From positions 99,937 through 163,936 of the forward strand of contig NZ_JQEY01000004.1 of assembly GCF_000743715.1 (NCBI RefSeq): a stretch of DNA of 64,000 bases, in the 5' to 3' direction. A program made the translations under genes and the position numbers. Positions 1-64,000 of the stretch are shown here, in pieces. The stretch comes from Palleronia rufa (lineage in GTDB: Bacteria; Pseudomonadota; Alphaproteobacteria; Rhodobacterales; Rhodobacteraceae). Within the stretch, counting starts at the first letter, position 1. Each line of letters opens with the position of its first letter. Below the pieces are notes generated by a model that worked only from the letters and a program-made list of their open reading frames with translations, was not told where the DNA came from and did not search any database.

Positions 1-1600
1 CCACGATCAGCCGCTGCCCGGCCAGCGCGTCGCCCTCGGCCATGGCGGCGCCCTTGCCCCCCGACAGGAGCCAGCGCGGCGCCTCCCCCGGCCGGCGCAA
101 CCCGATCCGGTCCGGATAGGCCAGCGCGGCCTGCTGCGCCGCGCTCAGCCCCCGGTCCGGGCCGCCGTACCGCCTGAGCCGCCGCGCCTCGTCCCGGATG
201 CGGCCCACGGCGCCCATGGCCGCCCCGAACGCCCCCGGCGACCCAAGCGCCCGGAGCCGCAGCGTCAGATCGACGCCCCGATCCCTCAGGATGTCCCGGT
301 CCGACAGCAAGGCCGCCAGATCGGCGGCCTCGCGCCCCCCGCGATGCAGCATGTGGGCCAGCCGCGGATGCAGCGGCACCGCCGCCAGCGCCCGGCCGTG
401 GTCGCTGATCCGCCCGTCCTCCAGCGCCCCGAGCGCTGCCAGAAGCGCCCGCGCCTCGGCCAGCGCGCCCTCGGGCGGCGGCGTGAGAAAGGGCAGGGCG
501 GTGCCCTCCGGATCGCCCCAGAGCGCCAGGTCCAGCGCCAGCCCGGTCAGGTCCGCCGCCGCGATCTCGGGCGGCGCATGGGCCGGCAGCGCGCCGTCCT
601 CGCCGCGGGTCCAGAGCTTCCAGGCCACCCCCGGCGCCACCCGGCCCGCCCGGCCCGCCCGCTGCGCCGCCTCGGCGCGGCTGACCCGCTCGGTCACCAG
701 CCGCGTCATGCCGCTGCCGGGATCGAACCGCGCCCGCCGCGCCCGTCCCCCGTCCACCACGATGCGCACGTCCTCGATGGTCAGGGAGGTCTCGGCGATG
801 GCCGTCGCCAGCACCAGCTTGCGCCCGGGCGACGGCGCGATGGCGGCCCGCTGCTCGGCAAAGGGCAGCGCGCCGTAGAGCGGCCGCACCTCCACCCCCG
901 GCAGGTCCAGCCGCGCCATCACCCGGCGGATCTCTCCCTCGCCGGGCAGGAACGCCAGCACGCCGCCGGCGTCCTCCGCCACCGCGCGGCCGATCAGCGC
1001 CGCCATCGCCGCGTCGAACCGCATGTCCCTGGCCACCCGCCGCTCCAGCCAGCGCGGCGCCACGGCGAACGCCCGGCCGGCACTCGTCACCACCGGCGCG
1101 TCCCCCAGCAGCGCCGCCACGGGGCCTGCGTCCAGCGTCGCAGACATCACCACCACGGCCAGATCCGCGCGCAGCGCCTGGCGCACCTCCCAGACCAGCG
1201 CCAGCCCCAGGTCGGCGTTCAGCGACCGCTCGTGGAACTCGTCGAAGATCACGCAGCCGACGCCCTCCAGCCCGGGATCGCGTTGCAGGCGCCGGGTCAG
1301 GATCCCTTCCGTCACCACCTCGATCCGCGTCGCCTCCGACACCACCCGGTCGCCGCGCACCGCATAGCCCACGGTCGCGCCCACCCGCTCGCCCAGGGTC
1401 CGGGCCATCCGCTCGGCCGCCGCCCGCGCCGCCAGCCGCCGCGGCTCCAGCATCACGATCCGCCCGGGGATCTGCTCCAGCAGCGCCAGCGGCACGCGCG
1501 TGGTCTTGCCGGCGCCCGGCGGCGCCTGCAGCACCGCACGCCCCGCCGACGCCAGCGCGGCGCGCAACTCTCCCAGAACGGCGTCGATGGGCAACTCCAT
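1..1600 (-). CDS. hrpB: ATP-dependent helicase HrpB, 3' end outside window
   Basis: DEAH/DExH-box RNA helicase-like protein; its cellular role is poorly defined. Reading down from the ATG at 1600, the first 533 codons are open. They show a Walker A motif APPGAGKTT near residue 30, a Walker B/DEFH box, the SAT motif (VVMSATLD), and the motif [10 protein letters not shown] typical of the family. HrpB proteins are usually around 800 residues, so roughly the C-terminal third lies beyond the left edge. The gene is divergent from meaB. A repeated hairpin element (1648-1702) lies in the spacer just upstream. No frameshift was seen in the visible part. Confidence 0.93.
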
Positions 1601-1647
1601 GTCCCCGGCCTACAATCCCGCACGCCCCTTGCCCAGCCGCCCGCCCG

Positions 1648-1702
1648 TTCATCTTTCCCCAAATATCCCGGGGGGCCGCGCAGCGGCGGGGGCAGCGCCC
1701 CC
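1648..1702 (-). repeat. Intergenic repeat element, copy 1 (conserved block plus hairpin)
   Basis: The plus strand reads TTCATCTTTCCCCAAATATC followed by a CCC-GGGGG run, then the hairpin GGGGGCAGCGCCCCC at 1688-1702. Nearly the same block recurs at 23071-23113 and 28172-28210. Each time it lies just upstream of a minus-strand gene and in the same orientation. The function is unknown from sequence. It may be a REP-like dispersed element or a promoter/attenuator module. Confidence 0.6.
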
Positions 1703-1766
1703 TTTCCCTTTGCGGCGCGCGCGGCCCGCTCTGGACAAGAGCCGCCCGCGCCAGCATCAAGCGGCC

Positions 1767-2783
1767 ATGGACACCGACGCCCTCGCCACCCGCCTTCTCG
1801 ACGGCGACCGCCGCGCGCTGTCGCGCGCCATCACGCTGGTGGAAAGCGCGCGCGCCGACCACCGCGCCGCGGCGGTGAAGCTTCTTGCCCGCGTCGCCGA
1901 CCCCGCGCGCCAGGCGCTCAGGATCGGCCTTTCCGGCACGCCCGGCGTCGGCAAGTCCACCTTCGTCGACGCCTTCGGCACGCGGCTCACGGGGCAGGGG
2001 CTCCGCGTCGCGGTGCTTGCGGTGGACCCGTCCTCGACCCGGTCCGGCGGCTCGATCCTGGGCGACAAGACCCGCATGGACCGGCTGGCCCGCGACCCCG
2101 CCGCCTTCATCCGCCCGTCGCCCAGCCAGACGGAACTGGGCGGCGTCGCCCGCCGCTCGCGCGAGGCCATCGCGCTGTGCGAGGCCGCGGGCTTCGACGC
2201 GGTGATCGTCGAGACCGTCGGCGTCGGCCAGTCCGAGACCATGGTCGCCCGCATGACCGACCTCTTCGTGCTGCTGCTGGCCCCGGGCGGCGGGGATGAG
2301 CTGCAGGGCGTCAAGCGCGGCATCATGGAGACCGCCGACCTGATCCTGATCAACAAGGCCGACGGCGCGCTGACCGCCCAGGCCCAGGCCACCCGCGCCG
2401 ACTACGCCGGCGCCCTGCGGCTCCTGCGGCGGCGCGACGGCGATCCCGACGGCTTTCCCAAGGCGCTCGCCGTCTCGGCCGTCTCCGGCGACGGGCTCGA
2501 CACCGCCTGGAAAGAGATGCAGGTCCTCGCCGCCCATCGGCGCGACACCGGACACTGGGACCGCACCCGCGCCGCCCAGAACCGCCACTGGTTCGAGGAT
2601 GCCGTGCGGCAGGGCGTCATGCGCCACCTCGGCAGCGACCCCGCCACCCGCGACGCCATGGACGCCCTGGGCCGCGCCGTGGCCGACGGGCGCACCCCCC
2701 CCGGCGCCGCGGCCGAGCAGATGCTCGCCACGCTCCTGGGTTCCGCCCGCGACCGGGCCGCGGGCGGCCACGGCACGGGTTGA
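1767..2783 (+). CDS. meaB: Methylmalonyl-CoA mutase-associated GTPase MeaB
   Basis: G3E-type P-loop GTPase that protects and reactivates adenosylcobalamin-dependent methylmalonyl-CoA mutase; 338 residues, a normal length for the family. Visible features are the P-loop GTPGVGKS (residues 57-64), the [19 protein letters not shown] block, the ETVGVGQSE switch region and NKAD base recognition. The ATG at 1767 gives the usual N-terminus ([17 protein letters not shown]). A longer upstream extension in the same frame is not family-like. The mutase itself is not in the window. Cytoplasmic. Confidence 0.95.
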
Positions 2784-2874
2784 CGCCCCCGCCCGCTTCC
2801 CCTAATGCGCGTCAACTCAACCATCCCACGTCCACGGGCCCCGCCGCCCGGGCACGCATTCAAAGGACAATGCC

Positions 2875-3162
2875 ATGTCGCGCGTCTGCGAACTGACCGG
2901 CAAGGGCCCGATCACGGGCAACAATGTCAGCCACGCCAACAACCGGACCCGGCGCCGCTTCCTGCCGAACCTGAACGACGTCACCCTGATGTCGGAAACC
3001 CTGGGCCGCACCGTCAAGCTGCGCATCTCCGCGGCGGCCCTGCGCACGGTCGATCACCGCGGCGGTCTCGACGGGTTCATGGCCAAGGCCAGGGAGTCCG
3101 AGCTTTCGGCCCGCGCCCTGAAGATCAAGAAAGAGATAGAGAAGTCGCTGACCGCCGCCTGA
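2875..3162 (+). CDS. rpmB: 50S ribosomal protein L28
   Basis: Structural protein of the large ribosomal subunit, 95 residues. It starts [12 protein letters not shown], contains the [15 protein letters not shown] core, and has the alphaproteobacterial C-terminal extension. A Shine-Dalgarno-like AAAGGAC precedes the ATG. The gene is probably transcribed alone; the next gene-like sequence on this strand is a broken transposase. Confidence 0.97.
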
Positions 3163-3406
3163 CCGGCGCGGTTCGCAGCGCCCCGGGCGGCCCGCGGCGG
3201 CCGTGAACCCGACCGGCCCCGCATCTCCCGCTCCGGCCGCGCCGGACCGGCGGCCGGCCCCCGGCAGTGGCTCCCACAGCAGGTCCGCCCCGCCGCCCGA
3301 ATGGCTGCCGCTCCGCCCTGACCGGCGATACCCGGACCGCTCCGCCCGGCGGGCGCCGTGACCGCCTCGCCGGGACGGTAACTTCACCGCCTCGCCTGGG
3401 TCCCAC
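3163..3406. other. GC-rich spacer, no gene recognised
   Basis: This is the spacer between rpmB and the IS5 remnant. Open frames here on both strands are short and show no known protein. Short GC-rich dyads are present just after the rpmB stop, but none is followed by a clear T-run. Confidence 0.5.
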
Positions 3407-4271
3407 ACTCATAAATCGCTAGCGGCGTTTGGGGATGCTGATTCACTCTGAGAAAAGAGGAGGGCAGCATGGTGCTACGTCGCTACGAACTGACCGAATT
3501 CGAATGGTCGATCATCGAACCGCTTTTGCCGAACAAGCCGCGTGGTGTGCCGCGCGTCGATGACCGTGGGGTGCTGAACGGCATTTACTGGCGTCTCAAG
3601 ACCGGTTTGCCCTAGGCCGACATTCCCGAACGCTATGGCCCCTATACGACCTGCGACAACCGGTTTGTTCGCTGGGCGAGGCTGGGTGTTTGGGACCGAA
3701 TATTCCAAGCGGTGTCAGAGGTTTGCGAAGGTTCCGCGCAATCCGTGGACAGTTCGTCCATCCGCGTCCACCAGCACGGGGCGAACGCAAAACGGGGGGC
3801 GAAGCGGCCACCGGCCCCGCCGGTCTGGCTGACCTTCGAGCCGTCTGCATGGGGCGCTCGCGAGGCGGTCTGACGACCAGGATACACGCCGTCACCGATG
3901 CGCGCGGGCTGCCGATCACGCTGAAACTGACCGCCGGACAGGCCCATGACGGCCGCTCCGCCGACGACATGTTGGGCACGGCCGGGCCAGACCCTGCTGG
4001 CGGATCCGGCCTGCGACAGCAACCGCTGCGCGATCAACTCGCAGCGGTTGGCGCGAAAGCGGTCCTCAGGCCGATCTCACGCCGTACCGCCCCGCCACCG
4101 TTGGACAAGGAGGCTTACCGCCGCCGCAACCGGATCGAGCGGTTCTTCTCAAAACTCAAGCATTACAGGGCGATAGCGACCCGATACGAGAAACACGACG
4201 CCAACTTCCTCGCATTCGTCAAACTCGCCGCAACACGCATCTGGTTGCGCGTCTATGAGTCGGTGACCTAG
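3407..4271 (+). pseudogene. Decayed IS5-family transposase/element
   Basis: The reading frame starts at the ATG at 3469 (good RBS, AGGAGGGCAGC) and matches an IS5-family DDE transposase: N-terminal EFEWSIIEPLLPNKPRGVPR, then GIYWRLKTGLP. There is an in-frame TAG at 3613-3615 where the family has Trp. The frame then moves near 3830 (CMGRSRGGLTTRIHAVTDA) and again around 3990-4060 (TLLADPACDS in a third frame). It ends with the family signature RNRIERFFSKLKHYRAIATR and stop 4269-4271. Possible imperfect ends share ACTCATA (3407 inward; 4260 inward on the other strand). It cannot encode an active transposase. Confidence 0.85.
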
Positions 4272-4460
4272 GCCGCCGCCGTGACCGGCCACGGCCACGC
4301 CGCATCCATCCGGCCCGTTTCCGCCGCGGCCCGGTCTCCGTCACGGGCCGCATCGAGGCGCGCACACCCGGCCACCGTCCGAGGCCCCTCCCAGCGGCGT
4401 CACCCGCCCGGCTGAGGTCACCGCGCCACCTCCGCCACGCCCCGCCGCCTCCGTCATGCC
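4272..4460. other. GC-rich spacer before minisatellite
   Basis: No gene recognised. The last part (about 4400-4460) has CGCCTCC/CGCCACC runs that resemble eroded units of the adjoining 42-bp repeat. Confidence 0.4.
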
Positions 4461-4785
4461 CCGGACGCCGCCGCCTTCCGTCCGCGGCGCGCCCTCCGCG
4501 TCCCGAACGCCGCCGCCTCCCGTCCGCGGCGCGCCCTCCGCGTCCCGAACGCCGCCTCCGTCGCGCCCCATCGCTTCCGCGCGCCCCGAACGCAGATCTC
4601 CGTCACGCCCCCACCACCTCCGCGTGCCCCGGACGCCGCCGCCTCCCGCCCGCGGCGCGCCCTCCGCGTCCCGAACGCCGCCTCCGTCACGCCCAACCGC
4701 TTCCACGCGTTCCGAACGCACACCTCCCGTCCGCGGCGCGCCCCGGCGCCCCGGACGCCGCCGCCTCATGTCCGCGGCGGGCCCA
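4461..4785. repeat. About eight imperfect tandem copies of a 42-bp unit
   Basis: Units begin with CCGAACGCC or CCGGACGCC at 4461, 4503, 4545, about 4586, 4629, 4671, 4712 and 4751, so the period is 39-43, usually 42. A higher-order period of 126 (three units) is visible: 4503-4585 closely resembles 4629-4711. Because 42 is divisible by 3, the array is open in several frames (Pro/Arg/Ala-rich on plus, Gly/Arg-rich on minus). The last unit runs past the cobB stop into its final codons. Confidence 0.8.
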
Positions 4786-5449
4786 GCACCTCGTCCACCC
4801 AGGCGGGGACGACCTCGCTCGCCGGGCCATAGCGCGCGTCGTCGAACCGCCCGCCGGTCCGCTCCAGGTTCAGCTCCAGCGTCGCCACCCCCGCGTCTCG
4901 CGCGGCGTCCACGAACCCCGCCGCCGGATAGACCGTGCCGCTGGTGCCCACCGCCACGAACAGCGCCGCCCGCGCCAGCCCCGCCTCGATCTCGTCGAGC
5001 CCATAGGGCATCTCTCCGAACCACACCACGTCGGGCCGCACCGCCTGGGCGCCGCAATTGGGGCAGGCGTCGAACGGGCACATGACCTCGGGCGCCTCCC
5101 AGGACCGGCGGCACCTGTTGCAAAGCGCGCGGTCCAGCCGCCCGTGCATGTGCAGCACGTCAGCGGCTCCCGCGGCCTCCAGAAGCCCGTCCACGTTCTG
5201 CGTCACCAGCATCGCGCCCGCCTCGCGCTCCAGCCGCGCCAGCGCCCCGTGGGCCGCATTGGGCCGCGCGCCCGCCGCATTGGCCCGCCGCGCGTTGTAG
5301 AAGTCCAGAACCCTGACCGGGTCCCGGGCATAGCCCTGCGGCGTCGCGACATCCTCCAGGTCGTATCGCGACCAGATCCCGCCGGCGTCGCGGAACGTTC
5401 CCAGCCCGCTTTCGGCGGACAGCCCCGCCCCGGTCAGAACGAAGATCAT
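4766..5449 (-). CDS. cobB: NAD-dependent protein deacylase (sirtuin, CobB type)
   Basis: Sirtuin that removes acyl groups from lysines using NAD, 227 residues. Motifs: GAGLSAESGLGTFR (7-20), TQNVD (83-87), catalytic His102 in HMHGRL, a zinc-binding Cys set (C110, C113, C129, C132), and GTSGTVYPAAG. Tyr51 and Arg54 (FYNAR) form the Y-x-x-R pair that in class III sirtuins binds succinyl/malonyl groups, so desuccinylase activity is likely. Divergent from the phosphatase gene at 5545. The 3' end abuts the minisatellite, so the last residues may vary between strains. Confidence 0.93.
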   Translation of the reverse strand: MIFVLTGAGLSAESGLGTFRDAGGIWSRYDLEDVATPQGYARDPVRVLDFYNARRANAAGARPNAAHGALARLEREAGAMLVTQNVDGLLEAAGAADVLHMHGRLDRALCNRCRRSWEAPEVMCPFDACPNCGAQAVRPDVVWFGEMPYGLDEIEAGLARAALFVAVGTSGTVYPAAGFVDAARDAGVATLELNLERTGGRFDDARYGPASEVVPAWVDEVLGPPRT

Positions 5450-5544
5450 CGGCCCCTCCCTCCGCGATGCGGTCCCTGACTACGGACAATCCCGGCGGCC
5501 CGCAATTCTGGACGCGCCCGCACCCGTGCCCTAGCTCACGACCC

Positions 5545-5993
5545 ATGGCGCGCCGCATCCTCTTCGTCTGTCTGGGCAATATCTGCCGCTCACCCGCGGC
5601 AGAGGCGGTGCTGCGCCACAAGGCCGGCCGCGCCGGCCGCCGGCTCGAGATCGCGTCGGCCGGCACCGGCGACTGGCACGCGGGCGACCCGCCGCACCCG
5701 CCCATGGTCCGCGCCGCGCGGGCCCGCGGATACGACCTGAGCGGCCAGCGCGCGCGCCAGATCTCGCCCGGGGACTTCGACCGCTTCGACCTGATCCTGG
5801 TGGCCGACGACGCCAACCTGCGCGACGTGGAGGCGATCAGACCCCCCGGCAACGCCACCCCGGTGAAACTCTTCGCGCCCTATGCGGGCGGGGCGGAGAC
5901 GGCGATCCCCGATCCCTACTACACGGGGGATTCGACGGCGCCCTGGATCTGGTCGAGCGCGCCGCCGACGGGCTTCTGGATCAGCTGCAGTAG
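5545..5993 (+). pseudogene. Low-molecular-weight protein-tyrosine phosphatase, frameshifted near 3' end
   Basis: LMW-PTP/ArsC-fold phosphatase. The P-loop FVCLGNICRSP (C-X5-R-S) is at the N-terminus and the DPYYTG acid loop is present. After DPYYTGD the frame breaks: deleting nothing gives a junk Arg-rich tail to 6093. Supplying one base (a T in GGGGATTCGAC, about 5929-5933) restores FDGALDLVERAADGLLDQLQ and the stop TAG at 5991-5993, which is the expected family C-terminus. The catalytic core is intact. The change is either a real 1-base deletion or a sequencing error. Confidence 0.85.
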
Positions 5994-6292
5994 CTCTCCG
6001 CGGCGGTGCCGAAGGCGCGGTACTTGCGCCAGAAGACCTCGTCGCTGTCGCGGTCGGACTGGCGGATCTCCTGCGCGCGGGCCGGTTCGCTGAAGAATTT
6101 CGCGGCCATCTTCTGGTCGCGCCGGTCCAGCGTGATGTCCGCGACCTGCTGGATGCAGCCGCAAAGCTGCCGCTTTCCCGCGCCGCGGTCCGATTGCTGG
6201 CAGGCGCGCTCGATCGGACCGGCACTGGCGCATCCCGCAACGATCACGCCCGAAAGGGCCAAGGCCCAGGTTTTTCTCATGTTCTGCCTCAT
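5981..6292 (-). CDS. Small putative lipoprotein
   Basis: A 103-residue protein that begins with a signal sequence and lipobox (VIVAGCAS, Cys at about 21 from the first Met; Met5 is an alternative start). The mature part contains several Cys (CQQ, CGC, YC at the end) and is rich in charged residues. No named family was recognised. It is convergent with, and overlaps by a few bases, the end of the repaired phosphatase frame. Predicted location is the inner or outer membrane, facing the periplasm. Confidence 0.75.
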   Translation of the reverse strand: MRQNMRKTWALALSGVIVAGCASAGPIERACQQSDRGAGKRQLCGCIQQVADITLDRRDQKMAAKFFSEPARAQEIRQSDRDSDEVFWRKYRAFGTAAESYCS

Positions 6293-6424
6293 ATGTCTGC
6301 CGGCGCCGGGATTGTCCCCGGTTCTGTCCGGTTCGTTGCCGTGGGCGGGACGCTAGCACGGCCCGCCCGGCGGCACCAATTCACGATATGCCGGCAGGCG
6401 CGGGGCGTTTCCCGAAACCCACAG

Positions 6425-6697
6425 TCAGCCGCGGATCTCCATGCCGCGGCATCCCTCCGGCTCCGCCGCCGCGGCGTCGACGCCGTCCACGCGCGCGGCG
6501 GACGGCCCCGTGCCCAGCCGGTCGATCATCGCGTCCAGCGCCGCGCCGTCGCCCTCCAGATGCGCCTCCACCGTGCCGTGGGGGCTGTTGCGGACCCAGC
6601 CCGAAACGCCCGTTTCCTGGCCCGTGTCGCGCAGCCAGGCGCGGAAGCCCACGCCCTGCACCCGCCCCCGGACCGTCACCCGCCGTGCCTGTGTCAT
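6425..6697 (-). CDS. acyP: Acylphosphatase
   Basis: Small enzyme (90 residues) that hydrolyses acyl phosphates. Catalytic Arg19 lies in the VQGVGFR motif and Asn37 in GWVRNSPHG. An ATG at 6697 preceded by AGGAGGAC fixes the start. The upstream 19 residues of the longer open frame are not family-like. Confidence 0.95.
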   Translation of the reverse strand: MTQARRVTVRGRVQGVGFRAWLRDTGQETGVSGWVRNSPHGTVEAHLEGDGAALDAMIDRLGTGPSAARVDGVDAAAAEPEGCRGMEIRG

Positions 6698-6765
6698 CCC
6701 GTCCTCCTGTTCAACGCCGCCCTTCCACCTAAGATGATCGGGGCGATCCGCCATGAGAGAGAGCC

Positions 6766-6954
6766 ATGACCGAGCAGAGCGACACCGCCCGCATCCTGAC
6801 CTTCGCCACCCAGGTCGGCGCCCCCGACACCCCGCCCGAGGACACCGCCCGCGCCCGCGGCTGGCTGGACGACGCCGGCGCCCCCACCGACGAAGGCCGC
6901 GCCCTCGTCAAGAGCCTCGACGACCAGACCGGAACGCGGTCGGTGTTCCGTTAG
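6766..6954 (+). CDS. Hypothetical 62-residue protein
   Basis: Small acidic protein (MTEQSDTARILTFATQVGAP...) with GAGAGAG upstream of the ATG, divergent from acyP. The composition is protein-like (helical, Asp/Glu/Thr-rich) and codon third positions are strongly GC. No family was recognised. Confidence 0.55.
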   Translation: MTEQSDTARILTFATQVGAPDTPPEDTARARGWLDDAGAPTDEGRALVKSLDDQTGTRSVFR

Positions 6955-7131
6955 GCGGCGGGGCGCGGCCGGGCGGGCCGGGACGCCTGCGGACGACGCC
7001 CGGGAAAGCCGCGGTGCTGCCCTCTCCCCTCCATGCCGCGGGCGGACCGGATACCGGCCGTGGCGCCGCCGCCGCATCGACCCTGCGCGCACCGCAAACA
7101 CGCCCGCGATTGGCCGGGCCGTGCCCCAAGG

Positions 7132-8073
7132 CTACTCCGACGGAACCCGAGCCGCCTTGCCGGGGTGTGCAACGGGTCGCGCCGAGTCTCGCTCCGCCAC
7201 GAAATCGAGCAGCCTTTCGAAACTGGGAGAGATCATCCTCAGCGCGGTGGCGATCTCGGCGTTGGACATCTGCTGCGGCGGCCCGGCGGGCGTGTTGTTG
7301 ACATCCACGACGTAGATCCGTCCGTCTTTCCTGTCGCGCAGCACGTCCAGTTCGCCGTAGTCCAGCCCCAGTTCCCTCGCGAACATGAGCAGGCCGTCAC
7401 GCTCGGACGGTGAATATACGTCTTCGGGATCGCATATCTTCGCCGATGTATGGTCCTTCAGCCCGCCGGACTGCGGCCGACGTTTCGCGTAGACGATGGG
7501 GATCTCCTGCCCGTAGACCGGCGTCCGCAGGTCCACCGCCTCTCCCGCCACGACCGTATCGATATAGCGTTCGTAGACACGGTCCGGGTCGATGTCCTCT
7601 TGCCGCAGGGGCCCGTGCAGGATCCGGCCCTCGAAGGTATAGTTGCCGTTCGGCTTCTCGACCATTGCGCCGTCATGGCTCTGCGGTGCGACCGCAAGCG
7701 CATAGCCGAAGACCTTCTCGAACACCTCCGCGACCCGCCGCTTCGACACGTCGCCGCAATCGCGATTGACGGTCGGCTTGTCAGAGGGGAACCGGCAGGG
7801 CTGAACGCGATATTCGAAGTGAAAGGCGACATCGTGCGGCTCTTTCGGATCGGTGACGATCCGAAATCCGTTCAGCGCGCAGAGCTTGAACAGCACCTGA
7901 TAGCGGGACGGCACGTCGGGCCAGGCCAGGATGCGCCGGCTGGGGCGAAGCGCCAGCCGCAGCACGACCGGCGCGGGTTCCACAAGATGCGCCATCTCCC
8001 ATCCGACATCCACGGATCTGCGCATGTCGGACCTGGCCGGCTCCGGCAGGACGCGTGCAATTCGCTTGAGCAA
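7132..8073 (-). CDS. Putative ATP-grasp-like protein of unknown function
   Basis: About 313 residues. The C-terminal segment LGLDYGELDVLRDRKDGRIYVVDVNNTPAGPP has the arrangement of acidic and Asn residues seen at the metal site of ATP-grasp ligases (E-L-D ... V-D-V-N-N). The centre has a plausible nucleotide-binding stretch (MVEKPNGNYTFEGRIL). No exact family could be named. Start is uncertain: the TTG at 8073 is used here, and the frame is open a little further upstream without an ATG. Base composition is slightly less GC-biased than the neighbours, and no partner genes adjoin it. Confidence 0.6.
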   Translation of the reverse strand: MLKRIARVLPEPARSDMRRSVDVGWEMAHLVEPAPVVLRLALRPSRRILAWPDVPSRYQVLFKLCALNGFRIVTDPKEPHDVAFHFEYRVQPCRFPSDKPTVNRDCGDVSKRRVAEVFEKVFGYALAVAPQSHDGAMVEKPNGNYTFEGRILHGPLRQEDIDPDRVYERYIDTVVAGEAVDLRTPVYGQEIPIVYAKRRPQSGGLKDHTSAKICDPEDVYSPSERDGLLMFARELGLDYGELDVLRDRKDGRIYVVDVNNTPAGPPQQMSNAEIATALRMISPSFERLLDFVAERDSARPVAHPGKAARVPSE

Positions 8074-8604
8074 TTTGAGTGACAGGATAACGGAAACTCC
8101 CTCCCGAGAAGAACGAGGCGGTCATGATCCTGAAATCCGGTCAGGGTCATGCGGCGGCGGCAACGCAATCAACTCGGCAAGGTCGTGGACTACAGACGTA
8201 GGCGGGGGGGTTGATGACCTTTCGACCCGTTCGTGTCCAGAGAATTCCGGCGCATTGTCCCTCGAATGTGGATCGGCCGAATGGGTTTTCGTTATTGCAT
8301 TGGCCGGTTTGGTTATCTGGGTTGAATTGCGGCGCCGGACTGCAATTCCAGGGGGCGTACCGTCGTCCCGTATCCGGACGCGGCCCGGCGCGGCACCGGT
8401 CCCCGGCGACTGACGGACACGTGGATGCGCACCGGAACCGGGGGCGCCGGCGAACCCGGGTGTCCCACGCGCTCCGGTCCCTCCCGGGCGCTCCGTCCGA
8501 CAGCCATCGCCCGCGACGCTCAGGCCCCCCGGGCCCGGTGCGGCCCCGACCGCGTCACCCCACCCCCTCGACAACACCCCCGAACGCCCGCATATCCTGC
8601 GGCC
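8074..8604. other. Spacer between ATP-grasp-like gene and lepA
   Basis: 531 bases between divergent genes. Both promoters should lie here. No recognised protein, RNA or strong hairpin with T-run was seen. Open frames crossing it are shadows. A locally AT-richer stretch at about 8255-8330 could hold a promoter, but no convincing -35/-10 pair was identified. Confidence 0.4.
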
Positions 8605-10407
8605 ATGACCGAGCTCGCACACATCCGCAACTTCTCCATCGTCGCCCATATCGACCACGGGAAATCCACCCTGGCCGATCGGCTGATCCAGCTCACCGGC
8701 ACCGTGGCCGAGCGCGACATGAAAGAGCAGCTCCTCGACGCCATGGACATCGAGCGTGAGCGCGGCATCACCATCAAGGCCAACACCGTCCGCATCGAGT
8801 ATCCCGCCCGCGACGGCCACACCTATGTGCTCAACCTCATCGACACGCCGGGCCACGTGGACTTCGCCTATGAGGTGTCGCGCTCCATGCGCGCGGTGGA
8901 GGGCTCGCTGCTGGTCGTGGACGCCTCCCAGGGGGTCGAGGCGCAGACGCTCGCCAATGTCTACACCGCCATCGAGGCCGACCATGAGATCGTGCCCGTC
9001 CTCAACAAGGTGGACCTTCCCGCCGCCGAGCCCGACCGCGTGGCCGAGCAGATCGAGGACGTCATCGGGATCGAGGCGCACGACGCCGTCCATATCTCCG
9101 CCAAGACCGGCCTCGGCATCCCGGAGGTGCTGGAGGCCATCGTCACCCGCCTGCCGCCGCCCCATTCCGGCGACCGTGCCGCGCCCCTCAAGGCGATGCT
9201 GGTGGACAGCAAGTACGACGCCTACCTCGGGGTCATCGTCATCGTGCGGATCATCGACGGGGTGCTGAAAAAGGGCGACCGCATCCGCATGATGAAGACC
9301 GGCGGCACCTACGACGTGGACGACGTGGGCGTGTACCGCCCCGCCATGACCGCCGCCGCGGAGCTGGGGCCGGGTGAGATCGGCTATCTCAACGCCTCGA
9401 TCAAGCAGGTCCGCGACACCCGCGTGGGCGACACGATCACCCACGAAAAACGCCCCTGCGACGCGCCGCTGCCCGGCTTCAAGCCGTCGATCCCGGTGGT
9501 GTTCTGCGGCCTCTTCCCGGTCGACGCCAACGACTTCAACGACATGCGCGACGCAATGGAAAAGCTGGCGCTCAACGACGCCTCCTTCACCTTCGAAATG
9601 GAGACCTCCGCCGCGCTGGGCTTCGGCTTCCGCTGCGGGTTCCTGGGCCTGCTCCACCTTGAGGTCATCCGCGACCGGCTGGAGCGCGAGTACGACATCG
9701 ACCTGATCACCACCGCGCCGTCGGTGATCTACCACATCCACCAGCGCGACGGCACGATGACCGAGCTGCACAACCCGGCCGATTTCCCCGACCCCGGCAC
9801 CATCGACCGGGTGGAAGAGCCGCGCATCAAGGCCACCATCCTGGTCCCCGACGACTACCTCGGCGACGTGCTCAAGCTCTGCCAGGACCGCCGCGGCATC
9901 CAGATGGACCTGACCTATGCCGGCTCCCGCGCCATGGCGGTCTACGACCTGCCGCTGAACGAGGTCGTGTTCGACTTCTACGACCGGCTCAAATCGGTCA
10001 CCAAGGGCTATGCCAGCTTCGACTACCAGATGATCGGCTACCGAGAGGACACGCTGGTGAAGATGTCGATCCTGGTCAACGACGAACCCGTGGACGCCCT
10101 GTCGATGATGGTCCACCGCGACCGGGCCGAGATGCGCGGCCGCGCCATGTGCGAGAAGCTGAAAGAGCTGATTCCCCGCCACATGTTCAAGATCCCGATC
10201 CAGGCCGCCATCGGCGGCCGCGTCATCGCCCGAGAGACCCTGTCGGCCATGCGCAAGGACGTGACGGCGAAATGCTACGGCGGCGACGCCACGCGCAAGA
10301 AGAAGCTGCTGGAGAAACAGAAAGCCGGCAAGAAGAAGATGCGCCAGTTCGGCAAGGTCGAGATCCCGCAGGAGGCGTTCATCAACGCGCTAAAAATGGA
10401 TGGGTGA
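8605..10407 (+). CDS. lepA: Elongation factor 4 (LepA)
   Basis: Ribosome-associated translational GTPase (back-translocase/EF4), 600 residues, the normal length. Motifs: [10 protein letters not shown]-loop, RERGITIK switch, [12 protein letters not shown], followed by EF-G-like domains and the LepA-specific C-terminus ending [18 protein letters not shown]. The ATG at 8605 gives the canonical N-terminus [20 protein letters not shown]; the upstream in-frame extension is discarded. Confidence 0.97.
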
Positions 10408-10414
10408 GGCGCGG

Positions 10415-10431
10415 TCCGGGCTTTGCCCGGA
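10415..10431 (+). terminator. Hairpin after lepA, possible terminator
   Basis: Perfect 7-bp stem TCCGGGC/GCCCGGA with a TTT loop, 8 bases after the lepA stop. The following sequence (TTGATCTGT) is only weakly T-rich, so termination efficiency is uncertain. Confidence 0.35.
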
Positions 10432-10538
10432 TTGATCTGTCCAGCGGACCGATCAAAGCGCCGAACGCCCGAGGCCATGCCGAGGGCCGGGGGTGGCTAT
10501 AAAGAGTTGAAGAGCGACATATTGGGAGAGAAAGCACA

Positions 10539-11315
10539 TTGGAAGAAAGTAAGTTTATGTCTGCGGAGGAGGAGAAGCTTCGCGAAACATATCTAAAATA
10601 TCTAGGGATAGAGGGCAAACATAATAAAAATAAGCGACGAACCGCGCTTGATCGAGCGTGGAGCACAAGAAATTTTGAAATTGAAATGTATTGGAAGCGT
10701 TCGATCTATTTCTGGGGCTTTCAAATTGTATTCCTTGGATCTTTCCTGCTGCTGATTGGCGCGTACATAGATTCCGAGGCGAGTAACAGAATTCTAGTCT
10801 TTGTCATCCTCGTCAGTATCGCTTTACTTGCGAGCTTTTTTGCCTTCGTTTGGACCCTTGTAGAGCGCGGCTCAAAAGACTGGCAGGACAATTGGGAGAG
10901 GCACATCGACTTGTTGGGGGACGAGTTTACTGGCGCACTTTACAAAACTTATCTGTTTTCAAAAGTGAACAAAAAAGACGGGTACGCCCCCTATAGCGTG
11001 TCAAAACTTAATTCTCTTACAACCAAAGCCGTTATGTGTTTCTGGGTTTTCGTTTCGATGTTGACAGTTGCAGACGGTATCCGTGTGTTGCTCGACCAAG
11101 AGATTGCCGCCCTTTCAATGCAAATTATGTTGGTCGCAGGATTTTTTGCGCTCTTTATGATCACGCTAACTATCATGCACATGATCGGAACTAATTCTCT
11201 CAAGTCGTCCGATCTCGGGAAAAGGGTAAGTAAGCATACTTCAGATGATCATTGTGGTCGTACCCGGTATTTCGTTCAGAGAAGGTGGCTTAACGATCCG
11301 TGCAAGAGGGGCTAA
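10539..11315 (+). CDS. RipA-like octameric membrane protein family
   Basis: 258 residues, four or more hydrophobic segments: about 52-70, 78-106, 165-185, 193-215. The block ALDRAWSTRNFEIEMYWKRS, plus a W-rich NWERH-DLLGDE region ending in YKTYLF, is what I recall of the family named RipA family octameric membrane protein (related to Francisella RipA). The assignment is from memory of motifs, not a search. A TTG start at 10539 has GGGAGAG upstream; ATG at 10557 is an alternative. The gene is clearly AT-richer than its surroundings, uses many A/T-ending codons, and has a flanking AT-rich spacer, all signs of recent transfer. Confidence 0.6.
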   Translation: MEESKFMSAEEEKLRETYLKYLGIEGKHNKNKRRTALDRAWSTRNFEIEMYWKRSIYFWGFQIVFLGSFLLLIGAYIDSEASNRILVFVILVSIALLASFFAFVWTLVERGSKDWQDNWERHIDLLGDEFTGALYKTYLFSKVNKKDGYAPYSVSKLNSLTTKAVMCFWVFVSMLTVADGIRVLLDQEIAALSMQIMLVAGFFALFMITLTIMHMIGTNSLKSSDLGKRVSKHTSDDHCGRTRYFVQRRWLNDPCKRG

Positions 11316-11665
11316 CGCTACTAACAGGAAATGTTGTCTCTGAACGCGCGTTTGGATATGAGTGTTGGATACTCACGTCTTTAACACTGTTTGTGCGAGT
11401 GAGCTTCACTCTATCGCTTGGAGTTTCCGCCTCTTCCGTCAGCACTCGGACGTGCGCTCCGCGCCGCGGTCCCCAGATCGTCCACCGGTCGGTTCATTGC
11501 TTGCACTCTCCCATCCACGGCTCAATCATCAGGGACAGTCCACTCCGTCCCCGTATCGCTCCGTCGCCGCTGTCAGCCGCGACCGTCCTGCGATCCGTCG
11601 CCGCCGTCAGCGGCGACCGTCCCTGCGCTGCGCGCGTTCGGTCCTTGAACCGTCCGCTGGACGGT
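11316..11665. other. Spacer with short direct repeats
   Basis: No gene recognised. It contains a 34-base-period direct repeat (11561-11627) and two related GGTTCATtGCTTGC words (about 11492 and 11663), the second inside the end of the next small gene. Confidence 0.4.
11561..11627. repeat. Two copies of a 33-bp repeat with internal dyad
   Basis: CCGTCGCCGC-T/C-GTCAGC...GACCGTCC occurs at 11561-11593 and 11595-11627. The second copy holds a perfect 8-bp inverted repeat GTCGCCGC (11597-11604) / GCGGCGAC (11610-11617) with loop CGTCA; in the first copy the dyad is partly eroded. Confidence 0.6.
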
Positions 11666-11842
11666 TCATCGCTTGCGCGAACCGGACCTCACCCCGGGAA
11701 ACCACATCCCCATCCAGATCTCGACCCATTGGGTCATCATCTGGGTCTGGGCATTCTGCATCTCGGCCATCATCTGGCCGCGGGCGGGGGCGGCGATCTG
11801 GTTGGCGGCGCTGAGCCAGGCGCTCATGTAGGGGTTCTTCAT
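11666..11842 (-). CDS. Small 58-residue Met/Gln-rich protein
   Basis: ATG at 11842 preceded by GAGGAGAGTGAC, a strong RBS. It encodes MKNPYMSAWLSAANQIAAPA..., then a Met/Gln-rich helix (MMAEMQNAQTQMMTQWVEIW) and a basic tail. The amphipathic, Gln/Met-rich helix resembles a shortened phasin-type helix, but that is only an impression. Too short to be named. The 3' end contains a copy of the GGTTCATCGCTTGC word, so the natural C-terminus may have been altered by that repeat. Confidence 0.6.
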   Translation of the reverse strand: MKNPYMSAWLSAANQIAAPARGQMMAEMQNAQTQMMTQWVEIWMGMWFPGVRSGSRKR

Positions 11843-11964
11843 GTCACTCTCCTCGGGGATGTGCGCGGTGTGCCGCTGACCAAAGGTAAGAAGGCGGCCC
11901 CGTTCCCGGAACCGCCCGCCTCAGACTTTCGTCGGTGTCGGCGGAATGCCGCCGACGGCGTGGC

Positions 11965-12102
11965 TCAGAGGTCGTTCTCGACCTGTTGCGCGGTGCCTTC
12001 CACGGCGCGGCCCGCGGACTGGATGTCCTGCCCGGCGCCGCCGATGGTCTCGCAGGCGGTGAGGCCGAAGAGGCCCAGAAAGATGAGGATGCGTGCGGTC
12101 AT
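11965..12102 (-). CDS. Entericidin A/B family lipoprotein
   Basis: 45-residue lipoprotein: signal peptide MTARILIFLGLFGLTAC with lipidated Cys17, followed by ETIGGAGQDIQSAGRAVEGT, the hallmark of entericidin EcnA/EcnB-like proteins (small membrane-associated lipoproteins linked to envelope stress and cell lysis in enterics). TGGAGACCGAC precedes the ATG at 12102. Confidence 0.85.
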   Translation of the reverse strand: MTARILIFLGLFGLTACETIGGAGQDIQSAGRAVEGTAQQVENDL

Positions 12103-12174
12103 GTCGGTCTCCAGATGGGTTGGTGGCAGTCCCGGTCCAACGCGCGCCGCGCGGCGCGCGTTCCGGGCGCGGCG

Positions 12175-12543
12175 TCAGTGCGCGCGTGCCGGTGTGGCGG
12201 GGCGGGCGGACAGCGCGTAGACCGCCGTCGCCACCAGCGCATAGACGCCGTTCACCAGGAATACGAAGCCCCAGGGCGCGCCGGCGCCCCAGATCAGCTT
12301 GGCCGACAGCGACGCCAGCAGGTCCAGCACCACGATGCCGGTGATCCAGGCCGTGGCGCGGTTCATTCGCGCAAAGATCGGGATCAGCGCCAGGGCGAAG
12401 ACGACGGACCAGAACGCGCGACCGGCCGACAGGATCAGCGGCATCAGCTCGGCCCCCGCCAGCGCGGTGATGGCGATCGCGTTGCCGATCAGCCCCAGGA
12501 TGCCGGCAATGACGGCGGCGAGGACGGTGCGGGTGGTGAACAT
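12175..12543 (-). CDS. Small integral membrane protein, hypothetical
   Basis: 122 residues from the ATG at 12543 (AGGAG upstream), with four hydrophobic segments covering most of the length (TVLAAVIAGILGLIGNAIAITAL; LMPLILSAGRAFWSVVFALALIPIF; AWITGIVVLDLLASLSAKLI; GFVFLVNGVYALVATAVYAL). No family recognised. Inner membrane. Confidence 0.7.
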   Translation of the reverse strand: MFTTRTVLAAVIAGILGLIGNAIAITALAGAELMPLILSAGRAFWSVVFALALIPIFARMNRATAWITGIVVLDLLASLSAKLIWGAGAPWGFVFLVNGVYALVATAVYALSARPATPARAH

Positions 12544-12613
12544 GGCGGTGCAGGCTCCTGCGATTGGGTCATGTATCAAGCGCCCGGGCGCGCCGGCGGT
12601 TCCATCCCGCGCC

Positions 12614-12871
12614 TCAGTCGGGAAGGTCGAGTCCGCGGCGCAACTCCTCCCAGGCGGTCAGCAGACGGTCGTTCCGGCGGCGCTGTTCGGCCACCGTATA
12701 GTCGCAGACCTGGGCGATCAGATCGGCCTGGCGGACCGGCACCACCGCGGCCATCCTCTGCCCGTGGCTGGTCAGGTAGAGATGCCCGCTTTCCTGCCGC
12801 ACCCAGTCGAGATGGTGCGACACCCGGGCGCGGAACAGGCTCACGGTGGTGGTCTGGAACTTGGGCAGCAT
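12614..12871 (-). CDS. Phd/YefM-like antitoxin, no partner toxin
   Basis: 85 residues from the ATG at 12871 (GGAG 7 bases upstream). The N-terminal part TVSLFRARVSHHLDWVRQES followed by HLYLTSHGQRMAAVVPV matches the Phd/YefM fold (DNA-binding antitoxin) pattern. The C-terminal helix is basic (AEQRRRNDRLLTAWEELRRG). No RelE/ParE/Doc-like gene is adjacent; the neighbours are a membrane protein and an esterase. It is either a solitary regulator or a relic of a toxin-antitoxin pair. Confidence 0.65.
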   Translation of the reverse strand: MLPKFQTTTVSLFRARVSHHLDWVRQESGHLYLTSHGQRMAAVVPVRQADLIAQVCDYTVAEQRRRNDRLLTAWEELRRGLDLPD

Positions 12872-13039
12872 CGCGGGGCTCCGTCCGGTCGGCGATGGGG
12901 GCATCCTGGGCGCGAAAGGTTGCCGAGGGCCTGCGGCACCGTGCGCCCGCGCGCAAATCGGCGGATTTTTGACGCGGGGCGTACGAAACGGGCCGATTTC
13001 GGGCGCGGGGCGTACAATCCGCGGGCGGGTTTCGGCGCG

Positions 13040-13795
13040 TCAGGCGTCGAGAAAGGCGCGCACCGCCGCCACGAACTCCCGCGGGCGGGCGGCGTGCAGC
13101 CAATGATCCGCGCCGGGGATCGCGGCAAAGCGCGCCTTGGGAAAGAGCGTGCGGATCGCATCGTGCATGTCCCGCGTGACGTAGTCGCTGTCCCCGCCCG
13201 ACAGGAACAGCGCCGGGGCCCCGTAGCTGCCCCGCGTGTCCGGCCAGCCAGAGATCGCGCCCATCTCCCGGCCCAGAACGTCGAGGTTCAGAAGCCAGCG
13301 TTTGTCTTTCATATCAAGGCTTTGCAGCAGAAACGACCGCACGGCCGGGGTGTCCACCTGCGCCGCCAGGGCCGCGTCCGCATCGCGCCGGGTGTCGATC
13401 GCGGCAAGGTCCAGCGCCTGCATCGCCCGCACCAGATGCGCATGGCTGTGCCCGTAGGCCACCGGCGCGATGTCCGCGACCACCAGCCGCCGCACCCGTT
13501 CGGGCTGCCGCAACGCCAGCACCATTGCCGCCTTGCCGCCCATGGAGTGGCCCAGAACGTCCCACCCCGGCTCCATCGCCCCGGCAAGATCGTCCGCCAA
13601 GGCATCGTAATCATGGGTCTTTTCGCGGGGGGAGTCGCCATGGTTGCGCATGTCGACCGCCCGCACCGGACCCCGGTCGGACAGCCGCCTGGCGATCACA
13701 TTCCAGTTTCGTGCCGACCCGAAGAGCCCGTGGGCGATCAGCAGCGGCGGCGCCGGGCCGTCGCTGTCGTAGTCCACATGGGCCAGATCGACCAT
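13040..13795 (-). CDS. Alpha/beta-fold esterase, YbfF-like
   Basis: 251-residue serine hydrolase. Nucleophile Ser84 is in GHSMGGKAAM, the oxyanion/HG motif is AHGLFGSARNW (21-31), and the catalytic His is in GADHWLHAARP near the C-terminus. The pattern DMRNHGDSP is typical of YbfF-type thioesterase/esterases. The ATG at 13795 overlaps the glyA stop by one base (TGATG), so the two are co-transcribed and translationally coupled. Confidence 0.88.
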   Translation of the reverse strand: MVDLAHVDYDSDGPAPPLLIAHGLFGSARNWNVIARRLSDRGPVRAVDMRNHGDSPREKTHDYDALADDLAGAMEPGWDVLGHSMGGKAAMVLALRQPERVRRLVVADIAPVAYGHSHAHLVRAMQALDLAAIDTRRDADAALAAQVDTPAVRSFLLQSLDMKDKRWLLNLDVLGREMGAISGWPDTRGSYGAPALFLSGGDSDYVTRDMHDAIRTLFPKARFAAIPGADHWLHAARPREFVAAVRAFLDA

Positions 13796-15090
13796 CAGAG
13801 GCCGGGGTAGATCGGATACCGTCCGCAGAGCTCCGCGACCTCGGCCCGGACCTCGGCCTCGACCGTGTCGTTGCCGTCGCCGCCGTTGGCCGCCAACCCG
13901 TCCACGACCCGCACGATCCAGTCCGCGATCCGGCGGAACTCGGGCTCCGCGAAGCCGCGGGTCGTGCCGGCGGGCGTGCCCAGCCGGATGCCGCTGGTGA
14001 TCGTCGGCTTTTCGTCGTCGAAGGGGATGCCGTTCTTGTTGCAGGTGATATGCGCGCGGCCCAGGGCGGTCTCCGTCGCGTTCCCCTTCACGCCCTTGGG
14101 ACGCAGGTCCACAAGCATCAGATGGCTGTCGGTGCCGTCGGTGACGATGTCGAGCCCACCCTTCATCAGCTGGTCGGCCAGGGCGCGGGCGTTGGCGATC
14201 ACCTGCCGCTGGTAGGTCTTGAAGCCCGGCTCGAGCGCCTCCTTGAACGCCACCGCCTTGGCGGCGATCACATGCATCAGCGGTCCGCCCTGGATGCCGG
14301 GGAAGATGGCCGAATTGACCTTTTTCGCGATCGCCTCGTCATCGGTCAGGATCATGCCGCCACGGGGGCCGCGCAGGGTCTTGTGGGTGGTGGTGGTCGC
14401 CACATGGGCATGGGGGAAGGGAGAGGGGTATTCGCCGGCCGCCACCAGCCCCGCGAAATGCGCCATGTCCACCAGCAGCCATGCCCCAACTATATCGGCA
14501 ATCTCGCGCATCCGGGCGAAATCCAGGATCCGCGGAATGGCCGATCCGCCGGCGATGATCATCTTGGGCCGATGCTCCTTGGCGAGCGCCTCGATCTGGT
14601 CGTAATCGGGCAGCAGCGTGTCGCGCTTGACGCCGTATTGCACCGCGTTGAACCACTTGCCGGACTGGTTGGGCCGGGCGCCGTGGGTCAGGTGCCCGCC
14701 CGCGTCCAGGCTCATGCCCAGGATCGTGTCGCCGGGGGTCAGCAGCGCCGTGAACACCCCCTGGTTGGCCTGGCTGCCGGAGTTCGGCTGCACATTGGCG
14801 AAGCCGCAGGAGAACAGCTGCCTGGCGCGCTCGATGGCCAGCGTCTCGGCGATGTCCACGTACTGGCAGCCGCCGTAATAGCGCCGGCCGGGATAGCCCT
14901 CGGCGTATTTGTTGGTCAGCACGGAGCCCTGGGCCTCCAGCACCGCGCGGCTGACGATGTTCTCGCTCGCGATCAGCTCGATCTCGTCGCGCTGGCGGCC
15001 AAGTTCCCTGTCGATCGCCGAGGAAAGCTCGGGATCGGCGGTGGCAAGGCCGGTGGTGAAGAAACCTTCGTCGCGGTGCGGCGCATTCAT
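13795..15090 (-). CDS. glyA: Serine hydroxymethyltransferase
   Basis: PLP enzyme that interconverts serine and glycine and charges tetrahydrofolate with one-carbon units; 431 residues. Motifs: [11 protein letters not shown] near the N-terminus, the [11 protein letters not shown] substrate region, [12 protein letters not shown], and the PLP lysine in [14 protein letters not shown]. Start at the ATG 15090 ([11 protein letters not shown]); the longer frame upstream is antisense to other genes. First gene of a glyA-esterase operon. Cytoplasmic. Confidence 0.97.
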
Positions 15091-15231
15091 GGGGCAGCTC
15101 CTTTTCGCATGGGCGAGAACCGGATGCGCGGTGCTTATCGCATGGTCGCGCGCCGGGAAAGTCCCGCGTGCGACACGCTGCTTGTCATTCCCGTCATGGC
15201 GGGCAACCGTGCGCGCGGGGGAGGGACGCCG

Positions 15232-15993
15232 ATGGACCGCAGGATCGCCTTCGTGGCCGGGCGCAGCGACGTGGCGCAGCAGGCGCTGGGCGTGCTCAGT
15301 CGCCGCTACGGCAACGTCACCGTGGAAAAGGCCGACACGATCGTGGCGCTGGGGGGCGACGGGCACATGCTGCGCACGCTGCACGACACCCAGGCCCTGA
15401 ACGCGCCGGTTTACGGCATGAATTGCGGCACCATCGGGTTCCTGATGAACGAATACGCAGAGGACGGGCTTCAGGAACGGCTCGCCGCGGCCGAGACCGA
15501 GACGATCAACCCGCTGTCGATGGTCGCGACGCGCGCCGACGGATCGGTGGAGAACCATCTTGCGATCAACGAGGTCTCGCTCCTGCGGCAGGGCCCGCAG
15601 GCGGCCAAGCTGTCGATCCGCTTGGACGGCCGGATGCGGATGGCGGAACTGGTCTGCGACGGCGCCCTGGTGGCGACCCCGGCGGGTTCGACGGCCTACA
15701 ACTACTCGGCCCACGGCCCGATCCTGCCCATCGGCGCGGACGTGCTGGCGCTGACGGCCATGGCGGCGTTCCGGCCCCGCCGCTGGCGCGGCGCGCTCTT
15801 GCCCAAGACGGTGACGGTGCGCTTCGACGTGCTGGAGGCCGACAAGCGTCCGGTGATGTCGGATGCCGACGGCCATTCGGTGCGCGACGTGGTCACGGTC
15901 GAGGTCCGGTCGGCCCCCGACATCTCTCATGCGATCCTGTTCGATCCCGGCCACGGCCTGCAGGAGCGGCTGATCCAGGAGCAGTTCACCTAG
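15232..15993 (+). CDS. nadK: NAD kinase
   Basis: Phosphorylates NAD to NADP, 253 residues. The GGDG motif is at 41-44, the NE (INEVS) motif and [15 protein letters not shown] follow. GGGAGGG precedes the ATG at 15232; an upstream ATG at 15196 lacks an RBS. Divergent from glyA. Its stop TAG overlaps the stop of the convergent gene in a shared CTAG. Confidence 0.96.
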
Positions 15994-16979
15994 AGGCGCG
16001 GCGCCGGGCCCAGCGGCACCGGGCCAAGGTAGATCCGCCCGTCCCGGAACGTCAGCGGCACCGTCAGCTTGCCCGATCCGCCGGACATCGCCGCCAGCAT
16101 CGACATAGCCTGCCGCGCCGTTGCGACCTGTTCGGGCGGCAGCAGTCCGGCGCCGGAGGCGATCTCCAGCGCGCGGGGCCAGTTGGTGAGCACCGCCTCG
16201 ATCTCTCCGGTGGGGATGCCCGCGCCGTCCACCTCCAGGTCTCCGCTGGCCGCCAGGGACACCTCGCCCCACGCGATCTCCAGCGTCTCGACCCGGATCT
16301 CCCGGACGCGGATCGGCGCGCCTTGCAGCGCGCGGCGGTCCAGAGGCTCGGACAGGCGCAGGGTGGCGTCCAGCGTCGCGCTGTCGATCCGCGCGGCACC
16401 GGCACCTCCCAGGCGGGCGGCCAGAACGCCCGGCAGGTCGATGCCGTCCAGCGTGACGCCGATGTTCTGAACCGTCCCGTCCGTCTCTCCCTCCGGCAGG
16501 CGCGTGGCGGCCAGAAGCCGCGCCATTGTTACCTTCTGCCCGGCACCGGCGACCGCCAGCCCCTCCGCGACAAGGTTGGCATGGTCCAGCGTCAGCGACG
16601 GGCCGGGTTTGAACGTCGCCGCCGCGCGGGCGGTGTCGGTCTCTATTCGCAGGGTGCCGAACGGCCCCTCGATCCGCTGCGTGTCCGGCAGGACGGCGAT
16701 GATCCGGTTCGGCCGGTAGCTCAGCGCGAAGAGCCGCAGGAACGGTGCCGACCAGGCGATGCCCGATTGCGGGAACCCCAGCCGCGGCGCGTCGATGATC
16801 GTGTCGAAGCGGTTGGGAAAGCCGGTGACCTTCAGCCTGTCGGTCTCGACCTCGATACCGGAGTCGCGCGCGTCCTCGATCCCGGCACGGATCGCGCGGT
16901 CGAGCGCGCGGGCGCCCACGAACCAATAGGCCGACCAGCTGGCCGCGACGATCACGATGAGGACGATCAGGATGCGCAT
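15990..16979 (-). CDS. DUF2125 family membrane-anchored protein
   Basis: 329 residues with one N-terminal membrane anchor ([20 protein letters not shown]). The rest is periplasmic and beta-rich with repeated [13 protein letters not shown]-like strands, matching the DUF2125 family of alphaproteobacteria (function unknown; possibly AsmA-related). The start is ATG 16979 (MRILIVLIV). It is convergent with nadK, with stop codons overlapping in CTAG at 15990-15993. Confidence 0.8.
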
Positions 16980-17022
16980 CGGGTCCTTTCGAAGACTTGG
17001 GATGGGGGATATAGGCAGGGCC

Positions 17023-17580
17023 ATGGACAGACCAGAGACAAGCGGCGCCATGTGGGTCTTCGGCTACGGATCGCTGGTATGGAACCCCGAATTCCCGGTG
17101 GCGGAGATGGCCGTCGCGCGGCTGGCCGGTTACGTGCGCAGCTTCTGCATGCGTTCGATCCACCACCGCGGCACGCCCCAGGATCCGGGTCTGGTGCTGG
17201 CGCTGGACGCGCGCGACGGGGCGATCTGCACCGGACTCGCCCTGCGGGTCCAGCCCGGGGCGGAGGAGGCGACCCTGGCGCAGCTGCGCGAGCGGGAGCT
17301 GGTGTCCTCTGCCTATGTGGAGCAGCGCCTGCCCGTCACGCTGGAGGACGGGCGCGACGTGGAGGCCGTGGCCTATGTGATCGACCCCGACCATGAGCAG
17401 TATCTGGGTGCGCTGGCTCTGGAGGAACAGGCGCGGATTATCGCCCATGCCGTGGGCGGGCGCGGTCCGAATCACGAATACCTGGCAAACACCAGCAGCC
17501 ACCTGACCGAACTGGGTATCGGCGATCCCGATCTCGACTGGTTGGCCGAGAGGGTGGCCCAATTGCGCAGGGGCGCCTGA
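17023..17580 (+). CDS. chaC: Gamma-glutamylcyclotransferase, ChaC-like
   Basis: 185 residues. The N-terminal substrate loop [14 protein letters not shown] and the [15 protein letters not shown] block, with a conserved Glu, match ChaC-type enzymes that degrade glutathione to 5-oxoproline and Cys-Gly. Start at the ATG 17023 after GGCAGGG. Divergent from the DUF2125 gene. Confidence 0.88.
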
Positions 17581-17648
17581 CCGGCCGCTGCTTGCGCCAT
17601 GGGTCAAAGTCACTAACCTGCCGCGAAAGCAAGAAGGCAAAGGGGCCG

Positions 17649-18806
17649 ATGCAGCCATTCCCGGACCGGGATCCGCGTCCGATCTTCACGCAGCCGATCC
17701 GCCAGATCGTGTCGATGGTGCTGGTGCTGATCCTGTTCGGCATCGGCATCTTCGTTGCGCTGCCCAGCGTGCTGCCGGTGTTCCTGGCCAACCCGTATCT
17801 CAACGGCTTCATCGGGCTGGTGTTTCTCATCGGCATCGCGGCGTGTTTCTGGCAGGTCTGGCAGCTCATTTCCTCGGTCGGCTGGATCGAAGGCTTTCTG
17901 GAGGACGACGCGGGCCACAGCGTCTCGGCCGCGCCGCGCCTGCTGGCGCCGCTCGCCGCGCTGATGCGCGCGCGCGGCCGGCAGGTGCAGATCTCGTCCT
18001 CGTCTTCGCGCTCAATCCTGGACAGCGTCGCCACCCGCATCGACGAGGCGCGCGACATCACCCGCTATCTTGTCAACCTGCTGATATTTCTGGGTCTTCT
18101 GGGGACGTTCTACGGTTTGGCGACCACCGTGCCGGCCATCGTGGACACGATCCGCGCCCTGGCCCCCGCCGAAGGAGAGGACGGCCTGGCGATCTTCGGG
18201 CGTCTGATGGATGGCCTGGAGGCGCAGCTTGGCGGCATGGGCGTGGCCTTCGGATCGTCGCTGCTGGGGCTGGCCGGGTCGCTGGTCGTGGGGCTTTTGG
18301 AACTGTTCGCCAGCCACGGTCAGAACCGGTTCTACCGAGAGCTTGAGGAATGGCTTTCCAGCATCACGCGGCTGGGGTTCGCGGGCGCGGACGGCGACGG
18401 TGCCGGAGAGCAGATCGCCAGCGTCGCGATCCTCGAACATATGGCCACCCAGATCGACCGGCTCGAACATCTGTTCCGCCAGGGAGAGGCCGCGCGGAGC
18501 ACCACGGACGCGCGGCTGGCGGAAATCGCCGACGGTTTGTCGCAGGACGGCGGCGCCGCCGGGCGCGACGGCCTTCTGGACGCGCTCGACCGCGTGGCCG
18601 CGGGACAGGAGCGGATGGTCGACGCGCTGGGCGACGCCTCCGGATTTCAGGGGTTGGACGCCGAAAGCCGGATGCGCCTGCGCTCTATCGACGTACAGCT
18701 CTTGCGGCTTCTGGAAGAGATCGCCGCCGGCCGGCAGGAGACGACCCAGGATCTGCGCCGGGAGCTGCGCAAGGTCGCGCGCAGCTTCGCACGGTCGCAA
18801 GGCTAG
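17649..18806 (+). CDS. MotA/TolQ/ExbB-like proton channel subunit
   Basis: 385 residues. Hydrophobic segments are at about 18-45, 52-73, 137-165 and 196-224. The last two ([23 protein letters not shown] and [22 protein letters not shown]) are the conserved MotA/TolQ/ExbB pore helices. The C-terminal ~130 residues are charged and helical. The next gene, 42 bases on, encodes the matching MotB/OmpA-like partner, so the pair probably forms an ion-driven motor acting on the cell wall. The start ATG follows AAGGGGCC. The architecture recalls ZorA/ZorB, but no other Zorya gene is nearby. Confidence 0.85.
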
Positions 18807-18848
18807 GGGAGGGGGGCCGTGCCGCTCAGCCGCCGCGGATCGTCCCGG

Positions 18849-20921
18849 ATGACGGCCAATATCTGGCCGGGATTCGTCGATGCCGTGACCTCGCTCCTCA
18901 TGGTGATGACCTTCGTTCTGACGATCTTCATCGTCGTGCAATACGTCCTGAGAGAGGAAATCTCGGGCCAGCGGTCGCAGCTGGACCGTCTGACCTCGGA
19001 GATTTCCGGACTGACGGAGATGCTGGGCCTGTCGGATGCCGAGGTTGACCGGCTGGAGGCCGAGACCGCGCGTCAGTCCGAAACGATCTCTGCCCTCGAG
19101 GACCGGACCGGGGCGCAGGAGGGCCGCATCGACTCCTTCGAGCGGCAGGTGGCGTCGCTGCTGGCCGAGCGCGATCGGGCGGCGTCCCGCATCGGCGGCC
19201 TGGAGGATCTGCGCGACACGCTGATGTCCGAGCAGGAGGCGCTGACCGCCGCCCTGTCCCGCGCCCGCGCCGAGACCGACGCGGAGGCGGAGGCCGCGCG
19301 CCTGGCCGCCGCACGGGCCGACGCGCTGGACGCCCTGGCCGCGTCCCTGCGCGCCGACGCGGCGGCGCAGGACATGGCGCTGGCCACGCTGGAGGACGCC
19401 CTGTCGGCAAAGGAACAGGCCCGCCTGTCGGAAGCGGCTGCGGCGGAAGCGTTGCGGGCCCGGCTCCAGGAGGCGGATTCGGAACTGACCGCCATGACCC
19501 TGGCCCTGGAGGAAGAGCGGCGCGCCGCGGAAGAGACGCTGACGCTTCTAGCCGCCGCGCGCGCCGCCGAATCCGACATGACGGAGCGGCTCACCGCCGC
19601 CCTTCTGGCCCAGGATGCGACCGACGACGACCTCAAAGCCCTCCGCGCCGAGCGTGACGGTCTGACAACCCGCCTGGCCGCCGCCGAGGACCGCGCCGAT
19701 GCGCTGGAAGGCGTGGAGCGCGACCTTGCCGCCGCGACGGAGGCCCGCAGCGCCGCGGAGACAGAGGCGGACCGCACCCGCGCCCTGCTCCAGGCCGCGC
19801 TGCGCCAGAATGAGGCCCAGACCGCCGAGATGGCCGCCATCTCCGACGCGCTCGATGCCGCCAAGGCGGCGCGCGTGGCGTTCCAGGGCGATCTGGAGGC
19901 GGCGCGCGCCGCGGTGGCCGCGGCAGAGGCGGACCTGGCCGACCTGCGCGCCCGGGCGGGGCAGGAGGCCGATGAGCGCGACCGCCTGGCCGCCGCCCTC
20001 GACGCCGCAAGGGCGGAGGCCGCGGCGTTGCAAGGTGCGGCCGAAGCCGAAACCGACCTCCGCGATCAACTGGAACAAGCGCTGGCCCTCAAGCTTCAGG
20101 CCGAATCCGCCGCCGCGGAGCGTCTGACCGAAGCGGAGCGCCAGGCCGCCCTGCTGGCGACGGCGCGCGCCGAACTGTCCGATGCCGGCGCCGCCTCTGC
20201 CGCGGACCGGCGCCGTATCGAGGCCCTGAACGGGCAGATCGCCCAGCTTCGCCGGCAACTGGGGAGCCTGCAGTCCCTGCTCGACACCGCCGCCGCCGAC
20301 GATGCCGAAAGCGACGCCCGGATCGAGTCCCTGGGCGAGAAGCTCAACGCCGCGCTCGCCCGTCAGGCGCGCGAACAGACGCGCATCGCCGAGTTGGAAG
20401 CCGCCGAGCGCGAACGCCTGGAGCGCATCGCCGAACTGGAAGCCGCGGAGCGCGCGCGGCTCGAACGCTACCAGTCGGAATTCTTCGGCCGCCTGCGCGA
20501 CGTGCTGGGCGACCGCGAGGGCGTGCGGATCGTCGGCGACCGCTTCGTCTTCGACAGCGAGGTTCTGTTCCCCTCCGGTTCCGCCATCCTGGCGCCCGCC
20601 GGCCGCGTCCAGATCGCCCGCGTCGCCCGCCTGCTGGAGGATGTGGCCGATGAGATCCCGGAGACCATCGACTGGGTGATCCGCGTGGACGGCCACACCG
20701 ACGACGTGCCGCTGTCCGGCAATGGCCGCTACAGCGACAACTGGCAGCTCAGCCAGGCCCGGGCCCTGTCGGTGGTGCGCTTCATGGCCGACGACCTGGG
20801 CTTTCCGGCGTGGCGGCTGGCACCCACCGGCTTTGGAGAGTATCGCCCCGTGGATCCCCGCCGCACCCCTGAGGCGCGGGCCCGCAACCGCCGGATCGAG
20901 CTGAAACTGACGGAGCGCTAG
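18849..20921 (+). CDS. OmpA/MotB-like protein with very long coiled coil
   Basis: 690 residues. The N-terminus has one membrane helix with an acidic residue at its cytoplasmic entry (PGFVDAVTSLLMVMTFVLTIF, Asp11). About 35-545 is an almost continuous Ala/Glu/Arg-rich heptad coiled coil, and about 550-690 is an OmpA-like peptidoglycan-binding domain (VDGHTDDVPLSG, NWQLSQARALSVVRF, RNRRIELKL). It is the stator partner of the preceding ExbB-like subunit. The ~500-residue rod could span the periplasm. The ATG 18849 gives MTANIWPGF. The stop is shared with the convergent gene in CTAG. Confidence 0.88.
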   Translation: MTANIWPGFVDAVTSLLMVMTFVLTIFIVVQYVLREEISGQRSQLDRLTSEISGLTEMLGLSDAEVDRLEAETARQSETISALEDRTGAQEGRIDSFERQVASLLAERDRAASRIGGLEDLRDTLMSEQEALTAALSRARAETDAEAEAARLAAARADALDALAASLRADAAAQDMALATLEDALSAKEQARLSEAAAAEALRARLQEADSELTAMTLALEEERRAAEETLTLLAAARAAESDMTERLTAALLAQDATDDDLKALRAERDGLTTRLAAAEDRADALEGVERDLAAATEARSAAETEADRTRALLQAALRQNEAQTAEMAAISDALDAAKAARVAFQGDLEAARAAVAAAEADLADLRARAGQEADERDRLAAALDAARAEAAALQGAAEAETDLRDQLEQALALKLQAESAAAERLTEAERQAALLATARAELSDAGAASAADRRRIEALNGQIAQLRRQLGSLQSLLDTAAADDAESDARIESLGEKLNAALARQAREQTRIAELEAAERERLERIAELEAAERARLERYQSEFFGRLRDVLGDREGVRIVGDRFVFDSEVLFPSGSAILAPAGRVQIARVARLLEDVADEIPETIDWVIRVDGHTDDVPLSGNGRYSDNWQLSQARALSVVRFMADDLGFPAWRLAPTGFGEYRPVDPRRTPEARARNRRIELKLTER

Positions 20922-22231
20922 TGCAGCTTCAGCTTCGGGCGCGTGACCTTGTTGACCTCGTGCACGGCGATCTGGATCGGCCCCCTGACCCAGCCATGCA
21001 CCGCGATGAGATGCATCCGGTAGAGCGACATATAGGCCAGCCGCGCAATCCGCCCCTCGATCGCCATCTTGCCGCCCACCAGGTTGCCCATCAGCGAGCC
21101 CAGCGTCGCGAACCGGCTGAGCGACACCAGGCTGCCCTTGTCGCGATAGACGAAATCGGTGAGCGGCTGGCCCTTCTGCGCGCGGTCGAGCTGGCCGACC
21201 ATGTGATCCGCCATCTGCTGGGCGGATTGCGCGCGCGGCGGCACCGGCGTCTCCGTTCCCGGCAACACGCAATGGCAGCAGTCGCCGATGGCGAAGATGC
21301 GCTCATCGGTCTCGGTCCGCAGCGTCGGCGCAACCACCACGCGGCCCTGTCCGGACAGCTTCAGGTCGCTCATCCGGGCGATGGCGTGATCCCCGCGCAC
21401 GCCGGTGGCCCACAGGATCATCTCGGCCTCCATGGTGCGGCCGTCCTTGGTGGACACGCTCTTTTTGCCGATCTCGGTCACCATGGTCTCCAGTCGCACA
21501 TTTACGCCGAGCGCGCGGAGCTCATCCAGCACCTTGGCCGACACCTCCTCGGGCAGCGCCGGAAGCAGCCGCGGACCGGCCTCGATCAGCGTGATCTCCA
21601 CGGCGCTGTCGTCGAACACCTCAAGCCCGTAGGCCCGCAGCGACTGTGTGGCATGGACCAGCTCTGCAGAGAGTTCGACCCCGGTGGCGCCGCCGCCGAC
21701 GATGCAGATCGGCAGCCTGGCGTCGGCGCCGTCGCGCTGGCGACGCTCGTTCACCCTGAGGCAGGCGTTCAGCAGTCTGCGCCGGAAGCGGTCCGCCTGC
21801 CTGCGGTTCTCCAGGAACATCGCGTTCTCGCGCACGCCGGTGATGCCGAAATCGTTCGATACCCCGCCGATGGCAAGCACCAGGTAGTCGTATCGGATCG
21901 TGTGCCGGTCGATGATGACCTCCCCCTCCTCGTCGAGAAGGGGCGCCGTGGTGATCGTCCGGGCAACGCGGTCGATCTTTTCCAGCGCGCCGTTGAAGAA
22001 CCGATAGCCCCAGCGCGCCGCGTGTCCGCCATAGCCGACCTCGTCCGCGTTGGCGTCCATGGATCCGGCCGCGACCTCATGCAGAAGCGGCTTCCAGACA
22101 TGGGTGCGGTTGGGCTCGACCAGGATGATGTCATGGGTGTCGCGGCTGTATTTCGCGCCCAGTTTGCGCACCAGTCCCAGCCCCGCCGCCCCTCCGCCGG
22201 CCACGACGATCTGCGTCTTCCGCTTGGTCAT
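20918..22231 (-). CDS. ndh: NAD(P)/FAD-dependent oxidoreductase, NDH-2 type
   Basis: 437 residues. FAD-binding VVAGGGAAGLGL (9-20), a second dinucleotide motif ICIVGGGATGVELSAEL, and AIGDCCHCVLP near the FAD C-terminal contact. The C-terminal amphipathic region (RMHLIAVHGWVRGPIQ) is like that of type II NADH:quinone oxidoreductases, which feed electrons to quinone without proton pumping at the inner face of the membrane. ATG at 22231 (MTKRKTQIVVAGG). Stop codon overlaps that of the OmpA-like gene. Confidence 0.85.
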   Translation of the reverse strand: MTKRKTQIVVAGGGAAGLGLVRKLGAKYSRDTHDIILVEPNRTHVWKPLLHEVAAGSMDANADEVGYGGHAARWGYRFFNGALEKIDRVARTITTAPLLDEEGEVIIDRHTIRYDYLVLAIGGVSNDFGITGVRENAMFLENRRQADRFRRRLLNACLRVNERRQRDGADARLPICIVGGGATGVELSAELVHATQSLRAYGLEVFDDSAVEITLIEAGPRLLPALPEEVSAKVLDELRALGVNVRLETMVTEIGKKSVSTKDGRTMEAEMILWATGVRGDHAIARMSDLKLSGQGRVVVAPTLRTETDERIFAIGDCCHCVLPGTETPVPPRAQSAQQMADHMVGQLDRAQKGQPLTDFVYRDKGSLVSLSRFATLGSLMGNLVGGKMAIEGRIARLAYMSLYRMHLIAVHGWVRGPIQIAVHEVNKVTRPKLKLH

Positions 22232-22277
22232 CGTCAAACTCCCGTCATGCGACCTGGCGACCGAACCGGCCCGGCCG

Positions 22278-23069
22278 TCAGCTGCGATGCGCACCTTCGG
22301 ACAGGCTCCGCACAAAGGCCAGGACCTCCTCGACCGGCTTGCCCGCGGCGTGCTCGGCGACGATGGCAGAGCCGACGACACAGCCATCGGCCACGCGCGC
22401 GAACTCCTCCGCGGCCTCCGGGGTGCGGATGCCGAAACCCACCACCACCGGCAGCCCGCTGGCCTCCTGGATCCGGGCGACCTCCGGGCCGACGTCCGCG
22501 GCTTGCGCCGTGGCGGCCCCGGTGATCCCGGTGATAGAGACATAATAGACGAAGCCGCTGGTGTTCTGCAGTACCTTGGGAAGCCGCGCGGCGTCCGTCG
22601 TGGGCGTGGCCAGGCGGATGAAGTCGATGCCGCGCGCCCGGGCCGGCAGGCACAGCTCGTCATCCTCCTCGGGCGGCAGGTCAACGATGATGAGCCCGTC
22701 GATCCCCGCCGCCGTGGCGTCGTCCAGGAACCGCGCGACTCCGCGCGAATAGATGGGGTTGTAGTAGCCCATCATCACCACCGGCGTGTCCGTGTCGGTG
22801 TCGCGGAAGGTGCGCACCATCTCCAGCGTCCGGTCCAGCGTCTGCCCCGCCGCCAGCGCCCGCTGCCCGGCCAACTGGATCGTCGCGCCGTCGGCCATGG
22901 GATCGGTGAACGGCATCCCCAGCTCGACGATATCCACTCCCGCCCCCGGAAGACCGGTCATCAGCGCCAGGGAGCGGTCGTAATCGGGGTCTCCGGCCAT
23001 GATGTAGGCCACGAAGGCCTTGCGACCCTCATCCCGGAGCGTTTCGAAGCGGTCTGCGATACGGCTCAT
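22278..23069 (-). CDS. trpA: Tryptophan synthase alpha chain
   Basis: Cleaves indole-3-glycerol phosphate to indole and glyceraldehyde-3-phosphate; 263 residues from ATG 23069. Catalytic Glu in [14 protein letters not shown] and the second acidic residue downstream; GYYNP and GFGIRTPE phosphate-binding loops. A second ATG six bases upstream (23075) lies too close to the GGAAAG ribosome site, so 23069 is preferred. trpB is not adjacent. The start lies next to repeat copy 2. Confidence 0.95.
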
Positions 23070-23070
23070 C

Positions 23071-23113
23071 TTCATCTTTCCAGAAATATCCCGGGGTCGG
23101 GGGCAGAGCCCCC
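23071..23113 (-). repeat. Intergenic repeat element, copy 2
   Basis: Plus strand TTCATCTTTCCAGAAATATC, then CCGGGG, then the hairpin GGGGGCAGAGCCCCC (23099-23113). On the minus strand the block supplies the GGAAAG ribosome site and one ATG of trpA. Confidence 0.6.
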
Positions 23114-23183
23114 GCCTTGCCCGCGCTTTGTGGCGAAGCGCGGGATATTGTGCAATGCCCTCGCCGCCCCCATATACCGCTTC

Positions 23184-23375
23184 ATGAACTACGTACTTGC
23201 CCTGCTGCTCCCGCCGCTGTCGATCCTGCTTCTCGGCCGGGTCATCCTGTCCATCATCGTGTTCCTGATCTGGGTGCCCGCGATCCTGTTCTCCGGCGGG
23301 CTCACGCACCCGATGTTCATCGTCCTGGCCTGGATCCTGATCTATCAGGATCACGCCGACCGGCGCGGCGCCTGA
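23184..23375 (+). CDS. YqaE/Pmp3-family small membrane protein
   Basis: 63 residues, two hydrophobic helices ([16 protein letters not shown] and [19 protein letters not shown]), as in the YqaE/Pmp3 family associated with membrane potential and salt stress. ATG 23184; no strong RBS. Confidence 0.75.
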
Positions 23376-23447
23376 CGCACGGCCGATCCGGTTGACCCCG
23401 CTTGCCCCGCGGCGCATAGGGGCGCCGATCTCTGGCTTGGGGGCGAC

Positions 23448-24545
23448 ATGGGTTTCAAGATGGGCATCGTCGGTCTGCCGAATGTCGGCAAGTCGACGCT
23501 TTTCAACGCGCTGACGCGGACCGCCGCCGCGCAGGCCGCCAACTTTCCCTTCTGCACGATAGAGCCCAACGTGGGAGAGGTCGCGGTGCCCGATCCGCGG
23601 CTCGACCGGCTGGCGGCCATCGCCGGGTCCAGGCAGATCGTGCCGACGCGGATGACCTTCGTGGATATCGCCGGGTTGGTGAAAGGCGCCTCGCGCGGAG
23701 AGGGTCTGGGCAACCAGTTCCTGGCCAATATCCGCGAATGCGACGCCATCGCTCATGTCCTGCGCTGTTTCCAGGACGACGACGTGACCCATGTGGAAGG
23801 CCGCGTCGATCCCGTCGCCGATGCCGAGACCATCGAGACCGAGCTGATGCTGGCGGACCTCGACTCCGTCGAGCGGCGGCTCCAGGGCCTCACCCGCAAG
23901 GTCCGCGGCGGCGACCGCGAGGCCGTCCAGCAGGAAAGGTTGCTGAAGGCCGCACAGGCCGTGCTGGAAGAGGGCCGCCCGGCACGCACCGTCGCCGTGT
24001 CCGAGGAGGACGCGAAAGCCTGGAGGAGCCTCCAGCTTCTGACCGCGAAGCCGATCCTCTACGTCTGCAACGTGGCCGAGGACGAGGCCGCCGCCGGCAA
24101 TGCCCTGACCGCACGCGTGGCGGAAATGGCACGGGCGGAGGGGGCCGGAACGGTGGTGATCTCCGCCCGGATCGAGGAAGAGATCGCCCAGCTCGACGCG
24201 GCCGAGTCCGCCGAATTCCTGCAGGAGCTGGGCCTGGAAGAGGCCGGGCTCGACCGGCTCATCAAGGCCGGATACGCGCTTCTGGGCCTGCAGACCTATT
24301 TTACCGTCGGCCCGAAGGAGGCGCGCGCCTGGACGATCCGTCAGGGCACATTGGCGCCCCAGGCCGCCGGCGTCATCCACGGCGATTTCGAGCGCGGGTT
24401 CATCCGCGCCGAAACCACCGCCTACGGGGACTACGTGGCGCTAGGGGGCGAAGCGGGCGCCAAGGACGCCGGCAAGATGCGGGTAGAGGGCAAGTCCTAC
24501 CTGGTCAGGGACGGCGACGTGATGCACTTTCTCTTCAACGCCTGA
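23448..24545 (+). CDS. ychF: Obg-like ATPase YchF
   Basis: 365-residue P-loop ATPase/GTPase with [15 protein letters not shown], the [20 protein letters not shown] switch region and a C-terminal TGS domain ([26 protein letters not shown]). YchF binds ribosomes and is linked to oxidative-stress regulation. ATG 23448. Confidence 0.97.
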
Positions 24546-24565
24546 CCCGCACCGCCGCCGATGCC

Positions 24566-25445
24566 CTATTCCGCGCGCTCCCCCCGCATCAGGACGACCG
24601 CCCCGCTTGCCATGATGATCGCCGCCCCGGCCCATGTGGCCGCGTCCGGCACGTCGCGCCAGATCGCCCATCCCAGCGCCGTCGCCCAGATGAGCGCCGT
24701 ATAGTCGAACGGTGCGACGACCGCCGCCGGCGCGATCCGAAACGCCTGCGTCATCAGCGTGATGCCCAGCGTTCCGAACAGCGCGATCCCGGCAAAGAGC
24801 CACGCATCGGCCGCCTGGAGCGGCGTCCAGACCGCGAGACTCGCCAATCCCGCGACCAGCGCCCCGGCGCCGACCAGATAGAGCATCATCGTCCACCACG
24901 CTCTCGCGCGGATCGACCCACCTGGCAGAGATCATCAGCGCCGCGTAGACGAACGCGGTGCCCAGCGGGAACAGGGCCGCGGGCTGGAAGGCCGCACCGC
25001 CCGGCCGCACCACGACCAGCACGCCGGCGAACCCCAGCCCCACCGCGCCCCAGCGCCAGCGCCCCACGCGTTCCTTCAACACCAGCGCCGACAGGGCGGT
25101 GATGAAGATCGGCGCGGCGAACAGGATCGCCGTCGCCTCTGCCAGACCCAAGCGTCCCAGCCCGGTGAAGAACAGCGCCGCCGCACAAAGCCACAGCGCA
25201 CCCCGCACCAGATGCGCCAGCGGCCGGGCGGTGCGCAGCGCCGCGGGCCCGCCGATGCGCCAGGCGATCAGCATCGCCACCGGCAGCGCGATGAGGTTGC
25301 GCAGGAACAGGATCTGTACCGCCGGATAGTGGGCGGTCAGGACCTTGCCGATGGCGTCGTTGGCGCTGAGGAACGCGACACCGGCCGACATCAGCCCGAT
25401 GCCCGCCAGCGCGTCTCCGGCCGCCGGGCCCCGGCCTTGCGTCAC
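24566..25445 (-). pseudogene. DMT (EamA) family transporter, frameshifted
   Basis: A ten-helix drug/metabolite exporter interrupted by one extra base. From the GTG at 25445 the frame runs through EamA repeat 1 (FLSANDAIGKVLTAHYPAVQ ... FLRNLIALPVAM) to RWVDPRESV. Reading on in the next frame from about 24894 gives WTMMLYLVGAGALVAG and the second repeat to the stop at 24566. The likely lesion is an extra G:C in GTGGTGG near 24893-24899. GTG start overlaps the UdgX stop by 4 bases (GTGA), so it belongs to that operon. Either an inactivated gene or an assembly error. Confidence 0.8.
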
Positions 25446-26881
25446 GCCGCGCCGTCCGCATCCGACAGCCACGCGACGGCGCGCTCCAGGTCGGCGCGGA
25501 AGTCCCGCTCCGCTGCCGCCTTGGCCGCGGCGTTCGGCACCCGCAGCAGATAGGACGGGTGCAGCGTCAGCAGGACAGGCGTGCCGTCTCCCGCCGCCTC
25601 GAACGTGCCGCGCCGCTTCATGATCCCGTCCCCCCGCCCGGTCAGCGACAGCGCCGCCGTGGCTCCCATCCCCAGGATCAGCCGGGGCCGCACCAGGCGG
25701 CGTTCGGCCTCCAGCCACCAGCGGCAGGCCTGAACCTCGCTTGCGTCCGGGCGCTGGTGGATCCGCCGCTTGCCCTTGGCCGCGAACTTGAAATGCTTCA
25801 CCGCATTGGTCACGAAAGCCGCATCCCGGTCCAGGCCGACCTCCTGTGCCATCCGGTCGAAAAGCTGCCCCGCCGGCCCGACGAAAGGCCGGCCGGCCAG
25901 ATCCTCCCGGTCGCCGGGCTGTTCGCCCACGATCATCAGCGGCGCCTCGCGCGGCCCTTCTCCCATCACCACCTGCGTGGCGTCGCGGTGGAGCGGGCAG
26001 CGTTCGCAGCCCGCCGCCTCGCGGGCCAGCGCCTCCAGATCGCTTGCCGCCGGTTCGTCCTCAACCATCCTGAGCCTCTCCGTGATCTTGCGCGCCCGCG
26101 CCGGGGCCAGGGTGGGCGCCGCCGCCTGCATCGCCCGCGCGCGCGCTTCCGCCGTGGCGATCATCTCCGGGATCGCCGCCGCCTCCGGCAGGTTTTTCCA
26201 GTATTTCTTCGGCATCTCCGCCTGCATCGCCTTCACCTTCAGCCGCGCCGGGTTGAAGATGTTGCGGTAATAGGTCGTCCAGAGCGCATCGGTCGCATCT
26301 TCGGACGGCGGCGGCGCCGACTGACCGGGCAGAAGCGCGATCCGCCCGCCGGTGAATTCCACCGTCCGGTCCGGCGTCACGATGATCCAGTCCATGTCCC
26401 CGAAGCGCCGCGCGAAGAACCCGGCCATGGGTTCGGCGATATGATGCGCAGGCTCGAACCACGCGGCGAAGCGCCTGCGGCCCCCGGCGCCGCCGATCTC
26501 GCGGAACCGCACGAAGGCCTTCATCTTGTGCATGTCGCGCCGCACCGCCTTCTCCATGTCCCTGAGACGCGTTAGATCCGCGTCGCCCCGGTCGCCGACC
26601 AGGGCAGGGGTCGCGCGCAGCCGCCAGAGCAGCGCGTAGAGCCGCGCGAACCGTTCCGGATCCGCGTGCCAGCAGACGGTTTCGGCCAGAGCGACGAAGC
26701 TGCGGGGCACGGTGGCCGAACCGCCGGCGAACGCGGCGGGCTCCATGGCGAAGAGATCGCCCGGACCGCCGTCATAGGCCCAGAGCACATCCTCGGGGGG
26801 AACGTTCGCGCCCAGCAGCCCGCGCGCCGCATCCCGCCAGGCCGACGCGGTCCCCAAAGCGGGAACGGTGACCCCGGGCAT
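25442..26881 (-). CDS. Fusion of TIGR03915-type domain and UdgX uracil-DNA glycosylase domain
   Basis: 479 residues. The N-terminal ~260 match the putative DNA-repair domain found beside radical SAM proteins (DMHKMKAFVRFRE, YWKNLPEA). The C-terminal ~200 are a family-4-like uracil-DNA glycosylase: C292-x2-C295 and C386 as FeS ligands, GEQPGDREDLAGRPFVGPAG, and the loop KRRIH (371-375), whose His forms a covalent bond to uracil-containing DNA in characterised UdgX. ATG 26881 overlaps the radical SAM stop (TGATG). It acts with that protein in DNA repair. Confidence 0.92.
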   Translation of the reverse strand: MPGVTVPALGTASAWRDAARGLLGANVPPEDVLWAYDGGPGDLFAMEPAAFAGGSATVPRSFVALAETVCWHADPERFARLYALLWRLRATPALVGDRGDADLTRLRDMEKAVRRDMHKMKAFVRFREIGGAGGRRRFAAWFEPAHHIAEPMAGFFARRFGDMDWIIVTPDRTVEFTGGRIALLPGQSAPPPSEDATDALWTTYYRNIFNPARLKVKAMQAEMPKKYWKNLPEAAAIPEMIATAEARARAMQAAAPTLAPARARKITERLRMVEDEPAASDLEALAREAAGCERCPLHRDATQVVMGEGPREAPLMIVGEQPGDREDLAGRPFVGPAGQLFDRMAQEVGLDRDAAFVTNAVKHFKFAAKGKRRIHQRPDASEVQACRWWLEAERRLVRPRLILGMGATAALSLTGRGDGIMKRRGTFEAAGDGTPVLLTLHPSYLLRVPNAAAKAAAERDFRADLERAVAWLSDADGAA

Positions 26882-28116
26882 CAGAAAAGCGCCAGCTGCT
26901 CTGGCGGCGGCGCGAAGCGGGCCCGGAGACCGGCCGAGTCGGTCAGCGCCCCCGGCGTCCAGCCGCCGCAGGTGACGAAGGCCCGCGCTTTCCTCATCCC
27001 CGCCCCCATACGGGTCAGATCCTCATAGGTCAGGCTGCGATGGCGCCGCGTGGTCAGGATCCGGTTCACGGTCTTGATGCCGAAGCCCGGCACGCGCAGC
27101 AGCAACTCCCGCGCGGCCCGGTTCACGTCCAGAGGAAAGGCGTGGCGGTTCTGCAGCGCCCAGGCCAGCTTGGGGTCGATCTGCAGATCCAGGTTCCCGT
27201 CCGGCAGGGCGCCGGTGATCTCCGCCAGATCGAACCCGTAGAAGCGCAGCAGCCAGTCGGCCTGATAGAGCCTGTGCTCGCGCTCCAGGGGCGGGCGGAT
27301 CAGCGGCAGCGCGGCCGTGGCGTCCGGGATCGGCGAGAAGGCCGAGTAATAGACCCGCTTGAGCTTGTAGCTGGAATAGAGCCGCGTGGACTGTCCCAGC
27401 ACGGTCGCGTCGCTGGCGCCGTCCGCGCCCACGATCATCTGCGTGGACTGCCCCGCGGGCGCGAAGCGGGGCGGGCGCTTGCCGGTGTGGGACCGCTCGG
27501 TGCCCGCCTCCTTGCGCAGCCGGACGTCGGCCATGACCTTGCGGATCGTGGCGGGCGATTTCTCCGGCGCATAGGTCCTGACGCTGGCGTCGGTCGGAAG
27601 CTCCACGTTGATCGACAGCCGGTCCGCGAAAAGCCCGGCCCGTTCGATCAGATCCGGATCGGCGTCCGGGATCGTCTTGAGGTGGATATATCCCCGGAAC
27701 CGCTCGTCCTGGCGCAGGCGGCGGGCGATCTCGACCATCTCGCCCATGGTCTCGTCGGGGCTGCGCACGATGCCGGACGACAGGAACAGCCCCTCTATGT
27801 AATTGCGCCGGTAGAACTCCACGGTCAGGGACACGACCTCGTCGACGGTGAACCGCGCCCGCTTCACGTTCGAGCTGACGCGGTTGATGCAATAGGCGCA
27901 GTCGTAGATGCAGAAATTCGTCAGCAGGATCTTCAGCAACGAAATGCACCGCCCGTCCGGCGCATAGGCGTGACAGATGCCCGATCCTTCGGTGGATCCC
28001 AGTCCCGATCCGTCGCGGGAGCTTCGCTTCGCTGTGCCCGACGACGCGCATGAGGCGTCGTATTTCGCCGCGTCCGACAGGATCGCCAGTTTTTCGTCCA
28101 GGGTGAATCGCGCCAT
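26881..28116 (-). CDS. Putative DNA modification/repair radical SAM protein
   Basis: 411 residues. The radical SAM cluster is C69-x3-C73-x2-C76 (NFCIYDCAYC), with a C-terminal helix-hairpin-helix-like segment (LLRVPGFGIKTVNRIL) suited to DNA binding. The family (TIGR03916-type) is almost always next to UdgX; its substrate is unknown. ATG 28116; operon radical SAM - UdgX - DMT transporter. Repeat copy 3 lies just upstream. Confidence 0.9.
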   Translation of the reverse strand: MARFTLDEKLAILSDAAKYDASCASSGTAKRSSRDGSGLGSTEGSGICHAYAPDGRCISLLKILLTNFCIYDCAYCINRVSSNVKRARFTVDEVVSLTVEFYRRNYIEGLFLSSGIVRSPDETMGEMVEIARRLRQDERFRGYIHLKTIPDADPDLIERAGLFADRLSINVELPTDASVRTYAPEKSPATIRKVMADVRLRKEAGTERSHTGKRPPRFAPAGQSTQMIVGADGASDATVLGQSTRLYSSYKLKRVYYSAFSPIPDATAALPLIRPPLEREHRLYQADWLLRFYGFDLAEITGALPDGNLDLQIDPKLAWALQNRHAFPLDVNRAARELLLRVPGFGIKTVNRILTTRRHRSLTYEDLTRMGAGMRKARAFVTCGGWTPGALTDSAGLRARFAPPPEQLALF

Positions 28117-28532
28117 CCGTTCATCATACGTTCCCGCGCACGCCACGGAAAGGCCCTGCGACACCCTGCCATTCATCTTTCCCCAAATATCCCCGCCGGA
28201 GGCAGAACTTCGGTCCGGAAGCCTGCCCGGCCGATGGGCCACGGTGATCGCGCCTCGTGTCGTCGAGCGGCGCGAACCCGCGGCGGCCGAAGAATTCCCT
28301 GGCTCTGGATCATGTCGGCGGTGCCCCGCGCGGCGCGCATGGCATCGAGACGGCCCAGGCCCGCGGCCGGCGCCGGAACCTGGCGGCCGGTCGGCAGGGC
28401 CGCTACCGCAACCGGCCTCAGACCCGGCGCCGCCCCATGTTCCCGTTCCGACGAGGCCGATGCCGGATCCGCGCATGTCTTTCCTCCGCCGATCCGGTCG
28501 CTAGCTAGAACGGTTGGCAAAGGGGAAACGGC
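28117..28532. other. Spacer between divergent genes
   Basis: 416 bases; holds repeat copy 3 (28172-28210). Nothing else recognised; open frames here are shadows with Arg/Pro/Gly bias. Confidence 0.4.
28172..28210 (-). repeat. Intergenic repeat element, copy 3 (hairpin eroded)
   Basis: Plus strand TTCATCTTTCCCCAAATATC then CCCGCCGGAGGCAGAACTTC. The first 20 bases are identical to copy 1. The hairpin arm equivalent to GGGGGCAG is degenerate (GGAGGCAGAACTTC). Confidence 0.55.
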
Positions 28533-29714
28533 TTGGTCGGATACGATATCGTCATCGTCGGCGCGGGGATCATGGGCGCCTCCGTGGCGTGGCACCTGAC
28601 CGAAGCCGGGTCCGATGCCCGCATCGCGGTGATCGAACGCGACCCCCGTTTCACCCGCGCCGGTTCGACGGCCACCAACTCCTGCCTGCGCCAGCAGTTC
28701 ACCACCCCGACCAATATCCTGGCCTCGCGCTATACCGCAGAGATCATCCGCGACTTCCCTGCCCATGCGCGCGATGCCCGGGCCCCCGGGATCGCCCTCG
28801 ATCCGTTCGGATACCTCTATCTGGCCGCCGATCCGCCCGCCGCCGACGCGCTGCGCCGCGCCCATGCGCTCCAGACCTCCCTCGGGGCCGGAACGGTGCT
28901 GCTGGACCGGGCCGCCCTTGCCGCGCGATTCCCGTTCATCCGCGGCGGCGACATCGTGCTGGCAAGCTGGGGCAGCCGGGACGAGGGCTATTTCGACGGC
29001 CACGCCATGTGGTCCCACTGGCGCCGGGCGGCGCGCGACCGCGGCGTCGTTTTTCTGGAGGGAGAGGTCGCCGCCGTCTCCCGGGCCGCCGAGCTGGGCC
29101 GCGTTACCGGCGTGTCGCTGGCCGACGGAACGCGCCTGGCCTGCGGCTGGCTGGTCAACGCCGCGGGCGGGCGCGCGGCGGACCTGGCCGCCATGGCCGG
29201 GATCTCCATTCCCGTGGAGCGGCGCAAGCGCTTCACCTACGTGTTCGAGGCAGAGCGTCCGCTGCCCGCGCCACTGCCCCTCACGGTCGATCCCTGCGGC
29301 GTTCACATGCGCAGCGACGGCCGCCTCTACATGGCCGGTGCCGCACCGCAGCCGGACCTGCCCGTGTCGGCGGACGATTTCGACGACCGCCCCGCGCTCT
29401 GGGAAGAGCGCGTGTGGCCCGCGCTCGCCGCCCGCGTCCCCGCGTTCGAGGCGATCCGCCTGCGCCGCTCCTGGGTCGGGCACTACGATTTCAACACTTT
29501 CGATCGGAACGCGCTTCTGGGTCCGGCGCCGGACTGTCCCAACCTGATCCTGTGCTGCGGATTCTCCGGGCACGGGTTGCAGCACGCCCCGGCCGTGGGG
29601 CGCGGCGCGGCGGAGCTGATCCTGACCGGCGCCTTCCGCAGCCTCGATCTCGGCGCCTATGCGCCGACGCGGCTGGCCGCACCGCCCGCATCCGCCGAAG
29701 GGGCGGTGATCTGA
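28533..29714 (+). CDS. FAD-dependent oxidoreductase (D-amino-acid oxidase/DAO fold)
   Basis: 393 residues; N-terminal FAD motif VIVGAGIMGASVAWHL (8-23), STATNSCLRQQFTTP, and the C-terminal CCGFSGHGLQHAPAVGRGAAEL typical of DAO/sarcosine-oxidase-like enzymes that oxidise amines or amino acids. The start TTG at 28533 follows AGGGGAAACGG; no ATG is better placed. Substrate not predictable; neighbours give no clue. Confidence 0.83.
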   Translation: MVGYDIVIVGAGIMGASVAWHLTEAGSDARIAVIERDPRFTRAGSTATNSCLRQQFTTPTNILASRYTAEIIRDFPAHARDARAPGIALDPFGYLYLAADPPAADALRRAHALQTSLGAGTVLLDRAALAARFPFIRGGDIVLASWGSRDEGYFDGHAMWSHWRRAARDRGVVFLEGEVAAVSRAAELGRVTGVSLADGTRLACGWLVNAAGGRAADLAAMAGISIPVERRKRFTYVFEAERPLPAPLPLTVDPCGVHMRSDGRLYMAGAAPQPDLPVSADDFDDRPALWEERVWPALAARVPAFEAIRLRRSWVGHYDFNTFDRNALLGPAPDCPNLILCCGFSGHGLQHAPAVGRGAAELILTGAFRSLDLGAYAPTRLAAPPASAEGAVI

Positions 29715-29793
29715 GGCCCGGCACCGCGCCGGGACACTTTACCCCGCGCCGGCACCGGTCTAGGCATGGTCGGACCGGGCAGGGGAGCGTCAG

Positions 29794-31962
29794 GTGAGGC
29801 AAGGGCGAAGTGCAAGGGCAAGTGCCGCGGCGGCGACCGCGCTCGGGTTGGCTGCCGCGTCGGCGGGTGGTGCCTGGGCGCAGCAGTCCTCGGTCGACCT
29901 GCCGCACCTGAACTTCTACGGCATGACCGGCGCCATCGACACGCCGACCGCGCTCAGCCAGCCGGACGGAGAGCTGGCGTTCACCGCCTCGACCCTGGGG
30001 CTTAACATCAACCGCTACACCCTCAGCTTCCAGGTGCTGCCGCGGGTCCAGGCGTCGTTCCGCTATTCGGGGTTCCTGGACTTCGACCCGGAGGGCGGCA
30101 GCGATACGTTCGACTTCTATGACCGCAGCTTCGATGTCACGGTCGAGGTGCTCAAGGAACGCCGCTACCTGCCGTCGCTCAAGATCGGCCTGCAGGACTT
30201 CATCGGCACCGGGATCCAGACCTCGGAATACATCGTCGCCAGCAAGCGGTTCCTCGACGACCGGCTGACCGTCTCTGGCGGCCTGGGCTGGGGGCGGCTG
30301 GGCGGCAGCGACGATCTGGGCACGCCCTTCGGCGACCGGCCCGCGCGCGATTTCGGACGCGGCGGGAACCTGCAGCTGGAGCAGGCCTTCCGCGGACCGG
30401 TCTCGCCCTTCGGGTCGGTCATGTACCGCGCCACCGATGCGCTGACGCTGGTGGCGGAATACTCTCCCGATCCCTACGCGCTGGAAACCGGGTCCCAGGG
30501 CACCAGCCGGAACGACCTCTTCACCCGCGAGTCGTCCCTGAACTTCGGCGCCTCCTACCGGATCAACGACGCGGTGGAACTGGGGCTCTACTCTCTCTAC
30601 GGCTCAGAGGTCGGGTTCCGCCTGTCGTTCAACGGCAATCCGTATCGCCCGCCGGTGGTAGGCTCTCTCGACGCCGCGCCGGGCCGGGTTGCGCCGCGCG
30701 CCCCGCGTGAGACCGCGCCCCAGCAATGGTCCACCCGCTGGCGTGCCATCCCGGACGTGGAAAGCGGCCTGATCAAGCGGCTGAACGGTGAGCTGGCCGA
30801 ACAGGGGCTGATCGTCACCGGACTGCGTGTCGTCTCCGCCACCCAGGTGGAGGTGCAGTACCGCAACGGCTACAGCCGCACCCAGGCGACAGGCGTGGGC
30901 CGCGTGGCGCGGGCGATGACCCGGATCATGCCCAGCGCGGTCGAAACCTTCCGCATTGTCCCTGAGACCGCCAACATGGGCACCGCCGCGGTGGTCATCC
31001 GCCGCTCGGACCTGGAGCGGCTGGTCGCCGCGCCGGACCGGGAGGCGGCGCTGCTGGCGCGCACCGGTTTTGTCGACGACGCGCCCAGAGAGGCGGGCAC
31101 CGTCCTGTCCCAAGACGTGTTCCCGCGCCTCAGCTACGGCATCGGCCCCTATGTGCGACGGGTATTCTTCGACCCCAACCAGCCGATCCGGTTCGAGGCC
31201 GGTCTGCGCTTTCAGGGCGAATACGAGCCCGTCGCCGGCCTCATCCTGTCCACCAGCCTGTCGACCCGCCTGTTCGGCAAGGCCGCGACCGACAACGACC
31301 AGGCCAGCGCGCTGCCGCCCGTCAGGACCGAGTTCAACCGCTATGCCGAAGGCGCCGACTTCGCCATGGATCGGCTCCAGGCGGCCTATTACGTCAAGCC
31401 GACCCGGACGACCTATGCGCGCGTCACCGCCGGCTACCTGGAGCGCATGTTCGGCGGCGTCTCGGCCGAGCTTCTGTGGAAGCCCGCCGCCAGCAGGCTG
31501 GGGCTGGGCGCAGAGGTCAACTATGCCCGCAAGCGCGATTACGGCGTCGACTTCGGGTTTCTCGACTACGATGTGGTGACCGGCCATGTCTCGGCCTATT
31601 ACGAACTGCCGAACGGGTTCGACGCGCAGATCGACGTGGGCCGGTATCTGGCCGGCGACGTGGGCGCGACCTTCACCCTGTCGCGCACCTTCCGCAACGG
31701 CTGGGAGATCGGCGCCTACGCCACCGTCACCGACGTGGATGCGGAAACCTTCGGAGAGGGGTCGTTCGACAAGGGCATCAAGGTGTCGATCCCGGTGGAA
31801 TGGTTCACCGGCAAGCCCTCCACGACCGCGATCGGAACCACGCTCAGCTCGATCACCCGGGACGGCGGCGCGCGGCTGAACGTGAACGGGCGGCTCTACG
31901 ACACGGTGGTGGACAGCCAGAAGACGGGCGTGACGGATCAATGGGGGTCGGTATGGCGGTGA
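29794..31962 (+). CDS. yjbH: YjbH family outer-membrane protein
   Basis: 722 residues with signal peptide (LGLAAASAGGAWAQ) and long beta-strand repeats; matches YjbH-domain proteins, beta-barrel-like partners in exopolysaccharide synthesis/export. Start GTG 29794 after AGGGGAGCGTCAG. The downstream yjbF start lies inside its last codons, so the two are coupled. E. coli has yjbE-F-G-H; here only H then F, in reverse order, are found. Confidence 0.85.
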   Translation: MRQGRSARASAAAATALGLAAASAGGAWAQQSSVDLPHLNFYGMTGAIDTPTALSQPDGELAFTASTLGLNINRYTLSFQVLPRVQASFRYSGFLDFDPEGGSDTFDFYDRSFDVTVEVLKERRYLPSLKIGLQDFIGTGIQTSEYIVASKRFLDDRLTVSGGLGWGRLGGSDDLGTPFGDRPARDFGRGGNLQLEQAFRGPVSPFGSVMYRATDALTLVAEYSPDPYALETGSQGTSRNDLFTRESSLNFGASYRINDAVELGLYSLYGSEVGFRLSFNGNPYRPPVVGSLDAAPGRVAPRAPRETAPQQWSTRWRAIPDVESGLIKRLNGELAEQGLIVTGLRVVSATQVEVQYRNGYSRTQATGVGRVARAMTRIMPSAVETFRIVPETANMGTAAVVIRRSDLERLVAAPDREAALLARTGFVDDAPREAGTVLSQDVFPRLSYGIGPYVRRVFFDPNQPIRFEAGLRFQGEYEPVAGLILSTSLSTRLFGKAATDNDQASALPPVRTEFNRYAEGADFAMDRLQAAYYVKPTRTTYARVTAGYLERMFGGVSAELLWKPAASRLGLGAEVNYARKRDYGVDFGFLDYDVVTGHVSAYYELPNGFDAQIDVGRYLAGDVGATFTLSRTFRNGWEIGAYATVTDVDAETFGEGSFDKGIKVSIPVEWFTGKPSTTAIGTTLSSITRDGGARLNVNGRLYDTVVDSQKTGVTDQWGSVWR

Positions 31963-32618
31963 CGCGGATGCTGGCCGTCGCCGGCCTGGCCCTTGCGCTG
32001 GCGGGCTGCGGCGATGCGGACCGGCGCGGCGGCAGCCTGACGCTGATCGGCCAGTCCGTGGCGGCGCTGGCCAAGAGCGCGCGCGGCGACACGCCGGTAT
32101 CGCGGATCACCGCCAGCAATGCCGCGCTGAACGCGGCAGAGGTGAACCTTTTGCTGGTGCGGACAGAGACCACCGGCAGCCGGGCGGGCTTCGCGCTCGA
32201 CTCGGTCAATGGCGATGCGATGACCTGGCGCTCGACCGACGGGGTCAGCGTGGTCACCCGCGGCGGGCAGTTGAACGGCACCGCCGGATTCGGGTTCGAC
32301 CTGTCCTCGGCCGCGCTGCCGGCCTTCCGGCCGGGCGGCACCGTCACCCGCACCCACTACCGCCTGCGCGGCGACGAGGTGGTGGCGCCCGAGACCTTCA
32401 CCTGCGTCCAGAGCCTGGGCCCGGCAGAGGCCATCACCGTCACCGGCCGCCGCTTCGCCACCCAGAAGCTGGTGGAAACCTGCCGGTCGGCCGAGCGCGA
32501 CGGCATCGAGAACGCCTATTGGATCGACGCCTCCGGCGTGGTCCGCAAATCCCGCCAATGGGCCAGCCCCGGGATCGGCTATCTGGTCCTGGAGGACGTT
32601 CACGGCGGGCTGCGCTGA
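31953..32618 (+). CDS. yjbF: YjbF family lipoprotein
   Basis: 221 residues; signal peptide MAVTRMLAVAGLALALAGC with lipobox Cys19. The mature domain matches the group 4 capsule/YjbF family (YWIDASGVVRKSRQW near the end). Second gene of the yjbH-yjbF operon, overlapping the previous gene by 10 bases. ATG 31941 is an alternative start. Periplasmic, lipid-anchored, presumed partner of YjbH. Confidence 0.85.
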   Translation: MAVTRMLAVAGLALALAGCGDADRRGGSLTLIGQSVAALAKSARGDTPVSRITASNAALNAAEVNLLLVRTETTGSRAGFALDSVNGDAMTWRSTDGVSVVTRGGQLNGTAGFGFDLSSAALPAFRPGGTVTRTHYRLRGDEVVAPETFTCVQSLGPAEAITVTGRRFATQKLVETCRSAERDGIENAYWIDASGVVRKSRQWASPGIGYLVLEDVHGGLR

Positions 32619-33000
32619 CGGTCCGGCCCGCTGTCCCTTGCGGTCCCCCAGCGTCGGTCCCGGCGGACCGGCGACCGTCCCGGTCCCGGCTGCCCCAAGG
32701 CGCAGGGCCCCCAGGGTGCAGGCACACGATCTGAAGGGCGCGTAGGTCGCCCGGCACTCCGTTCCGCGCCGCCGCTTCCCCGAACCTCGGAGCGTCCGCT
32801 CCCCGGGCAGGCCAGCCGCACTTGGGCAGCGCGTGTGTGGCCAGGCCGGTCGGCCGCCCAGCGCCCCAGCTCCGCAGAGCCGCTCACCGCGATCGCGGCC
32901 CCTCCCGACCGCGGGGCTTGCCGCCGCCGCCTTGCCCGTGGGGGTCACAGGCCTGCACCCGGCGCGGTGCCTTCCAGGGGGCGCGCGGGCGCCCGGCCTG
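32619..33000. other. GC-rich convergent spacer, no gene
   Basis: 382 bases between the ends of yjbF and ggpS. Several GC dyads, none with a clear T-run. No protein recognised in any frame. Confidence 0.4.
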
Positions 33001-34485
33001 TCAGAGCGGCCCTCCGGCCCCGGAGAACGCGGCCATCTGATCCTCTGCCCAGGCGCGGATGTCGTATTTCCGGATCGTCTCGCGCATGTTCCTCATGCGG
33101 TTCTCCTGCTCGTCCTCGGACATGTTCAGCGCCTGCAGCAGCGCCCTGTCCATGGACTTGTGCGAGAACGGGTTGGCCATCACCGCCGACCCCATCTCGA
33201 TCGCCGCGCCGGCGAATTCCGACAGCACCAGCGCCCCGCGGTTGTCGGTGCGGCAGGCCGCGAATTCCTTGGCCACCAGGTTCATCCCGTCGGCCAGCGG
33301 CGTGATCCAGGCCACGTCACAGGCGCGGTAATAGGCCACCAGGTCGTCGAACGGGATCGCCCGGCTCATCAACGTCACCGGCGTCCAGTCGAACGTGCCG
33401 AAGCGCCCGTTGATGCGGCCCACCGTGGCCTCGATCTCGTTCTGGATGCCCTCGTAGACGGTCATGTTGCGGTTCGCGCTCACCGACACATGCAAAAGGC
33501 GCACCTTCCGATGCAGGTCCGGGTTGTCGTCCAGGATCCGCTCGAAGCTTGACAGCTGGTCCGTTCCGCCCTTGGTGTAGTCGGTCCGCCCGACGCTGAG
33601 CACCATCGCCGTGTCGCCCATCTCGGCGCGGATCTCGGCCGCGCGGTCGGTCGTCTCCTGGGTGCCGGCCTTGCCCTCGATATACTCCAGATCGACCCCG
33701 ACCGGAGAGGCCAGAACCTGCACCCGGTGCCCCTTGTAGGTCACCTCCCGCGCCACCTTGCGGTCGCTCAGCGCCACATGCTGCTTGATGAAGTCGGGGT
33801 TCACCGGCTCCCGCGGGCCGGTCTCGACCTCGAACAGGCTTTCGGCCACGCCGACGAAATTCGCCGCATAGCGCGGGATGTGAAAGCCCACCACATCGCA
33901 GGCCAGAAGCGATTCCACGATCTCGCGCCGCCAGGGCAGGACGTTGAACATGTCCGCCGACGGAAAGGGTGTGTGGTGGAAAAAGCTGATCCGAAGGTCG
34001 GGGCGCAGCTTGCGCAGATAGCCCGGCACCAGCCACAGATTGTAGTCGTGGACCCAGACGACCGCCCCTTCGGCGGCCTCGTGGGCGGCGGCCTCGGCAA
34101 AGGCCCAGTTGACCTCTCGGAAGGTCGGCCAGTCCACCGGGTCGTAGTTGTACTTCTCCTTGAAGGAATGGAGGATCGGCCAGAACGCCTCCTTCGACGT
34201 GACGTGATAGAACGACTTCACGTGATCCTCGGTCAGCGGCAGCCGCGAGACGGAGTATGTCCCGTAGCTGTCCTCGATCTCCACGATCCGCTCGAAACCG
34301 GGGTTGGCCGGGTCCTCGGCCAGCTTCCAGGCCACCCAGGCGCCCTTGTCGACGCGCCCGAAGAAGCCCTTGAGCGTCGGCACGATGCCGTTGGGGCTCT
34401 TGTTCTCCTTGAAAACGATCTTTCCGTTTTCCTCTACCTCCTCATAGGGCTGGCGGTGGTAGACGATGACCAGATCGGACGGCAT
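33001..34485 (-). CDS. ggpS: Glucosylglycerol-phosphate synthase
   Basis: GT20 glycosyltransferase that joins ADP-glucose to glycerol-3-phosphate to form the osmolyte precursor; 494 residues. The N-terminus (LVIVYHRQPYEEVEENGK, HKSPNGIVPTLK-like) separates GgpS from trehalose-phosphate synthase OtsA. Also visible: DYNLWLVPGYLR, SVGRTDYTKGGTDQL, and PLADGMNLVAKEF for the nucleotide-sugar site. ATG 34485 with AAGGAA upstream; 33 bases after ggpP. Cytoplasmic; osmotic stress response. Confidence 0.9.
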   Translation of the reverse strand: MPSDLVIVYHRQPYEEVEENGKIVFKENKSPNGIVPTLKGFFGRVDKGAWVAWKLAEDPANPGFERIVEIEDSYGTYSVSRLPLTEDHVKSFYHVTSKEAFWPILHSFKEKYNYDPVDWPTFREVNWAFAEAAAHEAAEGAVVWVHDYNLWLVPGYLRKLRPDLRISFFHHTPFPSADMFNVLPWRREIVESLLACDVVGFHIPRYAANFVGVAESLFEVETGPREPVNPDFIKQHVALSDRKVAREVTYKGHRVQVLASPVGVDLEYIEGKAGTQETTDRAAEIRAEMGDTAMVLSVGRTDYTKGGTDQLSSFERILDDNPDLHRKVRLLHVSVSANRNMTVYEGIQNEIEATVGRINGRFGTFDWTPVTLMSRAIPFDDLVAYYRACDVAWITPLADGMNLVAKEFAACRTDNRGALVLSEFAGAAIEMGSAVMANPFSHKSMDRALLQALNMSEDEQENRMRNMRETIRKYDIRAWAEDQMAAFSGAGGPL

Positions 34486-34518
34486 GTTTGGTTCCTTGGT
34501 TGGGATGATGGGGGCCGG

Positions 34519-35289
34519 TCAGCCCTTTTGCGGCACGTCGTGCAGGTCCAGCGCGTCGATCGCCTCCAGGATGCCACCCGCGCCGGCGCGCCTGGCGACA
34601 TAGACATGGGGCAGGGGTTCGACCCGTTCGACCAGCGCCGGTTCGGACCCGCCGACGGCGACGGCGGGCAGGCCGCATTCCAGCATGGACAGGTCGTTGA
34701 GCGTATCCCCGGCGCACAGCACCTTGTTGGGCGGGATGCCCAGATGCGCGACCAGCTTCTTGATCGACGGGCCCTTCGACACGCCCTTGGGCAGCACGTC
34801 GAAATACTTTCCGTCCGAGCAGATCCAGTCGAAGCCCATCTCCTCGACGGTCTCGGCGCTCGCGCGGGTAAAGGCGTCGCGGTTCATGTCGTAGCTGACG
34901 CGGTAGCGGAAATCGGTCGGTTGCAGCGTCAGGCCGGGCGCGTCCGACAGCGCCTCCCGCACCCGCTCTCCGGCGTCGTTCCAGCGTTCGGCGATGTCCT
35001 CTTCCAGCGCGTCGATGGGGATCAGCTCGCGGCCCCGGACCTCGGCGATGGTGGTGCCCACGTCGCCCACGACGTATTCCGGCCAGGGCACGCCGCCGTC
35101 GCAGAGCTCGGCTATGAACTTCGGGTCGCGCCCGGTGACGAAGATCAGGCCGATGCTGTCGCGGCTGGCCTCGATCCAGTCGTAGAGCGTGCTGCGGTCC
35201 TCTTCGGAGCCGCCCAGAAAGGTGCCGTCCAGATCGGTGGCCAGCACGAAGCGGGAGCCTCCGATGTCGCGCGCGGGTCTGTCGCTCAT
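34519..35289 (-). CDS. ggpP: Glucosylglycerol-3-phosphatase (HAD superfamily)
   Basis: 256 residues. HAD nucleophile motif DLDGT (19-23), with VTGRDPKFIAEL and the motif IV GDTLNDLSML; the cap is of the sucrose-phosphatase type (C2). Placed between gpsA and ggpS, it most likely removes phosphate from glucosylglycerol phosphate. The ATG at 35289 overlaps the gpsA stop by 4 bases (ATGA). Confidence 0.87.
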   Translation of the reverse strand: MSDRPARDIGGSRFVLATDLDGTFLGGSEEDRSTLYDWIEASRDSIGLIFVTGRDPKFIAELCDGGVPWPEYVVGDVGTTIAEVRGRELIPIDALEEDIAERWNDAGERVREALSDAPGLTLQPTDFRYRVSYDMNRDAFTRASAETVEEMGFDWICSDGKYFDVLPKGVSKGPSIKKLVAHLGIPPNKVLCAGDTLNDLSMLECGLPAVAVGGSEPALVERVEPLPHVYVARRAGAGGILEAIDALDLHDVPQKG

Positions 35290-36401
35290 GCCGTCTCTCC
35301 GAATGGATGCTTGAACTGAAAGCCCATGCCCTTGGGCTCGGCCTCGATGGGGCGCGCCCAGAGCGCGCGGAAGGTCCGGGGGATGTCGGCGCCCTCGTGC
35401 AGGACCGCGTGGACGGCCTCGCAGATCGGCAGCGTGACCCCGATCCGGTCGGCCAGGTCCATGACCGAGACGGAGTTGACCTCGCCCTCGACCACCACCG
35501 GCTTGCCGTCGAAGCACTCCTCGCGCTTCAGGCCCTGACCAAGCTGGGTGCCGAGGCTCATGTTGCGCGACGTGGTGGAGGAACAGGTCAGCGTCAGGTC
35601 GCCGGCGCCGGACAGGCCGGTGACGGTCTCGCGCCGCCCGCCCAGATTCTCGGCCAGTGTCTTCATCTCGTCCATGCCGCGGGTGATGAGGGCGGCGCGG
35701 GTGTTTTCGGCAAACCCCGCCCCCGACATCATCCCGCAGGCGATGGCGATGACGTTCTTGACCGCGCCGCCGATCTCAACCCCCACCAGATCGTCGGAAA
35801 TATAGGGCCGGAAGCTTTCGGAACTCATCGAGATGGCCAACCGCGCCGCCGGGCTCTTCGACGGCTCCAGCCGGTCGTGGTAGGTGAACTCGAACGCGAC
35901 GGTGGCGGCGGTGGGGTGGCCCAGAACGGTCTCTTTGGCAAAGGTCGGCCCCGACAGGGCGCCGATGGGATGGCCCGGCAGCTCCATCGCCGCGGCCTCG
36001 CCCAGCAGCAGGCCGGTGCGCGCCTCGATCCCCTTGGCGCAGAGCGCCACCGGCGTGCCGGGCGCCAGATGCGGCCGCATCTGCGCGCAGATGTCGCGCA
36101 GTGTCGTCGAGGGCGTGACGATCAGCACCGCCTGCGCCCCGCTCAGCGCCTCTTCCATGTCGGTCGTGGCCTCGATCCCGTCCGGCAGGGCGACCTCCGG
36201 CAGGTACTTGGGGTTCTCGCTCCGGTCGCGGATCGCCTCGATCACCTCCGGATCGCGGCCCCAGATGATCACCTCGCGGCCCGCGCGCCGGGCGACCGTG
36301 GCCAGTGCCGTGCCCCAGGATCCCGCGCCCACGACCGCGATCCGCCCGTAGGGTTCGGCCTGCGCCGCGACGGCGCGCGCTTCGATCCTGCTCAGTGTCA
36401 T
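35286..36401 (-). CDS. gpsA: Glycerol-3-phosphate dehydrogenase [NAD(P)+]
   Basis: 371 residues, reduces dihydroxyacetone phosphate to glycerol-3-phosphate. Motifs: VVGAGSWGTALATV (23-36), KGIEARTGLL, GVEIGGAVKNVIAIACG, GLSGAGDLTLTCSS. The product is the acceptor for GgpS, so this copy is probably dedicated to osmolyte synthesis; a second housekeeping gpsA may exist elsewhere. First gene of gpsA-ggpP-ggpS. RBS before ATG 36401 is weak. Confidence 0.93.
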   Translation of the reverse strand: MTLSRIEARAVAAQAEPYGRIAVVGAGSWGTALATVARRAGREVIIWGRDPEVIEAIRDRSENPKYLPEVALPDGIEATTDMEEALSGAQAVLIVTPSTTLRDICAQMRPHLAPGTPVALCAKGIEARTGLLLGEAAAMELPGHPIGALSGPTFAKETVLGHPTAATVAFEFTYHDRLEPSKSPAARLAISMSSESFRPYISDDLVGVEIGGAVKNVIAIACGMMSGAGFAENTRAALITRGMDEMKTLAENLGGRRETVTGLSGAGDLTLTCSSTTSRNMSLGTQLGQGLKREECFDGKPVVVEGEVNSVSVMDLADRIGVTLPICEAVHAVLHEGADIPRTFRALWARPIEAEPKGMGFQFKHPFGETA

Positions 36402-36521
36402 GCTGTCGTACCTGTCCTGATCCGTCGGAAGGCGGCGGCCGGTCCCGCCGCGCCGCCATGGCGGCCCCGGCTGAACCTAAGGTCGCGGACGGTCCCTTCA
36501 ACAGCGCCCCGCGGAGCCGCC

Positions 36522-37691
36522 CTACAGAAACACCCGTTCCACGAACCAGTACGCCCCGACCGCGGCGATGACAACGGAAGCCGGGTTGGCGATCCACGCC
36601 TTGTACCAGGGCTTGCGCCCGAACCAAAGCCCCACCGTGAGGAAGGCCGCCGCGATGACCGCCAGCTGGCCAAATTCGACCCCGACGTTGAACCCGATCA
36701 GCTTGGCCATGAAATTCGACGATCCCAGGTCGTATTCGCTGAGCACCCCCGCGAAGCCCAGACCGTGCAGCAGGCCGAAGAGCAGCACCACCAGCGGCCG
36801 CCAGGGCGACATGCGGCGCGACAGCACGTTTTCCACCCCCACATAGACGATGGAGGCGGCGATCAGAGGCTCGACGATCGCCGCGGAAACGCTGACGATC
36901 CCCAGCGCCGCCAGCGCCAGCGTCAGCGTATGCGCGGCGGTGAAGGCGGTGACCTGTGCCAGGAGGGGCCGCAGGTTCATCGACAGAAAGAACAGCCCCA
37001 GCACGAACAGGATATGGTCGATGCCCAGCGGCATGATATGCGCGAAGCCTACCGGGACGTAGCTCTGGAACGCCGCCCAGCCGCCTTGCGCGGATCCGCC
37101 CGTACGCGGGATCGGATCGCTCTGCCCGCCGGAGGCCAGATAGCCGGTATAGCCTTCCTGGCCGGCACCCATCTGGCGGATCGCCACACCGCCCAGCCGC
37201 GGCGCCCAGTCCACCACCACCGGCGCGTCGCCCTCCGGCAACGGCCCCGTGGCGGTGAACCGCGTGGTTCTGGGCAGATCCGGATCGCCCACCTCCGGCA
37301 CCGCGATGTCCTGCAGCTCCAGCGGCACCGGGGTGCCGTCCACCAGCAGCTGCAGATCCTCCGACAGCGCCGGCCAGGCGTCGCGCAGCGCCTGCGACAG
37401 CTCCTGCGGCGGCATGTTGCGCAGCCGGTCGTTCGCCTCGGACCGCGCGCTCTCGTTGGTGTTGGACAGCCCGTCCAGGTCCAGCCCGGCGATGAACGGC
37501 TCCACCGTCGCGTCGACCGACACCGTGGCGGTGCCGTCCGCCAGGGTCAGGTCCAGCACCGACGGCTGCACCTCATGGGCGCGGGCGGGCGATGACAACA
37601 CCGCGAGCACCACGGCCAGCGCCGCCACCGTCCTTGACAGGCATCGCCACGCCGCCACTCTCCGGTCAAACGTCTTATCGGGGAACCGCAT
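36522..37691 (-). CDS. HupE/UreJ-like membrane protein
   Basis: 389 residues: signal peptide (AALAVVLAVLSSPARAH), a ~200-residue periplasmic domain, then several membrane helices with the HupE/UreJ signature (HIMPLGIDHILFVLGLFFL; LLFGLLHGLGFAGVL). HupE/UreJ proteins are metal (Ni/Co) permease candidates. ATG 37691 leaves only two bases to the divergent ATG at 37694; GTG 37658 is an alternative start that still keeps the signal peptide. Confidence 0.85.
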   Translation of the reverse strand: MRFPDKTFDRRVAAWRCLSRTVAALAVVLAVLSSPARAHEVQPSVLDLTLADGTATVSVDATVEPFIAGLDLDGLSNTNESARSEANDRLRNMPPQELSQALRDAWPALSEDLQLLVDGTPVPLELQDIAVPEVGDPDLPRTTRFTATGPLPEGDAPVVVDWAPRLGGVAIRQMGAGQEGYTGYLASGGQSDPIPRTGGSAQGGWAAFQSYVPVGFAHIMPLGIDHILFVLGLFFLSMNLRPLLAQVTAFTAAHTLTLALAALGIVSVSAAIVEPLIAASIVYVGVENVLSRRMSPWRPLVVLLFGLLHGLGFAGVLSEYDLGSSNFMAKLIGFNVGVEFGQLAVIAAAFLTVGLWFGRKPWYKAWIANPASVVIAAVGAYWFVERVFL

Positions 37692-37693
37692 TG

Positions 37694-38530
37694 ATGAACT
37701 TTCTTTTTCCGACCCTTGTCGTCGGACTTGCCGCGATCGGCGCCGCCCCGTCCGCGGCCCATGAATTCTGGATCGAATCGGACGACTATGCCCTCGATCC
37801 CGGTCAGGATCTGGTAGCCACGGTTCGTGTGGGACAAAAGTTCCAGGGCACCTCCTACCCGTATTTTCCGCCCAACTTCACCCTTTTCGCCACAGTGGCG
37901 CCGGGCGCGGATGAGATGGTGCCGGTGCGGATGCGGCTGGGCGACCGGCCGGCGTTGTCGATGCCGGTCGAGCAGGAGGGGTTGACCACGGTGCTCCATG
38001 TCTCGCGCTATTTCGACCTGACCTGGGAAAGCTGGGAAAAGTTCGACGATTTCGTTCGCGAAAAGGACGGCGACTGGGTGATCGACGCCCATGCCGAACG
38101 GGGTTTCGAGCAGGTCGAGGGCATCCGGGAGGCCTATGCCCGCTTCGCCAAGGCGCTCTATGCCGTGGGCGACGGTGCCGGCGAGGATCGCGCCTACGGG
38201 CTGGAAACAGAGATCGTGGCGCTGGAAAACCCCTACACGGATGCCGCTTCGGACGGTCTGGACGTTCAGGTGCTCTATGACGGCGCCCCCCGCGCCGATG
38301 CCCAGATCGAGGTCTTTTCGAAGCCTCTCGGCGACGACCAGGCAGAGGCGACCGTGACCAAGGTCCAGACCGACGCCGACGGCCGCGCGACCGTGACGGT
38401 CGAAAATGGCCGTCAGTACCTTCTGGACTCGGTGGTGTTCCGCGAACCTGCCGACGACCTGATGGCCGGGTTCGATCCCCAGTGGGAGACCCTCTGGGCC
38501 AGCCTGACCTTCGGCCTGCCCGCCGATTGA
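37694..38530 (+). CDS. DUF4198 periplasmic protein
   Basis: 278 residues; signal peptide ending in AHEFWIE, the hallmark of DUF4198 proteins, many of which lie near metal-transport genes. A C-terminal Ig-like/beta domain (DGRATVTVENGRQYLLDSVVF). GGGGAA 10 bases upstream of ATG. Divergent from a HupE-like gene, which supports a shared metal-related function (inference). Confidence 0.8.
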   Translation: MNFLFPTLVVGLAAIGAAPSAAHEFWIESDDYALDPGQDLVATVRVGQKFQGTSYPYFPPNFTLFATVAPGADEMVPVRMRLGDRPALSMPVEQEGLTTVLHVSRYFDLTWESWEKFDDFVREKDGDWVIDAHAERGFEQVEGIREAYARFAKALYAVGDGAGEDRAYGLETEIVALENPYTDAASDGLDVQVLYDGAPRADAQIEVFSKPLGDDQAEATVTKVQTDADGRATVTVENGRQYLLDSVVFREPADDLMAGFDPQWETLWASLTFGLPAD

Positions 38531-38628
38531 GGCGCGGTGCCGCCCATGGCGCGCCCCGTGTCGTCGTCCCCGGTGGCCAGATCGCCGCGGGGCCCCTAGA
38601 AGGGGCGGGCACAGTGACAGGAGGCCCC

Positions 38629-39033
38629 ATGCAGGACGATGAAACCCCGGCCGTCGAGCACGACTGGTATTCCAACGAGACGGCGACCTTCGGCGACCGC
38701 CTGGCCGACGCGCGTGCGGCCCTGGGCCTGTCGCAGAAGGATCTGGCCCGCCAGCTGGGGGTGCGCGAAAAGACGCTCGACTCGTGGGAGAACGACCTGT
38801 CCGAGCCGCGTGCCAACCGCCTGTCGATCCTGGCGGGGCTGCTCAACGTGTCGCTGCGCTGGCTGCTGACCGGAGAGGGAGAGGGGCTGGCCGCCCCCGA
38901 CACCGCCGCCCCCCCCCCCGCCGACAGCGCCGAGATCCTGTCCGACCTGCGCCAGCTCCAGTCCGACCTGGCGCGCTGCGCCGACCGTCTGGGGCGGATC
39001 GAAAAGCGCCTTCGCACCCGGGGCGGCGCATGA
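38629..39033 (+). CDS. Helix-turn-helix regulator
   Basis: 134 residues. XRE-type HTH: ADARAALGLSQKDLARQLGV - KTLDSWENDLSEPRANR, then a Pro-rich linker and a coiled-coil C-terminus (LRQLQSDLARCADRLGRIEKR). ATG with AGGAGG upstream. Its stop overlaps the sdhE start (ATGA). Confidence 0.87.
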   Translation: MQDDETPAVEHDWYSNETATFGDRLADARAALGLSQKDLARQLGVREKTLDSWENDLSEPRANRLSILAGLLNVSLRWLLTGEGEGLAAPDTAAPPPADSAEILSDLRQLQSDLARCADRLGRIEKRLRTRGGA

Positions 39034-39317
39034 GCGGCACCGACGACGCGACGCTCCGGCGGCTGCGGATGCGCTCGATCCGCCGCGGCATCAAGGAGAT
39101 GGACCTGATCCTGTCGGCCTATGCCGACCGCCGTCTCGACGCGCTTTCTGCCGATGATCTGGCCCTCTACGAGGCGCTGCTGTTCGAGAACGACCAGGAC
39201 CTCTATCGCTGGGTGAGCGGGCAGGAGGCGGCTCCGCCGCGTTTTTCGAAAATTGTCCTGGATATTGCCGAAACGGCGGAAAAAGCGGCCCGGGAGGCGC
39301 GATTCCGCGCGTCTTGA
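39030..39317 (+). CDS. sdhE: FAD assembly factor SdhE
   Basis: 95 residues; helps attach FAD to succinate dehydrogenase. Contains RRGIKEMDLILSAYADRRL, with the RGxxE FAD-transfer motif (RRGIKEMD), and YEALLFENDQDLYRW. In an operon with the upstream HTH regulator (4-base overlap). Confidence 0.92.
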   Translation: MSGTDDATLRRLRMRSIRRGIKEMDLILSAYADRRLDALSADDLALYEALLFENDQDLYRWVSGQEAAPPRFSKIVLDIAETAEKAAREARFRAS

Positions 39318-39378
39318 CGGATTTTTAGGATTTTGCGCACAAAGCTGGCTGCATCAGATGATCGCGGCGGAGCAAAAG

Positions 39379-39891
39379 ATGAACGTGCAGCACGACATAG
39401 CGCAGGGCCCGGAGTTCACGGCGACCGACCGGGGGTTTGCAGCGGAATACCTGGACAGCCTGGCCCTGGTCGAACGGTTGCACCGGCTCCTCCTCGATGT
39501 GGTCAAGGATGAGTTCGAGCGTGTCGGCGTGCTTGAGATCAATCCCGTGCAGGCGCTCTTGCTCTTCAATGTCGGCGACAATGAGGTGACGGCCGGGGAG
39601 CTCAAGACCCGCGGCTACTATCAGGGCTCCAACGTGTCCTACAATCTCAAGAAGCTGGTCGAGATGGGCTATATGCACCACAAGCGGTGCCAGGTCGATC
39701 GCCGCGCCGTGCGGGTCCGCCTGACCACCAAGGGTCGGGACGTGCATGAGAACGTCGCCCGGCTCTTCGCCCGCCACGCCCAGGGACTGCAGAAGAAAGG
39801 CGTGCTGAGCCTCGACCAGATTGACCAGATCAACGGCACGCTGCGCCGGGTCGAACGCTACTGGACCGATCAGATCCGCTATATCTACTGA
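39379..39891 (+). CDS. LdtR-like winged-helix (MarR-type) regulator
   Basis: 170 residues. The core EINPVQALLLFNVGDNEVTAG, GSNVSYNLKKLVEMGYMHH and DRRAVRVRLTTKGR is typical of the LdtR family that controls L,D-transpeptidase and stress genes in alphaproteobacteria. ATG 39379 has GCGGAG 8 bases upstream; ATG 39358 is an alternative. Confidence 0.85.
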   Translation: MNVQHDIAQGPEFTATDRGFAAEYLDSLALVERLHRLLLDVVKDEFERVGVLEINPVQALLLFNVGDNEVTAGELKTRGYYQGSNVSYNLKKLVEMGYMHHKRCQVDRRAVRVRLTTKGRDVHENVARLFARHAQGLQKKGVLSLDQIDQINGTLRRVERYWTDQIRYIY

Positions 39892-40006
39892 CCGGCCGGC
39901 TGGCCCCGGACCGGGCGCCCGCCCGCCGGCCCCGGTCGCATCCACCGCCCCGGCGACGCCCGCGCGTCCCACGGGCCACGGCGACGCCGCGCGCAGGGCG
40001 GGGCTC

Positions 40007-40687
40007 TCAGTCGGCCAGGCCCAGCGTCCTTGCGCCCATCTCCCGCTCCAGCTTGCGGCGCATGGCGCGCTCGAAATCCTCGAACCCTTGGGCCACCTCC
40101 ATGAAGGCGCCGGGCCCGTGCAGCATCTCGCGCTCGTAGAAGGTCACCACCGACGGGTCATGCCCGGCGATCGGCAGCCCGTTCACCGTCACCTCGTCGA
40201 AGGGGAAGTTCTCATAGGCCAGCGCCGGCGGGAAACCCTCGTTGTTGATACCGTCTCCGGACATGTCCAGCGTGCGGAACAGGCAGTCCGGCGCGCGCGC
40301 CATCAGCGTCGTCGCATGGCCCAGCGCGTATCCCGCCGCGGTCGGGAAATCGGCATACGACCGGGTGGAGGCCGCGAGTCTGTCCGCCGCGCGGGTCAGG
40401 TCCGCGGGCCCCTCCAGCAGCGTCCAGTCCAGGATCAGATCCTGCTGCCAGCGCCCGGACCACTCGAACACCGCCAGCGCCACGAAACTGCCCGGGATCG
40501 CCAGGGCGGCCGCCGCCACCTCCGGCGCGCGCAGCGCCGCCGCCAGCCCCTGCCTCTGCAGCGCGTCCTCCTCCGCGTCCACCGAAGACGAGATGTCGAG
40601 CCCCAGCAGCAGCGCCAGCCGGCACTCCGCCGCCGCCGGCCCGGCGGCCAGCGACAGCGCCAGGGCCAGGGCCAGCCGCCCGATCAC
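40007..40687 (-). CDS. DUF1194 (VWA-like) periplasmic protein
   Basis: 226 residues with a signal peptide (LALALALSLAAGPAAA) and a von Willebrand A-like start, LLGLDISSSVDAEED (metal-site D-x-S-x-S), then DMSGDGINNEG. Matches DUF1194. GTG 40687 overlaps the upstream gene's stop by four bases (GTGA). Confidence 0.87.
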   Translation of the reverse strand: MIGRLALALALSLAAGPAAAECRLALLLGLDISSSVDAEEDALQRQGLAAALRAPEVAAAALAIPGSFVALAVFEWSGRWQQDLILDWTLLEGPADLTRAADRLAASTRSYADFPTAAGYALGHATTLMARAPDCLFRTLDMSGDGINNEGFPPALAYENFPFDEVTVNGLPIAGHDPSVVTFYEREMLHGPGAFMEVAQGFEDFERAMRRKLEREMGARTLGLAD

Positions 40688-41118
40688 CAGTGGCCCGTGT
40701 TATCCATGCTGGCCCAGGGTTCTTGCGGCGCTTTCGCCTCGCCCTTCTGCAACAGCTCCACCGAGATGTTGTCTGGCGAGCGCACGAACGCCATGTGGCC
40801 GTCGCGCGGCGGGCGGTTGATGGTCACACCGGCGTTCTGCAGCGTCTCGCACATCGCGTAGATGTCATCGACCCGATAGGCGAGGTGGCCGAAATGCCGG
40901 CCGTCGTCGGGCAGCTTGTCGTCGCCGTCCCAATTGTAGGTGATCTCCACGTCGGCGCGCCCGTCGTCCTGGCCCGGCGGGCACATGAACACCAGCGTGA
41001 ACCGCCCGCCCTCGTTCTCCATCCGCCGCCGCTCGCGCAGGCCGAGCATCTCGAAGAACGCCATCGTCCTGTCCAGATCCTTCGCCCGGACCATCGTGTG
41101 CAGATATTCGATCGCCAT
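40684..41118 (-). CDS. gloA: Lactoylglutathione lyase-like VOC protein
   Basis: 144 residues; glyoxalase I/VOC fold: YLHTMVRAKDLDRTMAFFEMLG, metal ligands in H7, E (VDVEITYN), H (HFGHLAYRVDD), and E near VRSPDNISVELLQ. Detoxifies methylglyoxal with glutathione; the short C-terminal tail is normal. Operon with the DUF1194 gene. Confidence 0.85.
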   Translation of the reverse strand: MAIEYLHTMVRAKDLDRTMAFFEMLGLRERRRMENEGGRFTLVFMCPPGQDDGRADVEITYNWDGDDKLPDDGRHFGHLAYRVDDIYAMCETLQNAGVTINRPPRDGHMAFVRSPDNISVELLQKGEAKAPQEPWASMDNTGHW

Positions 41119-41265
41119 GCCACTCTTTCCCTTTCGCTGCGGAAAAACCCGCCCCGCAGGTAGTCCGGCGGGGCGCCGGGTCGACCCCGCCGCGGGACTT
41201 GAGGCCGTCGCCGCGACCTTCTACGCCCAAGGGGTCGCCCCCGACTCATACGAAAGGACGCCGCC

Positions 41266-42171
41266 ATGCCCCTTACCCCGGATCAGCAGGCCGAGATCGA
41301 CGCGCAGCGCTCCGACCCGCGGCAAACGCTCCGCGCCACCGCACCGGGGATCGAGCGGCACCTCTACCATGCCCGGCCCTGTCTCGATCACGGGTTCGTG
41401 CGCGTCATCGACTACATGGGCGACGACGCGGCGATCTGCCAGGCCGCGCGGGTCTCCTACGGGCGCGGCACCAAGGCGGTGTCCAGCGACGAGGGGCTGA
41501 TCCGCTATCTCATGCGCCACTGGCACTCGACCCCCTTCGAGATGTGCGAGATCAAGCTCCACGTGAAGCTGCCGGTGTTCGTCGCCCGCCAGTGGATCCG
41601 CCACCGCACCGCCAACGTGAACGAATACTCCGCCCGCTACTCGGTCCTCGACCGCGAGTTCTACGTCCCCGCGCCGGAGCATCTGGCCGCCCAGTCGGCC
41701 CAGAACAACCAGGGCCGCGGCGCGGTGCTGGAGGGCGAGGAGGCGCAGCGCGTGCTCGACACGCTCCGCGCCGACGCCGACCGCGCCTACGACCACTATC
41801 AGGAAATGCTGTCCACCGATGGCCAGCAGGGCCTGGCCCGCGAACTCGCGCGGATGAACCTGCCCGCCAACGTCTACACCCAATGGTACTGGAAGGTGGA
41901 CCTGCACAACCTCTTCCACTTCCTGCGCCTGCGCGCCGACCCCCACGCCCAGTACGAGATCCGCGTCTATGCCGACGCCATCTGCGAAATCGCCCGCGAC
42001 TGGGTCCCGCTCGCCTACGCCGCCTTCGACGACTACCGCCTGGGCGGCGCCCACCTGTCCCGCGGCGCCGTGGACGCCCTGCGCCGGATGCTGGCGGGCG
42101 AGGAGGTCACGCAGGAGAATAGCGGGCTGACAAAGCGGGAGTGGGGGGAAGTGATGGGAATTTTGGACTGA
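41266..42171 (+). CDS. thyX: Flavin-dependent thymidylate synthase
   Basis: 301 residues; makes dTMP with FAD and methylenetetrahydrofolate. ThyX signature [15 protein letters not shown] (112-126). ATG 41266 with AAAGGA upstream. Ends five bases before the Doc-type gene. Confidence 0.97.
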
Positions 42172-42176
42172 CGTAG

Positions 42177-43067
42177 ATGATTGTTTTGTTGACAAAGTCC
42201 CTCCTCGCAGAGCGAGAGAGGCAACTATCCAGCTTACCCATTTTTCGAAATGCCCAAGGAGCGCACATACTTACATACGAAGATGTTTTGGATGCACACT
42301 TCTGTATCGCCGATTTTTTCTCCCGCGAAGGATACGGCATGGGCGGCATTGGAGTAAGGAATTCAGATCTATTCGTGTCAACCGTAGAGCGCCAATTTAC
42401 CGGCTACCAAGGCTTCATAGTCTACGATACTCCGTATGAGCAAATTGCTACGCTTTGCTATGGAATCATTAAAAATCACCCATTTTATGACGGCAACAAA
42501 AGAACAGCGTTTCTATGTGCGCTGCTGCAATTACATAAAATGGGCCGCGTGATTGAGGTGTCAGAAATCGAATTCGAAAATCTGATGGTTCAAATTGCAG
42601 AAGGCTCCCTCGGCAAAAGATCTGCTCTCAAGGCACTTACCAAATCAGGGGTATCGCATCCTGAGATAAGGTATCTGGGGCGATATCTCGAAAAAAATTC
42701 CAGAAAGAGGGCGCATCTTAGAAAAACCATTAATTTCAGGGAGCTCCGAAAAATAGTCGAGGCTAACGGTTTTGCTTTTCGAAATCCAAATCGCGGCTCG
42801 ATAGACTTAGTCCAAATTACGGAAACGGTAACGCATAGATATTTTTTTAGGGACAAAGTAAAAAGACACGAACGTGTTGTCGTTAACATTGCTTATCATG
42901 GAGAAGGTGTTGATGTCCCAGATAATACGGTCCGCCTTGTACGCCAGCATTGCGGTTTGACTGATCAAGATGGGTTCGACGGCGAAGTGCTACTTAGAGA
43001 TGCTCAACCTACCTTTCAGCTGATCCATAGCTATCGTGGGGCTTTACAGCGGCTCGCATATAGATAG
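42177..43067 (+). CDS. Doc/Fic-family toxin-like protein with extra C-terminal domain
   Basis: 296 residues. The N-terminal ~150 carry a Doc (death-on-curing) catalytic motif HPFYDGNKRTA (101-111); the G-N-K-R form is that of Doc kinases that phosphorylate EF-Tu, rather than AMP-transferring Fic. Residues ~180-215 (NFRELRKIVEANGFAFRNP) look like the small dsRBD fold of HicA, a weak resemblance. The gene is much AT-richer than both neighbours, with A/T-ending codons. No Phd-type antitoxin gene adjoins it. No good RBS; ATG 42177 begins 5 bases after thyX. Confidence 0.75.
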   Translation: MIVLLTKSLLAERERQLSSLPIFRNAQGAHILTYEDVLDAHFCIADFFSREGYGMGGIGVRNSDLFVSTVERQFTGYQGFIVYDTPYEQIATLCYGIIKNHPFYDGNKRTAFLCALLQLHKMGRVIEVSEIEFENLMVQIAEGSLGKRSALKALTKSGVSHPEIRYLGRYLEKNSRKRAHLRKTINFRELRKIVEANGFAFRNPNRGSIDLVQITETVTHRYFFRDKVKRHERVVVNIAYHGEGVDVPDNTVRLVRQHCGLTDQDGFDGEVLLRDAQPTFQLIHSYRGALQRLAYR

Positions 43068-43115
43068 ATCTGAGTTGCGAGCTAGGTCGCCCATGAGTAT
43101 TCGTCGGAGACCCCC

Positions 43116-43508
43116 ATGATCGCCCTCTACCTCACCACCGCCGTCATCTTCCTCGTGGTCGATGCCATCATGCTCTCGCTCGTGATGAAGCCGCTGTTCG
43201 AGTCGCATTTGGGCGACACCATGCGCGACAGCCCGATGCTGCTGCCCGCCGCCGGGTTCTACCTCGCCTATGTGGCGGGGCTGGTGTACCTCGTTTCCGC
43301 CCCGGCGCTGGCCGCGGGGGATCCGGGGGCGGCGCTTCTGAAGGGCGCGATCCTCGGGGCCATGGCCTATGGGACCTATGAGTTCACCTCCATGTCCGTC
43401 ATGCGCGACTGGTCCTGGCAGATGGTCGCCACGGACACGATCTGGGGCGCGGTGCTGACCGGCGGATCGGCCTGGGCCGGGGTCGCGCTCGTGTTGCGCT
43501 TCGGCTGA
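43116..43508 (+). CDS. DUF2177 membrane protein
   Basis: 130 residues with four hydrophobic helices; the start MIALYLTTAVIFLVVDAIMLS and the block YGTYEFTSMSVMRDWSW match DUF2177. GGAG upstream. GC content is back to the core level right after the Doc-like gene. Confidence 0.85.
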   Translation: MIALYLTTAVIFLVVDAIMLSLVMKPLFESHLGDTMRDSPMLLPAAGFYLAYVAGLVYLVSAPALAAGDPGAALLKGAILGAMAYGTYEFTSMSVMRDWSWQMVATDTIWGAVLTGGSAWAGVALVLRFG

Positions 43509-43535
43509 GGGCAGCGGCCGCACCTGACCTGAGAC

Positions 43536-44020
43536 CCGACGTCCCTCCGGCCTTACGCGGAGTCCGCCGGTTGATGTTGGCGTTGCGCGGCACGTGGCGC
43601 CGGGGCCGTTCTTTGCCCCGAACGCGGCTGGCGGAATGGTCCTGAGCCCCGAGTGGGGGCAATGATGGTTGCAGTGGTCTTGCCGGGCCCGGATTTTCTG
43701 ACGGCGTCGACCGGAGTGGGACGGGTCGGCGCGCTTGCGCCCGCCCCGGCGGGGCACCTGAAGCTTCTCCTCGCGGCAGAGCCGCCTTGGCTCCTTCAGG
43801 TTCGTCACGATCCCCTGGCGCGCGAGCGTCACGTGAATGCGCCGGTAGCCGAACCGCCGCCGCCGGGCGGCCGCCGCTTTCATCGACGTCCGAGCTTCGG
43901 CATCGTCCGGCCGCATGCCGCGATAGCGCAAGCCGGAGCGATCGGCCAGGATCCTGCACGCCTCTGGCGCGGTGCGCCGACCCGGCTCATCCCCGTGGAC
44001 CTCCACGCCACTGCCCCCCC
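43536..44020 (-). pseudogene. IS3 orfB remnant
   Basis: Keeps the N-terminal part (CRILADRSGLRYRG, RRFGYRRIHVTLARQG, REEKLQVPRRGGRKRA) and a C-terminal motif (NHHCPHSGLRTIPPAAFG), but the DDE catalytic core between them is absent. Not functional. Confidence 0.75.
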
Positions 44021-44043
44021 GCTCTACACCGGGCGCGACCGTT

Positions 44044-44298
44044 TTTTTTGTGGCGACATCCTTCGGGGCTGGCGAGCATGGCCTCGGCGAGCGGCTTCTT
44101 CAGCGTGCCGTGCTCCTCTTCCAGCCCCTCCAGCCGCCGCGCATCCGAAACCTCGCGCCCGCCATAGCGCGCCTTTCATCTGTAGAACGTTGCGCTGCTG
44201 ACACCGTGCTTCCGGCACGGGTCGGCCATCGACATCCTTGTCTCCTGCTCCTTCAGCACCCCGATGATCTGCTCTTCGCTGAACCTTGAACGCTTCAT
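44044..44298 (-). pseudogene. IS3 orfA remnant
   Basis: ATG 44298 opens an IS3 orfA: MKRSRFSEEQIIGVLKEQET, then HGVSSATFYR followed by an in-frame TGA (44176-44178) where the family has Trp, then KARYGGREVSDARRLEGLEE. A run of eight A (44042-44049, minus strand) marks the expected orfA/orfB slippage site. Confidence 0.8.
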
Positions 44299-44440
44299 TG
44301 CCCGTCTTCTCGTCGGAGCGGACTCCACCTCGAACGAAAGGGCGAAACGGGGCTCGGGTCACACCCTCCTACAGGACTCTTACAGGTCTCCGACGCCGCT
44401 CATACGTCGTGATCGGGGGCCCGCCGCCGCCGGGACCGGG

Positions 44441-44647
44441 TCAGAGCGGCTGGAGCTCTCCGGCCGATTCGCGCCCGTCCCGGCCGGAGATCAGCTCATA
44501 TCTGACCTTCTGGTTATCGGCGAGCCCGGTGAGTCCCGCCCTCTCGACCGCCGAGATGTGGACGAACACGTCCTTGCCGCCCGAATCCGGGGCGATGAAG
44601 CCGTAGCCTTTGGTGGTGTTGAACCATTTGACGGTGCCAGTGGGCAT
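44441..44647 (-). CDS. Cold-shock domain protein
   Basis: 68 residues; RNA-chaperone cold-shock fold with RNP1 KGYGFI and RNP2 VFVHISAV. ATG 44647 has CGGAGAC eight bases upstream; ATG 44653 is too close to it. The ~100-base leader upstream (to 44760) is AT-richer, as in cold-regulated csp genes. Confidence 0.93.
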   Translation of the reverse strand: MPTGTVKWFNTTKGYGFIAPDSGGKDVFVHISAVERAGLTGLADNQKVRYELISGRDGRESAGELQPL

Positions 44648-44800
44648 GTCCATGTCTCCGAGTGGTGTCGCAGCCGGTGCCTTCCTTGCCGGCCGCTCGC
44701 GAAAGAGACGTCGCCTTTTGTCGAAGGAAAGACCCTGAAATTGTGAGAACATCCTGGACGGTTTTTCAAGATGTCCGTGATACCGAACAAGGAGAATTCG

Positions 44801-45127
44801 ATGGAACTCTACGGGCTGAAGACCTGCGACACCTGCCGCAAGGCGGTGAAGGATCTTGAAAACGCGGGGAAATCCGTGCGATTCGTCGACATCCGGGCGG
44901 AGGGTCTGCCGCGAACGGAGCTGATGCGGTTCCACGCCGCGTTCGGGGACGCGCTGGTGAACCGCCGCTCGACGACCTGGCGGGGTCTGGCACAGGACCG
45001 GCGCGCGGGCGATCCCGTGGCGCTGATCGCCGCCCATCCCGCGCTGATGAAGCGCCCGGTCATCGACGACGGCGGGGTGCTCCATCTGGGCTGGGGACAG
45101 GACGTGCGCGCGGCGCTTCTGGGCTGA
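44801..45127 (+). CDS. ArsC/Spx/MgsR-like thioredoxin-fold protein
   Basis: 108 residues; N-terminal C-x2-C motif (LKTCDTCRKAVKDL), then VRFVDIRAEGLPRTEL and KRPVIDDGG, the ArsC-fold pattern. RBS AAGGAGAATTCG. An arsenate reductase or Spx-like redox regulator; no ars genes nearby. Its stop lies three bases from the thrS stop. Confidence 0.85.
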   Translation: MELYGLKTCDTCRKAVKDLENAGKSVRFVDIRAEGLPRTELMRFHAAFGDALVNRRSTTWRGLAQDRRAGDPVALIAAHPALMKRPVIDDGGVLHLGWGQDVRAALLG

Positions 45128-45130
45128 GGT

Positions 45131-47077
45131 TCAGCGCAGGTCTGGGGGCAGCGCCTCTGCCCGCAGCATCGCCACGGCCTCATCCAAAGGAAGGGCGGTC
45201 TGCTGCTTGTCGCCCAGCCGCCGCAGGGACACACTGCGCTCCTCGACCTCGCGCGCGCCCAGTGCCAGGATCGCCGGGACCTTGGCCATGGAATGCTCGC
45301 GGACCTTGTAGTTGATCTTTTCGTTCCGTGTATCAGCTTCGGCCCGTAACCCTGCCTTTCGCAAGGCGGAAACGACCTCTGCCGCGTAGTCGTCGGCATC
45401 GGACACGATGGTGGCCACCACCACTTGCCGCGGCGCCAGCCAGAGCGGAAAGCGGCCGGTATAGTTCTCGATCAGGATGCCGATGAACCGCTCGAAACTG
45501 CCCAGGATCGCCCGGTGGAGCATGTAGGGGCGGTGCTTCGCGCCATCCTCCCCCACATAGCTGGCACCCAGCCGCTCGGGCAGGTTGGGATCGACCTGGA
45601 AGGTGCCAAGCTGCCAGACCCGGCCGATCGCATCGGTCAGCTTGAAGTCCAGCTTTGGCCCGTAGAACGCGCCCTCTCCGGGATCGAGCGTAAAGCTCCG
45701 CCCCGTCGCCCTGATCGCCTGCTCCAGCGCGGTTTCCACCTGGTCCCAGGACTCTTCGGAGCCCACGCGCTTGTCCGGCCGGGTGGCGAACATGATCTCG
45801 AAATCCTCGAACCCCAGGTCGCGGTAGACGGTTTCGAGCATCCGGATGAAGCCCGCGCATTCGGCCTCGATCTGGTCCTTCGTGCAGAAGATATGCGCGT
45901 CGTCCTGGGTAAAGCCGCGCACCCGCATGATGCCGTGCAGCGCACCGGAAGGCTCATAGCGGTTGCAGGATCCGAACTCCGCCATGCGCAGGGGCAGGTC
46001 GCGGTAGGATTTGAGCCCCTGGTTATAGACCTGCACGTGGCAGGGGCAGTTCATGGGTTTCAGGGCGTTGACCGCCTTCTCGCGGGCGTGTTCCTCATCC
46101 ACCTCGACGATGAACATGTGCTCCTGGTACTTGTCCCAGTGGCCAGATGCCTCCCAGAGCTTGCGGTCCACGACCTGGGGGGTGTTGACCTCGACGTAGC
46201 CATGCGCGCGCTGCTGGCGGCGCATGTAGTCCTGCAAGGTGGTGTAGATGGTCCAGCCGTCGGGGTGCCAGAACACCTGCCCGGGCGCTTCCTCCTGCAT
46301 GTGGAACAGGTCCATCTCCCGGCCCAGCCGGCGATGGTCCCGCCTGGCCGCCTCTTCGAGCATGTGAAGATGCGCGTCGAGTTCTTTTTTGGTCCTGAAA
46401 CCAACGCCGTAGATGCGCTGCAGCATGGGGCGGGTGCTGTCGCCGCGCCAGTAGGCGCCGGCCACGTTCATCAGCTTGAAAGCGTTGGCCGGCACCTGTC
46501 CGGTGTGCTGGAGGTGCGGCCCGCGGCAGAGATCCTGCCAGTCGCCATGCCAGTACATCCGCAGCGGCTGGTCGCCGGGGATGGCCTCGATCAATTCGAC
46601 CTTGTAGGGTTCGTCCAGCGCCTCGTAATGCGATACCGCGCGGGGACGGTCCCAGACCTCGGTGCGAACGTCGTCCCGCAAGGCGATGATTTCCTTCATT
46701 TGTTCTTCGATGCGGCCAAGGTCCTCCGGGGTGAAGGGCTCCTCCCGGTCGAAGTCGTAGTACCAGCCGTTGGCGATGACGGGACCGATGGTCACCTTCA
46801 CCTCGGGCCAGATTTCCTGCACCGCGCGGGCCATGATATGCGCCAGGTCGTGGCGGATCAGTTCCAGCGCCGGGGCCTCGTCGTCCATGGTGTGGATGGC
46901 GATGGCCGCGTCTTGCTCCACGGGCCATTGCAGATCCCAGTGGCGCCCATCCACCGAAGCGGAAATCGCTTTCTTCGACAATGACTTGGAGATCGCAGCT
47001 GCGACATCGGCCGGGGTGATGCCGGTGTCGAATTCGCGCGCATTGCCGTCGGGAAAGGTCAGGGAGATCTGGGCCAT
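45131..47077 (-). CDS. thrS: Threonyl-tRNA synthetase
   Basis: 648 residues. N-terminal TGS domain, editing domain with [12 protein letters not shown] and [10 protein letters not shown], class II core motifs ([27 protein letters not shown]), [12 protein letters not shown], and the C-terminal anticodon-binding domain. ATG 47077 ([11 protein letters not shown]). Confidence 0.97.
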
Positions 47078-47272
47078 CGCGGGCCTCCTCGTCGGTTTGG
47101 CGCCCACGGAACGCCCGGTTGCAAGTATGGTCCCGCCTAGGTGGGCGAGGCGATCGGCACTGTCAACCGCGCCGGCCGCGATCGCGGCGCATCTGCCCGC
47201 AGGGCCGCAGGCGGCAGGTGGCCGTCGCATCGCGCCTTGACGGGGTCGCGCGGGGCCGGGACAGTCGCGGCC

Positions 47273-48010
47273 ATGACCGAGCATCTGCACACGGACCAGG
47301 GGCGGCGCATCGCCTATCACCGCACGCCGGGGCAGGGCCCGTGGGTCGTGTTTCTGGGCGGCTTCAAGTCCGACATGGCCGGCACCAAGGCCGTGCATCT
47401 GGACCGTTGGGCGCGGACGCGGGGCCGTGCCTTCCTGCGGTTCGACTATTCGGGCCATGGAAAAAGTTCCGGCGCCTTCGAGGACGGCGCCATTGGCGAC
47501 TGGGCCCAGGATGCCGTGGCCGCGATCGAGGCGCTGACGGAGGGGCCCGTGGTCCTTGTCGGCTCTTCCATGGGCGGCTGGATCGCGCTCCTGGCGATGC
47601 GGCGGGTGGCGCGGATCGCCGGGCTGGTCGGGATCGCGGCGGCGCCGGATTTCACCGAGGACAGCATGTGGGCGGGGTTCGACGCGGGGCAGCGCGCGGC
47701 GCTGGACCGCGACGGCCGGGTGGCGCTGCCGTCCGAGTACGGCGATCCCTACGTGATCACCCGGCGGCTGATCGAGGACGGGCGCGACCATCTGGTGCTG
47801 CGCTCCGTCCAGCCCGTCTCGGGACCGGTGCGGCTGCTGCAGGGAACGGAGGACGCCGATGTGGACCGTGACGTGGCACTCCGGCTTCTGGACCATTTGT
47901 CAGGCGACGTGCGGCTGACGCTGGTCAAGGGCGCCGATCACCGGTTCTCGAATCCGGCCTGCCTGGCGTTGATCGAGCGGACATTGGAAGAGGTCCTGGG
48001 ATGCGTCTGA
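47273..48010 (+). CDS. Alpha/beta hydrolase, ABHD10-like
   Basis: 245 residues. Features include [36 protein letters not shown] and nucleophile Ser99 in VGSSMGGW, a pattern close to ABHD10-type thioesterases; acidic and His residues are near the C-terminus (KGADHRFS). ATG 47273. Overlaps the next hydrolase gene by 10 bases. Confidence 0.85.
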
Positions 48011-48960
48011 TCCTGCGGCTTCTGGTCGTGCTTGCGGTGCTGGGCGGAATCGCCTGGGTCGCGCTGCCGCGCGCGCAGATGGGGCCGATGCCGGGGTACG
48101 ATTCGGTCGCGCTTGGCGACGATCTCGACGCATGGCTCGCGGCGCGGGAGGCGCGGTTCGACGACATCGTTCCGGGGACGGAGGCGCGGATCCGCTGGGC
48201 CGGAACGCCGGGCGCGCAGACCGACTGGGCGCTGGTCTATCTGCACGGGTTTTCCGCCTCCGCCCAGGAGATCCGCCCGGTCCCGGAGGACGTCGCCCGG
48301 GCTTTGGGCGCGAACCTCTACTACGCCCGGTTTGCCGGTCACGGGCGCGACGGAGCGGCCATGGCGGAGGCCTCTGCCGATGACTGGGCGCGCGACACCG
48401 CGCAAGCCGTCGCCGTGGCGCGGCGGCTGGGAAAGCGGGTGGCGGTGATCTCCACATCGACGGGCGGCACGCTGGCCGCCATCGCCGCGGCCGAGATCGG
48501 CGGTGTCGATGCGATGGTGATGATTTCGCCCAATTTCGGCCCGCGGAACCCTGCGGCGCCCCTGCTGAACCTGCCCGGCGCGCGCTGGTGGATCCCGCTG
48601 ATCGCCGGCGAGACGCGGAGCTTCGAGCCCGTGAACGACGCGCAGGCCCGGTACTGGACAGAGCGTTACCCCACCGTCGCGGTGCTGCCGATGCAGGCGG
48701 CCGTGGACCGGGCCCGCGCGGCGGATCTGGGCGGGACCGACATCCCGGCACTGGTGATCTATTCGGAGGCCGACGAGGTGGTGCGTCCCGACGCCACGCG
48801 GACGGCCATGGCCGATTGGGGCGGGACGGTGTCCTGGGTGCGGCTGGCGCCGGGTCCGGGGGTCGATCCGTCCGCCCATGTTCTGGCCGGCGACATCCTG
48901 AGCCCTGCGTTGACCGCGCGGGTCACGGACCGGATCCTTGCCTTTCTGCAAGATCTCTGA
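48001..48960 (+). CDS. Membrane-anchored alpha/beta hydrolase
   Basis: 319 residues; one N-terminal membrane helix ([21 protein letters not shown]), then HGFSASAQEIRP, FAGHGRDG and nucleophile motif STSTGG, a lipase-like (carboxylesterase/monoacylglycerol lipase) fold facing the periplasm. ATG 48001 lies within the end of the preceding gene; translationally coupled. Confidence 0.83.
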   Translation: MRLILRLLVVLAVLGGIAWVALPRAQMGPMPGYDSVALGDDLDAWLAAREARFDDIVPGTEARIRWAGTPGAQTDWALVYLHGFSASAQEIRPVPEDVARALGANLYYARFAGHGRDGAAMAEASADDWARDTAQAVAVARRLGKRVAVISTSTGGTLAAIAAAEIGGVDAMVMISPNFGPRNPAAPLLNLPGARWWIPLIAGETRSFEPVNDAQARYWTERYPTVAVLPMQAAVDRARAADLGGTDIPALVIYSEADEVVRPDATRTAMADWGGTVSWVRLAPGPGVDPSAHVLAGDILSPALTARVTDRILAFLQDL

Positions 48961-49338
48961 CGCGGGGGGCCGCTATTCGTCGAGTCGGCGACGCCCTTCA
49001 GAACGGAGGGCAGGGGCGGGGACGTGAGATGACGGGATGTGGGGCGGCGGTACACCTCCGGTCCGACGGGCCCGGTGGCGGGAATGCCAGTTCTTCGGCG
49101 GTTTCGCTGGGACGGAACCTGGCCGGCTTGACGCCGGAATGATACGGTCGATCTGCCGTTCAGAGGGCGCGGTACTCTGACAGCCCGGCAGCGCCGCCGT
49201 ACCGTCCCTGAGCCACCCCGCCGGAGTTGCCGTTTTTCTCTCCGCGTTCCCTCATTATCCGGAGTCCCGCGTTCCGTGGCATTATTTGACGTCGCCGTCC
49301 CGACCGCGGAGTGGCGGTCGGGCGGCTCTCCAAGTCGG
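48961..49338. other. Convergent spacer, no gene
   Basis: 378 bases between the hydrolase and phaZ stops. Contains the hairpin at 49299-49322. No protein recognised. Confidence 0.45.
49299..49322 (-). terminator. Hairpin downstream of phaZ, possible terminator
   Basis: Perfect 9-bp stem CCCGACCGC/GCGGTCGGG with a 6-base loop, 17 bases past the phaZ stop on the minus strand. The following bases (ACGGCGACGTCAAATAA) lack a strong T-run, so the assignment is moderate. Confidence 0.4.
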
Positions 49339-50655
49339 TCAGACCGGAATCGAACTCGACGACGGGCGTTCCGGCTTCTTGCTCGGCGGCCGTTTGGCAT
49401 TGGCGGCGGTCAGGGTCGCCGGACGGCCGGCGTTGCGGTCGATGAAGTCGATGACCAGCGGACGGATCTGGTTGCGCCAGGATCGGCCCGCGAAAATGCC
49501 GTAGTGACCGGCGCCCGGTTCCAGATGGGTCACGATCTTGTCCTTGGGAAGATTCGGCAAAAGGTCCAGCGCGGCGATGCACTGTCCGGGAGCCGAAATA
49601 TCGTCCTTTTCCCCTTCGACGATCATGGTCGCCACGGCGGAAATCTTGGTGATGTCCACAGGCTGTCCGTCGATCTCGAACGCATTGCGGGCGATGTCGC
49701 GGCGCTTGAACACACGATCGACGGTCGACAGGTAGAACTCTGCCGTCATGTCCATCACGGCGAGATATTCGTCGTAGAACTTGTTGTGCTTGTCGTGATC
49801 GCCGGCCTCGCCTTTGGCGACCCGCATGATCTGGTCGGAGAAGGCCTTGCCGTGAAGCTCTGTGTTCATCGAGATGAACGAGGCGAGCTGCAGCAGCCCC
49901 GGATAGACCGGGCGCCCGGCACCCGCATATTTGAAACCGACGCGCTGGATCACCATCCGCTCCAGCTGGCCCATGGTGACGCGGCGGCCGAAATCGGTCA
50001 CTTCCGTGGGCGCGGCGTCCGGATCCACCGGCCCACCGATCAGGGTCATGGTGGCGGGCTGGTGTTCGGGGTCGTGCTCGGCCATCCAGCCGACGGCGGC
50101 CAGCGTCAGCGGCACGGGCTGGCAGACGGCCACAACGTTCGTGTCCGGCCCGAGATGGCGGAGGAAGGCGACGATGTACCGGGCGTAATCTTCAACATCG
50201 AACTTACCCTTGGACACGGGGATGTCGCGGGCGTTCTTCCAGTCGGTGATCCAGACCTCGCAATCGGGCAGCAAGGAGGCGACGGTCGACCGCAGCAGCG
50301 TCGCGTAGTGGCCCGACATGGGGGCGACCAGAAGCACCCGGCGCGCCTTGTCCGGCCGGCCCTGGACGCGGAAGCGGATGAGGTCTCCGAAGTCCTGCTC
50401 GACCACCTTTTCGACCGACACCACGTGATCGCGCCCGTCATCGCCGACCACCGTGTCGATGGCCCAGTCGGGCTTGACCACCATTCTGTCGAACGATCGC
50501 TCCGTTACGTCACCCCAGGCCGAGAGGGTCTGGAAGAACGGATTCGGCGCCAGGCCGTGGGCGGGGTAGGAGCCGAAGGCCTGCGCGGTCGCGCCCAGCC
50601 ACTGGTTGGTCACGCGGACCGTCTCCATCCAATCGTAGGCCATCATATTGTGCAT
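49339..50655 (-). CDS. phaZ: Intracellular polyhydroxyalkanoate depolymerase
   Basis: 438 residues; degrades stored PHA. Contains the PHA depolymerase N-terminal domain and VLLVAPMSGHYATLLRSTVA; the nucleophile-like Cys is in VCQPVPLTL, as in intracellular type PhaZ. ATG 50655 with AGAAGAGGAACG upstream. Divergent from phaC. Confidence 0.92.
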   Translation of the reverse strand: MHNMMAYDWMETVRVTNQWLGATAQAFGSYPAHGLAPNPFFQTLSAWGDVTERSFDRMVVKPDWAIDTVVGDDGRDHVVSVEKVVEQDFGDLIRFRVQGRPDKARRVLLVAPMSGHYATLLRSTVASLLPDCEVWITDWKNARDIPVSKGKFDVEDYARYIVAFLRHLGPDTNVVAVCQPVPLTLAAVGWMAEHDPEHQPATMTLIGGPVDPDAAPTEVTDFGRRVTMGQLERMVIQRVGFKYAGAGRPVYPGLLQLASFISMNTELHGKAFSDQIMRVAKGEAGDHDKHNKFYDEYLAVMDMTAEFYLSTVDRVFKRRDIARNAFEIDGQPVDITKISAVATMIVEGEKDDISAPGQCIAALDLLPNLPKDKIVTHLEPGAGHYGIFAGRSWRNQIRPLVIDFIDRNAGRPATLTAANAKRPPSKKPERPSSSSIPV

Positions 50656-50776
50656 TTCGTTCCTCTTCTCCGGAGCCGCTGCGACTTTTCTTCGCGGCCC
50701 GCACCGCTACGTAAACCCGGGCAAGCGATGCGTCCGGGCAGGGCGATCCGGTCGCTTGCGGCCGCGGCACGGATCG

Positions 50777-50787
50777 CTGCCATGCAG
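50777..50787. promoter_or_regulatory. PhaR-type operator in phaZ-phaC spacer
   Basis: Perfect inverted repeat CTGC-CAT-GCAG, extended to GCTGC/GCAGC and followed by ATTA, 22 bases upstream of the phaC ATG. This matches the CTGC-N3/4-GCAG motif reported for PhaR in Paracoccus/Rhodobacter. It could also affect divergent phaZ. Confidence 0.65.
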
Positions 50788-50808
50788 CATTAATCATCGG
50801 AGGGGATC

Positions 50809-52611
50809 ATGGCAACGAAAGATGAGGAAAGCGGTAACACCGTCGCGGACTATTCCGAATCGATGTCCAGAAACCTCGCTCGGATGGAGGAGCTATCTGC
50901 CCGTCTGGCCGCCGTCATGGCGCAAAAGCGCGAGGTTCCTCCGTCGCTGCAGGCGCCCAGCCCTGACTTCTACATGAAGGCGGGCGCGGCCTTCATGCGG
51001 GAGGCGGTGGCCAACCCCACCAAGATCATGCAGACGCAGATCGACTTCTGGGGCAAGACGCTCACCCACTACATCGAGGCGCAACAAAAACTCATGCGTG
51101 GCGATCTGACCCCGCCCGACGACCCCACGGGCCCCGATTCGCGGTTCTCGGACGAGGCCTGGCAGGTCCATCCGATGTTCAATTACCTCAAGCAGCAATA
51201 TCTGATGAACGCGGAACTGGTGCGCAAGGCGGTTGCCGACATCGACGGGCTTGATCCGGGAGACAAGCGACGGCTGACCTACTTCAGCGAGCAGATCGTG
51301 GACATGATGAGCCCCACGAACTTTCTGGGCACGAATCCAGAGGCCCTGGCCCTCGCCGTGGAGACGGAAGGTCAGAGCCTCGTGGACGGGCTGGAGAACC
51401 TTGTCCGCGATCTCGAACGCAACGACGGCGAGCTGGTGGTGACCCTGGCCGACCCGGAGGCGTTCAAGGTCGGCGAGAACCTGGCCACCACCCCCGGACA
51501 GGTCGTCTATCGCAACCGCATGATGGAGCTCATCCAGTACGCGCCGGCGACCGAGACTGTCCACAAGACGCCGCTGGTGATCTTTCCGCCCTGGATCAAC
51601 AAATTCTACATCCTGGATCTGAAAGAGAAGAACAGCCTGATCCGCTGGATCGTCGAGCAGGGTTTCACGCTCTTCGTGGTGTCCTGGAAGAACCCCGACC
51701 GCAACTACGCGGACGTCGGGCTGAGCGAGTATGTCGAGGAGGGGTATCTGGAGGCGATCCGCGAAATCAAGGAGATCACCGGCGAAAAGCAGGTCAACGC
51801 GGTGGGGTACTGCATCGCCGGCACCGTCCTGTCCATGACGCTGGGGCTCTTGAACAAGCGCGGCGACAAGTCGGTGAAATCGGCGACGTTCTTCACGACG
51901 CTCACGGATTTCTCGGACCGGGGAGAGGTCGGCGTCTTTCTCGACGACGATTTCGTCAGCGGGATCGAGAAGGAGGTCGACCGGGAGGGGTACCTGGACA
52001 GCTTCTACATGAGCCGGACGTTCTCTTTCCTGCGGTCGAACGACCTCGTCTACAAGCCGGCGGTCAGGAACTACATGATGGGCCAGACCCCGCCGGCCTT
52101 CGATCTGCTCTATTGGAACGGGGACGGAACGAACCTGCCCCGCGACATGGCCAAGGAGTATTTGCGCAACCTCTGCCAAGGCGACCGGCTGGCCACCGAT
52201 GGCTATGAGATCTGTGGCGAGACCGTGACGCTGAAGGACGTGAACGTACCGCTCATGGCCATCGCCTGCGAGACCGACCACATCGCCGCCTGGAAGTCGT
52301 CGTTCCGCGGCATTCAGAAGATGGGCGGACGGTCGAAGACCTTCATCCTGTCGGAATCGGGTCACATCGCCGGGATCGTGAACCCGCCGTCCAAGAAGAA
52401 ATACGGCCACTATACCAACGGCGACTGGTCCGGCACGCCGGAGGACTGGCAGGCCGCAGCCGATTTCCATGAGGGCACCTGGTGGATGCGCTGGGGCGAG
52501 TGGCTGTCGAAACGGTCCGGAAAGCAGGTCGAGCCGCGCGAACCGGGTGCCGGGCGCGAAACGCTGGCCCCCGCGCCCGGGACATATGTGGTGGAACGCC
52601 CGGCCGCCTGA
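50809..52611 (+). CDS. phaC: Class I polyhydroxyalkanoate synthase
   Basis: 600 residues, polymerises hydroxyacyl-CoA. Active-site Cys335 in GYCIAGT; catalytic His in SGHIAGIVNPP; Asp in ACETDHIAAW. Strong RBS (CGGAGGGGATC) before ATG 50809. Divergent from phaZ and upstream of phaP and phaR. Confidence 0.97.
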   Translation: MATKDEESGNTVADYSESMSRNLARMEELSARLAAVMAQKREVPPSLQAPSPDFYMKAGAAFMREAVANPTKIMQTQIDFWGKTLTHYIEAQQKLMRGDLTPPDDPTGPDSRFSDEAWQVHPMFNYLKQQYLMNAELVRKAVADIDGLDPGDKRRLTYFSEQIVDMMSPTNFLGTNPEALALAVETEGQSLVDGLENLVRDLERNDGELVVTLADPEAFKVGENLATTPGQVVYRNRMMELIQYAPATETVHKTPLVIFPPWINKFYILDLKEKNSLIRWIVEQGFTLFVVSWKNPDRNYADVGLSEYVEEGYLEAIREIKEITGEKQVNAVGYCIAGTVLSMTLGLLNKRGDKSVKSATFFTTLTDFSDRGEVGVFLDDDFVSGIEKEVDREGYLDSFYMSRTFSFLRSNDLVYKPAVRNYMMGQTPPAFDLLYWNGDGTNLPRDMAKEYLRNLCQGDRLATDGYEICGETVTLKDVNVPLMAIACETDHIAAWKSSFRGIQKMGGRSKTFILSESGHIAGIVNPPSKKKYGHYTNGDWSGTPEDWQAAADFHEGTWWMRWGEWLSKRSGKQVEPREPGAGRETLAPAPGTYVVERPAA

Positions 52612-52690
52612 TCCGCGTCGGGCGGTGTGACGCGGCCGTGGGCGGGGTCGGGCGTCCACCCGGCGGACTCCCGCCGACCGCCAGGCGCTT

Positions 52691-52702
52691 ATGCACGTGC
52701 AG
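52691..52702. promoter_or_regulatory. PhaR-like site, distal phaP
   Basis: ATGC-ACGT-GCAG, one mismatch to CTGC-N4-GCAG, followed by CATTA as at the phaC site. Confidence 0.5.
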
Positions 52703-52877
52703 CATTACGCAAGGAGAGGTCTGCGCGAGAGCGCACGGATGGCGGGTGGTCTGCTGTATTGTTCGCTTGGGTGTTCTTGAAGAATACGCCTTAGTTTTAT
52801 AGCTGTATCCGACAGTGCACTGTGCGGCTCGCTCCCGCAGAAAAAATGCTGCGGCGCGGAAAGAACGGCTTGAAATG

Positions 52878-52888
52878 CCGCAGTGCAG
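52878..52888. promoter_or_regulatory. PhaR-like site, proximal phaP
   Basis: CCGC-AGT-GCAG, one mismatch to CTGC-N3-GCAG, followed by CGTTA. About 85 bases upstream of the phaP ATG. Confidence 0.5.
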
Positions 52889-52974
52889 CGTTATATGAAG
52901 GGTACAGACAGACAAGAAGGGGTCGAAAGCCCCCTCCCGCCCGAAAGACCGAAACGACGATCTGGAGAACTGAC

Positions 52975-53421
52975 ATGGCCACCAAGACCACCGATTACAC
53001 CAAGATGATGCAAGAGATGATGGCGTCCCTGCCGACCGACATGTCGGCTTATCAGGACACCTTCAAGTCCTACGCCTCCTTCGGAGAGCGGATGTCCAAG
53101 GTTGCGCTTGAGGCTGCCGAAAAATCCACCGAGATTTCCTCGAAGTGGACGAAGGACACGCTGTCCAAGCTGAACGGCGTCGCCGTCGTCCGCGAAGAGC
53201 CGGCCGATTACGGCAAGGCCGTGACCGACTTTGCCTCTGCTCAGGCCGAAGCCACCGCCGAGACGCTCGCCGCCTTCGCCGAGGTCGCGAAGAACGTGCA
53301 GATGGAAACGGTCGAGCTGATGCTCTCCGCCGGCAAGGACATGTCCGAGGATTTCACCGCTGCCGCCAAGAAGGCCTCTTCTGAAGCCACCTCGGCCGCG
53401 AAGAAGGCCACCGCGAAGTAA
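52975..53421 (+). CDS. phaP: Phasin
   Basis: 148 residues; coats PHA granules. Amphipathic helices throughout (SYASFGERMSKVALEAAEKS; ASAQAEATAETLAAFAEVAK) and a Lys/Ala-rich tail. Codon use is highly adapted (AAG, CTG, GCC), as expected for an abundant protein. Own terminator at 53479-53507. Confidence 0.93.
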   Translation: MATKTTDYTKMMQEMMASLPTDMSAYQDTFKSYASFGERMSKVALEAAEKSTEISSKWTKDTLSKLNGVAVVREEPADYGKAVTDFASAQAEATAETLAAFAEVAKNVQMETVELMLSAGKDMSEDFTAAAKKASSEATSAAKKATAK

Positions 53422-53478
53422 GCGGGTCTTCGGACAACATAGACACGTCGCTTACTCCTCCCTGGCGGCGTGACGACT

Positions 53479-53507
53479 GGGCGGGCTTCGGTCCGCCCTT
53501 TCTTTTT
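53479..53507 (+). terminator. Rho-independent terminator of phaP
   Basis: 8-bp stem GGGCGGGC/GTCCGCCC with a TTCG tetraloop, followed directly by TTTCTTTTT. 57 bases after the phaP stop. Confidence 0.9.
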
Positions 53508-53643
53508 GCCTCCAGGTCTGCGATGCGGCGTCGGCGATCGCGCCCGATGTGTCCTGCGACGCTTGACAGGTCGATGCGCCCTTTATTTCCGCATGGCGTC
53601 ACCTTAACGTCGTGCGGTATTCCGAATGCCCGGGAGGGATCAG

Positions 53644-54189
53644 ATGTCGGACGAACAAAAGCCCCTGCTCATCAAGCGCTACGCCAGTCGACGCCTCTAC
53701 AACACAGAGACCAGCGATTACGTGACGCTGGAGGATATCGCGGGGTTCATCCGCGACGGCCGCGACGTGAAGATCGTCGACCTCAAGTCCGGTGCGGAGC
53801 TCACGCGGCAGTACCTGTTGCAGATCGTTGCCGAACACGAGTCAAAGGGCGAGAGCGTCCTGCCGATCGAGGTGCTGACCGATCTCGTGCGGTCCTACAG
53901 CACCAAGGCGAATTCCATCGTGCCGCAGTTTCTGCAGATCAGCTTCGACATGCTGCGCGAGAGCCAGTCCAAGATGATGGGACCGATGGCGATCGTGCCG
54001 GGGTTCGAGGCGATGAGAAAGCAGCAGGAGGCGTTCATCAAGGCGATGACCGGTGGCTGGACGCCGGGCAGTCCGGACCCCGATCAGCCCGAGGCCCAGC
54101 CCGCACCGGGCGCTGAGTCGGCGGAACTGGATGAGATCCGCCGCCAACTGGCGGAGATGCGCGAAGTCCTCAAGAAGATGAACGGCTGA
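53644..54189 (+). CDS. phaR: PHA synthesis repressor PhaR
   Basis: 181 residues; the N-terminal PHB accumulation regulator domain (LLIKRYASRRLYNTETSDYVTLEDIA) binds DNA and PHA. Represses phaP/phaC when no polymer is present. ATG 53644 with GGGAGGGATCAG; ends in a coiled coil (LDEIRRQLAEMREVLKKM). Confidence 0.95.
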   Translation: MSDEQKPLLIKRYASRRLYNTETSDYVTLEDIAGFIRDGRDVKIVDLKSGAELTRQYLLQIVAEHESKGESVLPIEVLTDLVRSYSTKANSIVPQFLQISFDMLRESQSKMMGPMAIVPGFEAMRKQQEAFIKAMTGGWTPGSPDPDQPEAQPAPGAESAELDEIRRQLAEMREVLKKMNG

Positions 54190-54191
54190 GG

Positions 54192-55421
54192 TCAGTCGCG
54201 CCCCATGACCGTGCCGCGCTCGGCCCAGAGCACCAGGGCCAGCGACACGACGGACAGTCCCAGAAACCCCGCCAGAAGCGGGACCAGTGTGCCGTCGAAG
54301 AAATAGGCGATGAGCCCGCCGAGCGTCCCGCCGATCAACATCTGCGTCGCTCCCAGCACTGCCGAGGCAACGCCCGCCACATGGCCCATGGGCTCCATCG
54401 CCAAGGCGTTGAGGTTGGGCGGCACGAAGCCGAATGTGCACATCGTCAGGATGAAGAGCGCGATGAACAGGGGAAAGGGCGTCTGCCCCCCGAAGGTCAG
54501 CGCCAGGCCCAGATGCAGCGCGGAGAGCGCGATGAATGCCGCAAGGGCCGTCTGCGACAACCGCTTGATGCCAAGCCGTTCGGCAAGTCGGGAGTTGGTG
54601 AAGCTCGACCCGGCCATGAAGACCGCCACCAGCGAGAAATAGAGCGTGAAGGCGGGCCCGAGACCGTAGACCTCTGTAAAGATCTGCTCGGCCTGGTTCA
54701 CGAAGGCGAAGAGCACCCCGAAGAAGGCCGCGAGCGCGCCGGTATAGCCCGCCGCGATGCGGTTCGTGGCGACGACGCGGAACGCCTCGGCCACGCGTTT
54801 GCCGGTAAGGGGGCGGCGATCGCCCGGCGACAGGGTTTCGGGCAGGCGCAGCCCGGCCCAGACGAAGGCGATGATGCCGATCAGTGCCATCACCAGCCCC
54901 AGCGCGTGCCAGTCGCCGAACGCCAGGACCAGCGCCCCGAGGTTGGGCGCCAGGATCGGCATGATCATGAATACCATCATCACCAGCGACATGACGCTGG
55001 CCATGGCGGCACCGCGGAACCGGTCGCGTACCACGGCGGTGGCGACCACCCGGGTCGAGGCCGCGCCGACGCCCTGGACGAACCGCATGAGGAGAAGGGC
55101 TGCGAAGCTGGGCGCGAACAGTGCCGCGAAGGCCCCGGCGATGTAGATCGCCAGACCCGCCAGCAGCACCGGGCGCCGCCCGAAACGGTCCGCCAGCGGG
55201 CCGAATGCAAGCTGCGCGATGCCGAAGCCAAGGATATAGGCGGTGATGACGAATTGCCGGTCGTTCGAGCCGGCGATGCCGTAGGTCTCTCCGATCGTCC
55301 GGAGCGCGGGAATGAACACGTCGATGGCCGCCGCGTTCAACGCCATGAGGAACGCGATCAGGGCGACGAATTCGATCCGCGAAAGCGGCGCCCGGACCGC
55401 GGGATCTGTCGTGATGGCCAT
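54192..55421 (-). CDS. Multidrug efflux MFS transporter (Bcr/CflA type)
   Basis: 409 residues with 12 predicted helices; motif A-like GPLADRFGRRPVLLAGL; N-terminus ALNAAAIDVFIPALRTIG as in Bcr/CflA transporters. Convergent with phaR (stops two bases apart). Inner membrane proton-coupled exporter. Confidence 0.9.
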   Translation of the reverse strand: MAITTDPAVRAPLSRIEFVALIAFLMALNAAAIDVFIPALRTIGETYGIAGSNDRQFVITAYILGFGIAQLAFGPLADRFGRRPVLLAGLAIYIAGAFAALFAPSFAALLLMRFVQGVGAASTRVVATAVVRDRFRGAAMASVMSLVMMVFMIMPILAPNLGALVLAFGDWHALGLVMALIGIIAFVWAGLRLPETLSPGDRRPLTGKRVAEAFRVVATNRIAAGYTGALAAFFGVLFAFVNQAEQIFTEVYGLGPAFTLYFSLVAVFMAGSSFTNSRLAERLGIKRLSQTALAAFIALSALHLGLALTFGGQTPFPLFIALFILTMCTFGFVPPNLNALAMEPMGHVAGVASAVLGATQMLIGGTLGGLIAYFFDGTLVPLLAGFLGLSVVSLALVLWAERGTVMGRD

Positions 55422-55508
55422 CGTGGAACTCCGCGTCCGTGTCGGGCGCTACATGCGCCTTGGGAAGCTGCGGCGCAACGGTCCCGGCCGCACGGACGCA
55501 CAGACGGA

Positions 55509-55895
55509 TCAGTCGGCGCGCGGCAGCGACATCATTCCCGCGGTCCAGGGCAGCGCCTCATCCGCAAAGGCCTGTCTTTCCGGTGCCATTGACGCCGGGT
55601 CGGCCAGGGTGGCGATGTAGAAATGCGTCTCTCCGGGCAGGGCGTCGGTCCGGTAGGCCATCTGCGTGCCGCAGGTGCCGCAGAACTCTCGGGTGACCCC
55701 GGGCGACGACACGTAGGAGGCCGGCGTCCGCCCGGTCCAGCGCCACGCGGTATCGGGCAGGGCGAAGCCTGCCGTCAGGGGCGATGCGGTCGCGCGGCGG
55801 CAGCTTGCGCAATGGCAGATGTCCGGCCTGGACACGCGGGTGCGGTCGAAGGCCAGGCGGATCGCGCCGCAAAGGCAGTGGGCGATCGAACTCAT
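55509..55895 (-). CDS. GFA family protein
   Basis: 128 residues with zinc-binding Cys sets HCLCGA, CHCASCRR and CGTCGTQ of the glutathione-dependent formaldehyde-activating enzyme fold. Actual substrate is unproven for this family. Confidence 0.88.
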   Translation of the reverse strand: MSSIAHCLCGAIRLAFDRTRVSRPDICHCASCRRATASPLTAGFALPDTAWRWTGRTPASYVSSPGVTREFCGTCGTQMAYRTDALPGETHFYIATLADPASMAPERQAFADEALPWTAGMMSLPRAD

Positions 55896-55904
55896 GGTCG
55901 GGCC

Positions 55905-57260
55905 TCACACGTTGATCAGCAGATGCTCTCGCTCCCAGGGCGAGATGACCTGCAGATATTCGTCGTATTCGGTGCGCTTGACCACCGAATAGACCTTGGA
56001 AAACTCCGGCGACAGCAATGACTGCAGGGAGCCGGCGGCGTCGAAGATTTCCAGCGCGTCGAACAGCCCGCGCGGCACGCCCATGTCGCTGTCGTAGGCG
56101 TCGCCTTTGCATTCGGGCTGCGGTTCGCGCGATTCGATCAGGCCCAGAAGCCCGCAGGCGAGGGAGGCGGCGATCCCAAGGTACGGGTTGCAGTCCATTC
56201 CGCCGATGCGGTTCTCCACCCGGCGGGCCTGCGGATCGGAGACCGGGACCCGAAGTCCGGCGGTGCGGTTGTCCCGTCCCCACTCCAGATTCACCGGGGC
56301 CGCGAAATCCTTCACGTAGCGCCGGTAGGAATTCACGTAAGGCGCCAGCAGCGCCGCGGCAGAGGGCAGGTGGTGCTGCAGCCCGCCGATGAAGTGACGG
56401 AAGGCGTCGGTCTCTTCTCCGTCTGGCCCGGCGAAGATGTTGCGTCCGTCCGCGTCCAGCACCGAATGGTGGATATGCATGGACGAGCCCGGTTCACGCT
56501 CGATCGGCTTTGCCATGAAGGTGGCGAAACAGCCGTGGCGGAGTGCTGCCTCGCGGATCAGGCGCTTGAAGAAGAACACCTCGTCGGCAAGCTTCACGGG
56601 GTTGCCGTGGCGCAGGTTGATCTCCAGCTGGCCCGCCCCGCCTTCCTGGGTGATGCCGTCGATCTCGAACCCCTGGGCCTCCGCGAAATCGTAGATGTCG
56701 TCGATCACCGGCCCGTATTCGTCCACCGCCGACAGGGAATAGGCCTGCCGCGCGGCGGCGGCGCGGCCCGTCCGGCCGATCATCGGCTCGATCTCCTTGG
56801 CCGGGTCGGTATTGCGCGCGACCAGGTAGAATTCCATCTCCGGAGCGACCACTGGGGTCATGCCGAGCTCGGCATAGGCGGCGATGACCCGCTTGAGGAC
56901 GTTGCGGGGCGCGGCGGGAACGGGGCCGCCCTCCTGCAGCTCCATATCGTGGATCACCTGCAATGTGCGGTCCGCGGTCCAGGGCGCGGCGGTGGCGGTG
57001 GCATAGTCCGGCGTCAGGATCATGTCGGGTTCGATCTTGGCCTCGGGCACGGGCACCCGGGCCCAGACGCCGGTGATGGTCTGGTGAAAGATCGTGCGCG
57101 GCAGAAAGAACCGCGTCTGACGCGCGAATTTCGAGGCGGGCATGGCCTTCCCCCGGGCGATGCCGGGCAGGTCGGACACGATGCATTCGATCTCGTCCGG
57201 GGCGCGGCCGTCGAGATAGAGGCGCGCAGCCTCAGGGGCGTGGTCGATCCAGCCGGTCAT
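55905..57260 (-). CDS. Glutamine synthetase family protein (gamma-glutamylpolyamine-type)
   Basis: 451 residues; GS catalytic signature in EMEFYLV, QLEINLRHGNPV and GSSMHIHHSV, NRTAGLRVP; closest in pattern to PuuA-like gamma-glutamylputrescine synthetases. ATG 57260 overlaps the amidotransferase stop (ATGA). Likely glutamylates an amine such as putrescine. Confidence 0.88.
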   Translation of the reverse strand: MTGWIDHAPEAARLYLDGRAPDEIECIVSDLPGIARGKAMPASKFARQTRFFLPRTIFHQTITGVWARVPVPEAKIEPDMILTPDYATATAAPWTADRTLQVIHDMELQEGGPVPAAPRNVLKRVIAAYAELGMTPVVAPEMEFYLVARNTDPAKEIEPMIGRTGRAAAARQAYSLSAVDEYGPVIDDIYDFAEAQGFEIDGITQEGGAGQLEINLRHGNPVKLADEVFFFKRLIREAALRHGCFATFMAKPIEREPGSSMHIHHSVLDADGRNIFAGPDGEETDAFRHFIGGLQHHLPSAAALLAPYVNSYRRYVKDFAAPVNLEWGRDNRTAGLRVPVSDPQARRVENRIGGMDCNPYLGIAASLACGLLGLIESREPQPECKGDAYDSDMGVPRGLFDALEIFDAAGSLQSLLSPEFSKVYSVVKRTEYDEYLQVISPWEREHLLINV

Positions 57261-57943
57261 GTCCGGTCACTCATGGGGGCGTCTCCGCGGAAAAAGGCGG
57301 CAAGGCGCGCGCCGGTTGCAACATTGTCGACCGGGGCCGCGACGGCGGCCGCGGCGGAGGCCAGCAGCGGGTCGGGAACGATGCCCCGGCCCACCGCCGG
57401 GATCATGTCGGCGATGAGCGCCGACGGGAATTCCGGATGCGGCTGAAGGGTCAGGGTGGCGGGGCCGATGGCGAACCCGGCATGGACGGTAAAGGCGCTG
57501 GACATCACCGTGCGCGCGCCGGGCGGCGGCACGGCGACCTGGTCCTGATGCCAGGCGTTCAGGTGCAGGCTGCGGCCGTTCCAGTCATAGCGGTGCCGCC
57601 CCACCGACCAACCGGTTGGATGCTTGCGGACCGTGCCGCCAAGGGCCTGCGCCACGATCTGGTGACCGAAGCAGATCCCGACGAGCGGTCTTTGGCCGTG
57701 GATGCGACGGATCAGATCCTCCAGCGGCGGGATCCAGCGGTGGGGTTCGTAGGCGCCATGGCGCGAGCCGGAGACGAGCCATCCGTCGCAGGCATCCGGC
57801 GCGGGAATTTCCCCCTCGAAGACGCGAAAGGTGCGCCAGTCGAACCCGGGGCCCAGCAGGCCGGCATAGAGGGTCGGGTAGTCGCCATGGGTCGCGGCCA
57901 GTCCGGGCCGGACCGCACCGCATTGCAGAAGGCCGATGCGCAC
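57257..57943 (-). CDS. Class I glutamine amidotransferase-like protein
   Basis: 228 residues; nucleophile Cys in GICFGHQIVAQ, His in PHPEFP. Pairs with the GS-like gene, as PuuD-type hydrolases pair with PuuA. GTG 57943 abuts the apt stop. Confidence 0.87.
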   Translation of the reverse strand: MRIGLLQCGAVRPGLAATHGDYPTLYAGLLGPGFDWRTFRVFEGEIPAPDACDGWLVSGSRHGAYEPHRWIPPLEDLIRRIHGQRPLVGICFGHQIVAQALGGTVRKHPTGWSVGRHRYDWNGRSLHLNAWHQDQVAVPPPGARTVMSSAFTVHAGFAIGPATLTLQPHPEFPSALIADMIPAVGRGIVPDPLLASAAAAVAAPVDNVATGARLAAFFRGDAPMSDRT

Positions 57944-58489
57944 TCAATCGCCTTCGTAGGCGCAGAGCGCCTCGACCCTGAGGCCCAGTCCCTCAAGCCT
58001 CGCGCGGCCGCCCAGGTCCGGCAGATCGACGATGAAGGCGCATCCGACGATATCCGCGCCCAGCCGTTCGCAGAGCTTCACGCCCGCCTCGGCGGTGCCG
58101 CCCGTGGCCAGCAGATCGTCCACCAGCAGGACCTTCTCTCCGGCACGGAGCGCGTCGTCGTGGATCTCCATCACCGCGTCGCCGTATTCCAGCGTGTATT
58201 CCTCCCGCAGGGTCGCGCCGGGCAGCTTGCCTTGCTTGCGGATCGGCACGAAGCCGACGTTGAGTTGATGCGCGATGGCACCGCCCATGATAAATCCGCG
58301 GCTTTCCAGTGCCGCCACCTTGTCGAAGCGCTCGTCCGCGAAGGGATGGAGAAGCTGGTCGATGCAGATACGGAAACCGCGCGGATCGGCAAAGAGCGTG
58401 GTCACGTCGCGGAACCTGATGCCGGGTCTGGGAAAGTCGGGAATCGTGCGGATGTAATCGCGCACCGACTTCTTCGGCGTGTTGGTCAT
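57944..58489 (-). CDS. apt: Adenine phosphoribosyltransferase
   Basis: 181 residues; salvages adenine to AMP. PRPP motif [35 protein letters not shown] 58489. First gene of an apt - amidotransferase - GS-like operon. Confidence 0.95.
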
Positions 58490-59053
58490 CGGCAGGCTCC
58501 TTGCGCGGCACGGGGGTGGGGTAGCACCGGCGCACCGGCGAGACCAGAGCCGGAGCGCATGGAGATCAGCGGCTGTGGCGCCGGAGCGGTCCCGTCCGTG
58601 GGCGACAGGAGCACCGAGACGGGACTGCAAAGGAGAGAACGGCTTTCATGTCCCGTAAGCGTCTGGGTGAAGACGTCACCGAAGGGTCTGAAGACGTCCC
58701 CGGCCGGTTCGTCGTGAACCCGATCGTCGCCCGCGCGTGGCACCCGGCACCGGCAAGGCGGCGCCGGCGCGGGGGCCTGTGGCTGGGATGAGCGGCTTTG
58801 GAATGGCGACGCTCCACCCGCCAGCTGGTCTTGCTTCGCGTCCGACTGGAAAGGACAGCATCCGAAGGTCCTTTGGCAGGCTATCAGGAAGCATGCGGCG
58901 TCTCATCGTTTACGGGCAAACCACGGCCGGGCAGGGGACGACCCTGCGAGGTGCGGAGTTCTACCGGTCCAGCGACATCCGCAAGGTCGCAGTGAGCGTC
59001 CGATCGTCTGTGTATGAGCGATCCGGTCCATGCGTCGCCGACAGGACGCATGA
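58490..59053. other. Spacer, mostly non-coding, at edge of IS graveyard
   Basis: 564 bases. One 47-codon frame (58648-58791, MSRKRLGEDVTEGSEDV...) has a good RBS (AAGGAGAGAAC, though ~12 bases away) but no family and high Arg content; it is held as doubtful. The rest shows no recognisable gene. Confidence 0.35.
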
Positions 59054-59760
59054 ATGACGATCTCCAGGGAGACACGGGACGAGCTTCTGAAGGGCGTTGA
59101 CTGCCCCGAAGGGTTTTTCGGCAACACCGGGCTGATGAAAGCACTGGAAATCCGTCTGACAAAACGGATGCCGGGGGCGGAGCCGACCGCGCATCCGGGC
59201 GATGGAGAGAGTAGGCGAGCCCCGCCCGGTCAGGCCAATCGCCGAAACGGCAGGAGAAGCAAGGTGCTGAAAGGCCGGAACGGTGGATTGCCGGTGGCGG
59301 TGCCGCGGGACCGCGACAGCAGCTTCGAGCCGGAGCCGGTCAGGAGGGGCCAGACCCGCATCGACGGCGTGGATGACAGGATCGGCGGGCTCTATGCCGC
59401 CGGGCTGACGGTCCGGGACATCCAGGGCATATGCCTCCATCGCCCCGGCCTGGCGTCGGCCGTGGCAAGAGTTGATCCCGTTCTCCGCCTTCGATCCGGC
59501 GAACCGAAAAATCATCCACACCACGAATGCCATCGAGAGCCTGAACCGGGTGATCCGAAGACCGAGACGCGCGGTTCATTCCCCGCCGATGGGACCGCCA
59601 CAAACCGATCGACCTCGCCATCCGCACCTTCGAAAAGGATGGCAGACATGCCAGGGAACGGTTCGCGGCCCGCAACCGGTTCGCCAGAATATCCGGCGCG
59701 CGCCTTGCCGCTCGAACGTCTCCCGAAACCGCATGGGCCGGGCCGGATACATTGAGTTTA
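59054..59760 (+). pseudogene. IS256-family transposase remnant
   Basis: Starts MTISRETRDELLKGVDCPEGFFG and keeps the IS256 blocks VAVPRDRDSSFEPEPVRRGQ and GLYAAGLTVRDIQG. The central catalytic part is deleted; the later block KIIHTTNAIESLNRVIRRP lies in another frame (from about 59485). Frameshifted, deleted and non-functional. Confidence 0.85.
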
Positions 59761-60339
59761 GGACACTCCCAAGGTCGCTTGCATGGCCCGTCAGTCTCCA
59801 CCCGCAGGCGGGGCTCGCCCGCACCCGGATGCCCGCCTCGACGATCCGCTCCGTGGCGCCGCAGGACCGCCCCGGAAAAGGGCCATATCCCTGCATGCCG
59901 TCGTTCGTCAGAGGACGCCGGCGGCCCTCCCGGATAGGGACGTCGAAAGGCAATCCGTGACCCCCCTGCGTGCAAATACGATCCGATCGCCAGGTGGCCA
60001 GGTGCGCCCTTCCAACCTTCCCGACGCCGACGAACGGCACGTCGACCTCCCCAAGCCCGCCCATGGAGGCCAACGAAAATGTCAGCGCCGCCACCGGGCA
60101 CTTTCCTGCATCTGACGGTGAGCGAGGAAATCACCATCATGTTGCACCGGGTGGACCTGCCAGTGAGCTTCGACACGAATTTCGCTCGACGTGGCCGAAA
60201 CGCGATGTTTGCACCCCCGTGGCGACACGCGTGATCCTGTTCGCAACTGAGCCAGTCAGGCCGGCCCCGATAGTCGCAGCGCATGTGGTCGAGAAACGAG
60301 CGATGTTTGTAGCGCAGAGGCCGGATACCTGCGGTCAGC
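59761..60339. other. Spacer between IS remnants, no gene recognised
   Basis: 579 bases. Several frames are open on both strands, but none gives a known protein. The last ~100 bases (from about 60230) probably belong to the end of the IS5 element. Confidence 0.35.
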
Positions 60340-61099
60340 TCATGTTGAAAAATGGCGGATCCACAGCCGGGTCGACGTGATGTCGATGACGCTAGGGACG
60401 CTCTGTGCGGTCTTGTCGTAGCGGGTTGCGACGCGGCGGGCGTTCGTCGGCTTGTTGACGCGGCGCTCGGCCAGGTTGCGCAGCCCGTAGAGGGAGCGAT
60501 CCACGCCGACGCGTATCTTATGTGACTTGCGCATGGGGATCATCGGGAGGTTCCATGGCTTTCCTGATGCTCTCAGCGTGATGGCCTCGGTCGGCGGGCA
60601 AGACGCCCGGCGCGGGCGGTTGTCGGCCATCACCAGATCGAAGCCGAGATGTTCCGGGGTCCGGCCGGGCGTACCATCGGATCTCATGGGCCGCCCGGCC
60701 GCGTTGACGCGGAGATGGATCTGGTCGTGAACCGCCGCGCGCACGGCCGAGACCCTGTCGCGGAGTCCCCCTTTCGCGCCCGCTGCCTGATGGCGGGCGC
60801 GGGGCGCGGTGCTGTCCTCTGCCCGGCAGGCGATCTGCAGAGAGGGATCATCCGGAGCGCGTCCGGCACGGCCCCGCTCCAGCGCCTCCATGATATCCGT
60901 TCAGGGTCCGGCGCCGGACCTGCCGGTAGACGCTCGACCACTTGCCGAACCCTTCCGGCAGGTCTCGCCAGGGCGATCCGGTTCGCGCGATCCAGGAACT
61001 CCATTCAAGAACAAGGGGGTGATTGTCGGGTCCGCGTCCGCTTGAGGGGCGAACGGCCAGGATCAAGCACCCGAAGAATGCCCACTCCCCGTCCGACAT
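60340..61099 (-). pseudogene. IS5-family transposase remnant (second copy, different subgroup)
   Basis: From ATG 61099 it reads MSDGEWAFFGCLILAVRPSS and PWRDLPEGFGKWSSVYRQVR (IS5 orfA). Later blocks are in another frame: EHLGFDLVMADN, IPMRKSHKIRVGVDRSLYGL, NARRVATRYDKTAQS, ending at 60340. At least two frameshifts and a loss in the middle. Confidence 0.85.
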
Positions 61100-61185
61100 C
61101 GGTCTCGTGCCAAGCTGATTTCCCATGCAGACACCAGCTTGAACCACGCCCGCAGTACGTCGTGAAACTCTTTCGGCAACAGGCG

Positions 61186-61557
61186 CTAGGGGTCCTGCGA
61201 GTCGGAGGGGTGGTTGCGCCCGTCCGACCACGGGATCGGCTCCAGCGCCCGGATGTCCACGCCCTCGATACAGGCGGCGTTGACGCCGTATTCGTCCGGA
61301 TCGGATCGGCGGCGATGGTGGGTATAGATGCCGCAGACCGCGCAGAAATGGTGCTCTGCCGTCATCGTCCCCCATCGGTAGAGCGTCAGGCTGTCCTGCC
61401 CCCGGACCACTTCTATGTCGGCCGCCAGCGCCGAGACGGGGGCGGCCTGCCGCCGCGCGCAGAACGAACAGTCGCAGCGCCGGATCGTGGCCAGCCCGTC
61501 GACCAGCGTGGCGGCGATCTCGACCGCTCCGCAATGGCAGGTGGCCCGGATCCTCAT
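61186..61557 (-). CDS. GFA family protein
   Basis: 123 residues; zinc-binding CHCGA, RRCDCSFCARR and CAVCGIYTHH, as in the family at 55.5 kb. ATG 61557. Ten bases after the rhomboid gene. Confidence 0.87.
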   Translation of the reverse strand: MRIRATCHCGAVEIAATLVDGLATIRRCDCSFCARRQAAPVSALAADIEVVRGQDSLTLYRWGTMTAEHHFCAVCGIYTHHRRRSDPDEYGVNAACIEGVDIRALEPIPWSDGRNHPSDSQDP

Positions 61558-61567
61558 CGGCGTCTCC

Positions 61568-62290
61568 TCATCTGCGGCGCCCCGCCCGGGGGATCGGGGA
61601 TCTGCGGGTCCGGTATTGCGCTTCGGGGTGTGGCGGATGGCCTGCGGTGCGGGCCCAGAACGCGGTGCCGCCCAGGCGCAGAAACAGCGGCACGGTCAGC
61701 GCCAGCCCGGCCATGAACCCGCCCGCATGGGCCCAGTAGGCGACGCCGCCCATCCCGGACGGTGTCGCGGCGCCCGACGCGACCTGGATGGCGAACCAGA
61801 CACCCAGCACGATCCAGGCCGGTATCGGGAAGATCTTGAAGAACACCACAAAGATGAAAAGCACATCCACGCGGGCTCTGGGAAAGAGCAGCAGATACCC
61901 GCCCATCACCCCGGCGATCGCCCCCGACGCGCCGATCATGGGAATGGTCGAGACCGGGTCCGACAGGGTCTGCGCCAGCCCCGCCGCCACGCCGGACGCA
62001 AGGTAGAACCCCAGAAACGGCAGCGCGCCCATCCGGTCCTCAAGGTTGTCGCCGAAGATCCACAGGAACAGCATGTTGCCGGCCAGGTGCAGCAGGCCGC
62101 CATGAAGGAACTGCGACGTCAGATAGGTCGGCGCGGAGGACAGTGCCGGGATCAGCGCCCAGTCGGCCATGAAGTGCGGATCGCCGGTGGATGCGAAGGT
62201 CAGCGCGAAAACCGCGACGTTCAGCGCGATCAGCCCGTGGGTGACATAGGCCGTGCCGGTCGAAGGGTTGTGATCGCGGATCGGGAACAT
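61568..62290 (-). CDS. Rhomboid family intramembrane serine protease
   Basis: 240 residues with six membrane helices. Catalytic Ser122 in GASGAIAG and His188 in YWAHAGG; HGGLLHLAGNMLFLWIFG. Cleaves membrane proteins within the bilayer. ATG 62290. Confidence 0.92.
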   Translation of the reverse strand: MFPIRDHNPSTGTAYVTHGLIALNVAVFALTFASTGDPHFMADWALIPALSSAPTYLTSQFLHGGLLHLAGNMLFLWIFGDNLEDRMGALPFLGFYLASGVAAGLAQTLSDPVSTIPMIGASGAIAGVMGGYLLLFPRARVDVLFIFVVFFKIFPIPAWIVLGVWFAIQVASGAATPSGMGGVAYWAHAGGFMAGLALTVPLFLRLGGTAFWARTAGHPPHPEAQYRTRRSPIPRAGRRR

Positions 62291-62424
62291 GGCTCAGACG
62301 TGGCCGAGCCGCCTGCCGGATGCAAGCGCCGCCCGCGCCGCCGGAACGGGCCGTGGCGGGCGGCGCCTGTCCGGACCGGACAGTCCGGCCGGGTCCGGCG
62401 GCGGCGCCACGCCGGCGGACGGGG

Positions 62425-64000
62425 TCAGACGTGCGGCCCGGTGGACGGGGCCTCTCCCTTGGCGCGGGGGTCTTCCCGGGCCACCTCTGCAAGAAGCTGG
62501 GCGTTGCCGCCCGACGCGGTGGTGTCGATGCAGAGATGACGCTCATGCAGCACGTCCGGCACCGTGATGGCGCCGGTCACCAGCCCCAGAAGCGGGCCCT
62601 GCCGCTGCGCGAGCTCTTCGGCCAGGCGGCGGGCGGTGTCGTCGTCCCCCCACCAGACGGCCGAGCCGAACTCCGGTTCCTGGCTCAGGTCGCGCTCCGC
62701 GGACCCTTCGCGCGCGGTGCCGCCCAGTCGCTCCACCGCCTTTTTCTGCGCGGCCTTGTCCTCTTCGGTCGGGCCGAGGCACAGGACCGACGGGCGCGGC
62801 ACCAGGCTCAGACGGTTCGATTCGCCCGTGGGGCCGGGCAGGTCGATGGGGCTGTCGGGCACCGGGGGCTCTACGGGTTTCTGGAACCGCGGCAGGTAGA
62901 ACGGGCCGCCCGCCTTGGGGCCGGTTCCCGAGAGCCCCTCGCCTCCGAACGGCTGCGAGCCGACGATGGCGCCGATCTGGTTGCGGTTGACGTAGAGGTT
63001 GCCGGCATGGATTCGGTCGGTGATATGCTGCACGCGGTCGTCGATCCGGGTGTGCAGCCCGAAGGTCAGCCCGTAGCCGGTGCTGTTGATCGCGTCGATC
63101 ACGCGGTCGATGCCGCTGGCCTTGAAGGTGGCGACATGGAGCACCGGGCCGAAGATCTCCCGGTCCATGGACTGGATGCCGTCCACCCGGACCAGCGCGG
63201 GGGCCAGGAAATGGCCGGTCTCGGGCGCCTCTATCTGATGGATCAGGCGGCCCTGATCCCGTGCGGCGTCCACGTAATCGGAGATGGCGGCATGGGCGTC
63301 GGCGTCGATGAGCGGGCCGGAGTCGGATTCCAGCATCCACGGATCTGCCGGGCGGAACGCGTCCATGGCGCCCGTCAGCATCTTCAGGAACCCGTCCTCT
63401 ATGTCGTCTTGCACATAGACGCAGCGGCAGGCAGAGCACCGCTGTCCGGCCGACTGAAAGGCCGATTGCAGCAGGTCGCGGACCGCCTGTTCGGGCAGCG
63501 CGGTGCTGTCCACGATCATCGCGTTCAGCCCGCCGGTCTCTGCGATCAGCGGCGCGCCGGGGGCGCAGTTGGCGGCCATGGCCTCCTTGATCTTGCGCGC
63601 GGTGGCGGTCGAGCCGGTGAAGGCCACGCCGTCGATCCGCGTGTCCGACGTGAGCGCCGCGCCGATCTCTCCCGATCCGGGGAGGAGTTGCAGCACCTCG
63701 CGCGGCACGCCCGCCTCATGCATGAGGCGGGCCCCGAGGTGTGAGATCAGCGGCGTCTGCTCGGCCGGTTTGGCCAGCACCGCGTTGCCGGCGGCAAGAG
63801 CGGCGGCGATCTGGCCGGTGAAGATCGCCAGGGGAAAGTTCCACGGGCTGATGCAGACGAAGCGGCCCCGGGGCTCGCTGTCGAGGCGGGCCAGTTCCTC
63901 TGCGTAGTAGTTCAGGAAATCCACCGCCTCGCGCAGTTCCGCGACGGCGTCGGGGATGGTCTTGCCGGCCTCGCGGGCGAGCACGGCGAAGATCTCTCCG
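62425..64000 (-). CDS. putA: PutA, aldehyde dehydrogenase part (5' end outside window)
   Basis: The C-terminal ~525 residues of bifunctional proline dehydrogenase/L-glutamate-gamma-semialdehyde dehydrogenase. Visible: SPWNFPLAIFTGQ, the NAD-site GSTATARKI, catalytic Cys in SAGQRCSAC, and GFGGEGLSGTGPKAGG-like QPFGGEGLSGTGPKAGG with a PutA-specific C-terminal extension. The proline dehydrogenase domain lies upstream beyond the window. Confidence 0.95.
   Translation of the reverse strand, partial: GEIFAVLAREAGKTIPDAVAELREAVDFLNYYAEELARLDSEPRGRFVCISPWNFPLAIFTGQIAAALAAGNAVLAKPAEQTPLISHLGARLMHEAGVPREVLQLLPGSGEIGAALTSDTRIDGVAFTGSTATARKIKEAMAANCAPGAPLIAETGGLNAMIVDSTALPEQAVRDLLQSAFQSAGQRCSACRCVYVQDDIEDGFLKMLTGAMDAFRPADPWMLESDSGPLIDADAHAAISDYVDAARDQGRLIHQIEAPETGHFLAPALVRVDGIQSMDREIFGPVLHVATFKASGIDRVIDAINSTGYGLTFGLHTRIDDRVQHITDRIHAGNLYVNRNQIGAIVGSQPFGGEGLSGTGPKAGGPFYLPRFQKPVEPPVPDSPIDLPGPTGESNRLSLVPRPSVLCLGPTEEDKAAQKKAVERLGGTAREGSAERDLSQEPEFGSAVWWGDDDTARRLAEELAQRQGPLLGLVTGAITVPDVLHERHLCIDTTASGGNAQLLAEVAREDPRAKGEAPSTGPHV

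Follow-up and report, generated by a model that had tools for sequence, protein, structure and literature searches.

A candidate SOS-regulated, clamp-associated lesion-processing gene pair, radical SAM and DUF4130-UdgX, in Palleronia rufa

What would a radical SAM enzyme do beside a UdgX fusion protein, and which of the neighbouring genes belong with it? The question is raised by a locus of Palleronia rufa in a stretch of 64,000 nucleotides, hereafter the window, to which the coordinates refer unless another contig is named. The radical SAM gene (26881-28116, minus strand; start ATG at 28116, stop at 26881) encodes 411 amino acids and is followed by a gene (25442-26881, minus strand; start ATG at 26881) for a 479-residue protein combining DUF4130 (TIGR03915) and UdgX (TIGR03914). 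The two reading frames have a single base in common (TGATG), an overlap seen again in most relatives. Pfam assigns the domains Radical_SAM, DUF4130 and UDG across the two proteins. The coordinates, strands and residues of the initial annotation, including the one-base overlap, the cysteines C69/C73/C76 and His375 within KRRIH (371-375), were all found as given on re-checking, and its prediction of a radical SAM enzyme and an intact UdgX coupled in one DNA repair unit is supported. The SOS box, the clamp-binding tail, the additional cysteines and the helix-hairpin-helix described below are not mentioned in it. In the surroundings, a DAO oxidase gene (28533-29714) is divergent from the repair unit and adjoined by a gene for a YjbH-family exopolysaccharide protein (29794-31962). 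Farther off, G+C falls to 0.61 between 8001 and 12000, compared with about 0.69 around it, in a stretch holding an ORF for a LepA-like elongation factor (8425-10407, assigned by eye) and then an ORF at 10539-11315.

The UdgX domain (residues 236-467 of the fusion; 25481-26176, minus strand) was recognized by NCBIfam (TIGR03914, 326.1 bits against a cut-off of 189.95) and by its match to the solved Mycobacterium smegmatis enzyme, MsmUdgX (E 1.5e-50). Motif A, GEQPGD (residues 319-324; 25910-25927), and motif B, HPSYLLR (25541-25561), both on the minus strand, are intact, and in the R-loop KRRIH (residues 371-375; 25757-25771, minus strand) His375 is aligned to the nucleophile His109 of MsmUdgX. 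It had been proposed that UdgX captures uracil covalently through this histidine; the part given to the histidine agrees with published UdgX chemistry, while the target does not, since UdgX excises uracil first and its histidine then forms a bond with C1' of the sugar at the abasic site (PMC10359453). Likewise, the fusion to DUF4130 is present as annotated but is not peculiar to this genome, being common in relatives.

The other half of the fusion is the DUF4130 domain (residues 10-234; 26180-26854, minus strand), which exceeds the cut-offs of both NCBIfam (TIGR03915, 197.3 against 112.25 bits) and Pfam (PF13566, 134.1 against 27 bits). AlphaFold2 modelled it as a confident alpha/beta domain (pLDDT 85.9), for which profile and fold searches of the PDB returned no solved relative (best fold E 0.05, probability 0.14); weak hits to PAP phosphatase, pyrophosphatase and RecJ were taken as noise. 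The residues H118, R125, W141, E143, N210 and R213 are invariant or nearly so and look catalytic from their conservation.

How tightly the three domains belong together was judged in 249 Pseudomonadota genomes, presence being a score above cut-off. The radical SAM protein was found in 39 genomes, DUF4130 in 41 and UdgX in 38. All 39 radical SAM genomes contain DUF4130, so that about one sixth of the surveyed genomes (39/249) carry this pair, while UdgX is present in 29 of them and missing from 10. Conversely, 9 of the 38 UdgX genomes are devoid of the radical SAM gene, and 7 of these 9 have no intact DUF4130. The claim that the radical SAM partner always accompanies UdgX is thus contradicted in both directions. 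Fisher tests that ignore the relatedness of the genomes gave p 1e-43 for radical SAM with DUF4130 and p 1e-21 for radical SAM with UdgX. In 80 further named alphaproteobacterial loci, of which 76 extend far enough downstream to judge, DUF4130 follows in 76/76 and UdgX in 71/76. The constant presence of DUF4130 (39/39 and 76/76) against the patchy presence of UdgX makes radical SAM and DUF4130 the core of the unit and UdgX an optional, often fused module, which is not central to the chemistry of the pair since it is frequently missing. The survey therefore shifts the focus from the optional UdgX to the obligate DUF4130.

The same counts bear on the idea that radical SAM and DUF4130 resolve the covalent UdgX-DNA adduct, a self-inflicted DNA-protein crosslink. 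The fusion to UdgX and the translational coupling, here and in most alphaproteobacteria, would suit such a role; nevertheless, with 10/39 radical SAM genomes lacking UdgX and 9/38 UdgX genomes lacking radical SAM, the genes occur independently, and the routes named for resolving UdgX adducts are RecA-dependent pathways and proteases (PMC10359453). This role is accordingly disfavoured, and we regard it as very unlikely.

Several arrangements of the genes were noted in individual genomes. One of the seven UdgX genomes without radical SAM or intact DUF4130 (G129) has a DUF4130 remnant followed by the UdgX gene (L149, G129:C1:5486827-5487696), seemingly a decayed fusion that has left UdgX alone. 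In some alphaproteobacterial relatives (family f13), such as L136 (oriented +1324 to +1800), an apparent hemerythrin-like gene lies between radical SAM and DUF4130, and L143 and L144 hold further inserted genes (beta-helix-like and c-type cytochrome-like), about 3 kb in total; all of these genes were identified by eye. The radical SAM gene was plasmid-borne in 158 records, including Phaeobacter (58), Paracoccus and Azospirillum. Homologues with 47-54% identity were found in records labelled as phage (Acinetobacter phage MD-2021a and human faecal phage contigs, L274), some of which may be bacterial or phage-plasmid contigs.

On the downstream side, the initial annotation had the operon ending in a membrane exporter, and a unit of this composition might, for example, remove a diffusible product. 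The gene in question encodes an EamA-type transporter (24566-25445, minus strand; GTG start at 25445) whose start overlaps the fusion by four bases (GTGA), as a coupled gene might. Its frame, however, is broken near 24890, the two halves lying in different frames, so that it is either a pseudogene or an assembly error. The neighbourhood survey which had been proposed for the exporter revealed no homologue beside the unit in 51 relative neighbourhoods, and among 76 relative loci only one distant EamA gene (37% identity), on the opposite strand and about 3 kb off; the closest homologue in a congener (55% identity) resides on another contig. The frameshift and the neighbourhoods of relatives refute the exporter as a conserved component. 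It is a chance neighbour outside the repair unit, and a role for it within the unit is scarcely credible.

On the upstream side, a LexA/SOS box GAAC-N7-GAAC (equivalently GTTC-N7-GTTC) at 28119-28133 ends three bases ahead of the radical SAM ATG. Both lexA and recA of the host are preceded by a box of the same type, which is about 36 bp away in the case of lexA (C1:239014-239028 against 239064) and some 94 bp away in that of recA (C1:648894 against 648800). GAACN7GAAC was observed upstream of the radical SAM gene in all 30 alphaproteobacterial loci of the survey and in 78 of the 80 further named loci, which elsewhere contain it 30 times in 839,663 bp. In other classes of the phylum, a box of the CTG-N10-CAG type takes its place in 9 of 11 loci, mostly as CTGTATAT...ACAG, indicating that control is retained despite a different operator. 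A recognizable LexA box is absent from 2/80 alphaproteobacterial loci and from 2/11 loci of other classes, and in stand-alone UdgX loci no box was found in the 250 bp that precede the matched start, these starts being approximate. That the control persists while the operator type changes argues strongly for membership of the unit in the LexA/SOS regulon. SOS control of the COG1573-COG4277 pair has been reported for Bacteroidetes, Verrucomicrobia and Alphaproteobacteria being cited as earlier cases (PMC8565304); in Acinetobacter, one radical SAM member is reported to be upregulated on desiccation (PMC13130816).

The radical SAM protein itself belongs to TIGR03916 (567.7 bits against a cut-off of 343.5, NCBIfam). 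Its CX3CX2C cluster motif, C69/C73/C76 (27889-27912, minus strand), is invariant in 126/126 homologues. Three extra cysteines, C23, C48 and C57, together with H49 (27946-28050, minus strand), are a candidate second metal site, the three cysteines being present in 125/126 homologues. The single exception, from Gemmatirosa, lacks the equivalents of C23, C48 and C57 jointly, and this loss as a set suggests a single second site. In lipoyl synthase (LipA), three extra cysteines are likewise located N-terminal to CX3CX2C, and by this pattern C23, C48 and C57 may possibly form a comparable auxiliary cluster site; the structure model has pLDDT below 50 at residues 21-47 and is unreliable around them. 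The Gemmatirosa homologue (L273, on a plasmid, 2857-4257) is divergent, scores below the TIGR03916 cut-off, retains a ComEA-like helix-hairpin-helix and the ending QLSLW, and reads as a sister subfamily.

Toward the C-terminus, a helix-hairpin-helix DNA-binding motif was detected at about residues 329-371 (27004-27132, minus strand) as a weak HHH_3 match. All 28 of 28 members match HHH_3, each weakly (best E 7.6e-6), with single-protein scores below the Pfam cut-off, and the profile search also matched RuvA and ComEA helix-hairpin-helix motifs weakly. By Foldseek, the closest folds were HydE, LipA, BioB and ThiH, among others, at TM values of about 0.4 and 9-19% identity.

These features allow a comparison with spore photoproduct lyase, in which a cysteine downstream of the cluster motif is the hydrogen-atom donor. 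If the protein were a lyase of this kind, it would directly reverse a UV photoproduct in DNA, with DUF4130 and UdgX as helpers. The label of 'SplB-like radical SAM photolyase' attached to proteins in the DUF4130 context (PMC3765255), the SOS control and the DNA-binding helix-hairpin-helix are in its favour. Nevertheless, no conserved cysteine follows C76, no cysteine column in the homologue alignment exceeding 30% occupancy; TIGR03916 is the only family matched at E<=0.001, no match to such a lyase family being found; spore photoproduct lyase is absent from the top 50 fold matches; and PMC8565304 lists SplB (COG1533) apart from the COG4277 pair among SOS genes. The downstream cysteine, the family match and the fold matches together rule out membership in SplB, and direct reversal by an SplB-like lyase is quite unlikely.

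The radical SAM protein ends in PEQLALF, a tail of low model confidence (pLDDT below 50 at residues 404-411) and apparently disordered, in which QLALF (26884-26898, minus strand) is a candidate beta-clamp-binding motif. The highest-affinity motifs of this kind are QLxLF and QLxLxF, and several known ones are in C-terminal tails (PMC11139829). We defined a strict motif as Q followed by L or M, a mostly polar or small residue, L or M, and a hydrophobic residue, and scored a looser form as well. The strict form was found in 110/121 homologue tails and the loose form in 118/121, QLSLF being the commonest (37). In all 110 cases the strict motif is C-terminal, ending at or within three residues of the terminus. 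A scan of 48,212 residues found it in no other place, and shuffling the tails produced it in 0.2% of them. It recurs as QLSLF in Bacteroidota and Azospirillum, as QLSLW in Gemmatimonadota and as the six-residue form QLSLGF in Acinetobacter, behind linkers that differ between these homologues. DUF4130 proteins do not carry it (0/43). We infer that the tail docks on DnaN, bearing in mind that a five-residue motif predicts, and does not prove, binding. A clamp-binding motif has not, to judge from a search that fell short of most subscription papers, been reported together with a radical SAM protein before, and the words 'radical' and 'glycosylase' do not occur in the clamp-motif review PMC11139829.

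Alternatively, the unit could be a mutagenesis or base-modification system that alters bases at SOS-stalled forks and thereby changes the outcome of bypass. DUF4130 'might modify thymines' according to PMC3765255, and both the SOS control and the clamp tail, which resembles those of translesion polymerases (PMC11139829), would fit. Against this, no modified base is known and DUF4130 has no structure or activity to its name; sequence alone does not separate such a system from repair. We consider it unlikely, and an SOS-induced, clamp-tethered lesion-processing module is probably the best reading of the locus.

From the observed genes, domains, conserved motifs, co-occurrence and LexA boxes, we infer clamp binding, a DNA substrate, a lesion and an order of steps for this module as follows. 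On DNA damage, LexA would leave its operator at 28119-28133, allowing expression of both genes of the operon, as the conserved boxes suggest. The QLALF tail would dock the radical SAM protein on the beta sliding clamp while the helix-hairpin-helix holds it on DNA, in keeping with the two motifs. Its 5'-deoxyadenosyl radical might then act on a base or nucleotide that carries damage or a modification and change it, and DUF4130, the obligate partner, would perform or enable a second step. Where present, the fused UdgX could excise uracil and shield the abasic site covalently through His375, which may thereby be kept uncut during repair or bypass at the fork. A bolder version, in which an SOS-induced radical SAM repair enzyme travels with the clamp, docked by QLxLF, carries a second metal cluster on the three extra cysteines, and acts with a DUF4130 whose fold is absent from the PDB on a class of lesion outside the assigned pathways, is tentative, and we lean slightly against it. 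The clamp tail and the second set of cysteines make the question of a radical enzyme at replication forks testable.

Parts of this picture are familiar. In 2013, DUF4130 was described as a 'predicted mutagenesis-related enzyme' and linked to UDGs and to radical SAM proteins resembling SplB (PMC3765255). NCBIfam and two papers (PMC3765255; PMC8565304) between them already record the pair, its fusion and its control by the SOS response. The literature searched yielded no biochemistry, genetics or assigned activity for the radical SAM protein or DUF4130, and no paper treating UdgX and radical SAM together. The NCBIfam trio TIGR03914/TIGR03915/TIGR03916 (the COG4277 and COG1573 pair) has the same three domains, adjacency and fusion as found here; nothing defining differs, and the adjacent frameshifted exporter is the only local feature. 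The initial annotation is worded much like the descriptions of these three families. With the UdgX of M. smegmatis (PDB 6AJO, 6IO9 and others), the Palleronia domain has GEQPGD, the nucleophilic histidine of KRRIH and the HPS of motif B in common, whereas it differs in its fusion to DUF4130, its SOS box and its radical SAM partner. The SOS operon of COG1573 and COG4277 in Bacteroidetes, Verrucomicrobia and Alphaproteobacteria is the same pair under LexA control, and PMC8565304 treats its regulation, the clamp motif and the second cysteine set being unmentioned in the accessible part of that paper. SplB is likewise a radical SAM enzyme with a presumed DNA substrate and SOS control in some bacteria (PMC3323433), yet the Palleronia protein is without the downstream catalytic cysteine and differs in family and closest folds. 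The class of lipoyl synthase, HydE and biotin synthase supplies the closest solved folds, yet at only 9-19% identity and TM of about 0.4; to our knowledge, neither a helix-hairpin-helix nor a clamp tail is a feature of its enzymes. Added to these known systems here are the clamp motif, the three extra cysteines, the helix-hairpin-helix and the DUF4130 fold without a PDB match, as well as the conservation of the LexA box across relatives and the operator swap in other classes.
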